Below the pieces are notes generated by a model. The model was not told where the DNA came from. It did no database searches and was given only the letters and a program-made list of their open reading frames with translations. DNA of 51,466 nt from Armatimonadota bacterium. GTDB taxonomy: Bacteria > Armatimonadota > Fimbriimonadia > Fimbriimonadales > GBS-DC. This document shows positions 1 to 51,466 of this stretch, piece by piece; within the stretch, counting starts at the first letter, position 1, and each line of letters starts with the position of its first letter. The translations under genes were made by a program, and so were the position numbers. The stretch is taken from contig JAUQOS010000006.1 in the NCBI GenBank assembly GCA_030550775.1, positions 1-51,466 on the forward strand, read 5' to 3'.

Positions 1-312
1 ACCGACGCGCACAAGGCGGGCGTGATTGGCGACACCGTCGGCGACCCGTTCAAGGACACCGCAGGACCCGCGCTGAACCCGCTAATCAAAGTGATGAACC
101 TTGTCGCGATCCTAATCGCGCCGATTGTGATTCAGCCGTTGCCCGATGCGGTGCGAATCGGCGTCACGGCGCTGGCGGTGGGCGCGTTGCTGTTCTCCAT
201 CTACTGGAGTAAGCGTGGCTCGATGGCGGAAATCATTGAACACGAGCTGGGCTACCACACGACGGAGGAAGCTGAAAGCTACGCGCCTGTCGGCGGTAAA
301 GGCGGTCAATAA
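1..312 (+). CDS. hppA: Membrane-bound proton/sodium-translocating pyrophosphatase, C-terminal fragment (5' end outside window)
   Basis: Frame 1 is open from base 1: [41 protein letters not shown], the conserved H+-PPase C-terminal motif. Confidence 0.93.
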
Positions 313-482
313 GGTGCGTTGTAGCAACGCAGGGCGGTGGGCTGCTCCCCTGCCCTGCAAGGGGTAATCGGTTGTGGTGTACTACCTTTTGCTCACTCAA
401 AGGGCGTATATGATAGCCGGTCGGCGCGCCGCACAGTGAGCACCACCGAGTGTCCGATAGACATCTTGAACCGGCAATCTGC

Positions 483-941
483 TTACGGCGCCACGTAGTG
501 CTGCAGGGTAAACAATAACGCGCTCACCGCTGCCCATGCCAACCCTGCATACGCGCAACTGAGCACAGGCACACCCACTTTCAGCACCGCCACAATGTAG
601 CCCGGCGGAATGGTGCTCGACTCACGTTCGCCGTCGGCGATTGCTTGCGCCACAAGCACCGCATCAACAATTCCATAGAGCCACGGCAGTACCAGCCAGC
701 CTGTGAGGAAGATCACTACCCCCTTGAACCAATCGCCGTTGTACACCTGCCCCAAGCCCGGCACCAATGCACTGAAGACGCCCGCCCAAAACGGGCTTTG
801 TTGGTGCAAGTTCACGGCGCAATGCTCACAATAGGGCTTGTTGTTGATGGGCGTTAGACACACCTCGCACACCGGTTGGCGACACGCCGTGCATTCGGCA
901 ACGGCGGGGGTGTGCGGGTGGAGGAAACATGTGCGGCTCAT
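483..941 (-). CDS. B-box-type zinc-binding / TM2-like small membrane protein
   Basis: N-terminal C-x(n)-H/C pairs (CFLHPHTPAVAECTACRQPVCEVCLTP..YCEHC), then PGLGQVYNGDWFKG TM2-like helices. 4-bp overlap with the upstream gene. Confidence 0.7.
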   Translation of the reverse strand: MSRTCFLHPHTPAVAECTACRQPVCEVCLTPINNKPYCEHCAVNLHQQSPFWAGVFSALVPGLGQVYNGDWFKGVVIFLTGWLVLPWLYGIVDAVLVAQAIADGERESSTIPPGYIVAVLKVGVPVLSCAYAGLAWAAVSALLFTLQHYVAP

Positions 942-1681
942 CGTGGCTTCTGCTCCTGCTCGCGTTTGGCTCTATCAGTGAGATGCTTCACATAGGCTCC
1001 ACACATTGGGCAGTAGCGCCATTCGAGTTGCAGCACGTAGCGGCACTTCGGACAGCGCAACGACTGGTCAGGGGCGACGGCGCGGCTGGGCGCGGTGCGT
1101 GGACTAACGGCAGGGCTGCGTGGGTTCGCTGGTGCCGATTGGGCAGGTGTCGGCGCAGGACGCGCTTCAGGTGCGCCCACACGCTCAATACGATACCCCT
1201 CCCCCACCTTCTGCCAACGCAGCCCCGTGCCTGTACACAGCGCATCCAGCGCCGCTTCCACCTCCACGCTGGGCAGATTCAGGTTGAAACGCAAGTTAGG
1301 CACATCAGGGGCTACCTCCACCTTGATGCCTGTCTGCTTAGTAATCTCCTCGACCACCGCTCGGAGCGGTATTCCCGTGCCCACTAAGCGCACGGTGCGT
1401 GGGCGCGTTTCGCGCACCTGCACAGGCGGTGCTTCGCGCCGAATCGGTTCGATGTAATACACACCGTTGCGCACGCTGTAGCGCGTGTTGGTTGCCTCGC
1501 ATAGCAGCTGCAACGCCTGCGTGAAGGGTGTGTCGCGCAAGGTGAGGTAAACCGTGCGCTGTAGGTCTACCTGCAGCACAAAGTTCAGCTGCACCTGCGT
1601 GAACAGCTCCGCAAACACTTCGCGCGCGTCTTTTCCGCGTGCCTCTAAGGTAATCCGTACCTCTTGTGTTTGGCTTCTCAT
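938..1681 (-). CDS. Protein with two STN (secretin/TonB short N-terminal)-like repeats and a C-terminal zinc ribbon
   Basis: DAREVFAELFTQVQLNFVLQVDLQRTVYLTLRDTPFTQALQLLCEATNTRYSVRNGVYYIEP resembles STN; C-terminal CPKCRYVLQLEWRYCPMCG zinc ribbon. Confidence 0.65.
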   Translation of the reverse strand: MRSQTQEVRITLEARGKDAREVFAELFTQVQLNFVLQVDLQRTVYLTLRDTPFTQALQLLCEATNTRYSVRNGVYYIEPIRREAPPVQVRETRPRTVRLVGTGIPLRAVVEEITKQTGIKVEVAPDVPNLRFNLNLPSVEVEAALDALCTGTGLRWQKVGEGYRIERVGAPEARPAPTPAQSAPANPRSPAVSPRTAPSRAVAPDQSLRCPKCRYVLQLEWRYCPMCGAYVKHLTDRAKREQEQKPR

Positions 1682-2364
1682 GGTCGGCGTGGCAGTTGTT
1701 CGCGCTTGATGAGCGCACCCGATTCGTCATACACTTCTACAGTGCCCTCTGCAGGCAGTGTTGGGGTAGGTCGGGTTGCTGAGCGTGGTTGACTCGGTCG
1801 GGGTTGATCGTGGCGAGCGCGTCGTTGAGGAGCGCCGCTGGGGGGTTTAGGTGGGCGAGGCTCCGCAATTGCCTTTGGCGCAACTGCAGGAGGCTTCGGT
1901 TCGGGTTCGGGCACGGCTGAAGGTTCTGAGGTTGTGAGTATCCCCACTATCGGCTCGGAGGGAGCCGAAGGGGTTGGTTGTGCGGCAGGAGCGGAGGCAG
2001 CGGTCGGTTGTGGGCGCGGCACACCTGTGCCCCACAACGCCCAGAGCGACTCGCCCTGCATGCGCCACCACACCACGCCCGCACCAACAAGCAACACCAC
2101 AATCAGCGCAATCGCCACCTTGCTCAGTGGGGTGCGTGCCCGCGCTCGTTGTAGTATCCGCTGCTGCTCTGCCGTCAGCGGCTTGCCTGCCTGAAGGGCT
2201 TCCAACACCTCTTGTGCTTGCACCCATGCCGCGCGGCAGGGCACGCACACCGCCAGATGCTGCTCCACACGCGCCCGCAGCGCGCTGGGCAGGCTGCCTT
2301 CCACATAGCGCCACAGGTGGCGGCGCGTCCAGCCGCACGCGCCTTTGCGCATTCCCAACCTCAC
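1678..2364 (-). CDS. Putative zinc-finger anti-sigma-factor-like membrane protein
   Basis: HLWRYVEGSLPSALRARVEQHLAVCVPCRAAW (HxxxCxxC type), one TM segment (VAIALIVVLLVGAGVVW), Pro-rich tail. Confidence 0.65.
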   Translation of the reverse strand: MRLGMRKGACGWTRRHLWRYVEGSLPSALRARVEQHLAVCVPCRAAWVQAQEVLEALQAGKPLTAEQQRILQRARARTPLSKVAIALIVVLLVGAGVVWWRMQGESLWALWGTGVPRPQPTAASAPAAQPTPSAPSEPIVGILTTSEPSAVPEPEPKPPAVAPKAIAEPRPPKPPSGAPQRRARHDQPRPSQPRSATRPTPTLPAEGTVEVYDESGALIKREQLPRRP

Positions 2365-2420
2365 GCACTATTATTGTACCGAGTACAACCCTGTCTGACA
2401 ACAGGTATCCTTAGATTGGC

Positions 2421-3146
2421 ATGATTCGCTTAGTTGACCGTTCGGGTTGGCAAGGTGAGCCAGAACAGCTGTACGAGGAGGTGGTGTTCCCCGAACCGCC
2501 GCCCGACCGCCCCTACATTTTCACTAACACTGTCACCACGCTGGATGGCAAGCTGATTTTAGGCGAGCCGGGCAGCAGCGCGGCGGGGCTGGGCAGCCCA
2601 GTGGATCGGTTGCTGATGCATCGGTTGGAGGCGCGCGCTGACGCCGTCGTGATTGGCAGCAGCACCTTGCGAGCCGATAAACACATGAACTACCCACCAC
2701 GCCTTTACCGCGCCGTTGTGACCACCAGCGGCGATTTGCCCTTAGACCACGACTTTTTCCGCAAGGCTTCGTCAGGGCGCGCCCTGGTGTTTGCGCCTGC
2801 CCATCTACCCGCCGACCGCCGCTATGCCCTCGAGCGCGTGGCGACCGTGCACTTGGTGGGCGAAACGCATGTGGAAATCCCCGAGGTTGTACGCATCTTG
2901 CATACACATTACGAAGTGCGCTACCTGCTGGTGGAGGGCGGGGGTAGTTTGAACTTCTACTTTTTCGCGGCGGGGCTGGTGGATGAGATCTTCCTCACTC
3001 TGGCGCCTCGGGTCAAGGGCGGGGCGCACCTGCCCACAATGGTTGACGGCGCAGGCTTACCGCGCGAACTTGTGCCCCGCTACGAACTTATCTCCGCCTA
3101 CCTCAACGACAGCGAGCTGTTTTTACGCTATCGGAGGCTCCCATGA
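2421..3146 (+). CDS. RibD C-terminal / dihydrofolate reductase-like reductase
   Basis: PYIFTNTVTTLDGKLILGEPGSSAAGLGSPVDRLLMHRLEARADAVVIGSSTLRADKHMNYP; LLVEGGGSLNFYFFAAGLVDEIFLTLAPRVKGG. Confidence 0.85.
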   Translation: MIRLVDRSGWQGEPEQLYEEVVFPEPPPDRPYIFTNTVTTLDGKLILGEPGSSAAGLGSPVDRLLMHRLEARADAVVIGSSTLRADKHMNYPPRLYRAVVTTSGDLPLDHDFFRKASSGRALVFAPAHLPADRRYALERVATVHLVGETHVEIPEVVRILHTHYEVRYLLVEGGGSLNFYFFAAGLVDEIFLTLAPRVKGGAHLPTMVDGAGLPRELVPRYELISAYLNDSELFLRYRRLP

Positions 3147-3562
3147 CTTTACGCGAGTTCGTCAAGCAGCAGATGGAGCAGGTGTTTAGCGCGCTCAAGG
3201 CGGGCAATCCGCCCCCAGTGGGCGAGTACGATACAACTGTACTCAAAGAATGCTTGCGCCGTGCCCAAGTACAAGTGGGCACCACCCGCTACGCCCCCGA
3301 CGCCATTACGCTGGAGTTCATCTTTCAAGATCCCAGCTTGGGACCAGCCGTGTTGAGTGTGCGCATCGCCGCACCCGAGCCAATCGTGTATATGCCGGTG
3401 CCCGACTGGGTAATCGAGGATGTGTGGCAAGGCGATGTAACAGGGTCGTTCCGCTTCCGCTCGGAAGCAGAGCAACTACTGGAAGCGTTCCGCGAGCAGG
3501 TGTTTGGTGCGGGCAACCGCGCCCATTTTGAGAAACCAGACCTGCCCAAACGCCGTGACTAG
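3143..3562 (+). CDS. Conserved hypothetical protein
   Basis: 139-aa ORF overlapping the preceding reductase by 4 bp (ATGA). Confidence 0.6.
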   Translation: MTLREFVKQQMEQVFSALKAGNPPPVGEYDTTVLKECLRRAQVQVGTTRYAPDAITLEFIFQDPSLGPAVLSVRIAAPEPIVYMPVPDWVIEDVWQGDVTGSFRFRSEAEQLLEAFREQVFGAGNRAHFEKPDLPKRRD

Positions 3563-3750
3563 ACTCGTTCCGTATGGCAACATATGGATTCTCCCGAATT
3601 CGCTGCCCGAATCGGCAGGAATTCCCGGGTCAACAACGAATACTCGTACAAACGCACTGTTGGGGTATAATACGCCAATAGTTTCACGCCGCTCGTGCGA
3701 CAAAGGAGCCTTTATAATGCTCATAGATCATAGGAGGTAAGGCACGAGAG

Positions 3751-4101
3751 ATGGGCGACCCAAAACAGATGCTACAACAGGCAACCGCGCTCAAGAACGA
3801 GGGGCGCTACGAGGAAGCAGAGCGGCTCTTGAAAGAGATTCTGCGCCTGAACCCAAACTCGGCAGAAGCACATCACCTGCTGGGCCTGGTGTATTGCTTC
3901 ACGGGCTACTTCGATGAATCGATTCAAGAGCTGGAGACTTCGGTTCGACTCAACCCTGACGCGATTCAACCCCGCTTAGACCTGGCGTTGACTTACTCGA
4001 TGCTGGGCTACGAGCCAGAGGCGAAGCGCGAGTTCGAGGAGGTACTCCGGCGCGACCCCACCAACGAAATGGCACGCCGCCAGATTGTGTACTTCAAGTA
4101 A
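3751..4101 (+). CDS. TPR repeat protein
   Basis: NEGRYEEAERLLKEILRLNPNSAEAHHLLGLVYCFTGYFDESIQELETSVRLNPD TPR repeats. Confidence 0.85.
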   Translation: MGDPKQMLQQATALKNEGRYEEAERLLKEILRLNPNSAEAHHLLGLVYCFTGYFDESIQELETSVRLNPDAIQPRLDLALTYSMLGYEPEAKREFEEVLRRDPTNEMARRQIVYFK

Positions 4102-4104
4102 AAA

Positions 4105-4128
4105 GCGACGCCCCGCTTGGGGCGTCGC
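4105..4128 (+). terminator. Hairpin terminator candidate after the TPR gene
   Basis: GCGACGCCCC-gctt-GGGGCGTCGC perfect 10-bp stem, 3 nt after the stop codon. Confidence 0.7.
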
Positions 4129-4157
4129 CGGCACACAGGGTACAGGTATTTTCCTTA

Positions 4158-4373
4158 CTACCAGACGGCGACCAGTTCGCGCTCTTCAGCAGAGGAGGTC
4201 TCGTTCAAAGTGTGATTTAGCGAGCTGCCAAAGAGCTTGTAGAGCACATTCAACGAGGCTTGCTCGACCTGCTCGGTGGTGATGCCCAGTTGCTCAGCAA
4301 TCGCATCTGCTTCGTAACCCTGCGCAAACAGGCGCAGTACTGTCTGCTCGCGCTCCGTCAACTTATAATCCAT
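4158..4373 (-). CDS. Stand-alone LuxR/sigma-4-type HTH protein (71 aa)
   Basis: YKLTEREQTVLRLFAQGYEADAIAEQLGITTEQVEQASLNVLYKLF resembles a LuxR C-terminal HTH. Confidence 0.7.
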   Translation of the reverse strand: MDYKLTEREQTVLRLFAQGYEADAIAEQLGITTEQVEQASLNVLYKLFGSSLNHTLNETSSAEERELVAVW

Positions 4374-4429
4374 CAGCGTAGACCTCCTTTGGTGCTGCGA
4401 GGATTATACCTGTTGACTTACATACGCTG

Positions 4430-5239
4430 TCAAGTCGAATCGCGTGCATCACGAAAACTGGCATAATTACGCGTGCCGTTCCGCATGCCGTTGCGTGGAA
4501 GAGGCGTCACCACTGTTTCATAGCCGTTACCTGTGCGGCGGATGTAGCCTCGCGCTTCCAACTCCTGCAAATAGTTATAAACTGTCTGGCGCGAGCAGCC
4601 CAGTTTTTCAGCCAGCTTTGCCCGCGAAAGCGAAGGATTCTCATACAGCAACCACAGAATCTGTTCCATCACCGTTTCTTTGGAGGCGCCGTTGGGCATT
4701 CGCTCGGGTATGCGCGCTACAGCATACACAGGCTCTGCCTCAGCAGGCGTGAGCAACTCAGCAGGTTCCGTCGTCTGCGATGCGGGCTGTTCTTGCTGTG
4801 CCTGTACCTTCAGCGCGTAGTTGCGATCTTCTCCGATAATTTCAATCAGTGCAAACATGATAATCGGCAGGGTCACCGACAACAGAAACGGGCGCAGGAA
4901 CACCACCATCTGATCAAACGCGCTGGCAGTTTCCAATGGCTGCTGGTGCATAATGCCGTAGAGGTAGTTCGCATATGCGCTGATAAAGGTCACCAAAATC
5001 AGTACACTCCACAGCGGCAGTGTGGAACGCCCTTGCCGCTTGCGCAACTGAATACCGTATGCTAAGCCCAGAATGCCCAAATCGATTCCTAACGCCTGCA
5101 CATAGCCCCAAACCAGGTTCCCGCCTTCCAAAGTGCTAAAGGTGTACGCCACATGGTGCACACTGCCCGCTAACACAAACAGCGTCACCAACACCAGTAG
5201 CGCGGTTGACAAAGGCATATCCTTTAGTTGATAGCGCAT
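4430..5239 (-). CDS. Membrane protein with C-terminal winged-helix/HTH domain
   Basis: Start likely at MRYQLKDMPLS; about four TM helices, then EQILWLLYENPSLSRAKLAEKLGCSRQTVYNYLQELEARGYIRRTGNGYE. Confidence 0.7.
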   Translation of the reverse strand: MRYQLKDMPLSTALLVLVTLFVLAGSVHHVAYTFSTLEGGNLVWGYVQALGIDLGILGLAYGIQLRKRQGRSTLPLWSVLILVTFISAYANYLYGIMHQQPLETASAFDQMVVFLRPFLLSVTLPIIMFALIEIIGEDRNYALKVQAQQEQPASQTTEPAELLTPAEAEPVYAVARIPERMPNGASKETVMEQILWLLYENPSLSRAKLAEKLGCSRQTVYNYLQELEARGYIRRTGNGYETVVTPLPRNGMRNGTRNYASFRDARDST

Positions 5240-5423
5240 CGGTTTAACCTCCCTGTTTTTGCGCCCCAGCCTGCAACGGTTGCGGGGCTTTATAATACCT
5301 CGCACACGCGCCAATTCCTGCTACGAACAGCCACTAAGTTGCTTAGAAGGGAACAGTTTGAGCCGTCCATCCAAGAAGTTGCCTTGTGGTGTGCCCGCGC
5401 TACATTTTTCCCGTGCAGTCTCT

Positions 5424-5584
5424 GAGATTCCTCGCCTGCGGCTCGGGGAATGACAAAGTCGGTCTGCTGGGATTCCTCGCCTTCGGCTCGGAATGACGGG
5501 TGAGTCGGTGCGCTAACAACGCTGTCATTCCGAGCAAAGCGAGGAATCTCAGCATACTCTTCGCCTGCGGCTCGGAATGACGGA
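5424..5584. repeat. Cluster of REP-like palindromic repeats (GAGATTCCTCGCCT[G/T]CGGCTCGGAATGACA family)
   Basis: Copies at about 5424-5455, 5469-5500, 5524-5550 (inverted) and 5560-5584; a further copy at 16233-16262 and degenerate copies at about 46675-46860. Confidence 0.85.
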
Positions 5585-5880
5585 ACGGCGTTTTCTTAGA
5601 TTCCCCGCCCGCAGCTTAGAACAACAAGCACATCTTGGCGCAGATAACTGTGTCGTTCCAAGCAGAGCGATAAATCCCACCCGTTCAAATTGGCTCCTCT
5701 ATCAATCAACAGTTGCCCCGAAATCTGGTGGTTCTTCCAGCCTCTTTGCCGATTACAACTGGGCTATAACAGAGCAGTTTCGAAAGGAGCTGTCCGCTTT
5801 GAGCGATTTTTTTGAGCCCTAACAACTAGCGGGCGAGTCTCAGCTCCTCGTCGCAACTGCATTATGAACGGAGGTGCACG

Positions 5881-6603
5881 ATGAAACGGCACTTTGCTCT
5901 TTTGGCGTTAGTTAGCGCACTGGTGGTCAGCGCGCCTGCGCAGATACGGATTTACGATACCATCTACGCCGCAGGCGGTCCCCCCGCGACGCAGCTGGAC
6001 GGGGTAACGTTCACTGGCGCTCTCCCACGCTACACCATGGGCGATGGCATCGGTGTCTCGCTAAGCAGCCCTGTCCAGCTGACCCGCTTTGACTTTGTGT
6101 TGGTAATCGCAGCCGCCGTGCAGAACGCCTTCGTGGATATCACCGTCGAGTTTTACAACAGTTGGACAGCGAGTGGTGTTGGCACAGAGCCTGCCTTTAG
6201 TAACTTCGCAGGTTCTCTCAGCGGTCGCCTTGCGGGTATCACTACCCAAGGAGCGACCGGAATCATCGTCACAATCTTGCCCAGCACGCCGATTATTCTC
6301 GACACCAACCCGAACAAAGGCGTAGTTATCAAGCTGCGCTACAATGGGCAGGCGGACAACACCGCCACAGTAGGGATTGTGAACCGCCTACCCAATCCTG
6401 GCACCGAAGGCTTACTCTCGGATGCCTTCTACCGCGACGTGAACGCTAACGGGATTATAGAGATTAACGAAGCGCGTACCTTCGGAGATCCACGATTGCA
6501 GGACAACCTCGCGATGACCTTGTTTGTGCCTGAGCCAGCGAGCGTGTTGGCGTTGAGTGCAGGACTAGCAGGGTTACTGGGGCTGCGTCGCCGTGCGAAG
6601 TAG
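5881..6603 (+). CDS. PEP-CTERM sorting domain protein
   Basis: Signal peptide MKRHFALLALVSALVVSAPAQ; C-terminus VPEPASVLALSAGLAGLLGLRRRAK. Confidence 0.88.
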   Translation: MKRHFALLALVSALVVSAPAQIRIYDTIYAAGGPPATQLDGVTFTGALPRYTMGDGIGVSLSSPVQLTRFDFVLVIAAAVQNAFVDITVEFYNSWTASGVGTEPAFSNFAGSLSGRLAGITTQGATGIIVTILPSTPIILDTNPNKGVVIKLRYNGQADNTATVGIVNRLPNPGTEGLLSDAFYRDVNANGIIEINEARTFGDPRLQDNLAMTLFVPEPASVLALSAGLAGLLGLRRRAK

Positions 6604-6636
6604 GCGGGCGGGCACTTTCGCCAACAAAACAGCAGT

Positions 6637-6658
6637 GGGGCGCGGAGTTCCGCGCCCC
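6637..6658. terminator. Hairpin terminator candidate between convergent genes
   Basis: GGGGCGCGGA-GT-TCCGCGCCCC. Confidence 0.6.
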
Positions 6659-6699
6659 GTCTTCACAAGCATTTAGCAAACACCCCAGCAGTGAATGGA

Positions 6700-7509
6700 C
6701 TACTTCCCTTCTCTGAAATATCCGTATCCTGCGTTCGTCTTCGCCCCAACACCCAGATGCACTAAGCTCTCTACGAGGATTTTTTTCGCCAGCTGTGCCC
6801 AGCTTTCATGGGCGGCGTCCAACACAAACAAAAAGCGTGCACCGGGCTTGATGACCAAAAACGGCACGGGGTTGGGGTCATCGAAGTCAGTGGGCGGGGT
6901 TTTGCCGTGCGTTCGGTAATAGTTGGGGTGATGTACGGTAATCACATCGCGGTGGAATGGCTGCCCATCTACCGAATTGGGATCGTACCATGCGTCATGG
7001 AAAATCACGGCGCCTGCGGCCGCACTGGCATCACCTCCACTGCCGAACAAGATTTGGAGATGTTGTTCGTCCAGCGTGCCTACAGCTTTCAGGCGCAGCG
7101 CACCGCGTCGGCACAAGCCTTTGAGCGCAGAGCCGGGCAATACGGGCACGCCGTAGGTGTGATGGAGCGTAATACCCACCTCCAATGGGCTGGCATTGCC
7201 CAAGCCAATCGCAATTGGCGCAGCAGCGGTAAGGTAGAAGTGGAGACGGGCACAATCGCCGGGCTGGGATTGAGCAAACTGCTGCCACCGATGGAAGGCA
7301 GTGTGATACGCCGCAGGCACACGCAGTCCGCACACCTCGTTGAGGAGACGTTCCTCGGGCGATTCAGAATCGGAAGGCAGTGGCTTGAGTTTGTGTCCGT
7401 GCAGGTAGCGCTGTAGAAGTAGCCCGGCGTGGGCAGCCTTGTCTCTCTCAACGCTTTTCTGCCCCGTGCGAAGCGCAGGAACGCCTACCGCCAGCGCATG
7501 TTTACTCAC
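6700..7509 (-). CDS. cmr6: Type III-B CRISPR RAMP protein Cmr6
   Basis: IGLGNASPLEVGITLHHTYGVPVLPGSALKGLCRRGALRL. GTG start at 7509 overlaps the cmr5 stop (GTGA). Confidence 0.9.
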   Translation of the reverse strand: MSKHALAVGVPALRTGQKSVERDKAAHAGLLLQRYLHGHKLKPLPSDSESPEERLLNEVCGLRVPAAYHTAFHRWQQFAQSQPGDCARLHFYLTAAAPIAIGLGNASPLEVGITLHHTYGVPVLPGSALKGLCRRGALRLKAVGTLDEQHLQILFGSGGDASAAAGAVIFHDAWYDPNSVDGQPFHRDVITVHHPNYYRTHGKTPPTDFDDPNPVPFLVIKPGARFLFVLDAAHESWAQLAKKILVESLVHLGVGAKTNAGYGYFREGK

Positions 7510-7958
7510 CGTCGCTCTACCTCCGCTGTGCGAACCTTGAGAATAGACACCGCAAAGCGGCGGAAATACACCCACGATTGGAGAATGCGCCGCGTGTAGA
7601 GCATATACTCGGTCGCGTCTGCCTCCTCAAGAACTCTACGCAGGAGTGGGTCGTTTGCCCCGCCCTTGCCATCCGTCTCAACGCCGATAATGGCTCCAAT
7701 ATGCTGAAGCAAGAGCTGATGGGCTTTCGCTATCGCCTTGTCCTCGTCATTGGCTTTATCTACATAGAACGCTATCGCCTGCGATAGCCCGCAACTTCGA
7801 ACCAGCACAGGAAAGTCGTGGCACCGACTACCATAAATCTGGCGTATGCGGTCGGCGTGGAGTTTGTACTCCTCTTGTTTCACCACCTCCAGCACTGAGC
7901 TTACCAACTCTAAAGCGAGCTTCATCATCCGCTGTGAGTGGGTTTGCACACCTTTCAT
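7506..7958 (-). CDS. cmr5: Type III-B CRISPR small subunit Cmr5
   Basis: Small helical protein between cmr4 and cmr6; IRQIYGSRCHDFPVLVRSCGLSQAIAFY is Cmr5-like. Overlaps cmr4 by 4 bp. Confidence 0.85.
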   Translation of the reverse strand: MKGVQTHSQRMMKLALELVSSVLEVVKQEEYKLHADRIRQIYGSRCHDFPVLVRSCGLSQAIAFYVDKANDEDKAIAKAHQLLLQHIGAIIGVETDGKGGANDPLLRRVLEEADATEYMLYTRRILQSWVYFRRFAVSILKVRTAEVERR

Positions 7959-8842
7959 TGGATCACCACCCTGCACAGACCGCGCCCGATGGTGGCCTCG
8001 CCACCAATTTGCAGGTATCCGTCCACCTTGAGCTCGTCCAGCGCGACTTGAGCCTCTGGGAGTTGTTTGGTATGCACCACAAAACCGTAGAAGATGCTTT
8101 CCGCCGGTACAAACTCTTCATACCATAGCGCGCTCCCTGCAACGGTTTTTGTTGCATCGTCAAGGCGCACGCGGGCAGCAATCTCAGTCGCCGTCTCGCT
8201 GAAATAGTCAAACACTTGGTCGGAAACAATCGCAAAGCGATTCAGGAGGACTTGTACCTCCTTGTTGTTTTCGCCGAACAGTTTTCGTGCCAGCTTGTTG
8301 GCGACTTGCCGCGTTGGTTCGTCGTCTTTCGCCTCGAGGTCTAACTCCTCGAAGTAGACTTTGTTATCTCTACTGAGTGTTTTGTCGCTGGCAAGAAGCA
8401 CTTGGGTACCTTCAACTGCAGGCACCTCTGAAAATAGCTCGCTGCCCACAAACACTTGCATCATCTGCTTGAACCGTCGCAGCACCAGCGGGCAGGTGAC
8501 ATAGGCGAAGGTTCCGTAGAAGCTACGCACGGGCAGGCAGAGGATGCGCAGATCGGTGAACGCCCAGTCGCCTCCTACGGGTTGGCGTTCCGTGTCGTTG
8601 GGTTGTGGTGGTTCGGAACCGAACGCTTTCGTGAGTTTGTCGTTGTCCCATTTTGCTGAGAACTTGAAGTGGTCGCGCAGCACGCCTTTGAACGCGGAGG
8701 CGGGGATAATCGGAAAGCCAGTGGCTTTTTCGCGGGTGATAGGCAGATCTATATTTGCCACGGCTTGCCCTGTGCCCACATGCACGGGCGTCAGCGCGTG
8801 CAGCAAGACAAGTTTTGCTTTGTGAGGGGTGGTCTGGCTCAT
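7955..8842 (-). CDS. cmr4: Type III-B CRISPR backbone RAMP protein Cmr4
   Basis: LLHALTPVHVGTGQAVANIDLPITREKATGFPIIPASAFKGVLRD; GRGLCRVVIQ C-terminus. Confidence 0.93.
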   Translation of the reverse strand: MSQTTPHKAKLVLLHALTPVHVGTGQAVANIDLPITREKATGFPIIPASAFKGVLRDHFKFSAKWDNDKLTKAFGSEPPQPNDTERQPVGGDWAFTDLRILCLPVRSFYGTFAYVTCPLVLRRFKQMMQVFVGSELFSEVPAVEGTQVLLASDKTLSRDNKVYFEELDLEAKDDEPTRQVANKLARKLFGENNKEVQVLLNRFAIVSDQVFDYFSETATEIAARVRLDDATKTVAGSALWYEEFVPAESIFYGFVVHTKQLPEAQVALDELKVDGYLQIGGEATIGRGLCRVVIQ

Positions 8843-10044
8843 GAGGCACCTCCTACATTAGGTTTCCAAACGCCCCAAAGAGCAAGTCCGTAGCCTGCTT
8901 CGCGGTTGCGGTTGCCGTTGAGGGGATTACCGTTGCGTTCCGCGCCGTCGCTGACGGTTTCCAGCCAGCAGCATTCGGCAAGAAGGGTGGGGTCGCCCTC
9001 CACTACTTCAAAAAAGTACACTGCGCCTGCGGGTACGCACCATCGAACGGGCTTGGGACCTTCTTTTTTCAGGCTCCAGCCGCTGATAACTTGGCGACGG
9101 GGTACCGCTGCTGCAACCAGTTTGAGTTGGAGTGTGCCGTCGCTTAGGCAAGGGGGGGTGCCCAGCAAGGCGTGTGCGCCATCGTGAGGCTGTTTCTGAA
9201 GCCAGCCGGGCAGCCAGCCGTTGGTAAAAATGGCAGGCGTCGCGAGATACATACGCACGTAGTGGGCTTGCTCAAAGGCACTCTTGAGTGTGTCGGGGCA
9301 CTCCAGCCACTGCGAGTAAGGCTCCACATACGCCAATCGGCGTTCGCCGCCCAGCCCCCCGATGCCTTCTACCGATTGCAAATCGGTTTCCACTTGCGCC
9401 ACGATGCGCCACTGTTGTGGCGGGTTGCCCGAAGCGCGATGTTCTTTATCCCACTGTTCGTAGCTGCGATACTCCACGGTGTAGAGCAAACTCTCCTCGC
9501 TGGTGAGCGTGACGTCGTTGATGCCCACATGCATGCGTCGCTCTACGGGCGGCGCAGAGATTTTGCGAACCTGTTCCACTGGCTCATCCAGCAGCCATCG
9601 CTGCAGCGTATGCCAGTCCCAAAAATCGTAGCCCCCTTCGGGTTTGGCACGCTCATCATCGCAAGTGAGCATCAACGGCTTGAGCTGGCAGTCATAGTAG
9701 GGGAGGTTGCAGCCATGCCCTTGCGGGAGGTCGTACGGGCGCAACAGGCAGACCTTTCCGTCTTTGAACACCACTGCGTCAGCAGGTGCGGGCAGCACAA
9801 ACGCTTCGTCCAGTTGCATCAGCGGTCCCTTGACGCGTTCTTCGGAGTAGCCGTTGCGCACTGCCTCCCAGTCGGTGCCCTTGAGATTGCCGACGAGTGT
9901 GCGTAGGAACCCTGCGAGAGTGCCGGGGGTAGGGATGGGCAAGCTGAACGCTGCTTGCGCGCCCAGCTCCACACCAAATGGGCGCCCGTCGCGGAACAGC
10001 ACACTGTCAATCGGGCAGATGCGTACCGTATGCCATCGTTTCAT
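8839..10044 (-). CDS. cmr3: Type III-B CRISPR protein Cmr3
   Basis: MKRWHTVRICPIDSVLFRDGRPFGVELGAQAAFSLPIPTPGTLAGFLRT. ATG at 10044 overlaps the cmr2 stop (ATGA). Confidence 0.9.
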   Translation of the reverse strand: MKRWHTVRICPIDSVLFRDGRPFGVELGAQAAFSLPIPTPGTLAGFLRTLVGNLKGTDWEAVRNGYSEERVKGPLMQLDEAFVLPAPADAVVFKDGKVCLLRPYDLPQGHGCNLPYYDCQLKPLMLTCDDERAKPEGGYDFWDWHTLQRWLLDEPVEQVRKISAPPVERRMHVGINDVTLTSEESLLYTVEYRSYEQWDKEHRASGNPPQQWRIVAQVETDLQSVEGIGGLGGERRLAYVEPYSQWLECPDTLKSAFEQAHYVRMYLATPAIFTNGWLPGWLQKQPHDGAHALLGTPPCLSDGTLQLKLVAAAVPRRQVISGWSLKKEGPKPVRWCVPAGAVYFFEVVEGDPTLLAECCWLETVSDGAERNGNPLNGNRNREAGYGLALWGVWKPNVGGAS

Positions 10045-11732
10045 ACATCCACCTCCGGGTAGACCGCCAGCATGCGGGCAATTATCATCAAGTGGGCAAG
10101 GTGTTGCAGGTCGTGTGCCAGCTCCAGCCAATGGGGTAATTCAGGCGCGTGCTTGTGTCCTTCTTTGCGTTGTAGCACGCGCTCGGCTTCTGCACGGACG
10201 ATAGCGCGCTGCTGCTCCTGGCTGAGGTGTTCATACTCGCGCACAAGCAGCAGCAGTTCGTAAGGCAGCCCACCTGCCAATCCTTGTTTGAAGGCGTTCA
10301 CCCACTGGTGCCATAGCGTACACTCGCTCCATTGCAGGACAACGGTAATCGCTTCGCCGCTGCGTGGGGAATAGGCTACAGCCAGGCGGTTACGCCCTGC
10401 AGCTTTAGCAGCATGCTCGGCAGCGCGGGCCATGTTCAGTGCGTCGCGCAAATGCTCCAGCGCGTGCACAATCGCCACGCCTACTGAAAGCGTGGGTAAG
10501 CATGCTTGTTCCAGCTTTTGCCCACGAGCAAACTCCTCCACACGCTGCCCAAAGCATGCCGCTAATTGCTGGGCACAAGCAAGTGCGCGATTGACAGGCA
10601 CTAACGCCAGCACATCGTCGCCCCCTGCGTATACAAGGTGCCCTTCGTAGCGCTCCACGATGGTTTTGGCATCCTGCGCAAACGCACCCAGCGCGTGCGA
10701 GAACGCTTGGTGCTGCTCTATGCTGGTCAGCGTATCCAGAAACTGCCCCATGCGGTCGCCGTCGGCTTGCAACAGGGCATAGTAGGACAGATATTCGTCG
10801 GGGATGCGGGCGTACCGCAGGATTCCACGCGCATGGGACGCTGCGCGTTCCGGCTCGGAAAACTCATGCTCAAACTGCTGCCAGCGGGGATCGCGTCGGT
10901 GTTCTTCCTTGAGTTCTTGCCAGCGGCTTTGGTGCAGCAGCGCACTGAGTTCAGCTATGCCCAGTTTGTGTTGCCATTCTTCCAACACGCGCATCTCGCT
11001 GAGCGCGTGCTCGTAGAGGTAGTTTTTGAGGGCGCGGAAGCCCATCTCGGTGGTCGAGGGCACGCCCCCGTTGCGTGTTCGGTGATAGCCCCAGTAGCGC
11101 TTGATAAGCCCAATAGCATCCAGTGTTTCGCGCGGTTTGAGGTAGAGTGGGGGCTTACCGACGACTGCACTCGGTAAGCGATAGCCTTGCTCAAACTCTT
11201 TGAATACGCTGTCATAGGCGGGGTCTAGGGGGCTTTTGGGGCGATTGGGGTTGACGGGGTGTTGTTTGAACTCGCGGGTGGCTTTACGCGCCGCCAATAA
11301 CCGCTCGACCGCTTGGCGCGCCACAACATAATCGCCGTTTAGGGGTACCCACGCCGCATAAAACTCCAAGAAGTTCCTCACTTGGTAACTTGCCAGCTCT
11401 GTGTCAATAGCCGCCGATATCGTGGGCGGCAGACTCTGATAAACAGAAGCCCAGACCTCTTTCAGGTGCTGGACGGCATGGGTGTGGACATCGTTGGCGA
11501 CTTTATGGGGCGTGTCGGATTCTATTACGCACAGAATTCGGTTGGGCGCGGAAGGCTGATTGGCGGTTGCAGGATAGATAAGTTGTGCCTTATGTGTTTC
11601 GTGCAGTCGTTTGGCAACTGTTTGGGCGATTTCGCTCAGTAGAGCGGAGCCAGCAGTAAGGTCCGCTGTGCGCCGTGCTGCGGCGATAAAGTCTTGTACA
11701 GGACCCAGCGCAATCGCTACCAGATACTTCAT
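10041..11732 (-). CDS. cmr2: Type III-B CRISPR large subunit Cas10/Cmr2, apparently HD-less with intact GGDD
   Basis: Starts MKYLVAIALGPVQDFIAAARRTADLTAGSALLSE; ADGDRMG palm motif; GGDD in GHLVYAGGDDVLALVP (codons at 10614-10625). Confidence 0.93.
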   Translation of the reverse strand: MKYLVAIALGPVQDFIAAARRTADLTAGSALLSEIAQTVAKRLHETHKAQLIYPATANQPSAPNRILCVIESDTPHKVANDVHTHAVQHLKEVWASVYQSLPPTISAAIDTELASYQVRNFLEFYAAWVPLNGDYVVARQAVERLLAARKATREFKQHPVNPNRPKSPLDPAYDSVFKEFEQGYRLPSAVVGKPPLYLKPRETLDAIGLIKRYWGYHRTRNGGVPSTTEMGFRALKNYLYEHALSEMRVLEEWQHKLGIAELSALLHQSRWQELKEEHRRDPRWQQFEHEFSEPERAASHARGILRYARIPDEYLSYYALLQADGDRMGQFLDTLTSIEQHQAFSHALGAFAQDAKTIVERYEGHLVYAGGDDVLALVPVNRALACAQQLAACFGQRVEEFARGQKLEQACLPTLSVGVAIVHALEHLRDALNMARAAEHAAKAAGRNRLAVAYSPRSGEAITVVLQWSECTLWHQWVNAFKQGLAGGLPYELLLLVREYEHLSQEQQRAIVRAEAERVLQRKEGHKHAPELPHWLELAHDLQHLAHLMIIARMLAVYPEVDV

Positions 11733-12982
11733 CAGTTGTCCCCTATTGTGATGACTGCATCTCGGTTCACACCGAAGTGTAGTCGGGCTGCCTCGACCAC
11801 CGCGTCCAGCACTGTAGACACCCTGAGCGCTTTGAGTACAGGTTCGTCGGGCGTCGGCGGCTCTAACGTATAGCGCTGGTTGTTGATTTTGACTGCTTGT
11901 GGTGCTTGGGCGTGCAGGACGGCAATCAAGCCCGCAATCTGTCCGTCGGATAGGGCAACGGGTTTGATGATTACAGGCGATGCCATTCGCCCACTGTTGA
12001 CTGGCTCTATTCGCCCCGTAAAACAAAGTTGAGCGCGGCCGATTTTCTGGTAGATAATTGGCAAGCCAATGTGTGGTTTTGCTAACTTCAGGGAAGTGCC
12101 CTGCTGGCGCAGGCGGCAAAGCACCCGACGATAGTCCGCCCACTTTCCGCCCCGCATTGGCTGGTACGGCTCGGGGAAATGTCCCTTGCGAAAACGCGCC
12201 CAGAACCTGCCTAGTTCGCGCCAAACTGCTCTCGCATCGTTTTTAGGTTCCACAAGCACGACTCGCGCATGCCACAGCGATGGAAGTGTATGGGTTATCT
12301 CTTCGGCTGTGGAGTTTGGGAGGAGACTATTTAGCCACGCCCGTAGCTCCTGTAGCTTAGCAGGTAGCAACCATTCGTAAGCGCTGCTACCGATGGGTTG
12401 TAGGGCACCACACCCGCGGCGTGTGCGTGCGCCAACCCCTCCAAACGCAATCCAAGCCTTGAGCGCGTTGCGTACCTCCAGCTTCTGCTGGGGAGTCAGC
12501 CCGTCTTCCAGTAGCAAGCGTAAGCGGAAGGTAGTTCCTTCTCTGCCGACCGCAGCAGGCGTGTCGCGCTGGGGTTGAAACGGGAATAAGAAAAAGCCAT
12601 GCAGCGGGCCTTCGCGAGGCGTGGCACGTGGAGCGACAGCAGCGTAGGGCACAGCTCTGCCTTCGTCAAGAATTGTCACCTGAATTGCCACTTTCCCAGA
12701 CGCCTTGTTTTCAGGAGTTGCAGCGCCGCCCCAGATAGCTGCCTCTGCGTTATACAGTTGCTCGGCGTTTTTGTATTGTGCACCCGCGGTGGCGCGCCAC
12801 CAAAAACGCAAATGCCCACGAATGGCTGCCGGGCGGATGGGCATCAGCGGGTCTACTTCGCGCGGTTTGTACCCCCCGCCAAACATCGGCGTAATCAGCT
12901 GCAATTCCACGTCGATAGCTTCGCGACGTGGCAGTTGCAACTTTTGCCAGTCCAGAGCAACTTCTGGCAAATGGCGTCGCAT
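11732..12982 (-). CDS. cmr1: Type III-B CRISPR RAMP protein Cmr1
   Basis: ELQLITPMFGGGYKPREVDPLMPIRPAAIRGHLRFWWRATAG. Preferred start MRRHLPEV, preceded by GGAGAG; the ORF is open to 13003. Confidence 0.92.
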   Translation of the reverse strand: MRRHLPEVALDWQKLQLPRREAIDVELQLITPMFGGGYKPREVDPLMPIRPAAIRGHLRFWWRATAGAQYKNAEQLYNAEAAIWGGAATPENKASGKVAIQVTILDEGRAVPYAAVAPRATPREGPLHGFFLFPFQPQRDTPAAVGREGTTFRLRLLLEDGLTPQQKLEVRNALKAWIAFGGVGARTRRGCGALQPIGSSAYEWLLPAKLQELRAWLNSLLPNSTAEEITHTLPSLWHARVVLVEPKNDARAVWRELGRFWARFRKGHFPEPYQPMRGGKWADYRRVLCRLRQQGTSLKLAKPHIGLPIIYQKIGRAQLCFTGRIEPVNSGRMASPVIIKPVALSDGQIAGLIAVLHAQAPQAVKINNQRYTLEPPTPDEPVLKALRVSTVLDAVVEAARLHFGVNRDAVITIGDN

Positions 12983-13019
12983 TGCGCTCTCCATTTGAGG
13001 CATTCGACATACACACCAG

Positions 13020-13029
13020 TAATTCCTGC
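13020..13029 (-). promoter_or_regulatory. Copy of intergenic motif RGCAGGAATT upstream of cmr1
   Basis: Minus strand TTAGCAGGAATTACTGG; same motif at 3615-3624 (+), 5313-5321 (-) and 32582-32591 (+). Confidence 0.4.
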
Positions 13030-13054
13030 TAACTTCGAGCAGAATTTGGGGGCT

Positions 13055-15070
13055 TTACCGCTGTAGTTCCAACGGAGTGATGAGCTTGATGGTCAACCGG
13101 TTCTGGGTGCGGTTGGCGTTGGGCAAGCCCCATAGCAGGTATAGTTCTTGTCCTGAGCGTAGTCGCTGGACGTAAGTGAGGTAGAGGTTGTCTACTTTAC
13201 GCGGGCGCCCACTGAACTGGGTGCGGGTATAGAGCCAGCGCGCGCCCAGTATGCGCTCGGGGTCGATTTCGTAGTTGAGGGTAAGAATGGCTTGCTCGGC
13301 GATATCGCGCGGGCGATGGGTGTAGGTGATGCGCAGTTGTTCTAAGCGTGCCCCCAGCCGTAGGCGCGGTATCGGCTCCCATCGCTGTTCCAAGCTCCAG
13401 TAGCGGCTATTGCCACTGTTTTGCCTGCCGAACTGGTAGGTAAGCGCGCCGTTGCGGTAGGCGTCATGAGTGTTCCAGCCGACCGAGAGGCTCAGCGTGC
13501 GATCTTCGTGGGGCGGTCGGCGCAGGTGTTGTGCTTGGATTCCCAACAAGGTGTGGTTGCGCCGTCGCACTTCCGCGCTCAGGGTGAGCCGTTCGTCCAG
13601 CAGCTTGCCGCCGTAGCGGTGCCGCGTTTCGAACTCCGCTTCTATATTCCAGCGTAGAATGGGTGTGCTCGTGGGCTGTTGTGCGTAGCTGAGCCCCAAC
13701 TCGAAGCCGCGCCAGCCCCGCTCAGGCACAAAAGCCAACGTGGGCGCGTAATGGGGGGAGATGTCCGTGTAGTCGGCTGAGAATCCGAGTTGCCCCGGCG
13801 GCGCTTGGCGATAGAGGTAGACCACAGTATAGGTGCCTTCGCGGGCTGCTGAGAGCCGTGCGTGGGTGGCGGAAAGCTGCCACTCGCCTGAGCCTGTAAT
13901 CTGCCCGATTCCCCCGTCGAAGCCGATGAGCCGTTCGGTGGCGGGGATGGTGTTGAAGGTGTAGAACGCGCCCAGAAACGACTGGGGCGTGAAGCGGTAG
14001 CGCGTGCGCCCAATGGCAAACTGCCCACGCTGCGTGCGCTGCTCGTATTCGCCCCCCATCAAGCCGTAATCCCACGCGCCCACTCTGCCGAATGCTTTCG
14101 CCCCCGCGTTGAGCTGGGGCACGCGCACTGAGTAAAACATGCGCCGCCACGGGAAAAAACCACTGCCTTCCAAAAAGAAGGGGCGCGTCTCGTTCAGCGC
14201 CCGCTCGGTGTACGAGAAATCGATACTGGCAACATCTGCTGCGATGCTGGAGAAGTCGGGGTTCAGCGTTAGCAGCGCGGTTTGCCCTTGCCCCCAGTTG
14301 AGTTTGAGATCAACACCGCCTCGCGCGGTGCGCGCGTTGCTCTCCGTTTCGCCGAGCATGTAGGGCAAGACTACCAACGAGGTGGTGGGGCGGGGCAGCT
14401 CGATGCCTTGCCAAAGGGTCTGCAAGCGCAGGCTAAAGTAGTTGCCTGTGTTGGGGAATATATAGCTTTCGGCGCGCCGCGGGATGTAGCGTGCCAAGGC
14501 GATGCCTAGCTGCGTGCGTCCGGGCGCAAGGCGCAGCATTCGAAACGGTATGCGCATTTCCGCGCTCCAGCCTGTCTCGGTGATGCGCGCAGCGGCGCTC
14601 CAGTCGCCCTGCCAGCGGATGTTGGTCGTGGTGCCCTCAGGCACGACTAGCCGCTGGGTGCCGCGCGGGTTGACGATGAACTGATAGGGGTTCAGCCCGC
14701 GTGCCTGCGGGTCTACCGCGAACACAACGCGGTCGTCGCTTTCTAAGTTGCTATCGCGGCGGGTCTGCTGCGCTTGAATCAGCTGCGGTTCGGGGTCATC
14801 GCACACGAAGGCAACATAGATGGCTTCGTTGGTATAGCCCAGATAGGCGCGGGTGGGCAGCTCGCCACGCCCGCCGCGCACGGGATCATAAAACGCCTCA
14901 ATGGCGAAGGCGTCTGCCCACTCGTGCGGGTCAACCACGCCATCAATCTGCGGCGCCGCCAGCAACTTGCGTGCGGGGATTGCCGCCGGGTCAACCGCTT
15001 GTCCCCACAACGCCGCTGTCCATAGCCCTATGAATAACAGCCCTACAAACACACGCATCGAACCTTCCAT
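13055..15070 (-). CDS. Outer-membrane-type beta-barrel protein with N-terminal family-9 carbohydrate-binding-like domain (DUF5916-like)
   Basis: Signal peptide MEGSMRVFVGLLFIGLWTAALWG; PQIDGVVDPHEWADAFAIEAFYDP...YLGYTNEAIYVAFVCDDPEP CBM9-like; NETRPFFLEGSGFFPW typical of DUF5916; alternating beta-strand C-terminal half. Confidence 0.8.
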   Translation of the reverse strand: MEGSMRVFVGLLFIGLWTAALWGQAVDPAAIPARKLLAAPQIDGVVDPHEWADAFAIEAFYDPVRGGRGELPTRAYLGYTNEAIYVAFVCDDPEPQLIQAQQTRRDSNLESDDRVVFAVDPQARGLNPYQFIVNPRGTQRLVVPEGTTTNIRWQGDWSAAARITETGWSAEMRIPFRMLRLAPGRTQLGIALARYIPRRAESYIFPNTGNYFSLRLQTLWQGIELPRPTTSLVVLPYMLGETESNARTARGGVDLKLNWGQGQTALLTLNPDFSSIAADVASIDFSYTERALNETRPFFLEGSGFFPWRRMFYSVRVPQLNAGAKAFGRVGAWDYGLMGGEYEQRTQRGQFAIGRTRYRFTPQSFLGAFYTFNTIPATERLIGFDGGIGQITGSGEWQLSATHARLSAAREGTYTVVYLYRQAPPGQLGFSADYTDISPHYAPTLAFVPERGWRGFELGLSYAQQPTSTPILRWNIEAEFETRHRYGGKLLDERLTLSAEVRRRNHTLLGIQAQHLRRPPHEDRTLSLSVGWNTHDAYRNGALTYQFGRQNSGNSRYWSLEQRWEPIPRLRLGARLEQLRITYTHRPRDIAEQAILTLNYEIDPERILGARWLYTRTQFSGRPRKVDNLYLTYVQRLRSGQELYLLWGLPNANRTQNRLTIKLITPLELQR

Positions 15071-15220
15071 AGCCTGTGCTAGACGAACAGTATGTATAAG
15101 CGTTCGGAACCTTCGGCTGAGGAACCACGCGATTCCTTTCGCGAACACCACGCCACTCCGCGCGCGGCGAGGTGTTCTTGCCTTCCTTACCAAGTAAAAG
15201 GCGCGAAAGCACTTCGGAGG

Positions 15221-16027
15221 TTATCCGAATCGCCCGCGAATGTAGTCTTCGGTCTCCTTCTTGCTTGGGTTGGTGAAAATTTTCTCGGTGGTGTCGAACT
15301 CGTGGAGTTCGCCCAGCAGGAAGAACGCCGTGTAATCGGAGATGCGGGCGGCTTGTTGCATGCCGTGTGTGACGATGACGATGGTATATTCCTTTTTCAG
15401 CTCCACCAACAGCTCTTCGATGTAGAAGGTTGCCGTGGGATCTAGTGCGGAGGTTGGCTCATCCAGCAAAATCACTTCGGGGTTGACCGCAAGCACGCGC
15501 GCGATGCAGAGGCGTTGTTGCTGCCCGCCTGACAGCGCCAAGCCCGACTGCTTGAGTTTATCTTTGACCTCGTTCCACAGCGCAGCTTGGCGGAGGCTGG
15601 TTTCCACGATTTCGTCTAAGATGCGCTTGTCGCGGATGCCGTGCATGCGGGGACCATAGGCGACATTGTCGTAAATACTCATCGGGAACGGGTTGGGCTT
15701 TTGGAACACCATCCCCACCCGCTTGCGCAGGTCTACCACATCCACATCGGGGTCGTAGATGTTTTTGCCGTCTAAGGTGATTTCACCCGTGATTCGCACG
15801 CCCTCAATCAGGTCGTTCATGCGATTGAGGCAGCGCAGGAAGGTGGTTTTCCCACACCCTGACGGACCAATTAGCGCGGTAATGCTGTTGGCATAGATGT
15901 TGAGGCTGACATCCTTGAGCGCATGGAAGTCGCCATAATATAGGTTCAGGTGGCGCGTCGCCATGCGCACGAGTGGCTGCGCCTGCTTGCTCGCCTCTGG
16001 TTGCTGTTCCGAAATCACTCGTTCCAC
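15221..16027 (-). CDS. pstB: Phosphate ABC transporter ATP-binding protein PstB (intact copy)
   Basis: [48 protein letters not shown]...[33 protein letters not shown]...[30 protein letters not shown]. Start may be internal ([11 protein letters not shown] at 15964). Confidence 0.95.
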
Positions 16028-16030
16028 CGT

Positions 16031-16070
16031 ATTTTAGGATACCCAGCGGGGTTGTTAAGGGAATGTTAAG
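16031..16070 (-). promoter_or_regulatory. PHO-box-like direct repeat overlapping a sigma70-like promoter upstream of intact pstB
   Basis: Minus strand CTTAACA-TTCC-CTTAACA (11-nt period, 16053-16070); second repeat gives TTAACA -35, 16 nt, TAAAAT -10 (16031-16036). Confidence 0.6.
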
Positions 16071-16320
16071 TTGCGCTGGTTGTCGCGTGTGTTGGGGGGC
16101 TGCTTGAGACAGAGAGCTGAAGCCATTCTTACCCACACAGAGCCGCCGCGAAATGGTTTCAGTGTGCTTCACTGTCGCGAAAAAGCACCTGTCCCCCCGA
16201 GCGCAGCGAGGGGGCTCGGATATAGTTTGCCGGAGATTCCTCGCCTTTGGCTCGGAATGACAGGCTCACTTTCGCATCAATAGAGCCGTCATTGCGCGCA
16301 TGGCGAAGAACCTTGTTTGC

Positions 16321-17499
16321 TCAAACAAGTTTATGTGCCTCGCTTTCGTCACGATGTTTCTTGAGGTAGCGCATAAACGGCGTGCCGCCTGTGCCCACGC
16401 GCGTGGGGTTCTTGGGGTCTTTTGCCTGCTGCTTGTAGATGTACAGCGCGGCGTACTCCAAATGCAGCGCGCGGAACCGCCAGATGCCCTCCACGCAGGC
16501 GTTGTAAGCCTCGCGCAAGGCATGGTTATCGCTAACTGCCACGAACGGGCGCACCTGCGAGCGCGATTCTACTGCTTCCAAGAAGCGTCGGTGGGCGGGG
16601 GGCATGTAAAGGCGCATCTCCATCAAGTAGGTTTTGAGCGGGTCGTCAGCGTGTTGAATGCCCAGCAAACCATCCAGCGTAGGAATGATGGCACTTTGCG
16701 CGCCCGTTTCGCCCCGAAACTGTTGCGGCTGCCCGCCATACGCCTCCACGCCCTCGTACACGACACCGTTTGGCAAAGCAGGGTTATTTTTCCAGCCGTG
16801 GATGTAGGGGCGCACACGGTGATAGTAGATGTAAGGGTCGCACGCTTCGGGCATGCGCGCCAGCACCGCGTGCATCGCCTCTAGTGCAGACGCGACTTCC
16901 TCTAGGGCGTGTGTCAGTGTCGCCACATCGCCTTGTTCAGCGGCCAGCAGTGCGGTGGGAATTTGGCGCAGAGCACGCGCCGCTTTTGCCTCAATGTCTA
17001 CGTGCACCAGAATGAACCATTCCTCATCCAGCCCTGCCAGAAAGTTTTGCAACAACACAATGTTGCCCAGTTCAATCGGTGCGTTGGGGTCCAGTCGTCG
17101 CCAGTTATCCAGCGCGTAGGAGGCGTACGAGAGCACAGGCGGTCTGCCCAGCAGCTGGCTCACTTCATACCACGGAATGGCGAGGTTAGCAGGAATGCGC
17201 TCAGCAGGCGTGTCGCCGTTCCACACGTAAGCATGCCCCAGATAGGAAAGCAGCATCATCGCGCGGCGACGCTCGCGGTCAGTGTGCAAGCGTTCTACAC
17301 TCAGGCGTGGCAGCGACTCAATCACTTGGCGCACTCTGCGTGCCACCAGCAGCTTGGGCAACTCGCCCGCAACCTGCTCCCACGGGGCATAGTAGGGGTC
17401 CTCCAAGTAAGGCAGCGGGTCTTCCGCAGGCAGGAAGCCCCGCTCAGGATGCACTTCGTAATCTTCAAGGCGCAGCGGTTCGGCATTGAGCGTGTGCAT
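16321..17499 (-). CDS. Indoleamine 2,3-dioxygenase family heme protein
   Basis: DPYIYYHRVRPYIHGWKNNPALPNGVVYEGV...GAQSAIIPTLDGLLGIQHADDPLKTYLMEMRLYMPPAHRRFLEAVES...LREAYNACVEGIWRFRALHLEYAALYIY...GTGGTPFMRYLKKHRDES matches the IDO family along its length. Confidence 0.9.
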   Translation of the reverse strand: MHTLNAEPLRLEDYEVHPERGFLPAEDPLPYLEDPYYAPWEQVAGELPKLLVARRVRQVIESLPRLSVERLHTDRERRRAMMLLSYLGHAYVWNGDTPAERIPANLAIPWYEVSQLLGRPPVLSYASYALDNWRRLDPNAPIELGNIVLLQNFLAGLDEEWFILVHVDIEAKAARALRQIPTALLAAEQGDVATLTHALEEVASALEAMHAVLARMPEACDPYIYYHRVRPYIHGWKNNPALPNGVVYEGVEAYGGQPQQFRGETGAQSAIIPTLDGLLGIQHADDPLKTYLMEMRLYMPPAHRRFLEAVESRSQVRPFVAVSDNHALREAYNACVEGIWRFRALHLEYAALYIYKQQAKDPKNPTRVGTGGTPFMRYLKKHRDESEAHKLV

Positions 17500-17557
17500 C
17501 GTTGCCACCTCCTGAGCCGATATTATTGTTTGACGCCCCGATTTGTGGAGACCAGCC

Positions 17558-17938
17558 CTAAGCGGGCGGTCGCGCACTCAGCGGAGGCAGGTTCGCGCGC
17601 AGCTGCTTGAGCCAATGCTCTGCCAATTGCTTCACGCTCATTTTGGCAGCCTCGGCGTCGGCAGGCGTGACAGTAACGAACAGCTGTCCACGAATGTGAA
17701 TCTCGTACTGTTGGTCTTTGCGTACTTCCTTGAGTGTGATTTGGTCTGCAGTTAGCCGCTCACCGAGCAGTTTGACCAGCCGTTCCTCAAGGATTTGGGC
17801 GCGTTCCTCCCGTGTGAGATCGCCCACACCCGTGCGCAAACGCATAATGAATTTGCCGCCGATGGTAATATCAACGTAGTCCTTTGCCCAGACCGCACCA
17901 AGTGTTAGCACCAGCAATGCAATCGTTAGCCAACGCAT
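17558..17938 (-). CDS. Secreted hypothetical protein resembling the periplasmic region of MscS-type proteins
   Basis: Signal peptide MRWLTIALLVLTLGAVWA; GKFIMRLRTGVGDLTREERAQILEERLVKLLGE. Start at 17938 preferred over ORF start 18097. Confidence 0.6.
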   Translation of the reverse strand: MRWLTIALLVLTLGAVWAKDYVDITIGGKFIMRLRTGVGDLTREERAQILEERLVKLLGERLTADQITLKEVRKDQQYEIHIRGQLFVTVTPADAEAAKMSVKQLAEHWLKQLRANLPPLSARPPA

Positions 17939-17977
17939 TTCTGCCCTCCTGCATGGAGTATACCCCCCGATGAGCCC

Positions 17978-18191
17978 GATAAGGGTGCAACGCTTGGGTT
18001 CAACTCGGCTGTCCCAGCGACCGATTTTGCTCCACCGACCGCTCTGCCCCCCTCCGTACGGTTCCCCCCGCTTCGCGAGGGGAACCGAAAAGCTCACTCG
18101 GTTCTCCCTACGCCGTAGGGGGAACCTGAAGGGTGTTCATAGAAAACAGGGCTACTATGCTCAGGTTGAGGGAAAGCGTTGTACCCTTATC
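17978..18191. repeat. MITE-like or structured element bounded by an 18-bp inverted repeat and containing two hairpins
   Basis: GATAAGGGTGCAACGCTT (17978-17995) vs reverse complement at 18174-18191 (17/18 match); inside, GGTTCCCC..GGGGAACC (18060-18086) and GGTTCTCCC..GGGGGAACC (18100-18126). Confidence 0.65.
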
Positions 18192-18225
18192 AGGTGGGGG
18201 ACTGCCGCTTTGCGCACGCACGGCT

Positions 18226-18251
18226 CCCCCTCTCCGTAAACGGAGAGGGGG
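18226..18251. repeat. Palindromic intergenic hairpin repeat
   Basis: CCCCCTCTCCG-TAAA-CGGAGAGGGGG perfect 11-bp stem. Confidence 0.7.
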
Positions 18252-18446
18252 CTGTGGGGTGAGGTTCAGAAAGCGGAGGAAAACGGGATGACTGTGCCCT
18301 CAACTGAGATAGAGCCGCTACCCCTACCAGCCCGATGAGCCTCCAAAGGATTCAGGCTTATGTGCACGGGGGCATCGCTACAGCAGTTCGCTACTCGCTG
18401 CCTTCCTGCTGTGAGCGGGTATCCTATCGGGCAGGAGGTTGGCACT

Positions 18447-19151
18447 ATGCATACGCATATCCAATGGTTGGGACACGCAACTTTTCTCATCACCTCGCCC
18501 AACGGCAAGCGAATCTTGATAGACCCCTGGGTCCAAGGCAATCCCGCATGCCCCGAGGAAGCCAAGCAACTTCCTGGTGTGGACATTATGCTTATCACAC
18601 ACGGGCATGCCGACCACTGTGCCGACGCCGTGGCGATTGCTAAAGCTTATCAGCCCACTGTTGCCTGTATTTACGAGATGTATCTGTACTTGGCGCGACA
18701 CGGTGTAGAGCGCGTGCAGCCGATGAACAAAGGTGGCAGCACCACAATTGAGGGCATCACGATTACGATGGTGAATGCGTTTCACAGCAGCGGGTTCGAG
18801 GAAGGCGGTCAGGTGCTCTACATGGGCGACCCTGCGGGCTACGTGGTGCGCTTGGAGAACGGCTTGACGCTCTATCACGCGGGTGATACTTGCGTGTTTG
18901 GTGACATGCGCCTGATTGGCGAGTTATATCAGCCGCAGGTGGCGATGTTGCCGATTGGTGATTTGTTCACGATGGGACCGCGCGAGGCAGCCCACGCCAT
19001 TCGGTTGCTGGGGGTCAAGCGTGTGATTCCGATGCACTGGGGCACCTTCCCGCTGCTGACAGGCACGCCCGAACAGCTGCGCGAGTTTACGCGCGATATC
19101 GAAGGGCTCGAAATTCTTGCGCTCAAGCCAGGTGAAACCATTAGCCTCTGA
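18447..19151 (+). CDS. UPF0173-type metal-dependent hydrolase (metallo-beta-lactamase fold)
   Basis: MHTHIQWLGHATFLITSPNGKRILIDPWVQGN...DIMLITHGHADHCADAV...LYHAGDTCVFGDM...PMHWGTFPLLTGTPEQ. Confidence 0.93.
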   Translation: MHTHIQWLGHATFLITSPNGKRILIDPWVQGNPACPEEAKQLPGVDIMLITHGHADHCADAVAIAKAYQPTVACIYEMYLYLARHGVERVQPMNKGGSTTIEGITITMVNAFHSSGFEEGGQVLYMGDPAGYVVRLENGLTLYHAGDTCVFGDMRLIGELYQPQVAMLPIGDLFTMGPREAAHAIRLLGVKRVIPMHWGTFPLLTGTPEQLREFTRDIEGLEILALKPGETISL

Positions 19152-19845
19152 GCCAGTGGGGGCGACTCTGCTGGCGTTGGAAGCCACTAGCACGATAAGC
19201 GGCGTGGTGTTGGTGCGGGCGGGCGCGCTGTTGGGCAGTGTGCGCCTGCGGCATGGGCTGAACTTGTCGGGCAATCTGCTGCGGGCAACCGAGTGGTTGC
19301 TGGAGCGGCACGCGCTCGCCCTTGCCCAAGTAGACGCGCTTGCTGTAAACGTGGGTCCCGGTGCATTCACCGCGCTCAAAATCGGCGCGATGATCGCCAA
19401 AACTTGGGCGCACGCGCTGGGCAAGCCGCTGGTCGCTGTGAATGCCTTTGAGGCGTGTGCCGCAGGGATGCCTACCCAAGTGCCCACGCTAGTGGCGTTG
19501 CCCGCGCGACGCGACGCTCTGTACCTTCAGTGGCTGCTGCCTGCGCTCAATGCCCCACCAACGCCTTTGTGCGAACCCGCGTTTGTGGTGCAGGGCGAAC
19601 TGGAAGCGTGGCTTCGCGCCCACATGCCGCAGGACAGCCACCTCCAAGCGGTCGGAGTCGCCCACGCTCGCGAATGGGTACAATCGCATTTCAACATTCG
19701 GTCTTGGCAACTTCTCGAATCGCCCCCGCCAGAGGGCGTGGCATCTGTGGGCTGGCTACGCTACCAACAGCGCGAGTTTGTGCACCCCTTTAGCCTCACG
19801 CCCCTCTATATCCAGCCACCCGCTATTCACCTCAAGCAGGGTTAA
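19117..19845 (+). CDS. tsaB: tRNA threonylcarbamoyladenosine biosynthesis protein TsaB
   Basis: LLALEATSTISGVVLVRAG...ALAVNVGPGAFTALKIGAMIAKTWAHALGKPLVAVNAFEA. True start may be GTG at 19156. Confidence 0.85.
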   Translation: MRSSQVKPLASEPVGATLLALEATSTISGVVLVRAGALLGSVRLRHGLNLSGNLLRATEWLLERHALALAQVDALAVNVGPGAFTALKIGAMIAKTWAHALGKPLVAVNAFEACAAGMPTQVPTLVALPARRDALYLQWLLPALNAPPTPLCEPAFVVQGELEAWLRAHMPQDSHLQAVGVAHAREWVQSHFNIRSWQLLESPPPEGVASVGWLRYQQREFVHPFSLTPLYIQPPAIHLKQG

Positions 19846-19855
19846 GTGGTTCTCG

Positions 19856-20018
19856 TCTTTCAAAGACCGTTAGCAGAAACCGTCTCTGTGCAGGCGAAGC
19901 CGCCCTGCGCAGCTCGCACTCGTCCGCCAAGACGTCAGGGTGATGCTTGACACGCGAAAGCAGGCGTGACTTACATCAGCGCACCTTCAGCCGACGATTT
20001 CTCACGGTCTTTGAGAGG
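19856..20018. other. Inverted-repeat-bounded element with internal hairpins (structured RNA or MITE-like remnant)
   Basis: TCTTTCAAAGACCGT (19856-19870) vs ACGGTCTTTGAGAGG (20004-20018); internal TGATG...CACGC...GCGTG...CATCA hairpin (19941-19978). Confidence 0.45.
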
Positions 20019-20080
20019 GCTTTGTGAGTCGGTTATGTTCGTTGCAGGGAAACCACTCGCCGATTAGAAAATCCATTGTG

Positions 20081-21301
20081 ATGCAACAGGTTGAAGCAGC
20101 GCAGGCGTTGCTGGCGGGCGCGTCCGAACGGATTGAGCGCTATCGCAAAGCCGAAGGCACTATTCAGCTGGTGAATGCGCAAGGCAAACCCCTACGTCGC
20201 CGTGCAGTGCGCGTGGAGTTCGTGCGCCACGCCTTCTTGTTCGGGGCGAACATCTTTCCACTATTTGACTTAGAGGGGGAACAGCACGCGCGCTACGCCC
20301 AACGCTTCCGCGAGTTGTTCAACTATGCCACGCTCGGCTTCTATTGGGGCGCCTACGAGCCCGAGGCAGGTCGCGAGATTGGGCGCGAACGCCAACAACG
20401 CATCGCCCAGTGGTGCCAACAGCACGGAATCGCTACCAAAGGGCATCCACTCATCTGGCATGAGGTTTACCCTCACTGGGCGCCGAATGAACCCGAGTTG
20501 GTCAAGTCGCTCTTGCAGGCGCGCGTGCGGGCGATTGTGCGCACCTTTCGCGGGCTAATCGACCGCTGGGATGTGGTCAACGAAGCGACTGTGGCGCAAC
20601 GATTTGACAACGGCATCGGTCGGTGGATTACTCGTGAGGGCGCTGCGCCTGCGGTGGCGGAAGCGCTGCAGTGGGCACGCGCCGCCAACCCCCGAGCGAT
20701 TCTGCTGTACAACGATTACAATCTCAGCCCTGAGTTTGAGCGGTTGGTTGCTGCGCTGGTGGAGCATGACGCCCCGCTGGATGCCGTTGGAATCCAATCA
20801 CATATGCACACGGGCGAGTGGACGCTGACGCGCGTGTGGGAAGTGTGTGAAACCTACGCCCGCTTCGGCAAGCCGCTGCACTTTACCGAAGTCACCGTGC
20901 TGTCGGGGCAGCACGGCTGGCAGTTGCCCCGACCGTGGCGCTCCACCCCTGAGGGCGAGCAACGCCAAGCGAACTATGTGCAGCAGTTGTACACGCTGCT
21001 CTTTTCACATCCAGCAGTGGAGGCGATTACTTGGTGGGATTTAGCCGATGCACACGCATGGCAAGGCGCACCAGCAGGACTGCTCCGCGACGATTTTAGC
21101 CCCAAGCCTGCTTACGACCGACTACGACACCTGATTCGCGAGCAGTGGTGGACGCCCCCGCAAACACTCACGACCGACGCCACGGGGGCTGCCCGTTTTC
21201 GGGGCTTTTTGGGCACCTATCGTGTAACGGTAGGCACAACAGTACAAACCTTCGAGCTAAAGCGCGGGCGCAACCTTTGGCTGATGCGCGCTCCCAATTG
21301 A
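20081..21301 (+). CDS. Glycoside hydrolase family 10 (endo-1,4-beta-xylanase-like)
   Basis: FGANIFPLFDLEG...GHPLIWHEVYPHWAP...DRWDVVNEATV...ILLYNDYNLS...GIQSHMHTGEW...LHFTEVTVLSG...TWWDLADAHAWQ. Confidence 0.92.
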   Translation: MQQVEAAQALLAGASERIERYRKAEGTIQLVNAQGKPLRRRAVRVEFVRHAFLFGANIFPLFDLEGEQHARYAQRFRELFNYATLGFYWGAYEPEAGREIGRERQQRIAQWCQQHGIATKGHPLIWHEVYPHWAPNEPELVKSLLQARVRAIVRTFRGLIDRWDVVNEATVAQRFDNGIGRWITREGAAPAVAEALQWARAANPRAILLYNDYNLSPEFERLVAALVEHDAPLDAVGIQSHMHTGEWTLTRVWEVCETYARFGKPLHFTEVTVLSGQHGWQLPRPWRSTPEGEQRQANYVQQLYTLLFSHPAVEAITWWDLADAHAWQGAPAGLLRDDFSPKPAYDRLRHLIREQWWTPPQTLTTDATGAARFRGFLGTYRVTVGTTVQTFELKRGRNLWLMRAPN

Positions 21302-21326
21302 TAGCTCCCTACCAGAGGCATGAAAG

Positions 21327-22400
21327 ATGCGCCGGTTGCGGGCGTGGTACCGTGAATATTACGAGGAAAATCCTATCGCGTGGTTGCTCGTGAAGGCAGA
21401 GCTGGAAGCGCGCTTTGCGAAAGTGGGCGTACCCCCTACTGCGGAGTGCACCAGCCCTGCCCAGCGATACACCCACGCCACCAGTGAGACGAACAACCCC
21501 CTCGCAAACAAGCGGTTTTTCATATGGAGCGACGAGCAAGAGTTCAAAGGCGCGCTGACCCAACCATGGTTCCTACCTTCTTTGCGTTCAATGGCTACCA
21601 GCGAAACGCTCTTCTTGGCGACTGTGATACCGCTTTTGGTGATAGTGATACTTGCTTACTATGCCCTTGCTGCCATCCGTTTCAGTGCGTTGCCGCCGCG
21701 AGTTTGGGTGGGCGTGTTGGGCACTTTACTTAGTAGCCTCGCGATGTTTGTGCCGATGCTAAGTACGATAGAGGCAACAGCGCGTGTGGTGGATGTGTGC
21801 AAACCAGATTCGGGGCTGTATGTAGGGGCTACCCGCCTTCAAGGCGCCCATGTGGTACGGGGGGCGTTGGTGTTCGGATTGACGCGGCTTGCGCGCAGTT
21901 CGGCAATCTATGGCTTACCTGTGCTTTGCGCTGTGTTCATCATCGCTCATGGTGCGCCTTGGATCGGGTTTGCCGCCGCCCTGACCGTTTGGCTATACGG
22001 AGTGGTGGTTGCTTGTTGCTGGCTGGTGCTGAGCGTGCTCATCGCGTATCGGGCAGCACAGGGCGGTATAACCGCTGGTTTTGTCATACCTATGACTCGC
22101 TTAGTGATGGCGTTGATAATAGTGTCGGTTGGGGCGTTCGCAGAGTGGATTGGAGGCTTGCAGCCATTACCACCATACTCGCAGTGGCTTGCCACGCCAC
22201 TATGGTGGTGGAGTTTAGTACCACCCTTGTATGTAACTGTGTCGCTGGCAGTGCCTTACTCCCCCCTCTGGGCGATTGCTCCGCTAAGTGCCACTATTGG
22301 GCTCGCGTGGCTGCTCAGCCGCTTGGTAGAGCTGCAAGCAGGTCGCTTCCAGCCCCAGCATGAACGCGTTTCGAACGCGGAGGTGGAAGGTTGGGAATAG
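21327..22400 (+). CDS. Polytopic membrane protein, ABC-2-permease-like
   Basis: N-terminal MRRLRAWYREYYEENPIAWLLVKAELEARF, then multiple TM helices; 10-bp overlap with the next membrane protein. Confidence 0.5.
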   Translation: MRRLRAWYREYYEENPIAWLLVKAELEARFAKVGVPPTAECTSPAQRYTHATSETNNPLANKRFFIWSDEQEFKGALTQPWFLPSLRSMATSETLFLATVIPLLVIVILAYYALAAIRFSALPPRVWVGVLGTLLSSLAMFVPMLSTIEATARVVDVCKPDSGLYVGATRLQGAHVVRGALVFGLTRLARSSAIYGLPVLCAVFIIAHGAPWIGFAAALTVWLYGVVVACCWLVLSVLIAYRAAQGGITAGFVIPMTRLVMALIIVSVGAFAEWIGGLQPLPPYSQWLATPLWWWSLVPPLYVTVSLAVPYSPLWAIAPLSATIGLAWLLSRLVELQAGRFQPQHERVSNAEVEGWE

Positions 22401-23890
22401 CCGATGCATGGCTGGTACTTCGCTTCGAACTTCGGCGTTATCGGCGCTGGCGCCCCCTGCGGCGATGGCTCGCAGCAGCTGTGCTTACAGGCGGCGTACT
22501 CAGTGCAGTTGCGTTTCTAATGCATACTGAAGCCAATCCTTCCAATCGTGTGATGCGCGAGTTGAGTTGGTCTGGCTGGTACACCCTCCCCGCGCTGATG
22601 GGCTGTGCGGCAGTGATGGGGTTGACCCCACGCTTAGTAGGCGACCGCTCACGCTACGGCACAATAGACGACCTTTATTTAACCGAACTCCATCCGCTGG
22701 GGAGTGTGGTTGGGAAGGTACTTGCGGCATGGGTTCTGGCGTGGGTGTTTGTTGTAGCAATGTTACCGTTCAGTGCTCAGGCAGCAGCGGTGGTGGGTAT
22801 AACGCCTCTGCAGTGGTTGTGTGATGTTGCCTGTGGGGTGATTGTGTTGCCTGTGGTAAGTGCACTAATCGCTCGGCTACAGTGGCGCGTAGTGCCGCTG
22901 CATACGCCAAAACGGCTACGCCCCCTCGAGCTGACCCCTTTCAGCGCAACTTTGTGGGCACTGCTTTTGTGGGTAATCTACCTCACTCTATACACACTGG
23001 GCACAGTGCCAATTGCGCAACCGTTGCTTCATCTTCTGAGCCTCTTCTTGCCTTTCGGTGCCATGCTCATGGCAAGTGCCCTTTGGGAAGTAGGTAGCTG
23101 GCAAGCGCCAATGGTGCTGGTGATAATAATATCTGCATTGGGGTGGGCTATAGTATTGTGCGTTGCAACCGCGCAGTGGTTGGGGTGGTGGTCGCAGCGC
23201 GGATACAAGTTCCAACGAATATTTGGCAGTGGATTGTATTTGGGATTGGTTGCGCTTACAAGTGGGATGGTGGCACAAGCGACTCCGACCGCCTCGACAG
23301 AACCGATTTACTACAACGGTTTGTTGCTGTCTGGATTGATGGGTTATTGGATAGCGCACCTCGCGCTGGGGCTGTACGGTGTGGGTACGCATATCCGCGA
23401 TGGATGGGGCGTAGTTATGCGTAAGTGGCTCCTCCTGTGGGCGACTGCTGCAACGCTATGGGGCACGCTCGCATGGGGGGTAGGTAAACCAGTACCGCTT
23501 GGTTACGCTGTGTCTGTAGCCTTTTACTTTTGGAGCCTTCTGGTATGGGTACAAGTGTTCTCACTAAGCACTATCATTAGACAGATGGCAATGCCAAACC
23601 CACGTGAGCCGTCCGTGTCTACCGAACGCATCAAATTGGAGCTCTACTTTGGAAGCCACGCTTCCATGGTATTTGCTTTCTTCACCGCCTATGTGTACCT
23701 CTTACTCCTGCAAGTGCGTACTTGGTTCCTGCCTTTGTATTATTTGGGCTTAGCCACGCCATTAGGTGGGCTGCTGAGTGCGCGGTTCCCTGGGTGGGTG
23801 TATCTTGTGTATGGGGTATATGTGTTCGGCATAGCGGGCTACATTGTGTATTGGGAAACTCGGGAAGGGTATCGTGCGAGTAGCAGGTAG
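22391..23890 (+). CDS. Polytopic membrane protein, ABC-2-permease-like
   Basis: VGDRSRYGTIDDLYLTELHPLGSVVGKVLAAWVLAWVFVVAMLPF plus many TM helices. Confidence 0.5.
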   Translation: MGIADAWLVLRFELRRYRRWRPLRRWLAAAVLTGGVLSAVAFLMHTEANPSNRVMRELSWSGWYTLPALMGCAAVMGLTPRLVGDRSRYGTIDDLYLTELHPLGSVVGKVLAAWVLAWVFVVAMLPFSAQAAAVVGITPLQWLCDVACGVIVLPVVSALIARLQWRVVPLHTPKRLRPLELTPFSATLWALLLWVIYLTLYTLGTVPIAQPLLHLLSLFLPFGAMLMASALWEVGSWQAPMVLVIIISALGWAIVLCVATAQWLGWWSQRGYKFQRIFGSGLYLGLVALTSGMVAQATPTASTEPIYYNGLLLSGLMGYWIAHLALGLYGVGTHIRDGWGVVMRKWLLLWATAATLWGTLAWGVGKPVPLGYAVSVAFYFWSLLVWVQVFSLSTIIRQMAMPNPREPSVSTERIKLELYFGSHASMVFAFFTAYVYLLLLQVRTWFLPLYYLGLATPLGGLLSARFPGWVYLVYGVYVFGIAGYIVYWETREGYRASSR

Positions 23891-24941
23891 CCATCAGTTA
23901 TCTGCTGGTTGGGAGCGTTTCTGGCAGGTTTCGCCGCCGCGATGGGCGCGCGGGTTGGCGTGGCTCTACGCACTCGGTTGGCGCACCTATGCAGGTGTCT
24001 ATGCGCTGGGGCTGAAGCGGCGGCGTCGGATGCCCGTGCCCGTGATTGGGGTTGGTTCGTTGTGGGCAGGTGGTGTAGGCAAAACGCCCATAACGATCGC
24101 CATCGCGCGGATGCTGCAGCAGGCGGGCAGGCACGTGGCGGTGCTCACCCACGGCTACGGCGGGCGCCGCTATCGTGACATCACTCTAATAGACCCGCTT
24201 GAGCAGCCCGACCCCGCTGAAGTCGGCGACGAAGCGGCAGAGCTACGCCTTGCGCTCCCCGAAGTGCCCATCGCGGTCGGCAAATGGCGCGTGCACACTG
24301 CCGAAGCAGCGCTGCGACGCTGGTCGCCCGAAGTGCTGGTGCTGGACGACGGATTTCAACACCTGCCGCTGGCACGCACGCTGGACTTGGTGCTGCTGCC
24401 TCTGCGCGAGCCGCTGGGCAACGGCTATTGTCTACCCGCAGGTCCGCTGCGCGAGCCACCCAGCGGGCTAAAGCGCGCCGACGGCATCATGCTGGTGGAC
24501 TACGCGCCTACAGATATGCCAGCTGCGCCAGAGCAAACCATCAGCTGGAAGGCACGCACCAATCACCAGCTCCCTTTGTACAGGGCAAGCATCCGCCCCC
24601 TCGCGCTGCTCCACCTCACTACAAGCGAGCGTTTGCCCGTATCAACACCAGAGTTACCGCCGCTCACTGTGCTGTGCGCTATCGCCCGCCCCGAACGATT
24701 CATTCAGATGACCCAAGCACTGGGCTACCCGATTGAGAGCATACACACCTTCCCCGACCACCATGCCTACAGCCGCGACGAGCTGCAAACTTTCGCGGGC
24801 AAAACTATCTTGACCACCGCCAAAGATGCGGTGAAGCTACGCGCGCTGCTGCCCCCGACTGCCGACGCCTACGCCCTGCTGCTGGAAGCGCAACTGGACT
24901 CTCGGCTTACTGAACGCCTCTTACAGGAAACTGCACGCTGA
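23844..24941 (+). CDS. lpxK: Tetraacyldisaccharide 4'-kinase LpxK
   Basis: MPVPVIGVGSLWAGGVGKTPITIAIARMLQQAGRHVAVLTHGYGGR...VLDDGFQHLPLARTLDLVLLPLREPLGNGYCLPAGPLREPPSGLKRAD. Start may lie 3' of 23844. Confidence 0.93.
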   Translation: MCIGKLGKGIVRVAGSHQLSAGWERFWQVSPPRWARGLAWLYALGWRTYAGVYALGLKRRRRMPVPVIGVGSLWAGGVGKTPITIAIARMLQQAGRHVAVLTHGYGGRRYRDITLIDPLEQPDPAEVGDEAAELRLALPEVPIAVGKWRVHTAEAALRRWSPEVLVLDDGFQHLPLARTLDLVLLPLREPLGNGYCLPAGPLREPPSGLKRADGIMLVDYAPTDMPAAPEQTISWKARTNHQLPLYRASIRPLALLHLTTSERLPVSTPELPPLTVLCAIARPERFIQMTQALGYPIESIHTFPDHHAYSRDELQTFAGKTILTTAKDAVKLRALLPPTADAYALLLEAQLDSRLTERLLQETAR

Positions 24942-24959
24942 GCCGAGAATCTAAGTGGT

Positions 24960-25625
24960 ATGACCCTAATCACGCTGGACGATGTGCGCAACAACCCAAC
25001 CGTGCGTGCCTACTTGCAGATGGCAAACCAAGTGCTGTACGCGATGGGTTATACCGAGCACGGTTTACGCCACGCGGGGCTGGTTGCTAACAATGCCCGA
25101 CGCCTCTGCCTCAAACTGGGCTACACCGAGCGTCAGGCGGAGCTGGCGGCGATTGCAGGCTACCTACACGATATCGGCAACGTCATCAACCGCGACCATC
25201 ACGCTCAATCGGGGGCGATGATTGCCTTCCACATCCTCACGCAGATGGGCATGCCCGCTGACGAAATCGCCATCATCATCAGCGCCATCGGCAACCACGA
25301 AGAGACGACAGGGCACCCCGTCAACTACGCCGCTTCCACCGTAATTTTAGCGGACAAATCTGATGTGCACTTTTCGCGGGTGCAAAACCCCAATCAAGGT
25401 GAGTTTGATATTCACGACCGCGTGAACTTCGCCACGCAGCGTTCACGCCTGCGCGTAATGCCCAAAGAACGGCTGATTGAGCTGAGCCTCGAGATAGACA
25501 CCAGCGTTGCCAGCCTGATGGAGTATTTTGAGATTTTCTTAGACCGTATGGTGATGTGTCGGCGCGCAGCAGAGGCGTTGGAGTGCCAATTTCATCTGAT
25601 GATCAACGGCGCGCCGATTGGCTAA
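24960..25625 (+). CDS. HD-domain phosphohydrolase
   Basis: EHGLRHAGLVANNARRLC...AAIAGYLHDIGNVINRDHHAQSGAMIAFHIL...AIGNHEE. Confidence 0.9.
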   Translation: MTLITLDDVRNNPTVRAYLQMANQVLYAMGYTEHGLRHAGLVANNARRLCLKLGYTERQAELAAIAGYLHDIGNVINRDHHAQSGAMIAFHILTQMGMPADEIAIIISAIGNHEETTGHPVNYAASTVILADKSDVHFSRVQNPNQGEFDIHDRVNFATQRSRLRVMPKERLIELSLEIDTSVASLMEYFEIFLDRMVMCRRAAEALECQFHLMINGAPIG

Positions 25626-25671
25626 GCGCAAGTTGCCTCGCCCGCGAGGTATAGTTTCTGCGGAGCGGGCG

Positions 25672-26598
25672 ATGGGCGAACTGTTGGATGCGCAACTGAT
25701 TGGCACAGCGATTCGGCAAGCGGCGCCGCTGATACTGGCAGCCCTGGCCGGGCTGCTCAGTGAGCGGGTGGGTGTCATCAACATCGGCTTGGAAGGCAAA
25801 ATTCTGATGGGCGCGTTCGCCGCTGCGTATGGCACCCTGCTGAGTGGCTCGCCATGGGTGGGCTTAGCAGCAGCGATTGTGGTGGGGCTGGCGCTGGCGC
25901 TGATCCACGCCGTTGCAACGCAAGAACTGCGCACTGACCACATCGTCAGTGGGGTCGCCATCAACCTGTTGGCGTTGGGGCTGAGCACTTACCTCTTTCG
26001 GCAGCTAATCGTTCCGCGTGAGGAGGCAGGCGAGTCATCGGTTGTGCGGATGTTCGAGCCGCTAACGCTGGGCGGGTTGGAGCGGCTACCTCTGCTTGGT
26101 GCGCTCCTCAAAGACCAAACTTGGCTTACGCTGTTTGCGTTGGCGTTGCCCTTTGTGCTGCTGGTGTTGCTGACGCACACGCGCTGGGGGCTGCGCGTGA
26201 ACGCCGTGGGCAACGACCTTATCAAGGCGCAGCTGATGGGCGTGCCCGTGAAGCGATTGCGTTATCTAGGAGTGCTGGGGTCAGGTGCGTTGGCAAGCAT
26301 GGCGGGGGCGTTTTTGACTTTGGCGGCGACTGGGCAATTTCGCGAGAATATGAGTGCGGGGCGCGGTTTCATCGCGTTAGCTGCGCTGATTTTCGGCAGA
26401 TGGCACCCGCTGGGGGCGGCAGGCGCGGCGTTGGGGTTTGGCTTTTTCGAAGCGTTGCAGATGCGCCTGCAAGGGCAACCGCTGTTTGGTGTGCAACTGC
26501 CGACCGAGCTGCTACTAATGCTGCCCTACCTACTTACTGTGGTGGCACTAATGGGCTTGTTGGGCAAAATGAAACCGCCTGCAGACTTGGGGAACTAA
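25672..26598 (+). CDS. ABC transporter permease (nucleoside/simple-sugar uptake family)
   Basis: LLSERVGVINIGLEGKILMGAFAAAYG...TDHIVSGVAINLLALGLSTYLFR...LIFGRWHPLGAAGAALGFGFFEALQMRLQG. Confidence 0.88.
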   Translation: MGELLDAQLIGTAIRQAAPLILAALAGLLSERVGVINIGLEGKILMGAFAAAYGTLLSGSPWVGLAAAIVVGLALALIHAVATQELRTDHIVSGVAINLLALGLSTYLFRQLIVPREEAGESSVVRMFEPLTLGGLERLPLLGALLKDQTWLTLFALALPFVLLVLLTHTRWGLRVNAVGNDLIKAQLMGVPVKRLRYLGVLGSGALASMAGAFLTLAATGQFRENMSAGRGFIALAALIFGRWHPLGAAGAALGFGFFEALQMRLQGQPLFGVQLPTELLLMLPYLLTVVALMGLLGKMKPPADLGN

Positions 26599-26614
26599 CG
26601 AGGTTCCTGAAAAC

Positions 26615-26689
<75 letters not shown>

Positions 26690-26873
26690 ACGCAGATTCG
26701 GGTTCAAAAACGGGCAACTGCTGACCCGAGCGTCAGTCAACAACACCCTGCTGACCGCTTGCATGCAGTGTTAAAACGCAGGCAAGCGGTTGCGCATCAA
26801 AGTATACCCCAAGCGGCGCTGATAATTCAAGGGGTCAGCTTTTTCAGCTGCCCCCACGCAGCGGGGAAACCTA

Positions 26874-27708
26874 TTGTGGTTGGTAGCAGTTGGCAGCGCA
26901 GTTGTGCTGGCAGGTGCAACAGGCGCTGCCGCGTGGATGCAACAGAGCATTACCATTCGCGGGTCTGATACGATGCTCATCCTGAATCAGCGTTGGGTGG
27001 AAGCCTACGGGCGCGTGAACCCTAATGTAAGCGTGTCCGTAACGGGAGGTGGTTCGAGCATCGGTATCACTGCGCTCATCAACGGCGTCACCGATATTTG
27101 TGCCTCCTCGCGACCGATGCGCAAATCGGAAATGGACCGGGCACGCAGCCGCGACGTTGTACCCTACGAAATCCCCGTAGCTCTTGATGGTCTTGCCATC
27201 GCGGTCAACGCCTCGAACCCCGTCGAGTCGCTGACCATGGACCTGCTGCGCCGAATCTATATTGGGCAAATCACGAACTGGAGCCAAGTTGGCGGTCCGA
27301 ACCTGCCGATTGTCGTTTTTAGCCGCGATAGCAACTCAGGTACATACAGCTTATTCCAACAAGTGGTGCTCAAGAACCAGAACTGGGGACGCGGCGTACG
27401 CTTTATGCCCTCCACCAGCGAGGAGGCGCGTGAGGTTGCCCGCACCCCAGCCGGCATCGCCTATGGCGGTGTTCAAGAACCGCCCCGGTATCAAAATCCT
27501 CGAAATCGCCGCCAAAGGGGGCGAGCCTGCCTATGCGCCCACCGAGGAGAATGTGCGCACCCGCAAATATCCTATTTCGCGCTTCCTCTACTTCTACACC
27601 AACGGCAAGCCCCGCGGCGAAGTTGCCAAGTTCATCGACTGGGTGCTTTCGTCCGAAGGGCAAGCCATCGTGAGCGAAGTGGGCTACTACCCACTGGAGA
27701 AGAAGTAA
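26874..27708 (+). pseudogene. pstS: Phosphate-binding protein PstS, frameshifted near 27471
   Basis: Frame 1: ITIRGSDTMLILNQRWVEAYGRVNP...TPAGIAYGGV; continues in another frame as FKNRPGIKILEIAAKGGEPAYAPTEENVRTRKYPISRFLYFYTNGKPRGEVAKFIDWVLSSEGQAIVSEVGYYPLEKK. Confidence 0.85.
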
Positions 27709-27716
27709 TCGCGTAA

Positions 27717-27742
27717 GTGGGGGCGAGCCTCCCTCGCCCCAC
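27717..27742 (+). terminator. Hairpin (attenuator/terminator candidate) between pstS and pstC
   Basis: GTGGGGGCGAG-loop-CTCGCCCCAC. Confidence 0.5.
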
Positions 27743-27754
27743 CCCCAACTGACA

Positions 27755-29008
27755 ATGTGGCGTATCCGACTGTTCGATAGCCTCGTTCAAACCGCAACAT
27801 GGATAGCAGGAGGCGTGCTCCTCCTGACTATCCTTGCGGTGTTTTACTAATCGCTAGTCACGGCTACTGCTCAAACAAGCGACCCCACGCAGCTGCGTCC
27901 TGACGAACTGTTCCGTGACTGCATGCGCGCTCCCGAACGCGCCAAACAGGGCGAACGGTTCCTGCTGCTGGTGTTCGCGATGCCCACCTATACAGGCAAA
28001 ACTATGGAACTTGCCTGGGAACCCGATGTCTCGTTCGAGCCACAGTTTGCACCCTACCAGTTTCGGCTGCGTCTCGTGCGTGCCCCTGAGGGCGTGGATG
28101 TTGAACCGATAGAGATTGACCTACGCCAGCACCCCAAAGGATGCATCACCCTGCCCGTATGGAAAGCCTACAGCCAAGAAGAGTGGCTCAAAGGCTACCT
28201 GTTCGAGCTCGAAGCCATTCCCACCACCAGCACCACTTGGGCGACGCTGCAACAATTTCTAATGTCCGATTGGGCACCCACGATTCTATACCCACGCTTC
28301 GGCATGCTGCCTCTGCTACTGGCGAGCCTGCTGATTACTACGCTAGCGATTCTATTTGCTACGCCATTAGGGTTGGCGGCGGCGGTTTACCTCAGCGAGC
28401 AAGCCTCGCCGCGCGTGCGCGAGTGGTTCAAGCCCATCTTGGAAGTCTTGGCAGCCATCCCTACAGTGGTGCTGGGCTATTTCGGCGTAGTAATGATTAC
28501 CCCTGCGCTACAAAAGCTGTTCGGCGAAGCGCTGCAACTGTCCTCAGGGCGTGGGCTGCTGGCAACCGCCCTTATGATGACCGTGTTTATCTTGCCTACC
28601 ATCATCTCGCTCTCCGAAGATGCCTTGCGGGCGGTACCTAATAGCCTACGCGAAGGCGCGGAAGCGCTGGGCTTTACACACGCCGGGCGCATCCGACTGG
28701 TAATCTTGCCCGCAGCCAAAAGCGGTCTTATCGCTGCTGTGCTGTTGGCGGTCGCGCGCGTGATGGGCGAGACCATGATTGTGTGGATTTTGAGCGGCGG
28801 CACGCCCACCATGCCCGATTTCAGCTCGCCCACTGCGGCATTGGGCACACTGGTCAAACCGACACGCGCCATTCCCGACACCATCGCCATCGAGATGGGC
28901 AATGTGGAGCTTGAAAGCCCCCACTACGGCTATCCGTTCCTGCTGGGGCTGATTATCATCAATTTGCTGGGCTTTGCGTATCGCAAACGCGCTCAGTTCC
29001 AGCTGTAG
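27755..29008 (+). pseudogene. pstC: Phosphate ABC transporter permease PstC with in-frame TAA at 27848-27850
   Basis: MWRIRLFDSLVQTATWIAGGVLLLTILAVFY-TAA-SLVTATAQTSDPTQLRPDELFRDCMRAPERAK... continues in the same frame to RKRAQFQL. Confidence 0.8.
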
Positions 29009-29055
29009 GGTCGGTATCCTCGCCAACAATTCCGCAACCCGAGTGGACACGAGCC

Positions 29056-29952
29056 ATGGCAGTGAAACTGGCACACAAGCCCGCTGAGGCGGGCGTGGAC
29101 TGGGAAGCGCTGGTTGCGCGGCGCGATGCGCTGCGGCTGCGCAAAAACGCGCTGCTGACCACGCTGCTGGTGTTCACGCTGCTGGCGGTAATTACCTATA
29201 AGGGCGCGTCTACCATCAGCTGGGAGTTCCTCACTACGCCCCCCCGTGAAGGCATGTCGGCAGGCGGCATCGGACCGATGATACGCGGTTCACTACTGCT
29301 GATGCTGGGCACCTTCCTGCTGGCAACCCCGTTGGGCATTTTCGGGGGCGTCTGCTTGGCAGAATACGGCGACCGCAGCCGAATCAGGCGCTTTATGCAC
29401 GCCAGCGTTGCAGCCTTAGCGGGCACGCCACCCATCGTGTACGGGCTGTTTGGATTGGCAATTTTCGTGCTGAAGTTTCAGTTTGGCGTGAGCCTACTGG
29501 CTGGTTGGTGCACACTTACCCTGTTCAGCTTGCCCGTGATTGTGCTCACCACAGAAGCGGCGCTCAAAACCGTGCCTGAGGGCATCATCAACGGCGGGCT
29601 GGCGCTGGGGCTCTCACGCTGGCAAACCCTGTGGCGCTTGGCGCTGCCCTATGCAATGCCTGGTATCATGACAGGCGTCATTCTGTCGCTGGGGCGTGCA
29701 GCGGGCGAAGCCATGCCCGTGCTCTTCACCGCCAGCATCTATTACGCATCAACTTTCCCCGCGCTTAGCTGGGAGTCGCTGCGCCAACCTGTCGCCAATC
29801 TGCCCTACTACCTGGCGGAGGGCTACCGCCAGCCTGGTGTGGTGCCCGAACATCTCATCTGGGGCGCGTGCCTGACACTAATTGTGCTGGTGCTACTGCT
29901 CAACGTGGGCGCGATTGTCATCCGTACCCGCGCGCGGAGGCGATACCTATGA
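29056..29952 (+). CDS. pstA: Phosphate ABC transporter permease PstA (no lesion seen)
   Basis: [58 protein letters not shown]...[16 protein letters not shown]. Confidence 0.92.
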
Positions 29953-30734
29953 TTGCAGCCATGACACCTACAACCACGAAAACGGTAATCCAAACGGTAG
30001 ACCTGTCGGTTGCCTATAACGGCAAACTTGCGCTCAAAGCGGTGAACGCGCAGTTCTACGAGAACACCGTCACCGCGTTGATTGGTCCCAGCGGATGCGG
30101 CAAGAGCACGCTGCTGCGTGCCCTCAATCGCCTGAACGACCGCATCCCCGACGCCGTCACGCAAGGCAAAGTGCTCATCGACGGCAAAGACATCTACGCA
30201 CGGGGCGTGAACCTCACACGCTTGCGCCGCGAGGTTGGCATGGTGTTCCAAAAGCCCAACCCGTTCCCGATGAGCATTTTCGAGAATGTTGCCCTTGGAC
30301 CACGCCTGCACTACGGGCTGCGCGGGCGTGCCTTAGAGGAGATCGTGGAAGATGCCCTGCGCAAAGCCGCCCTCTGGGACGAGGTGAAAGACGACCTCAA
30401 GAAAAAGAGCGGGCTGGCACTCTCAGGCGGGCAGCAACAACGACTCTGCCTCGCGCGTATGCTTGCCGTACAGCCCCGCATCTTGCTGATGGACGAACCG
30501 TGCAGCGCTCTGAACCCTATCAGCACCCAAGAAATCGAGGAACTTATCGTAGAGCTCGGCAAGCAATATACAGTTATCGTGGTGACACACAACCTACAGC
30601 AGGCGGCGCGTATCAGCCAGTATACGGGCTTCCTGATGTAGGGGGAAGTCGTGGAGTGGGGCGAGACCCAACAACTATTCGCGCGCCCACAACGCCAAGA
30701 GACCGAGGACTACATTCGCGGGCGGTTCGGATAA
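29949..30734 (+). pseudogene. pstB: PstB (second copy) interrupted by TAG at 30639-30641
   Basis: ORF ends ...[12 protein letters not shown]; same frame resumes [33 protein letters not shown] (30734), the normal PstB C-terminus. Confidence 0.88.
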
Positions 30735-30741
30735 AACGAAG

Positions 30742-30760
30742 GGCTGGCATCACGCCAGCC
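30742..30760. terminator. Hairpin terminator candidate between pstB and the convergent PEP-CTERM gene
   Basis: GGCTGGC-ATCAC-GCCAGCC. Confidence 0.55.
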
Positions 30761-30769
30761 TCGATACGC

Positions 30770-31423
30770 TTAGCGCAGGCGGCGACGCATCACTATACCG
30801 CCCACGCCTACCACCATCGCCAACAGCGAGGTAGGTTCAGGCACCATCGCCAAGTTCTGCCCGCCGTTGGTGCTGCGCAAAAAGTAATAGTAATCCGCCT
30901 GACCTACCGTTTGGCTCAGCAAGGTGTTGGCGTAGTTTACTACCTGCGTATCTGCCGCGTAACGAAATGCGCCATTGCTGAGATTGCGCGGATTGCCCCG
31001 CGTACTGTCGTGGGCAACCTCCCATAGGGCAATCTGAAGCGCCGCGCCCTTGCGGTTGAGGTCTGCCCCTACAAGGAACGAATCACGCCGCTTTAGCAAC
31101 GCCCCAACCTGCCCGTAGGCAAGCCAGAGTTCGTAAGTGTAGGTCTGATTCAGGTGCATCACGCGATCAAGATCAACGCAAAATGCCCAATTGTAGGGGG
31201 CAGTGGTCGGATTGAGCACATACTGCCCCGCCCACAGGTTCATGGTACTGCCGTAGACAACTTGGGTAGTAATCCCAGGCGATACTTGGGTGACTTTGAG
31301 CGTTACGGTTCCTAAAAATAGTCGTCTATCGGTGTTGAAAAGGGTTGGGTTCGCAAACGCACTATAAAGCAGCCCCGTAGCAATGACTGCAGTTAGTGCA
31401 CGCAGTGTTATATTGCGGTTCAT
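30770..31423 (-). CDS. PEP-CTERM sorting domain protein
   Basis: N-terminal signal; C-terminus MVPEPTSLLAMVVGVGGIVMRRRLR. Confidence 0.85.
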   Translation of the reverse strand: MNRNITLRALTAVIATGLLYSAFANPTLFNTDRRLFLGTVTLKVTQVSPGITTQVVYGSTMNLWAGQYVLNPTTAPYNWAFCVDLDRVMHLNQTYTYELWLAYGQVGALLKRRDSFLVGADLNRKGAALQIALWEVAHDSTRGNPRNLSNGAFRYAADTQVVNYANTLLSQTVGQADYYYFLRSTNGGQNLAMVPEPTSLLAMVVGVGGIVMRRRLR

Positions 31424-31501
31424 AACTCACCTCCACTTGTGTAAGGTTGTGTGGAGGGGATTAGCACTTTATGTGCCAATTGGGGGATTTGAGACTACGG
31501 A

Positions 31502-32578
31502 TTATGCGGGTTTTGGGGATTGCAGGGGTGCGGCAGCGGTCTCGCTGGCGGCGCGGCGGCTCTCTATGCGTTTGATAATATCCCAGTCGGCGCGAAGCCA
31601 GTAGTTGCCGTAGCGCACGGCGAAAGCAGGCAGTTCGAACCGACGCAGGTGTTCACGCTCCGCTTGTTCGACTTGTGCGCTGTCGGGGCTAAGCGAGTGA
31701 TCGCTTTCCACGCGGCTGCCATCGGGGTTGAAGGATTCGCTTCGAGCAGGGGTAGCCCCCTCGTCCGAATCCACTTGTATCCTGCCTTCATCCAAGCGCA
31801 CTTCGCGAAAGGCATACGCACGCAGCACTCGGGTTTTGAGGTCTAATGCCAGAAATCGGCGTTCGGGGCTGGGTTCATAGCCCGGTTCTGTGCGCACCAA
31901 GCCGCTTTGGAGCCAATGCGGCAGCGCGTAGGCGGCGATATAGGTCAATGAGAAGCGCGGATGGTGTTGTGCCCCCACGAGGGCGATACGCCAACGGCGC
32001 CCAGCGTCATAGCGACTGCGCAATCGCAACTCGTAGGCGTGGTCGGGTATAAATACCGCCAACACCTGTAATCCTGCATGGCTTATGAAATGCACTAACG
32101 CACCAATCAGCTCCAACACATGCCAGCCGCGCGGCAACTCGGGTAGCGTTGCCTCCTGCCACGGCATGCGTTCAAAATAGGTTCGCCCGCCACGCCGCTG
32201 GAACAGCCACGCCTCCGAAGGTGTCAACACCAACGCCACATGGGCAGCTTGCCAGTTGAGCCATAGCTGATGCCCGAAAGTAATCAATGCAATCAGCACC
32301 AAAATACCTAGAGCGAGTTGCGCCCACCACGGCAACGCAAGGGGTGCCAGCAAGGTTCCCTGCTTGCGCCACGCCAACCACCCCACCAACGGACCAAACA
32401 GCATCAGCCGCCAGCCAAACCCGCGCCAAAACTGAGTCCAACTCAGCGGACCCAAGCGCATCCCCACCGCAGCGAACGGATCCTGCCTGCAGCGCGGGCA
32501 TCGCTCCGCCAACGGATCGCACGCCGCCCCGCACACTGAACACCCGACCTGCGGCACAACATATCCCGAACCATTCAT
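31502..32578 (-). CDS. Zinc-ribbon membrane protein, hypothetical
   Basis: N-terminal CSVCGAACDPLAERCPRC, then TM segments. Confidence 0.6.
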   Translation of the reverse strand: MNGSGYVVPQVGCSVCGAACDPLAERCPRCRQDPFAAVGMRLGPLSWTQFWRGFGWRLMLFGPLVGWLAWRKQGTLLAPLALPWWAQLALGILVLIALITFGHQLWLNWQAAHVALVLTPSEAWLFQRRGGRTYFERMPWQEATLPELPRGWHVLELIGALVHFISHAGLQVLAVFIPDHAYELRLRSRYDAGRRWRIALVGAQHHPRFSLTYIAAYALPHWLQSGLVRTEPGYEPSPERRFLALDLKTRVLRAYAFREVRLDEGRIQVDSDEGATPARSESFNPDGSRVESDHSLSPDSAQVEQAEREHLRRFELPAFAVRYGNYWLRADWDIIKRIESRRAASETAAAPLQSPKPA

Positions 32579-32643
32579 TAGGCAGGAATTCTACTCTGCT
32601 AGGGCAAACTTTCCTACCGTCGTAAACAAAGGGAGGCCTCATA

Positions 32644-33135
32644 ATGATGCGACCAACAGCAGTGACGGTGATTAGCGTTTTGGGAATCGTGTTTAGTGCG
32701 CTTGGGCTTTGTTGTACACTACTCGGCAGCGCTAGCCTTGCCTTTCTAATGGGGATGGGCGACACGCTGGCTGCCCAACCAGGCGCCAGCAACAAGGATT
32801 TGCAAGTGTTTCAGAACCCAATCTATCAGCGCTATATGCTTGCTACGATTGCCGTAACCTTCCTACTGAGCATCTGGTTGCTAATCAGTTCGGTGATGCT
32901 TCTGCGGATGTCGCCTACGGGGTTGTCGCTGATGCTTGCATGGGCAGCGGTAGCTATCCTCTGGCTTGCCTTGGATACGATACTTACCTTTACCGTGCTG
33001 CATAATGTCGTTGGCAGCCGCCAACTGACAAGCCAGTTAGTGGGCGCTGTGATATGGCTCATCTATCCGCTGGCGGTGTTTGTGGTGCTCACGCGCCCAA
33101 ACATTAAGGCGGCATTCCAGCAACAGAGGTTCTGA
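32644..33135 (+). CDS. Hypothetical membrane protein (163 aa)
   Basis: Four hydrophobic segments; RBS-like GGGAGG upstream. Confidence 0.6.
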   Translation: MMRPTAVTVISVLGIVFSALGLCCTLLGSASLAFLMGMGDTLAAQPGASNKDLQVFQNPIYQRYMLATIAVTFLLSIWLLISSVMLLRMSPTGLSLMLAWAAVAILWLALDTILTFTVLHNVVGSRQLTSQLVGAVIWLIYPLAVFVVLTRPNIKAAFQQQRF

Positions 33136-33180
33136 AAGTACCACAAACCTGCTTTGGTTGCATGAGGTAAGATTCGAGCT

Positions 33181-34611
33181 ATGAGTGCGCCCGAAATTCG
33201 GTTTGGCACAGAAGGCTGGCGCGGCGTGATTGCCGACGATTTTACTGTTGCGAATGTGCGCTTGGTGACCCATGCGATTGCTCGCCATCTAAAGGAGGCA
33301 CAGCCGCCTGGTGAAGGTGTTTTGGTCGCCTACGATTGTCGCGCGCAGTCGGAGGTGTTTGCGCAAGCGGCGGCACAGGTGCTGCTGAGTTATGGCTTTC
33401 CTGTGTTCGTTGTTCCGCGCCCAGTGTCGTCGCCTGCGGCGGCGCATGCGGTGATTCGGCGCGGCATGCAGGGCGCAGTGATGTTCACTGCCAGCCATAA
33501 CCCGCCCATCTTTCACGGGATCAAGTTCAAACCACACTATGGCGGAGCCGCGCTCACCGACATCACGCAAAGCATCGAGCGACATCTCGGTGCGTTGCTT
33601 AGCGACTATGACCGCTATACCCAGCCCATCAGCAACGGCACCGAACCGCACACCCTCGACCCCGTCCCCGACTACTTGGAGCATGTGCACCAGTTTATTC
33701 GCGTGGATGAGCTGCACGAGGCTCCCTATCGCGTAGTGACCGACGCGATGCACGGCTCAGGGGCGGGTTACCTCAAGTCGCTTTTAACCCGCTTGGGGCT
33801 GGAGGTGCACGCCCTACGCGAGGAGCGCAACCCCTACTTTGGAGGCGTGAACCCTGAACCAATCCCGCAAAACCTGCAGCCACTACTGCACGCGGTACGC
33901 CAGTTGCGGGCGCACATCGGCCTCGCAATTGACGGCGACGGCGACCGCATCGGCGCGGTGGATGAACACGGCAACTTCGTAGACAGTCACCGAATCTTCG
34001 CGATTGCCCTGCGCCATATGGTGGAGCGACGCGGCAAAACAGGCGGCGTGGTCAAGACCTTCTCAGTGAGCCAGATGATTGACCGCCTGTGCGAACACTA
34101 CCATCTGCCTTTGAGCGTGGTGCCCATCGGCTTTAAGTTCATCGTGGAAAAGATGCTGGTGGGTGGCATCTTGATGGGCGGTGAGGAAAGCGGGGGCATC
34201 GGTATCACCGAGTATATGGTGGAGCGCGACGGCGTTATGATGGGTATGCTGCTGCTGGAAGCGATGGCGATGTCGGGCAAAAGCCTCTCCGAACTGGTGG
34301 AGGAAGTGTTTGCTATCACTGGACCGTACTATTACCACCGCATTGACGCGCACTTTGAGCGCGAGCAGATGCCTGCTCTGCGCGAGCAGCTCAAAGAGTT
34401 CACGCTGCAAGCGGTGTTGAACACGCCTGTGGTGCAGCGCGACACGCTGGATGGCGTCAAGCACATTTTGGAGGATGGCAGTTGGGTGCTGATGCGAGCG
34501 TCGGGCACGGAGCCTGTAGTGCGCATTTATGCGGAGGCGCGCACACCCGAAGGCGCGCGCCATCTAGCAGAGGAAGGGCACTTCCTGCTCAAGAAGCTGG
34601 TGGGCGCGTAG
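33181..34611 (+). CDS. Phosphoglucomutase/phosphomannomutase family protein
   Basis: IRFGTEGWRGVIADDFT...GAVMFTASHNPPIFHGIKFK...AIDGDGDRIGAVDE...MGGEESGGIGI...RASGTEPVVRIYAEA. Confidence 0.95.
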   Translation: MSAPEIRFGTEGWRGVIADDFTVANVRLVTHAIARHLKEAQPPGEGVLVAYDCRAQSEVFAQAAAQVLLSYGFPVFVVPRPVSSPAAAHAVIRRGMQGAVMFTASHNPPIFHGIKFKPHYGGAALTDITQSIERHLGALLSDYDRYTQPISNGTEPHTLDPVPDYLEHVHQFIRVDELHEAPYRVVTDAMHGSGAGYLKSLLTRLGLEVHALREERNPYFGGVNPEPIPQNLQPLLHAVRQLRAHIGLAIDGDGDRIGAVDEHGNFVDSHRIFAIALRHMVERRGKTGGVVKTFSVSQMIDRLCEHYHLPLSVVPIGFKFIVEKMLVGGILMGGEESGGIGITEYMVERDGVMMGMLLLEAMAMSGKSLSELVEEVFAITGPYYYHRIDAHFEREQMPALREQLKEFTLQAVLNTPVVQRDTLDGVKHILEDGSWVLMRASGTEPVVRIYAEARTPEGARHLAEEGHFLLKKLVGA

Positions 34612-34613
34612 GG

Positions 34614-35819
34614 CTATTCGTAGCGCAACGCCTCCACAGGGTCGCGTTGCGCCGCGTGGTAAGCCGGCAACACCCCAAACACCAGCCCCACAGCGCCACA
34701 CACGGCTAACGCCAATGCGACTGTGCTCAGCTCCACGCGGGGCGATAGCACGGTGGCAGCGTCAATTGCAACGCACGCCCCCCAGCCAATCAGCGCGCCC
34801 ATCAGGCCGCCCACCAGCGCAATCAAAAACGCCTCACACAAAAACTGCCAAAAAATGTCGCGTTGCTGCGCCCCCACTGTTTTGCGAATACCAATCTCGC
34901 GGATGCGTTCCGTCACGCTCATCAGCATCACATTCATCACGCCGATGCCGCCCACAATCAGCGCAATCGAGGTAATGCCCGTCAGCGCGACCGACACCAC
35001 CTGAATCAGCGTGAACAGGCGGCTAAGCAGCTCTTCTTGCGTGAGCACCGTGAAATCCTCGCTGCCCTCATGGCTGCGCAACACCGCGAACCGAATCTGC
35101 TGCTGGAGCTGTTGGGGATCTACATCGGGGGCGGTTTGAGCAATCACGCGATGGATCTGCTGACTGCCCATCGCTTGCTGCAAGGCACGAATAGGTGCAT
35201 AGATTGCGAACTCGAAGCCTGCGCTGCCAAACACCGACTTGCTGGTGTCTTCTGCCGTAACGCCTATCACTGTAAAAGGCTTGCCGTTGAGTAGTACCTG
35301 CTTTCCGAGTGGGTTTTCCTCACCAAAGAGCTGTTGGGCGGGGTAGGGTCCCAACACGCACACAGGGGCATCGGCTTCAGCGTCTGTGAAGAAGCGCCCT
35401 ACGCGCAAGGTGTGGGGGCGCATTCGGAACCATTCGGGCGTGGTGCCCAAAATCAGCGCAGCGTCTGCCCAGCGGTCGCCGCGTTGGGCTGCCCCTGCCA
35501 CAAACATAATCGGCGCCACGCGCCGCACGCCGGGCACTTGGCGCACCGCCTCAATATCGCTTTCGCGCAGCGTGCTTAGCCCGATAAAACTCATCGGGTT
35601 GAACGGGTTCTCTGGGCTGAGCCGTCCCGGCAGCACAATCATCAAGTTCACGCCCAGCGACTCCACTTGGTTGAGCACATCATGTTGCACGCCCTTCCCC
35701 AGCGAAATCAGCACCACAATCGCTGCCACGCCCACCGCCATCCCCAAACCACTTAGCAGCGTGCGTCGCGGCGTCATCCAAATCGCTTCCAACGCCGCTT
35801 GGAAACTTTTTGCCCACAT
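34614..35819 (-). CDS. MacB/FtsX-type ABC transporter permease
   Basis: MTPRRTLLSGLGMAVGVAAIVVLISLGKGVQHDVLNQVESLGVNLMIVLPGR...VGGIGVMNVMLMSVTERIREIGIRKTVGAQQRDIFWQFLCEA. Confidence 0.92.
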   Translation of the reverse strand: MWAKSFQAALEAIWMTPRRTLLSGLGMAVGVAAIVVLISLGKGVQHDVLNQVESLGVNLMIVLPGRLSPENPFNPMSFIGLSTLRESDIEAVRQVPGVRRVAPIMFVAGAAQRGDRWADAALILGTTPEWFRMRPHTLRVGRFFTDAEADAPVCVLGPYPAQQLFGEENPLGKQVLLNGKPFTVIGVTAEDTSKSVFGSAGFEFAIYAPIRALQQAMGSQQIHRVIAQTAPDVDPQQLQQQIRFAVLRSHEGSEDFTVLTQEELLSRLFTLIQVVSVALTGITSIALIVGGIGVMNVMLMSVTERIREIGIRKTVGAQQRDIFWQFLCEAFLIALVGGLMGALIGWGACVAIDAATVLSPRVELSTVALALAVCGAVGLVFGVLPAYHAAQRDPVEALRYE

Positions 35820-35889
35820 GGTCCGTATCCTATAGTGAAAGTTACGTGAACCGTTCCTTGAAATTGCAGGCGAGATCGCCCAAAAGGTA

Positions 35890-35995
35890 TTAAGATTTCG
35901 ACCTCGATGTGCCATAATCTTAACTCAGGGAACGAGTTCACCTTCCTTCCTTGGGGGTGGCAGGCTTTGCTCTCCTTTCACTGCCACCCTCCTTT
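35890..35995 (+). ncRNA. Candidate small RNA (promoter-like sequence plus strong terminator, no ORF)
   Basis: TTAAGA-N17-CATAAT (35890-35918), then GGGTGGCAG...CTGCCACCC (35955-35989) and TCCTTTTTAG. Confidence 0.35.
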
Positions 35996-36083
35996 TTAGT
36001 TGGAGGCGACACTTGCCAAAGAAGTTGCTCGCCACCCCTTGCAATTGGCAGGTATCGAATGGGGTATAATTTAGTGCGGACGA

Positions 36084-36159
36084 GGCGCCGTACCCAAGTG
36101 GCCAAGGGGAGGGTCTGCAAAACCCTTATTCGTGGGTTCGATTCCCACCGGCGCCTCCA
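36084..36159 (+). tRNA. tRNA-Cys (anticodon GCA), CCA encoded
   Basis: GGCGCCGTACCCAAGTGGCCAAGGGGAGGGTCTGCAAAACCCTTATTCGTGGGTTCGATTCCCACCGGCGCCTCCA; loop CTGCAAA. Confidence 0.95.
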
Positions 36160-36163
36160 AACC

Positions 36164-37606
36164 CTATGGAGTTGAGCCTCCATTGGTCGTTTCTCCTACA
36201 ACCTCCACAGGCACCGACAGCCACTGACCGTCTACATACGCGCTGATGACGCTGCGTCCTGGACGCAACGCGCGGAATCGTCCCCACTGGTCTATAAAAC
36301 CTACGTTACTGCCACCCCAGACCACTTCCCAAGTGGAGATCGGTTCGCTGTTGCGGTAGACGCGGAAGCGCACCTGTTCACCCACTCTGAGTGTCACTTG
36401 GGGCGGCTCAACACGGTAGTCGGTATAGCGGGGCAGCGAGGGGCGTTGCGCGTCGTCAAACACTAACCAAGCGTTGGAAACGGGGCGTTCGGTGCCATCC
36501 GAAGGGCTGTTGACCACCAAGTTGCGCACTACCAGCGTGGTGGAGCCGCCTCCATCTAAGTTGATTGCCTCCACCGCGCCGTAGCGTGCCATGATTTGTG
36601 CCAGTTCGGGCAGCGACACGCCCTGACTGTGCGCCTGCCTACCATCCACGGTCAGCCAAATCACCTCGCCTTTGGCGGTGATGCCCACGGCGGTGCGCGG
36701 GTGGCGTCGCTCGATGAAAGTCTGTTGATTGAATCCGCCCCCCATCGCCTCAGGGGGGAGGATTTTACCATTGCGGATTAGCCATGGCCCGCCTGCAACG
36801 GCTTCCTGTACGGTGCGCCAGCGCGTTGCTTGCTCGCCCTGCAAATCGATGCGAATAGTGATGCGGTCGCCCGGTTGTAGTGCACGCAGAAACTCGGAAG
36901 CTGCACCTGTGCCTATCAACACGCCTCCCGTGTGCGGAATAGATGCACTGCTTGCCTCGCGCACTTCGCGCACCAGTGCCTGCCCTCGAGTGCCCACCCG
37001 CAGTGGGCGCGGCAGCGTTTCTAACACTACCACTATCCCTTGGGCAACTGCTTGCGCTGTCGCACCGTAAAAAGAGGTGAATAGTACCAAGTCGCCCTCT
37101 GCTTTTGCGACGCGATTTAGCCCTAGCAGTGGGTGCTTGGTGCCGTCAGGTCGGGTGATGTCGGCGTCGAAAGCGGGGTCGCCCATTATAACCTGTCCAC
37201 CAGCCGTCCACCCCGCTGCGGGTCTGCCCGGAAACGGTTCACTGACCAATTCGCCCGCCACGATGCACAAGCCCAGCGGATCGCCCCCATCAAAAAAGTC
37301 GCCGTTGATGGCGGCAATCGCGCGATGACGCCACGCCATACGACTGGTTAGCTCGCGCCCGCGCAGCGCACCGTCGGTAGCCACCACGTCGTTGCCCAGC
37401 GTGGAACGGAAGCTCACCGCTCGTGCAGGCGTGATACGCACGCCCTGAATTGCCAGCGGCGGATTGGCAGAGACCTCCTGGAACAGCACTACGTGCGGGC
37501 TAATTCGTTTCTCGATTCGTTCGGTTGTAGACTGCTGTAGCGCGGACGCAAGTGCCCACAAAATCGCGCTTAACAATGCGCCCACGCGCCAACGAAGGGC
37601 TCGCAT
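36164..37606 (-). CDS. Phosphodiester glycosidase (NAGPA-like) domain protein
   Basis: AAINGDFFDGGDPLGLCIVAGELVS...RHPRTAVGITAKGEVIWLTVDGRQAHSQGVSLPELAQIMARYGAVEAINLDGGGSTTLVV. Confidence 0.9.
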   Translation of the reverse strand: MRALRWRVGALLSAILWALASALQQSTTERIEKRISPHVVLFQEVSANPPLAIQGVRITPARAVSFRSTLGNDVVATDGALRGRELTSRMAWRHRAIAAINGDFFDGGDPLGLCIVAGELVSEPFPGRPAAGWTAGGQVIMGDPAFDADITRPDGTKHPLLGLNRVAKAEGDLVLFTSFYGATAQAVAQGIVVVLETLPRPLRVGTRGQALVREVREASSASIPHTGGVLIGTGAASEFLRALQPGDRITIRIDLQGEQATRWRTVQEAVAGGPWLIRNGKILPPEAMGGGFNQQTFIERRHPRTAVGITAKGEVIWLTVDGRQAHSQGVSLPELAQIMARYGAVEAINLDGGGSTTLVVRNLVVNSPSDGTERPVSNAWLVFDDAQRPSLPRYTDYRVEPPQVTLRVGEQVRFRVYRNSEPISTWEVVWGGSNVGFIDQWGRFRALRPGRSVISAYVDGQWLSVPVEVVGETTNGGSTP

Positions 37607-37727
37607 CAGCCTTTAATTGTACCTACCGCCCCGCTATTCGGTATCATTTTAGGCGCGAGGGGGCGGGACTCACAACTGCTGGAGTTGCTCGCCCTGCTTG
37701 CGCCCCGTTTGGCTCGGAGGTACGACG

Positions 37728-39101
37728 ATGGAGACGCGCCCAGAAACGCTGCTGGAGGAGCTGCGTGCGGCGCTTCGTCAGCCTGATGGTACGCTGACGG
37801 CGCATCTACGCGAGTACGCCCCTCAAGACATCGCCGAGGCGCTCAGCCTGATAGATGACCCCCGCGAGCAAGCCCGCGTCCTAATGGAAATGGACGAAAC
37901 GCTCGCTTCTGAAGTGATTGAGTACCTCGAGCCGACACTGGTGGACGAAATTTTCGAACACATCCCCCTGCAGAAGGCGGCGCGCCTGCTGCAACTCATC
38001 CCCGCCGACGACGCCGCGCAGATTCTGGACGAGTTAGACAAGGCGAAAGCGGAAGCCCTGTTGCAACAGATGGCGCCCCCAGAAGCTCGCGAAGTGCGCG
38101 AACTGCTGGAATACCCCGAAAACACCGCCGGGCGACTAATGGTGCGCCAATATGTGCGCGTACGCCCCGACTGGACAGTGGAAATGACCCTCGACTACCT
38201 GCGCCAAGTGGGACGCGAAATTGAGACCATCTACTACCTCTACGTGGTAGACACGCGCCAGCGGCTGGTGGGAATCTGCTCGCTGCGCGACTTGGTGGTG
38301 GCAGACCCCAGCAAGCGCATCGAGCAGATTATGGAAACCGACCTCGTAGTGGTCAAACCCGAAACGGACCAAGAGGAAGTGGCAAGTTTGCTTTCAAAGT
38401 ATGACCTGCTTGCCCTGCCCGTGGTGGACGACTTGGGGCGCATGTTGGGGATCGTGACAGTGGACGATGTGGTGGATGTGTTGGTGAGCGAGAGCACAGA
38501 AGATGTGCTCAAGCTTGGTGGCGTAGAGGCGACCGAAGAGCCGTACTTTCGGCTCAGCCCGTGGGATTTGGTGCGCAAGCGCGTGCGCTGGCTGGTATTT
38601 TTGTTCGTGGCGCAGTTGTTGTCGGGGGCGGTGCTGCGCACTTACGATGAGGCTATCCAGAAAGTCACCGCACTGGCGTGGTTCATTCCGCTTTTGATTG
38701 GGTCGGGGGGCAATGCAGGGGCGCAAACGACCACCACCATCACCCGCGCAATTGCATTAGGTGAGGTGCGGTGGCAGCACATTATGCGCGTTATTCTGCG
38801 TGAGTTCCGTACAGGGCTGCTGCTGGGCGCGTTGGTGGGCGCGATTGGCGTGCTAAACGCGCTAGTCTGGACCCGCATCGGCTACGATTGGCACGACCAA
38901 CTACGCATCGCGCTTACAGTGGGGCTGGCGCAAGTGGGGATTATTACCTTAGCTACCACAGTGGGCGCGGGCCTTCCTCTAATCGCCAAACGGCTCAATA
39001 TTGACCCTGCCGTGATGTCCGCGCCGTTTATTACCACAATCGTTGATGCGTCGGGGCTGCTGCTCTACTTCACGCTGGCACAGCTGATCGTGTTTCGGTG
39101 A
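37728..39101 (+). CDS. mgtE: Magnesium transporter MgtE
   Basis: MgtE N-domain, CBS pair (TDLVVVKPETDQEEVASLLSKYDLLALPVVDDLGRMLGIVTVDDVVDVL), GSGGNAGAQTTTTITRAIALGEV. Confidence 0.95.
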   Translation: METRPETLLEELRAALRQPDGTLTAHLREYAPQDIAEALSLIDDPREQARVLMEMDETLASEVIEYLEPTLVDEIFEHIPLQKAARLLQLIPADDAAQILDELDKAKAEALLQQMAPPEAREVRELLEYPENTAGRLMVRQYVRVRPDWTVEMTLDYLRQVGREIETIYYLYVVDTRQRLVGICSLRDLVVADPSKRIEQIMETDLVVVKPETDQEEVASLLSKYDLLALPVVDDLGRMLGIVTVDDVVDVLVSESTEDVLKLGGVEATEEPYFRLSPWDLVRKRVRWLVFLFVAQLLSGAVLRTYDEAIQKVTALAWFIPLLIGSGGNAGAQTTTTITRAIALGEVRWQHIMRVILREFRTGLLLGALVGAIGVLNALVWTRIGYDWHDQLRIALTVGLAQVGIITLATTVGAGLPLIAKRLNIDPAVMSAPFITTIVDASGLLLYFTLAQLIVFR

Positions 39102-39446
39102 TTAGCCCGGAGGCCACCCCATGGGTCGCCCGCCCAGCACATGGAAGTGGAGGTGATATACCGACTGCCCCGCGGCGCGGTTGGTGTTGAGCACCACGCG
39201 GTAGCCCTCATCGGAGATGCCCTCCTGACGGGCGATTTCGGCACACACCCACAGCAGATGTCCGATTAGTCCCTCATGCTCTGGCTGCATTGCCGCAAGG
39301 TTATCAATATGCTCGCGCGGAATGACCAAGATGTGCGTGGGCGCTTGCGGATTGATGTCGCGAAAGGCAAAGGCGTGGTCGTCCTCGTACACCACTTGGG
39401 TTGGAATCTCTTTGCGTGCGAACTTGCAAAACAGACAGTCGCTCAT
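39102..39446 (-). CDS. HIT family (Hint-like) protein
   Basis: CLFCKFARKEIPTQVVYEDDHAFAFRDINPQAPTHILVIPREHI...GQSVYHLHFHVLGGRPMGWPPG. Confidence 0.95.
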   Translation of the reverse strand: MSDCLFCKFARKEIPTQVVYEDDHAFAFRDINPQAPTHILVIPREHIDNLAAMQPEHEGLIGHLLWVCAEIARQEGISDEGYRVVLNTNRAAGQSVYHLHFHVLGGRPMGWPPG

Positions 39447-40165
39447 CGGTGCCTCCCTTCGGAACGCTCTAAGTCGCGCTCACGCAGCAGCGTGCGCACC
39501 TTCTCTATCGCCGCTTGGGCGATTTGGTGCACCTCTTCGGGCTTGAGTGAGAGCTTCTCGGCGGCTTGTTCTAAAGTATGCACCTGCTCACCTTGCAACC
39601 CATGCAGCAGGCGCATTACCACGCGCTCGCCCGGTAGCAACTCATCCAGCACACGCTCAATCTGCTTAGGCTGGATTGGCTCGCGCGTGTCATAGACAAT
39701 CTGCAGCAACAGCGGCTCTTCGTGCTTGGCGCGATTTTGCCACGCACGTAAGGTGGGGGCAATCTGCGTATAACCAAGCGTTTCGGCGTAATACCCCTCC
39801 GCCCAGAAGTTGCGCTTGCCGATTTCCGCTTCCAAGCGCGGAATACCCTCAAACAAGCGGTGTGCCGTGCTGCGTTTGATGTCGCTGACGACCTCGGTAA
39901 TCGCGTCGGTGGGCTTGAAGCCCACAATCAGGTGCACTTGGTTCGGGCGGAGCCGGTAGGCAATCAGGTCATAGTCATAGCTGGCGCATACCTCAGGCAG
40001 CACTTGAGCAAACAGCGCGGTTACTTCGGGGTCGAACAGCGGTTTTTTGGCGCGCGCGTAAAATGCCAACAGCACATACAGGCGGTATGCGCTGGAACCC
40101 GTAGTGCGCAATCGTTCAAACGGCGTACGTGGAACCCGCTGCGAACTTGAAGTTCGCCTTGCCAT
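39443..40165 (-). CDS. Apparent fusion: Y1/HUH (IS200/RAYT-like) transposase domain with degenerate HUH motif plus sigma-70 region-4-like domain
   Basis: AYRLRPNQVHLIVGFKPTDAITEVVSDIKRSTAHRLFEGIPRLEAEIGKRNFWAEGYYAETLG resembles Y1_Tnp; DELLPGERVVMRLLHGLQGEQVHTLEQAAEKLSLKPEEVHQIAQAAIEKVRTLLRER resembles sigma70 region 4. Confidence 0.75.
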   Translation of the reverse strand: MARRTSSSQRVPRTPFERLRTTGSSAYRLYVLLAFYARAKKPLFDPEVTALFAQVLPEVCASYDYDLIAYRLRPNQVHLIVGFKPTDAITEVVSDIKRSTAHRLFEGIPRLEAEIGKRNFWAEGYYAETLGYTQIAPTLRAWQNRAKHEEPLLLQIVYDTREPIQPKQIERVLDELLPGERVVMRLLHGLQGEQVHTLEQAAEKLSLKPEEVHQIAQAAIEKVRTLLRERDLERSEGRHR

Positions 40166-40204
40166 AGGAATCCTCCACCCTCGCGGCAGTAAAGAAAGTA
40201 TACC

Positions 40205-42328
40205 CTATTGTGAGAGCAATCCTCCACTCGCTGGAGCGAGATGTTCCATATGTTGAGCAAGCCAGTGCGCGAGGGCATCCAAAGAGTCGAAAATCGGCAT
40301 GCCTGGGGGTAGGTTATTCAGAATTTCGGTGCCGTAGGCGCGAGTGCGCATGCGCGGGTCCAGAATCGCCACGATGCCCACATCGGTGCTGCGGCGAATC
40401 AGTCGCCCAAAGCCCTGACGCATCTGCAGCTTGGCAAGTGGCAGTGTCCAGAGGCGGAAGGCGTCCTCACCGCGCGCCTCGAACCACGCATGCCGCGCCC
40501 GCTGTAGGGGTGTCGTGGGCACTTCAAACGGAATGCGCGTGAGAATTAGGTTCGAGAGCGTTTCGCCAGGCGCGTCGAAACCCGTCCAGAACGAGCGCAG
40601 TCCGAACAGCACTGAGTGTACATCCTCGCGGAACTGCTTGGAGAGGTCGGCGTTAGAGCTGTCGCCCTGCATTAGGATTCGAAGGTCGGGCAGCGGGGGG
40701 AGATGCTTAGCAACTTCGTGCATTTCGTGGCGCGAGGCGAACAGCACCAGCGCGCGCCCGTGCGTGAGGCGCAGCAAGGCACCGATCTGCTCGGCAAGCG
40801 CGGCATAGTACTCGTTGGCGCGTGGAGCTTGCGGATGGGAAGGTGGTTCAGGTATCACGCCCACAGGGGGTAAATAGAGCGCGCACTGCTCACGGTAGTT
40901 GAACACGGGGGGCAGCTGGAGCCGGTAGGGTGTCTCCAGCCCTAACTGCTGCACGAAAAAGTCGAACTGCCCATCAATGGTAAGGGTCGCGCTCATCAGC
41001 AGGCTGGGGCGTTTTTGCCACAAGTGCTGGTTGAGCCATGCTGCAACCTGAAGCGGCTCAAAGCATGCCCGCCACCCCTCCGACGCAGGTTCTACCCAAC
41101 AAACGCCCTCAGGCGGCTCCGCCAAGCGACCAAGGCTGGCATGTATTTGCGCAAAGCCCGGACTAAACTGCAGCAACACCTCTGCCACTGCGTGGCGTTC
41201 GGCGTCTGTGAGTTGGCCGCGCATGGTTTGCACGGTTTGGCTCAGCTCTTGGTAAAGCGTGCGGATTTCCGCACGAAGCGTCTGCGCCAAGTGCTCCACG
41301 AGGGCGTGGAGTTCGGGGCGATATGCGCGGCGCAAAGCGGGCATCTCTGCCAGTTCTGCGGGCGTAACGCGCGTGGCAGTCCCGTGGCTCGGCAAGTCGG
41401 GCATCTGTGTCTGCTCCCACGCTTCGCGACATCGCTGCCCGAACTGCTCCACCAGCTTTTGTACCGACAAGATAAACCCAAGCGGCGGTTTTTCCGAATC
41501 CAACGCGGCGCCGATTTGATTGCCGAGCGTCGCAGCGTAGGCAATCAGTGAGTCAATAAACTCCTTGTCTAAGTCAAACTCCAACGCGCTACCAGCAGCG
41601 TCCAGCAGGTCGTGTGCCTCGTCCACGATAAGGTAGTCGTAATCGTCCAGCAACGACAGTTTGTCGTCGGTGGCTTGACGCACGATAGCGTCGGTAAGCA
41701 CGAAGGCGTGGTTGGTGATAACGATACTGGCTTGTGCAGCGCGTCGCCGGGCGGCGTAGTAGAAGCACGATTGGTAGTATGGGCACACTCGCGCGCGGCA
41801 GGCAGGGGGCGCGGCGATTTGCTCCCACACGCCCTGTTTGAAGCGGAGCGGCACGCCCTTGCGTCGTAAGAACTCGTCCAGCTCCGCTTCCACGCCCTCT
41901 TGGGCAACTGCGCTCCACTCGCGCAGATAGCGTACGAGTTCAGGGCGTACCTGTTGAAGTGCCTTGCCCCGAATCGCATCCAAGCATGCGTAGCGGCTGC
42001 GCCCCATCGCCAGCGCCACCGATGGCGCCTCCGGAAATAGGCTCAGCGCGAAGGGCAAATCTTTGCGCCAATATTGCTCCGCCAGCACATTGGTGTAGGT
42101 GCTAATCACGACGCGCTTTTTTTCGCTGAGCACAAGGGCGATGGTGGGCAGCAGCACCGCAAGGCTTTTGCCAACACCCGTTGGGGCTTCCACCAGCGCG
42201 GAAGTTTGACTCTCTAACCGCTCGCACACAAAGCGTGCCATGTCGCGTTGCACAGGGCGCATTTCAAACCCAGGTTGCGCTTCTAGGCGCGCAAACGCGG
42301 CTTCTACCGTCCCCCACAAATGACTCAT
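40205..42328 (-). CDS. DinG/XPD-family ATP-dependent helicase
   Basis: RPVQRDMARFVCERL...VEAPTGVGKSLAVLLPTI...Cys cluster CRARVCPYYQSC...NHAFVLTDAI...LIVDEAHDLLD...GLRSFWTGFDAPGETLSNLILTRIPFEVP...QGFGRLIRR. Confidence 0.92.
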   Translation of the reverse strand: MSHLWGTVEAAFARLEAQPGFEMRPVQRDMARFVCERLESQTSALVEAPTGVGKSLAVLLPTIALVLSEKKRVVISTYTNVLAEQYWRKDLPFALSLFPEAPSVALAMGRSRYACLDAIRGKALQQVRPELVRYLREWSAVAQEGVEAELDEFLRRKGVPLRFKQGVWEQIAAPPACRARVCPYYQSCFYYAARRRAAQASIVITNHAFVLTDAIVRQATDDKLSLLDDYDYLIVDEAHDLLDAAGSALEFDLDKEFIDSLIAYAATLGNQIGAALDSEKPPLGFILSVQKLVEQFGQRCREAWEQTQMPDLPSHGTATRVTPAELAEMPALRRAYRPELHALVEHLAQTLRAEIRTLYQELSQTVQTMRGQLTDAERHAVAEVLLQFSPGFAQIHASLGRLAEPPEGVCWVEPASEGWRACFEPLQVAAWLNQHLWQKRPSLLMSATLTIDGQFDFFVQQLGLETPYRLQLPPVFNYREQCALYLPPVGVIPEPPSHPQAPRANEYYAALAEQIGALLRLTHGRALVLFASRHEMHEVAKHLPPLPDLRILMQGDSSNADLSKQFREDVHSVLFGLRSFWTGFDAPGETLSNLILTRIPFEVPTTPLQRARHAWFEARGEDAFRLWTLPLAKLQMRQGFGRLIRRSTDVGIVAILDPRMRTRAYGTEILNNLPPGMPIFDSLDALAHWLAQHMEHLAPASGGLLSQ

Positions 42329-42350
42329 AGCACCAAATTGTACCTCGATT

Positions 42351-42719
42351 TTGCCCGTTGTTGTGGGGTACAACTTTCAGGTGGCAGTTGCCGAGCAAGC
42401 GGGGCGTGTGTATGCCCTGGTGCGCCGCATTCCTCCGGGCAAGGTGGTCAGCTACGGGCAGCTGGCTGCCCTTTGTCCGCCGCTTACCCCACGCCATGTG
42501 GGGCAGCTGATGGCGCGTGCCCTCGCGAGCGAACTGCCCTGGTGGCGTGTGGTGGGCAGCGACGGCCGCTTGCGCACCCTTCGGCGCGACCCAATGCTTG
42601 CTCAGCTGCAGCGCACCCTGCTCCTGCGCGAAGGCGTCCAGTTCACGCCCGACGGACGCGTCGCTATGACGCCCGAACAAGTTGCCAACCTTGCAACCTT
42701 TGAGGTAGAATTGCCGTAG
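42351..42719 (+). CDS. Alkyltransferase-like (ATL) protein, MGMT C-terminal-domain homologue lacking the acceptor Cys
   Basis: VYALVRRIPPGKVVSYGQLAAL...PRHVGQLMARAL..LPWWRVVGSDGRL: PWWRV replaces PCHRV. Confidence 0.88.
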   Translation: MPVVVGYNFQVAVAEQAGRVYALVRRIPPGKVVSYGQLAALCPPLTPRHVGQLMARALASELPWWRVVGSDGRLRTLRRDPMLAQLQRTLLLREGVQFTPDGRVAMTPEQVANLATFEVELP

Positions 42720-42743
42720 TATAGGTGAGGAGGTCTTTTCCGC

Positions 42744-44423
42744 ATGGCACGCCGTTATGACGACGAGTTCGAATTGCCCGAGACCCAAATCCGCGCTCTG
42801 GCAATTCTAGAAGAGATTATGCGTATCGCGCCTCGCGACGACCTGCGCCTGCGTCAGCTCTTGCGCTTGCTGCAACACCAACTCGAAGTTGACGAAAGGC
42901 AGATGCAAGAGGCAATGCAGGTGATTCAGGAATACGAAGAGGCGTATCAAAAACTGACCAGCCCTGCCAACCGCATCGGTGTCTTTTTAGACAAGCCCGA
43001 CGAAGGCGTGGCGTTGATTGCTGTTGGCGATAGCGAGTATTACGCCAACATCGACCCTAAGCTGGAGAACCCCAACTTCAAAGTGGGCACGCGCGTGAAG
43101 GTCAACGAAGCCTTTGCGGTCATCGGCGACTTGGGCTACCACCCTGCAGGACCTGTGGTGAAGGTGCAAGAGGTACTGGAGGGTGGTCGCCTGCGCGTTG
43201 GCTCCGACCCGCAAGGGATGACCTCGCGCGTGGTGTTCCGCGCCACCGACCTGATGGACGCACCTATCAAGCCCGGCGACGAAGTGCGCCTCGAACCCAA
43301 CTACAAAGTCGCCATCGAGCACATTCCGCATCAGGAGGTGCGCGACTACTACTTCGAAGAAGTGCCACCCATCGAATGGAGCCAAATCGGTGGTCAAGAA
43401 GAAGCCATCCGGCTCATCCGCGAGACCATCGAGCTACCGTTGCTGCATCCCGAAATCTACCAGAAGTTCGAGAAGCAACCGCTCAAGGGCATCCTGCTGT
43501 ACGGTCCGCCCGGCTGCGGCAAGACGCTAATTGGCAAAGCAACCGCCTACAACCTCACGCGCCAATACTCCGAGCGGCTGGGCAAGCCCGTAAAAGAGTA
43601 CTTTATGTATATCAGCGGTCCCAAGATTCTCAACATGTGGCTGGGCGAGACAGAGCGCATGGTGCGCGAGATTTTCGCTATTGCCCGCGAGAAGGCGCGC
43701 GAGGGCTACCTTGTGTTCATCTTCATCGACGAGGCGGAGTCAATCTTGCGCACGCGCAGTTCGGGCAAATGGCTCAACATCTCCAACACGGTCGTGCCGC
43801 AGTTCTGCGCCGAGATGGACGGCTTGGTGAGCCTTGAGAATGTGGTGGTGATGCTGACCTCCAACCGCCCCGACTACATCGACCCAGCGATTTTGCGCCC
43901 CGGACGCATTGACCGCAAGGTGAAGGTGCGCCGCCCCGACCGCGACGCCACGCGCGAAATCTTTGCTATCTACATCACGCCCACGCTACCGCTCGATCCA
44001 GACTTCGTGCGCGAGTACGACTCGCCCGCAGAGGCACGCGAGTGCCTTATCGAGCAAGCCGTGCAGTACCTGTGGCGCAAAGCGCCCGATACTGAGTTCC
44101 TGCAGGTGTACCTGCGTAATGGCGGCGTGGAAACCCTCTACTGGCGCGATTTGGTCAGCGGCGCGCTCATCAAGTCGGTGGTAGATCGCGCGAAAGAGTT
44201 CGCCATCCGCCGCGCTATTGAGGAACCCCACAAGGAGCACGGCATCCGCCCTGACGACCTCAAGCGCGCGATTGAAATGGAATACCGCGAAAACGAAATC
44301 TTCCCCAAATCGGATGTGATGGAAGACTGGCTCAAACTTATTGACTACGAGCCAGAGAATGTGGCGAGCGTAAAGCCCATCCGCCCTGGCACCACCGACG
44401 ACCTGCGCAGAACGGTTATCTGA
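42744..44423 (+). CDS. arc: Proteasome-associated-type AAA ATPase (ARC/Mpa family)
   Basis: Coiled coil plus OB domains (NRIGVFLDKPDEGVALIAVGDSEYYANIDP), GILLYGPPGCGKTLIGKATAYNLT, FIDEAESILRTRSSG, EMDGL, TSNRPDYIDPAILRPGRIDRKVKVRRPD. Confidence 0.92.
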   Translation: MARRYDDEFELPETQIRALAILEEIMRIAPRDDLRLRQLLRLLQHQLEVDERQMQEAMQVIQEYEEAYQKLTSPANRIGVFLDKPDEGVALIAVGDSEYYANIDPKLENPNFKVGTRVKVNEAFAVIGDLGYHPAGPVVKVQEVLEGGRLRVGSDPQGMTSRVVFRATDLMDAPIKPGDEVRLEPNYKVAIEHIPHQEVRDYYFEEVPPIEWSQIGGQEEAIRLIRETIELPLLHPEIYQKFEKQPLKGILLYGPPGCGKTLIGKATAYNLTRQYSERLGKPVKEYFMYISGPKILNMWLGETERMVREIFAIAREKAREGYLVFIFIDEAESILRTRSSGKWLNISNTVVPQFCAEMDGLVSLENVVVMLTSNRPDYIDPAILRPGRIDRKVKVRRPDRDATREIFAIYITPTLPLDPDFVREYDSPAEARECLIEQAVQYLWRKAPDTEFLQVYLRNGGVETLYWRDLVSGALIKSVVDRAKEFAIRRAIEEPHKEHGIRPDDLKRAIEMEYRENEIFPKSDVMEDWLKLIDYEPENVASVKPIRPGTTDDLRRTVI

Positions 44424-44449
44424 CGCGCCTCACCGCCGCAGTGAGCACA

Positions 44450-44472
44450 GGGGCAGGTGCCAAACCTGCCCC
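44450..44472 (+). terminator. Hairpin terminator candidate after arc
   Basis: GGGGCAGGT-loop-ACCTGCCCC. Confidence 0.6.
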
Positions 44473-44608
44473 TCGTGCGTTTGTAAAAGTCAGCGCACCT
44501 ACACTCTGCCAACCAGTTGGCTCCGACTCGGGGCGTTGGCGCCACCTCCGTCACGAGAGGTAAAACACTATCCATCATTCCGAGTCGTCTAACGATGAGG
44601 AGGCCACG

Positions 44609-46615
44609 ATGAGACTGTACAAAGGATGGCTTGGCTTGGTGCTGGGCGCGCTATTCAACATCGCCACCCCTCAGCCTCCCCTGCCGATTACCCGTGTGGT
44701 GCTTTTCCGCAGTGGCGTGGGCTACATTGAGCGGTTCGGGCAGGTGAACGGCGAGGCAACACTCATCCTATCTATGCGCGAGGCGCAAATGAACGATCTG
44801 CTCAAGTCGCTGGTGCTGGTTGACTTCGATGGCGGGCAAATTTTGCCGGTGCAGTACACCCCGCGCGATCCGCTCAGCCGCACTCTGAGCGCGTTCGCTC
44901 TCAACATCGCCGACAACCCAAGCATGGAAACCCTGCTCGTGCGCCTGCGTGGCGCACCAATTGAGGTGCGAACGGCTCGTGAGACAGTGCAAGGCACTGT
45001 GTTGAGCATAGAAACGCGCAAGGTGCCTGCGGGCGAAGCAGTCGTGGAGCAAGCCTTTGTAAACCTAATGACGCGCGAGGGCCTGCGCTCGGTACCGCTT
45101 GACGAGGTGCGCCACCTGCGCCTGCGCGACGAACGCCTCCAAAAAGAGTTGCAAGAGGCGCTGGCAGCGTTGGGCACAGGACTGGATAACACACGCAAAG
45201 CGGTGGAGCTGCGCCTGCGCGGGCAAGGCACGCGTCGCGTGCTGATCGGCTACCTTACCGAAATGCCTTTATGGAAAATGACCTATCGCTTGGTGATTGG
45301 CGCGGGCGAGCCGCTACTGCAAGGCTGGGCAATCGTGGAAAACACCACCGACGAGGATTGGCGTGATGTGCGCGTGGAACTCGTGTCGGGGCGACCCGTG
45401 AGCTATGTGCTCAATCTCTACGAGCCAATTTATGTGCAACGCCCGCGCATGCCACTGCAGGCGGAAGCCCCTCTCGCCCCTGAAACCCCTGAGCTGGCGA
45501 TGAAAGCACCAGCTGCTGACACACCGTTCGAGGCACCCCCAGAGCCAGAGGCACCCGCGGCAGTAACGGACGGTCGCGCTCTCACTCGGCGTATGATGCG
45601 CGGCTTGGGCGAAGCAGAGACAGCCCTGCGCGAAAGCATTCTGGAAATGGCACGCGGACAAGAGCGTGGCGCACTGTTTGACTACCGAATCGAGCAGCCT
45701 GTAACCATCCTGCGCCAGCAATCAGCGATGTTGCCCGTACTCAGCCGCCCCATACAAGCCGAAACCGTGTCGCTATACAACCCCGCCAATCACCCAATGC
45801 ACCCCTTCTTCGGCATCAAGCTCACCAACACCACCGAGCTGACGCTGATGGAAGGCCCCGTCACAGTCTACTTAGACGGCTCATACGGAGGTGATGCACA
45901 GCTGCGCACTTTAGAACCCAAAGCAGAGCAAGTGCTTACCTTCGCACTCGACTTGGGCGTGGAGGTAGCCGTGGATCGGCAGCGCGAGACCACCCAGCAG
46001 GTGTCACTAAAGATAGTGCGCGGCGTGCTGGAACAAGAGACGCGCCTGCGCCGCGAAAGCGAGTACCGCATCCAGAACCGCGATTCCAAGCCGCGCACCT
46101 TGCTCATAGAACAGCCACTGGATGCGGCGTGGCAACTGGTAGAACCACAACCCGCTGAGCGCACCGCCACCTACTACCGATTTCGCCTTGTACTGCCCCC
46201 TCAACAAAACCAAACGCTGACAGTGGTGGAACAGCGCACCCTACAGCGCACATACGCCTTGCTCACTGCTGACCTCAACATCCTGCAGGTGTTCACAAAC
46301 GACACGCGCGTGAGTGAACCCATCCGGCGGGCGATTACCGAAATTCTCAACCGCCGCCGCGCAATCGACAACCTCGACAGCGCCATCCGCGCTCAGGAAG
46401 CGAAACTCAAAGCCATCACCGACGACCAAGCACGTATACGCGAAAACATGAAAGCCATTGACCGCACTTCCGAGCTGTATCGGCAATACCTCCAGAAGCT
46501 GGCACAGCAAGAGCGCGAGATCGAGCAAGCGCGCGCCGAAATCCAGCGGCTGAACGCCCAAAAAGCCCGCGCCCAACGCGAGCTGGAGGAGTATCTGGCT
46601 AATCTGAACCTTTGA
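44609..46615 (+). CDS. DUF4139-like domain protein (secreted, C-terminal coiled coil)
   Basis: ITRVVLFRSGVGYIERFGQVNGEATLILSM...AEPLLQGWAIVENTTDEDWRDVRVELVSGRPVSYVLNLYEPIYV. Confidence 0.8.
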   Translation: MRLYKGWLGLVLGALFNIATPQPPLPITRVVLFRSGVGYIERFGQVNGEATLILSMREAQMNDLLKSLVLVDFDGGQILPVQYTPRDPLSRTLSAFALNIADNPSMETLLVRLRGAPIEVRTARETVQGTVLSIETRKVPAGEAVVEQAFVNLMTREGLRSVPLDEVRHLRLRDERLQKELQEALAALGTGLDNTRKAVELRLRGQGTRRVLIGYLTEMPLWKMTYRLVIGAGEPLLQGWAIVENTTDEDWRDVRVELVSGRPVSYVLNLYEPIYVQRPRMPLQAEAPLAPETPELAMKAPAADTPFEAPPEPEAPAAVTDGRALTRRMMRGLGEAETALRESILEMARGQERGALFDYRIEQPVTILRQQSAMLPVLSRPIQAETVSLYNPANHPMHPFFGIKLTNTTELTLMEGPVTVYLDGSYGGDAQLRTLEPKAEQVLTFALDLGVEVAVDRQRETTQQVSLKIVRGVLEQETRLRRESEYRIQNRDSKPRTLLIEQPLDAAWQLVEPQPAERTATYYRFRLVLPPQQNQTLTVVEQRTLQRTYALLTADLNILQVFTNDTRVSEPIRRAITEILNRRRAIDNLDSAIRAQEAKLKAITDDQARIRENMKAIDRTSELYRQYLQKLAQQEREIEQARAEIQRLNAQKARAQRELEEYLANLNL

Positions 46616-47080
46616 GCCATTAGGGCGCCAAGGCAGCTAGACGAACGCTGCCTTGGGCTCAAAGAGGCTGCCGAGGGGCGAGGAATCTCCACTGTCCTTC
46701 TGCGCCGCAGGCGACGAATCTCAGAAAACCGACCCGTCGTTCCGAGACGAAGGCAAGGAATCCCGGGCTGGGCACGGCTAAGCCCCCTCGCTCCGCTCGG
46801 GGCAACAGGGTCGTTTTCGTGGCAGTAAGCCTGTTATTCCGAGCCACAGGTGCGGAACCTCAGAAACCGCTCGTGACGTCGGAGTGCGGCACACAGCAGG
46901 GCAAACTTATGCATACACGAAGCCGACCCGCGTCAGCTCAGCTTGTGCAGGTGGGTTTGGCTTGCAAAAGAACAGTTTCAGCCGTTTATCTACGAACGCG
47001 AGGTTTTGCCCTGCCGTGCCCTCGCGCCCTGGTTTCCCAAACACTCGCTGAGCATGTGAGTTAGGTACAATTTCTCAGGT

Positions 47081-47716
47081 ATGGTAGAACACATCCGCAA
47101 GAGCTACGAGTTGGGCGAGCTTACGGAGGCAGCTGCGGGCGAGGATCCGTTCGCGTTGTTGCGCCAGTGGCTGCATGATGCCATAAACGCCGACATCGTC
47201 GAGCCAAACTCCATGTGCCTCGCCACAGTGGATGAGGCGGGCAACCCCGACGCACGCTTTGTGTTGCTACGCGGCTTCGACGAGCGCGGATTGGTGTTCT
47301 ACACAAACAGCCAAAGTGCCAAAGGCAAGCAGTTAGCGAATCATCCCTATGCGACGTTGGTGTTCTGGTGGGGCGCGCTGGAGCGCCAGGTGCGCATTCG
47401 GGGGCGCGTGGAGCCAGTAGAGGCTGCTGAAGCGGATGCCTACTTCGCTTCACGCCCCCGCGGACACCAGCTGGCAGCATGGGTCTCGCCACAAAGCGAA
47501 CCAGTGCCCAGCCGCGAATGGCTGGAAGCGCGCGCGGCTGCCGTAGAGTGCGAGTTTGAAGGGCGTGAGGTGCCCCGCCCGCCCTACTGGACAGGCTACC
47601 GCGTGGTGCCCGACACTTTTGAGTTCTGGCAAGGGCGGCGCAACCGCCTGCACGACCGCCTGCGCTACACGCGCCAGCCCGACGGTCGCTGGAAACGCGA
47701 ACGGCTCGCGCCATAA
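47081..47716 (+). CDS. pdxH: Pyridoxamine 5'-phosphate oxidase PdxH
   Basis: PNSMCLATVDEAGNPDARFVLLRGFDERGLVFYTNSQSAKGKQLANHPYATLVFWW...FWQGRRNRLHDRLRYTRQPDGRWKRERLAP. Confidence 0.96.
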   Translation: MVEHIRKSYELGELTEAAAGEDPFALLRQWLHDAINADIVEPNSMCLATVDEAGNPDARFVLLRGFDERGLVFYTNSQSAKGKQLANHPYATLVFWWGALERQVRIRGRVEPVEAAEADAYFASRPRGHQLAAWVSPQSEPVPSREWLEARAAAVECEFEGREVPRPPYWTGYRVVPDTFEFWQGRRNRLHDRLRYTRQPDGRWKRERLAP

Positions 47717-47743
47717 CCCAAGTGCGGTATACTACCCGCGCCC

Positions 47744-48361
47744 ATGCACGCGCTCAAAGAGTGGACCCTACGCTTGGTGGAGCAGTATGGGCTGACGGGG
47801 CTGTTCGGTGTCGCCTTCGTGGAGTCGTCGTTTTTCCCCGTGCCGCCCGATGTGCTGATTATCGCCCTGCTGCTTGCCCCAAACGCACCCTCACCGTTCT
47901 GGGTTGCTACCATCTGCACAGTCGGTAGCGTGTTAGGCGCAGGCCTTGGCTGGCTGGTAGGTGCCTACGGGGGCTATCCACTGCTGCATAAGATGTTCAA
48001 AGAGGATAAGGTGCGCAAAGTTGAACAACTCTACAACCGTTACGGCGCCTACACGATTTTCATCGCGGCGTTCACGCCCATCCCCTACAAGGTGTTTACG
48101 ATTGCCAGCGGCGTGTTTCGGTTCAATCCCCTCACGATGATGGCGGTGAGCGTGGTGGGGCGCGGGGTACGCTTTTTCGCCGTGGCGTATTTGGTGTATT
48201 GGTTCGGCGACGCCGTCATCAAGCAGTTTGACCGCACCTTGCTGATTGGTACGGTGGTGTTTGTGCTCGCGGGGACAGCGTATGTCTACTACCGCACGCG
48301 CTACAGCAAAGTGCGACGGATTGCCCGCGAAATCGTTCAGAACGAGTCGACGGGCGAGTAG
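47744..48361 (+). CDS. DedA/VTT-domain membrane protein
   Basis: GLFGVAFVESSFFPVPPDVLIIALLLAPN...GAGLGWLVGAYGGYPLLHKMFKEDKVRKVEQLYNRYGAYTIFIAAFTPIPYKVFTIASGVFRFN. Confidence 0.92.
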   Translation: MHALKEWTLRLVEQYGLTGLFGVAFVESSFFPVPPDVLIIALLLAPNAPSPFWVATICTVGSVLGAGLGWLVGAYGGYPLLHKMFKEDKVRKVEQLYNRYGAYTIFIAAFTPIPYKVFTIASGVFRFNPLTMMAVSVVGRGVRFFAVAYLVYWFGDAVIKQFDRTLLIGTVVFVLAGTAYVYYRTRYSKVRRIAREIVQNESTGE

Positions 48362-49416
48362 CATGAGCGACGCAGCTGGAAGTGCTCCTGCAGTTCAGGA
48401 GGCAGTTGCACGCCCTCTGGCAAGCGGATACCAAACAGCAGCGCCAGCGCCCCTGCCTGCCCGAACGCCTCAGGGTGCGCATAAGGAATGCCTGTCTGCT
48501 CCAGTGCCTCACGCACGCGCTGCCAACTGCAAATCCGCACCATCGCGCCACCTTGCCCCAGCCACTTCAGCGCGGTGAATACTTCAGGAACAAAGGGCGC
48601 CACATCAGCTTCCGGCAGGTACACCTGCAATGACGCACCCGCCGAGTGCGCAGAGTGGCTGGCAAAGCGCAACATCATCTGGAGGGCAGCGGTGTCGCGC
48701 GGGGCGCAGCCGACCTCTGCCAACCCCAGTGCACTCACGGTACGGTTGCCTTGAGTATCGGTCTCGTAGTGAGTTTCCAACGCGAGGTAACCGCGAGGGG
48801 TGCCAGTGTCATCTTCGGCGATATAGAACTTGTTGCGCCACGCGGGGTCGTGCCAGCGTGTCCACACACGCCAATAGGTATCGTCGCGTGCTACGCTGAG
48901 CGGATGGTCGGCGTAGAAATCGGCGTACCAGCGTTGGAGGTACGGCAGCTCGGTTTCATCAGCGACGCGAAATCGCCAGTTACCTAGCTCTGCAGGCTTG
49001 GGCACGGCTTCGTAGAGAGGTAGGGGCAGGCGTTCCCAACCCAGGCGCGCGTAAAACTCATGGATGCCCGTGAACAGCAAACCGAAGGTGAAATCTTCGC
49101 TGTCCATCACGGCGTGGAGGTCGCGCAGCAGCTGGCTGGCGAGGCCATGCCCCCGATACTCAGGGAGCGTCGCCACATTCGCGATGCCTGCCATCCACAC
49201 AGTATGCCCGTTGGCAAGGCGCACGGGGCGGCGCACCAGCTGCACGGCTGCGACCAATGTGCCGTCGACCTCGCAGACGCGGGTATAGTGGGGTTGCCAA
49301 TGGGTGTCTCGGAAATACCGCTCGAAGAAGTCTTCATTGGGCGAGAACACGCGCGCCCACAAGGTTAGGCACGCTTCCTGTTCCTCAGGACGCACCGCTC
49401 GGAAAATGGGCGTCAT
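48337..49416 (-). CDS. GNAT family N-acetyltransferase (Eis-like N-terminus)
   Basis: IFRAVRPEEQEACLTLWARVF...MAGIANVATLPEYRGHGLASQLLRDLHAVMDSEDFTFGLLFTGIHEFYARLGWE. Confidence 0.88.
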   Translation of the reverse strand: MTPIFRAVRPEEQEACLTLWARVFSPNEDFFERYFRDTHWQPHYTRVCEVDGTLVAAVQLVRRPVRLANGHTVWMAGIANVATLPEYRGHGLASQLLRDLHAVMDSEDFTFGLLFTGIHEFYARLGWERLPLPLYEAVPKPAELGNWRFRVADETELPYLQRWYADFYADHPLSVARDDTYWRVWTRWHDPAWRNKFYIAEDDTGTPRGYLALETHYETDTQGNRTVSALGLAEVGCAPRDTAALQMMLRFASHSAHSAGASLQVYLPEADVAPFVPEVFTALKWLGQGGAMVRICSWQRVREALEQTGIPYAHPEAFGQAGALALLFGIRLPEGVQLPPELQEHFQLRRSCYSPVDSF

Positions 49417-49709
49417 CCTTCCTCTTCTTCCAGTTCTTCTTCTAGGTCCACATCGAACAGGTCGTCGGCTTCGCCCACCAAGCGGCGGCGGTCACGCCGC
49501 TCCAACTCTTCGATACTAATCTCGCCCTCCACGAAGGCAGCTTCCTCATCGCGCCCCAGTAGCTTCTCCTCTTCCTCATCAATTGCGGAGGGCAACCAGT
49601 GGTGCGGGTTCACTTGCCGACAAGCATCGCACACGAAGCGGATGTTCACCGTGCTGTACCACAACGGTACCTTCTCCAGCGGCTTGCCACACTCTGCGCA
49701 AGTTATCAT
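49413..49709 (-). CDS. Small zinc-ribbon protein with acidic tail
   Basis: MITCAECGKPLEKVPLWYSTVNIRFVCDACRQVNP...; internal start (M46 of the 49844 ORF) preferred. Confidence 0.65.
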   Translation of the reverse strand: MITCAECGKPLEKVPLWYSTVNIRFVCDACRQVNPHHWLPSAIDEEEEKLLGRDEEAAFVEGEISIEELERRDRRRLVGEADDLFDVDLEEELEEEEG

Positions 49710-49969
49710 CGCGTTGTCACCTTCTTTTTGGCGCTGGTGTCGGCGGTTTGCTGAGTGCGTTGCGCTTCCTGTTCGCGCAGGTGCTGCCAATGCGACAGGA
49801 TGCCGTTGATGAGCATAACCACCGCGGCAATCAAGTAAAGCCACGCCAAGCGCGGGTCGACATCCTGTCCAGGGTCGGCAATCGCCTCGTTGCCCCGCGC
49901 GAAGCCGATAATGCTAATCACAAACAGGATTAGCGCAATCCAGAAGTCGGTTTTTTTCCACCAGCCCAT
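49706..49969 (-). CDS. Small two-TM membrane protein
   Basis: MGWWKKTDFWIALILFVISIIGFARG...LAWLYLIAAVVMLINGIL; 4-bp overlap with the downstream gene. Confidence 0.6.
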   Translation of the reverse strand: MGWWKKTDFWIALILFVISIIGFARGNEAIADPGQDVDPRLAWLYLIAAVVMLINGILSHWQHLREQEAQRTQQTADTSAKKKVTTR

Positions 49970-50053
49970 GAGCGGGCTATATTATACCGCGTGGCGAGGC
50001 TAGAATCGGCTAGTTGGATGCCATCTGATGCGTCCAGCCAATCGGCTATAGGG

Positions 50054-51301
50054 CTACTCGCGCCAGTCGCGTTGGCGCGCCCAGCGCAGTAGCTCCAACA
50101 GCGCAGGATAGACCTCCTCGCACGTGGGCAAAATTTGGTCGGGCGGCAGCAGAAAGCCATACTGCCCCGTGTCGCGCAGCTCGTAGGTGATTGAGAGCGC
50201 ACCGCGCACCCCAAACACCCAGTCCATCATGTTGCCACTGGCGACATAAAGAATCGCGGCAGCCGAGCCTACCCGATACAGTTGCCCATGCACACCTAAA
50301 ATCTGCTGTTGCATGGCGAGACCCACGCGCTCGAACACGCTGTAGAACGGTGGGGCGTCGGCAGTGAAGCCCCACGGGAGTAAAATCAGTTGCGAGTAGC
50401 TATGCAGATCTACATGGGCACGCAGGGCGGGCAAACTCAGCAGCCAGCGACTTAGGAAGTAGGTCTCAGGTTCCGAAAATGGCGCGCTACCCCGATAGGT
50501 TTCGCTAAATGGGTTGCCGCTGGAGCCCGCACCGCCCCACTGATAGCCCCAGTTGCGGTTGAGGTCAACCCCGTAAGCTTGTCGCCCGCTAAAAGTGCCC
50601 AAGTAGCGTCGATTCTTGCGCCACAAGCGATTGGTGGTGTGGGTGAACACATAGCCGTCAGGATTGACCACGGGCACCAAGTATACTTCCAAGTTGTCAA
50701 GATAGTCGCGCACACGCACATTGGTGTAGTACTCCGAGACTAACCGGTAGGCGAAGTAGAGGGCGACAGGCGGGCTAATCCACTCGCGGGCATGCTGAAG
50801 CGCGTTGATGACCACCTGGGGGCGTGTGGGGTAGACCCGCGCACGGCGAGGATAGCGCGTAAGGCGCAGCGCATAGATTGGTCGGTTCTCCACCGACCTA
50901 CCGATGACCAGCAGCTGCACTAACTCGGGGTATTGGTTCGCCAGCTGGCGCATCGCGGTGTAGATTTCGTCTAAGGTGAGGTAGCGCGTGAATAGCCCGT
51001 TCTCTTGAGGCACGAACTCGGTTTGCTGCTGGCGAATCAGCGCACCGAGATCCGAGATAAGCACCTCGCCCTTGTAGCCCGCGGCGCGGAGCCGTTCTTG
51101 TTCTTCAGGCGAGAGGCATACATCTACCGTGCGCCCGCGAATCATCCATACATCGTGTACGAGGCTCTCTATTTCGGCAATCTGCGAGGGCTTATCCACC
51201 GTGATGCGCCATACTTGGTAGCCATCGTAGCTCACGGGTTGGGCGTGTCCCAGCACCAGCAACGCCCCCAGGACAACCCCTACCAGCCAGCCCAAACGCA
51301 T
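50054..51301 (-). CDS. M14 family zinc carboxypeptidase (secreted)
   Basis: GRSVENRPIYALRLTRYPRRARVYPTRPQVVINALQHAREWISPPVALYFAYRLV...NPDGYVFTHTTNRLWRKNRR...GVDLNRNWGYQWGG...SYTEL-like SITYELRDTGQYGFLLP. Confidence 0.93.
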   Translation of the reverse strand: MRLGWLVGVVLGALLVLGHAQPVSYDGYQVWRITVDKPSQIAEIESLVHDVWMIRGRTVDVCLSPEEQERLRAAGYKGEVLISDLGALIRQQQTEFVPQENGLFTRYLTLDEIYTAMRQLANQYPELVQLLVIGRSVENRPIYALRLTRYPRRARVYPTRPQVVINALQHAREWISPPVALYFAYRLVSEYYTNVRVRDYLDNLEVYLVPVVNPDGYVFTHTTNRLWRKNRRYLGTFSGRQAYGVDLNRNWGYQWGGAGSSGNPFSETYRGSAPFSEPETYFLSRWLLSLPALRAHVDLHSYSQLILLPWGFTADAPPFYSVFERVGLAMQQQILGVHGQLYRVGSAAAILYVASGNMMDWVFGVRGALSITYELRDTGQYGFLLPPDQILPTCEEVYPALLELLRWARQRDWRE

Positions 51302-51406
51302 AGCAAGCGCATTATACCATTTCCCTCCTCACCCGCCCTCGAAGGCAAGCACTACTGGCGCGACGACATTTCTGTCGTTGGCTCAATCTTGCTTCTAATC
51401 CCCACA

Positions 51407-51466
51407 GGTTCCCCCCGCTACGCGAGGGGAACCATAAAAGAACTGCTTGGTTCCCCCTACGGGTAG
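51407..51466. repeat. Second copy of the GGTTCCCC double-hairpin repeat, truncated by the window end
   Basis: GGTTCCCCCCGCTACGCGAGGGGAACC-15 nt-GGTTCCCCCTACGGGTAG, parallel to 18060-18126. Confidence 0.75.

Follow-up and report, generated by a model that had tools for sequence, protein, structure and literature searches.

The 51,466-nucleotide stretch of DNA analyzed here (the window) encodes a 240-aa protein in which an earlier note had recognized a Y1 transposase-like domain followed by a helix-turn-helix (HTH) resembling sigma-70 region 4. Such a protein could be a transposase, a RAYT, a sigma factor or a product that the host has adopted for its own use, and the question is which of these it is. 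The open reading frame reported at 39443-40165 proved to be real. No strand had been given for it; it lies on the minus strand, and the plus strand across the same span is broken by many stops. The gene and its domains are as follows.

39443..40165, minus strand: Y1-sigma4 fusion gene, 240 aa (ATG at 40165-40163, TGA at 39445-39443), with orthologues in 18 of 18 genomes of its bacterial family (Fimbriimonadales, Armatimonadota)
40172..40176, minus strand: GGAGG, probable Shine-Dalgarno sequence of the fusion gene
39764..40090, minus strand: Y1 (IS200-like TnpA) domain, residues 26-134 (Pfam PF01797, 1.2e-17; hhalign 99.5% to active TnpAs)
39482..39670, minus strand: sigma-70 region-4-like domain, residues 166-228 (Pfam PF04545, NCBIfam, hhalign 98.5%, Foldseek to sigmaA domain 4)

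Two domains in one conserved protein

Both parts of the proposed fusion were borne out, with Pfam, NCBIfam and hhalign matches (99.5% and 98.5%) far above chance. The NCBIfam model of IS200/IS605 transposases matched the protein at 1.3e-19 and 70.7 bits (cut-off of 55). For the C-terminal part, the Pfam Sigma70_r4 match of the window's protein (residues 172-224; 1.1e-4) scored 22.1 bits, slightly below the cut-off of 24.1, and several NCBIfam models of sigma-factor C-termini matched at values such as 1.9e-8 and 1.3e-7, with sigma region 4 spanning approximately residues 164-233. All 18 orthologues matched both Pfam families, the sigma region 4 family down to 2.1e-9. A sequence search of the PDB led from the first half to ISDra2-type transposases and from the second half to domain 4 of sigmaA/RpoD. 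Outside the C-terminal part, neither Pfam nor NCBIfam gave a match to sigma region 2; the protein differs from the sigma-70 family in having neither region 2 nor region 3.

A search of 121 genomes recovered relatives over the full length of the protein in each of the family's 18 genomes, which span six genera, at 35-82% identity and with one orthologue per genome. When 291 genomes of the phylum were searched with a profile, proteins matching both halves were found exclusively in these 18 genomes (0 of the 273 others); in the remaining 273 genomes, the Y1 half and the sigma half matched different proteins (E ≤ 1e-9). The named close relatives are metagenome assemblies of Fimbriimonadales/Armatimonadetes. 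Beyond the phylum, the search covered close-relative patterns in genome contigs as well as phage and plasmid records; the phage and plasmid records yielded partial matches only, and the annotated ones were mostly IS200/IS605 transposases. Fusions of independent origin may exist outside the phylum. A search of the open-access literature with narrow terms found no published description of a Y1-sigma4 fusion. In one orthologue (L015, genome G009), the usual ATG start is replaced by ACG, and translation likely begins at the GTG codon directly after it.

Pairwise comparison of the orthologues yielded dN/dS values of 0.06-0.20, that is, purifying selection. In most pairs, dN was lower for Y1 than for the sigma domain and peaked in the linker. 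K97, R98, R118 and the WAEGY motif were invariant. These data bear on the trivial explanation that the frame is a decaying gene, a one-off frameshift or an assembly artefact, for which the lost catalytic residues described below are the sole point in favor. The same architecture and an open frame occur in 18 independent genomes and the dN/dS values are low, so this explanation can be set aside as having practically no chance of being correct.

The Y1 active site is degraded in all orthologues

To examine the catalytic residues, we aligned the 18 orthologues with 28 Y1 proteins of the IS200 and RAYT types. The sequence of ISDra2 TnpA was entered in the form that we take to be correct, and it matches the available part of the PDB chain; all other sequences came from fetched loci. 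The relevant positions in the window's protein are listed here.

39932..39940, minus strand: Q76-V77-H78 (CAA GTG CAC, 39940-39932) in place of the HUH motif, with Q in 18 of 18 orthologues
39788..39805, minus strand: WAEGYY, residues 121-126, with WAEGY invariant; Tyr125 aligns with the non-nucleophilic Tyr116 of ISDra2
39731..39745, minus strand: AWQNR, residues 141-145, the former stretch of the nucleophilic Tyr and the metal-ligand Gln; no Tyr is present and the ligand is changed to Arg

Among the 28 comparison proteins, all kept both His residues and 27 kept the nucleophilic Tyr. The QVH triplet reported previously was found at 39932-39940, and the damage extends further than that motif. 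As to its conservation, the Gln in place of the first His is universal (18 of 18), but the second His persists in 13 orthologues only, the five others carrying Y, Y, N, Q and I. The column of the nucleophile (Tyr132 of ISDra2) contains A, M, L, V, I, Q or S and not a single Tyr in the 18 orthologues, and the metal-ligand column contains R in 16 and G in 2. In class-1 TnpAs, which have a Y---Q signature, this Gln belongs to the metal site and is essential in IS608 (PMC6006769).

The earlier note had pointed to the Tyr in WAEGYY as a candidate catalytic residue. This assignment failed in the alignment with the 28 TnpA/RAYT proteins: Tyr125 falls in the Tyr116 column, which holds a Tyr in most active TnpAs as well, and therefore is not the nucleophile, whereas the true column never holds a Tyr in the orthologues. 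The alignment of the last helix could be off by 1-2 residues, so that W142 could face the Tyr position, and a conserved Tyr appears in neither register. Since the first His, the Tyr and the metal-ligand Gln are changed in all orthologues, the cleavage activity has very likely been lost, in line with the loss of transposition chemistry proposed previously. One could argue that the protein remains an active HUH-type nuclease in which Gln substitutes for His, as the second His is retained in 13 of 18 orthologues. However, the Tyr and the third ligand are absent from all 18 and the second His from five, and we consider a surviving nuclease extremely improbable.

The Y1 domain groups with IS200/IS605 TnpA and not with RAYTs

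The protein had also been regarded as a relative of the RAYTs. In a phylogenetic tree, however, the 18 orthologues formed one group (support of 100/99) beside the IS200/IS605 TnpA proteins, a joint placement supported by just 92/71, and together with all IS-type proteins they were split from the RAYT-type proteins at 100/98. The NCBIfam RAYT model scored 29.3 bits (cut-off of 80), compared with the 70.7 bits of the IS200 model, and the Y---NP motif of RAYTs was absent. Based on the tree split and the NCBIfam scores, an origin from a RAYT was ruled out, and the kinship lies with class-1 IS200/IS605 TnpA instead.

The fusion protein shares with ISDra2 and IS608 TnpA, its closest group in the tree, the Y1 domain, the conserved W and the GY motif. 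It differs from them by its dead active site and the additional sigma4-like domain, and whereas those transposases occur as mobile copies, it is present as one orthologue per genome throughout the family, with no TnpB found in 16 of the 18 genomes. The likeness to RAYT/TnpA-REP proteins is of another kind: these are also Y1 proteins retained by the host, and those of subclass 2.1 carry a C-terminal HTH, which is Bac_DnaA_C, HTH_23 or HTH_28 (PMC6006769). RAYTs nevertheless keep the HuH and Y---NP motifs (PMC6006769), neither of which is left in the fusion protein; it stands apart from them in the tree, and its C-terminal domain is of the sigma region 4 type.

A related proposal was that the protein acts on REP-like palindromes, in which the window had been described as rich. 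The abundance was confirmed, with 10 palindromes around GAGATTCCTCGCC in the window against 1.1 expected, but none of those in the window lies near the fusion gene. Dispersed palindromes of the form GATTCCTCGC...GCTCGGAATGAC occur in the window at 5424-5609, 16233-16261 and 46677-46764. Their number, counted in 61 genomes, ranged from 0 to 242 among the carriers of the fusion gene and did not track with it: 72 copies in the source genome, 242 in G009 and 0-1 in nine other carriers, one of which is a single-contig genome. The gene is kept regardless of this count; hence, the palindromes are not its necessary target, and the suggested link between REP elements and the fusion gene fell with the nine carriers that have 0-1 copies. 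That the protein is a RAYT managing the palindromes of the genome would fit the 72 copies in the source genome, which has no other Y1 protein, the single-copy fusion being the sole one found there. Nevertheless, the Y1 domain is not RAYT-like and no longer has its active site, and only 0-1 palindromes occur in nine of the carriers, which leaves this explanation very improbable.

The sigma4-like half has kept its core and lost most of its promoter-reading arginines

An alignment of the fusion with the sigma factors of the phylum by hhalign gave 98.5% over 61 columns. An AlphaFold model, built from five close sequences, was confident only in the sigma4 half (pLDDT of about 80), with values under 70 across the greater part of the Y1 half. 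In Foldseek, the sigma4 half matched sigmaA domain 4 with target TM-scores of 0.77-0.79 and an rmsd of about 2 A, while none of the E-values for the whole model was below 0.001.

We next inspected the residues that correspond to R584, R586 and R588 in what we take to be the sequence and numbering of E. coli RpoD. In the orthologues, these positions are occupied by P/V/A/H, by E/D and mostly by H/Q, respectively. The domain thus has the fold and the core residues of sigma-70 region 4, including its hydrophobic core, but in the helix that recognizes the −35 element most of the arginines are gone, and this helix is now acidic or neutral. Because these positions are mostly replaced, the reading of standard −35 elements is unlikely; the domain possibly contacts the polymerase, another protein or a different DNA sequence, although the analysis turned up no target site. 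A scan for defense systems with PADLOC returned only a weak match of the sigma domain to MzaA. At 7955-8842 on the minus strand, the window contains an open reading frame that resembles, by eye, the RAMP proteins of type III CRISPR systems.

The neighboring genes and a candidate promoter

The fusion gene is flanked by the following features.

39102..39446, minus strand: HIT-family gene, 3′ of the fusion gene, its start overlapping the fusion stop by 4 bp (ATGA, 39446-39443)
40205..42373, minus strand: DinG-like helicase gene, upstream; longest open reading frame with an uncertain start, named from reading the sequence
40196..40205, minus strand: −10-like element GGGTATACTT, with the GGTATACT core preserved ahead of the fusion gene in all 13 genomes of the genus

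The 4-bp overlap with the HIT gene is as previously described. The HIT gene adjoins the fusion gene in 15 of the 17 genomes where this could be judged and the DinG-like gene in 13 of the 13 genomes of the same genus, in which the order is DinG-like helicase, Y1-sigma4, HIT. HIT also lies downstream in three further genera, where its ATG precedes the fusion stop shortly instead of forming the ATGA overlap seen within the genus; it is not adjacent in the two most distant genera. From this arrangement, the fusion gene would usually be translationally coupled to the HIT gene. Upstream of the fusion gene, the GGTATACT core is followed by a Shine-Dalgarno-like stretch in 13 of 13 genomes of the genus, and this conservation suggests that Y1-sigma4 and HIT are probably transcribed from their own promoter. 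The sequence GGGTATACT occurs three times on the minus strand of the window (17957-17965, 26801-26809 and 40197-40205; 0.14 expected) and may be a promoter element in common use in this genome.

The orthologues of the two most distant genera (L053 and L054) are located beside genes that by eye are nrdR-like and ribonucleotide reductase-like (G017) or pyrR-, pyrB- and hisS-like (G015). As the context differs there, the neighbors name no pathway. The gene context also touches on a role in replication, repair or nucleoid structure on single-stranded DNA or forks, with no part in transcription and with the sigma4-like tail as a mere protein-docking module. TnpA proteins do work on lagging-strand single-stranded DNA (PMC6006769), and a DinG-like helicase gene is adjacent within the genus; the latter neighbor is, however, confined to that one genus, and the fusion gene has a promoter-like element of its own. 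We regard such a role as improbable.

A probable host-adopted, catalytically dead TnpA

The conservation of the gene in 18 of 18 family genomes under a dN/dS of 0.06-0.20 agrees with the proposal of a domesticated protein that retains its fold, and with high confidence we consider the gene to be domesticated and its chemistry lost. The protein probably serves the host now as a DNA- or RNA-binding control protein. The reading that we favor, if by a modest measure, is that of an old host-adopted TnpA of the IS200/IS605 class, dead in catalysis, whose Y1 half would bind nucleic acid and whose sigma4-like half would serve the polymerase, a partner or DNA. In this exaptation, an old TnpA would have lost the chemistry of single-stranded DNA cleavage while its fold stayed under purifying selection. 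The Y1 half, probably dimeric as in TnpA, would still bind nucleic acid that is structured or single-stranded. The sigma4-like half would recruit the protein to RNA polymerase (through the beta-flap) or to another partner, or would read different DNA, as the replacement of most −35-reading arginines alongside a preserved hydrophobic core leads us to infer. The protein would then act on transcription or chromosome structure, being neither a transposase nor a promoter-reading sigma factor.

A more specific form of this model, which we put forward tentatively, is that the dead TnpA reads a DNA or RNA hairpin while tethered to RNA polymerase by the sigma4-like domain, a structure-directed transcription factor and the TnpA counterpart of TldR. 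TldR, with RAYT subclass 2.1 the nearest parallel to the fusion protein, likewise is an IS200/IS605 protein turned regulator (PMC13418256), the regulatory role of the fusion protein being our inference. TldR is, however, TnpB-derived and RNA-guided and its regulation has been shown (PMC13418256), whereas the fusion protein is TnpA-derived and known from sequence.

An ordinary regulator of double-stranded DNA, in which the Y1 half only dimerizes and two sigma4-like HTHs read a palindromic or semipalindromic operator with a new specificity, is a comparably doubtful possibility. It would agree with the retained HTH fold, with DNA-facing residues that are altered around an unaltered core, and with the HTH tails known on some Y1 proteins (PMC6006769). 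Yet Y1 is usually the most conserved part of the protein, beyond what a scaffold needs, and an acidic or neutral recognition helix also speaks against this possibility.

Hosts are well known to put IS200/IS605 components to new use, with TnpB having given rise to Cas12 and TldR, and with Y1 proteins kept as catalytically competent RAYTs. If the favored reading of a host-adopted, catalytically dead TnpA is correct, the TnpA half, too, can be reused without its chemistry, as a Y1 protein kept by hosts across a family after loss of the whole active site and combined with a sigma-factor domain. The 18 orthologues and their invariant residues provide the material for asking what a Y1 fold that no longer cuts does.
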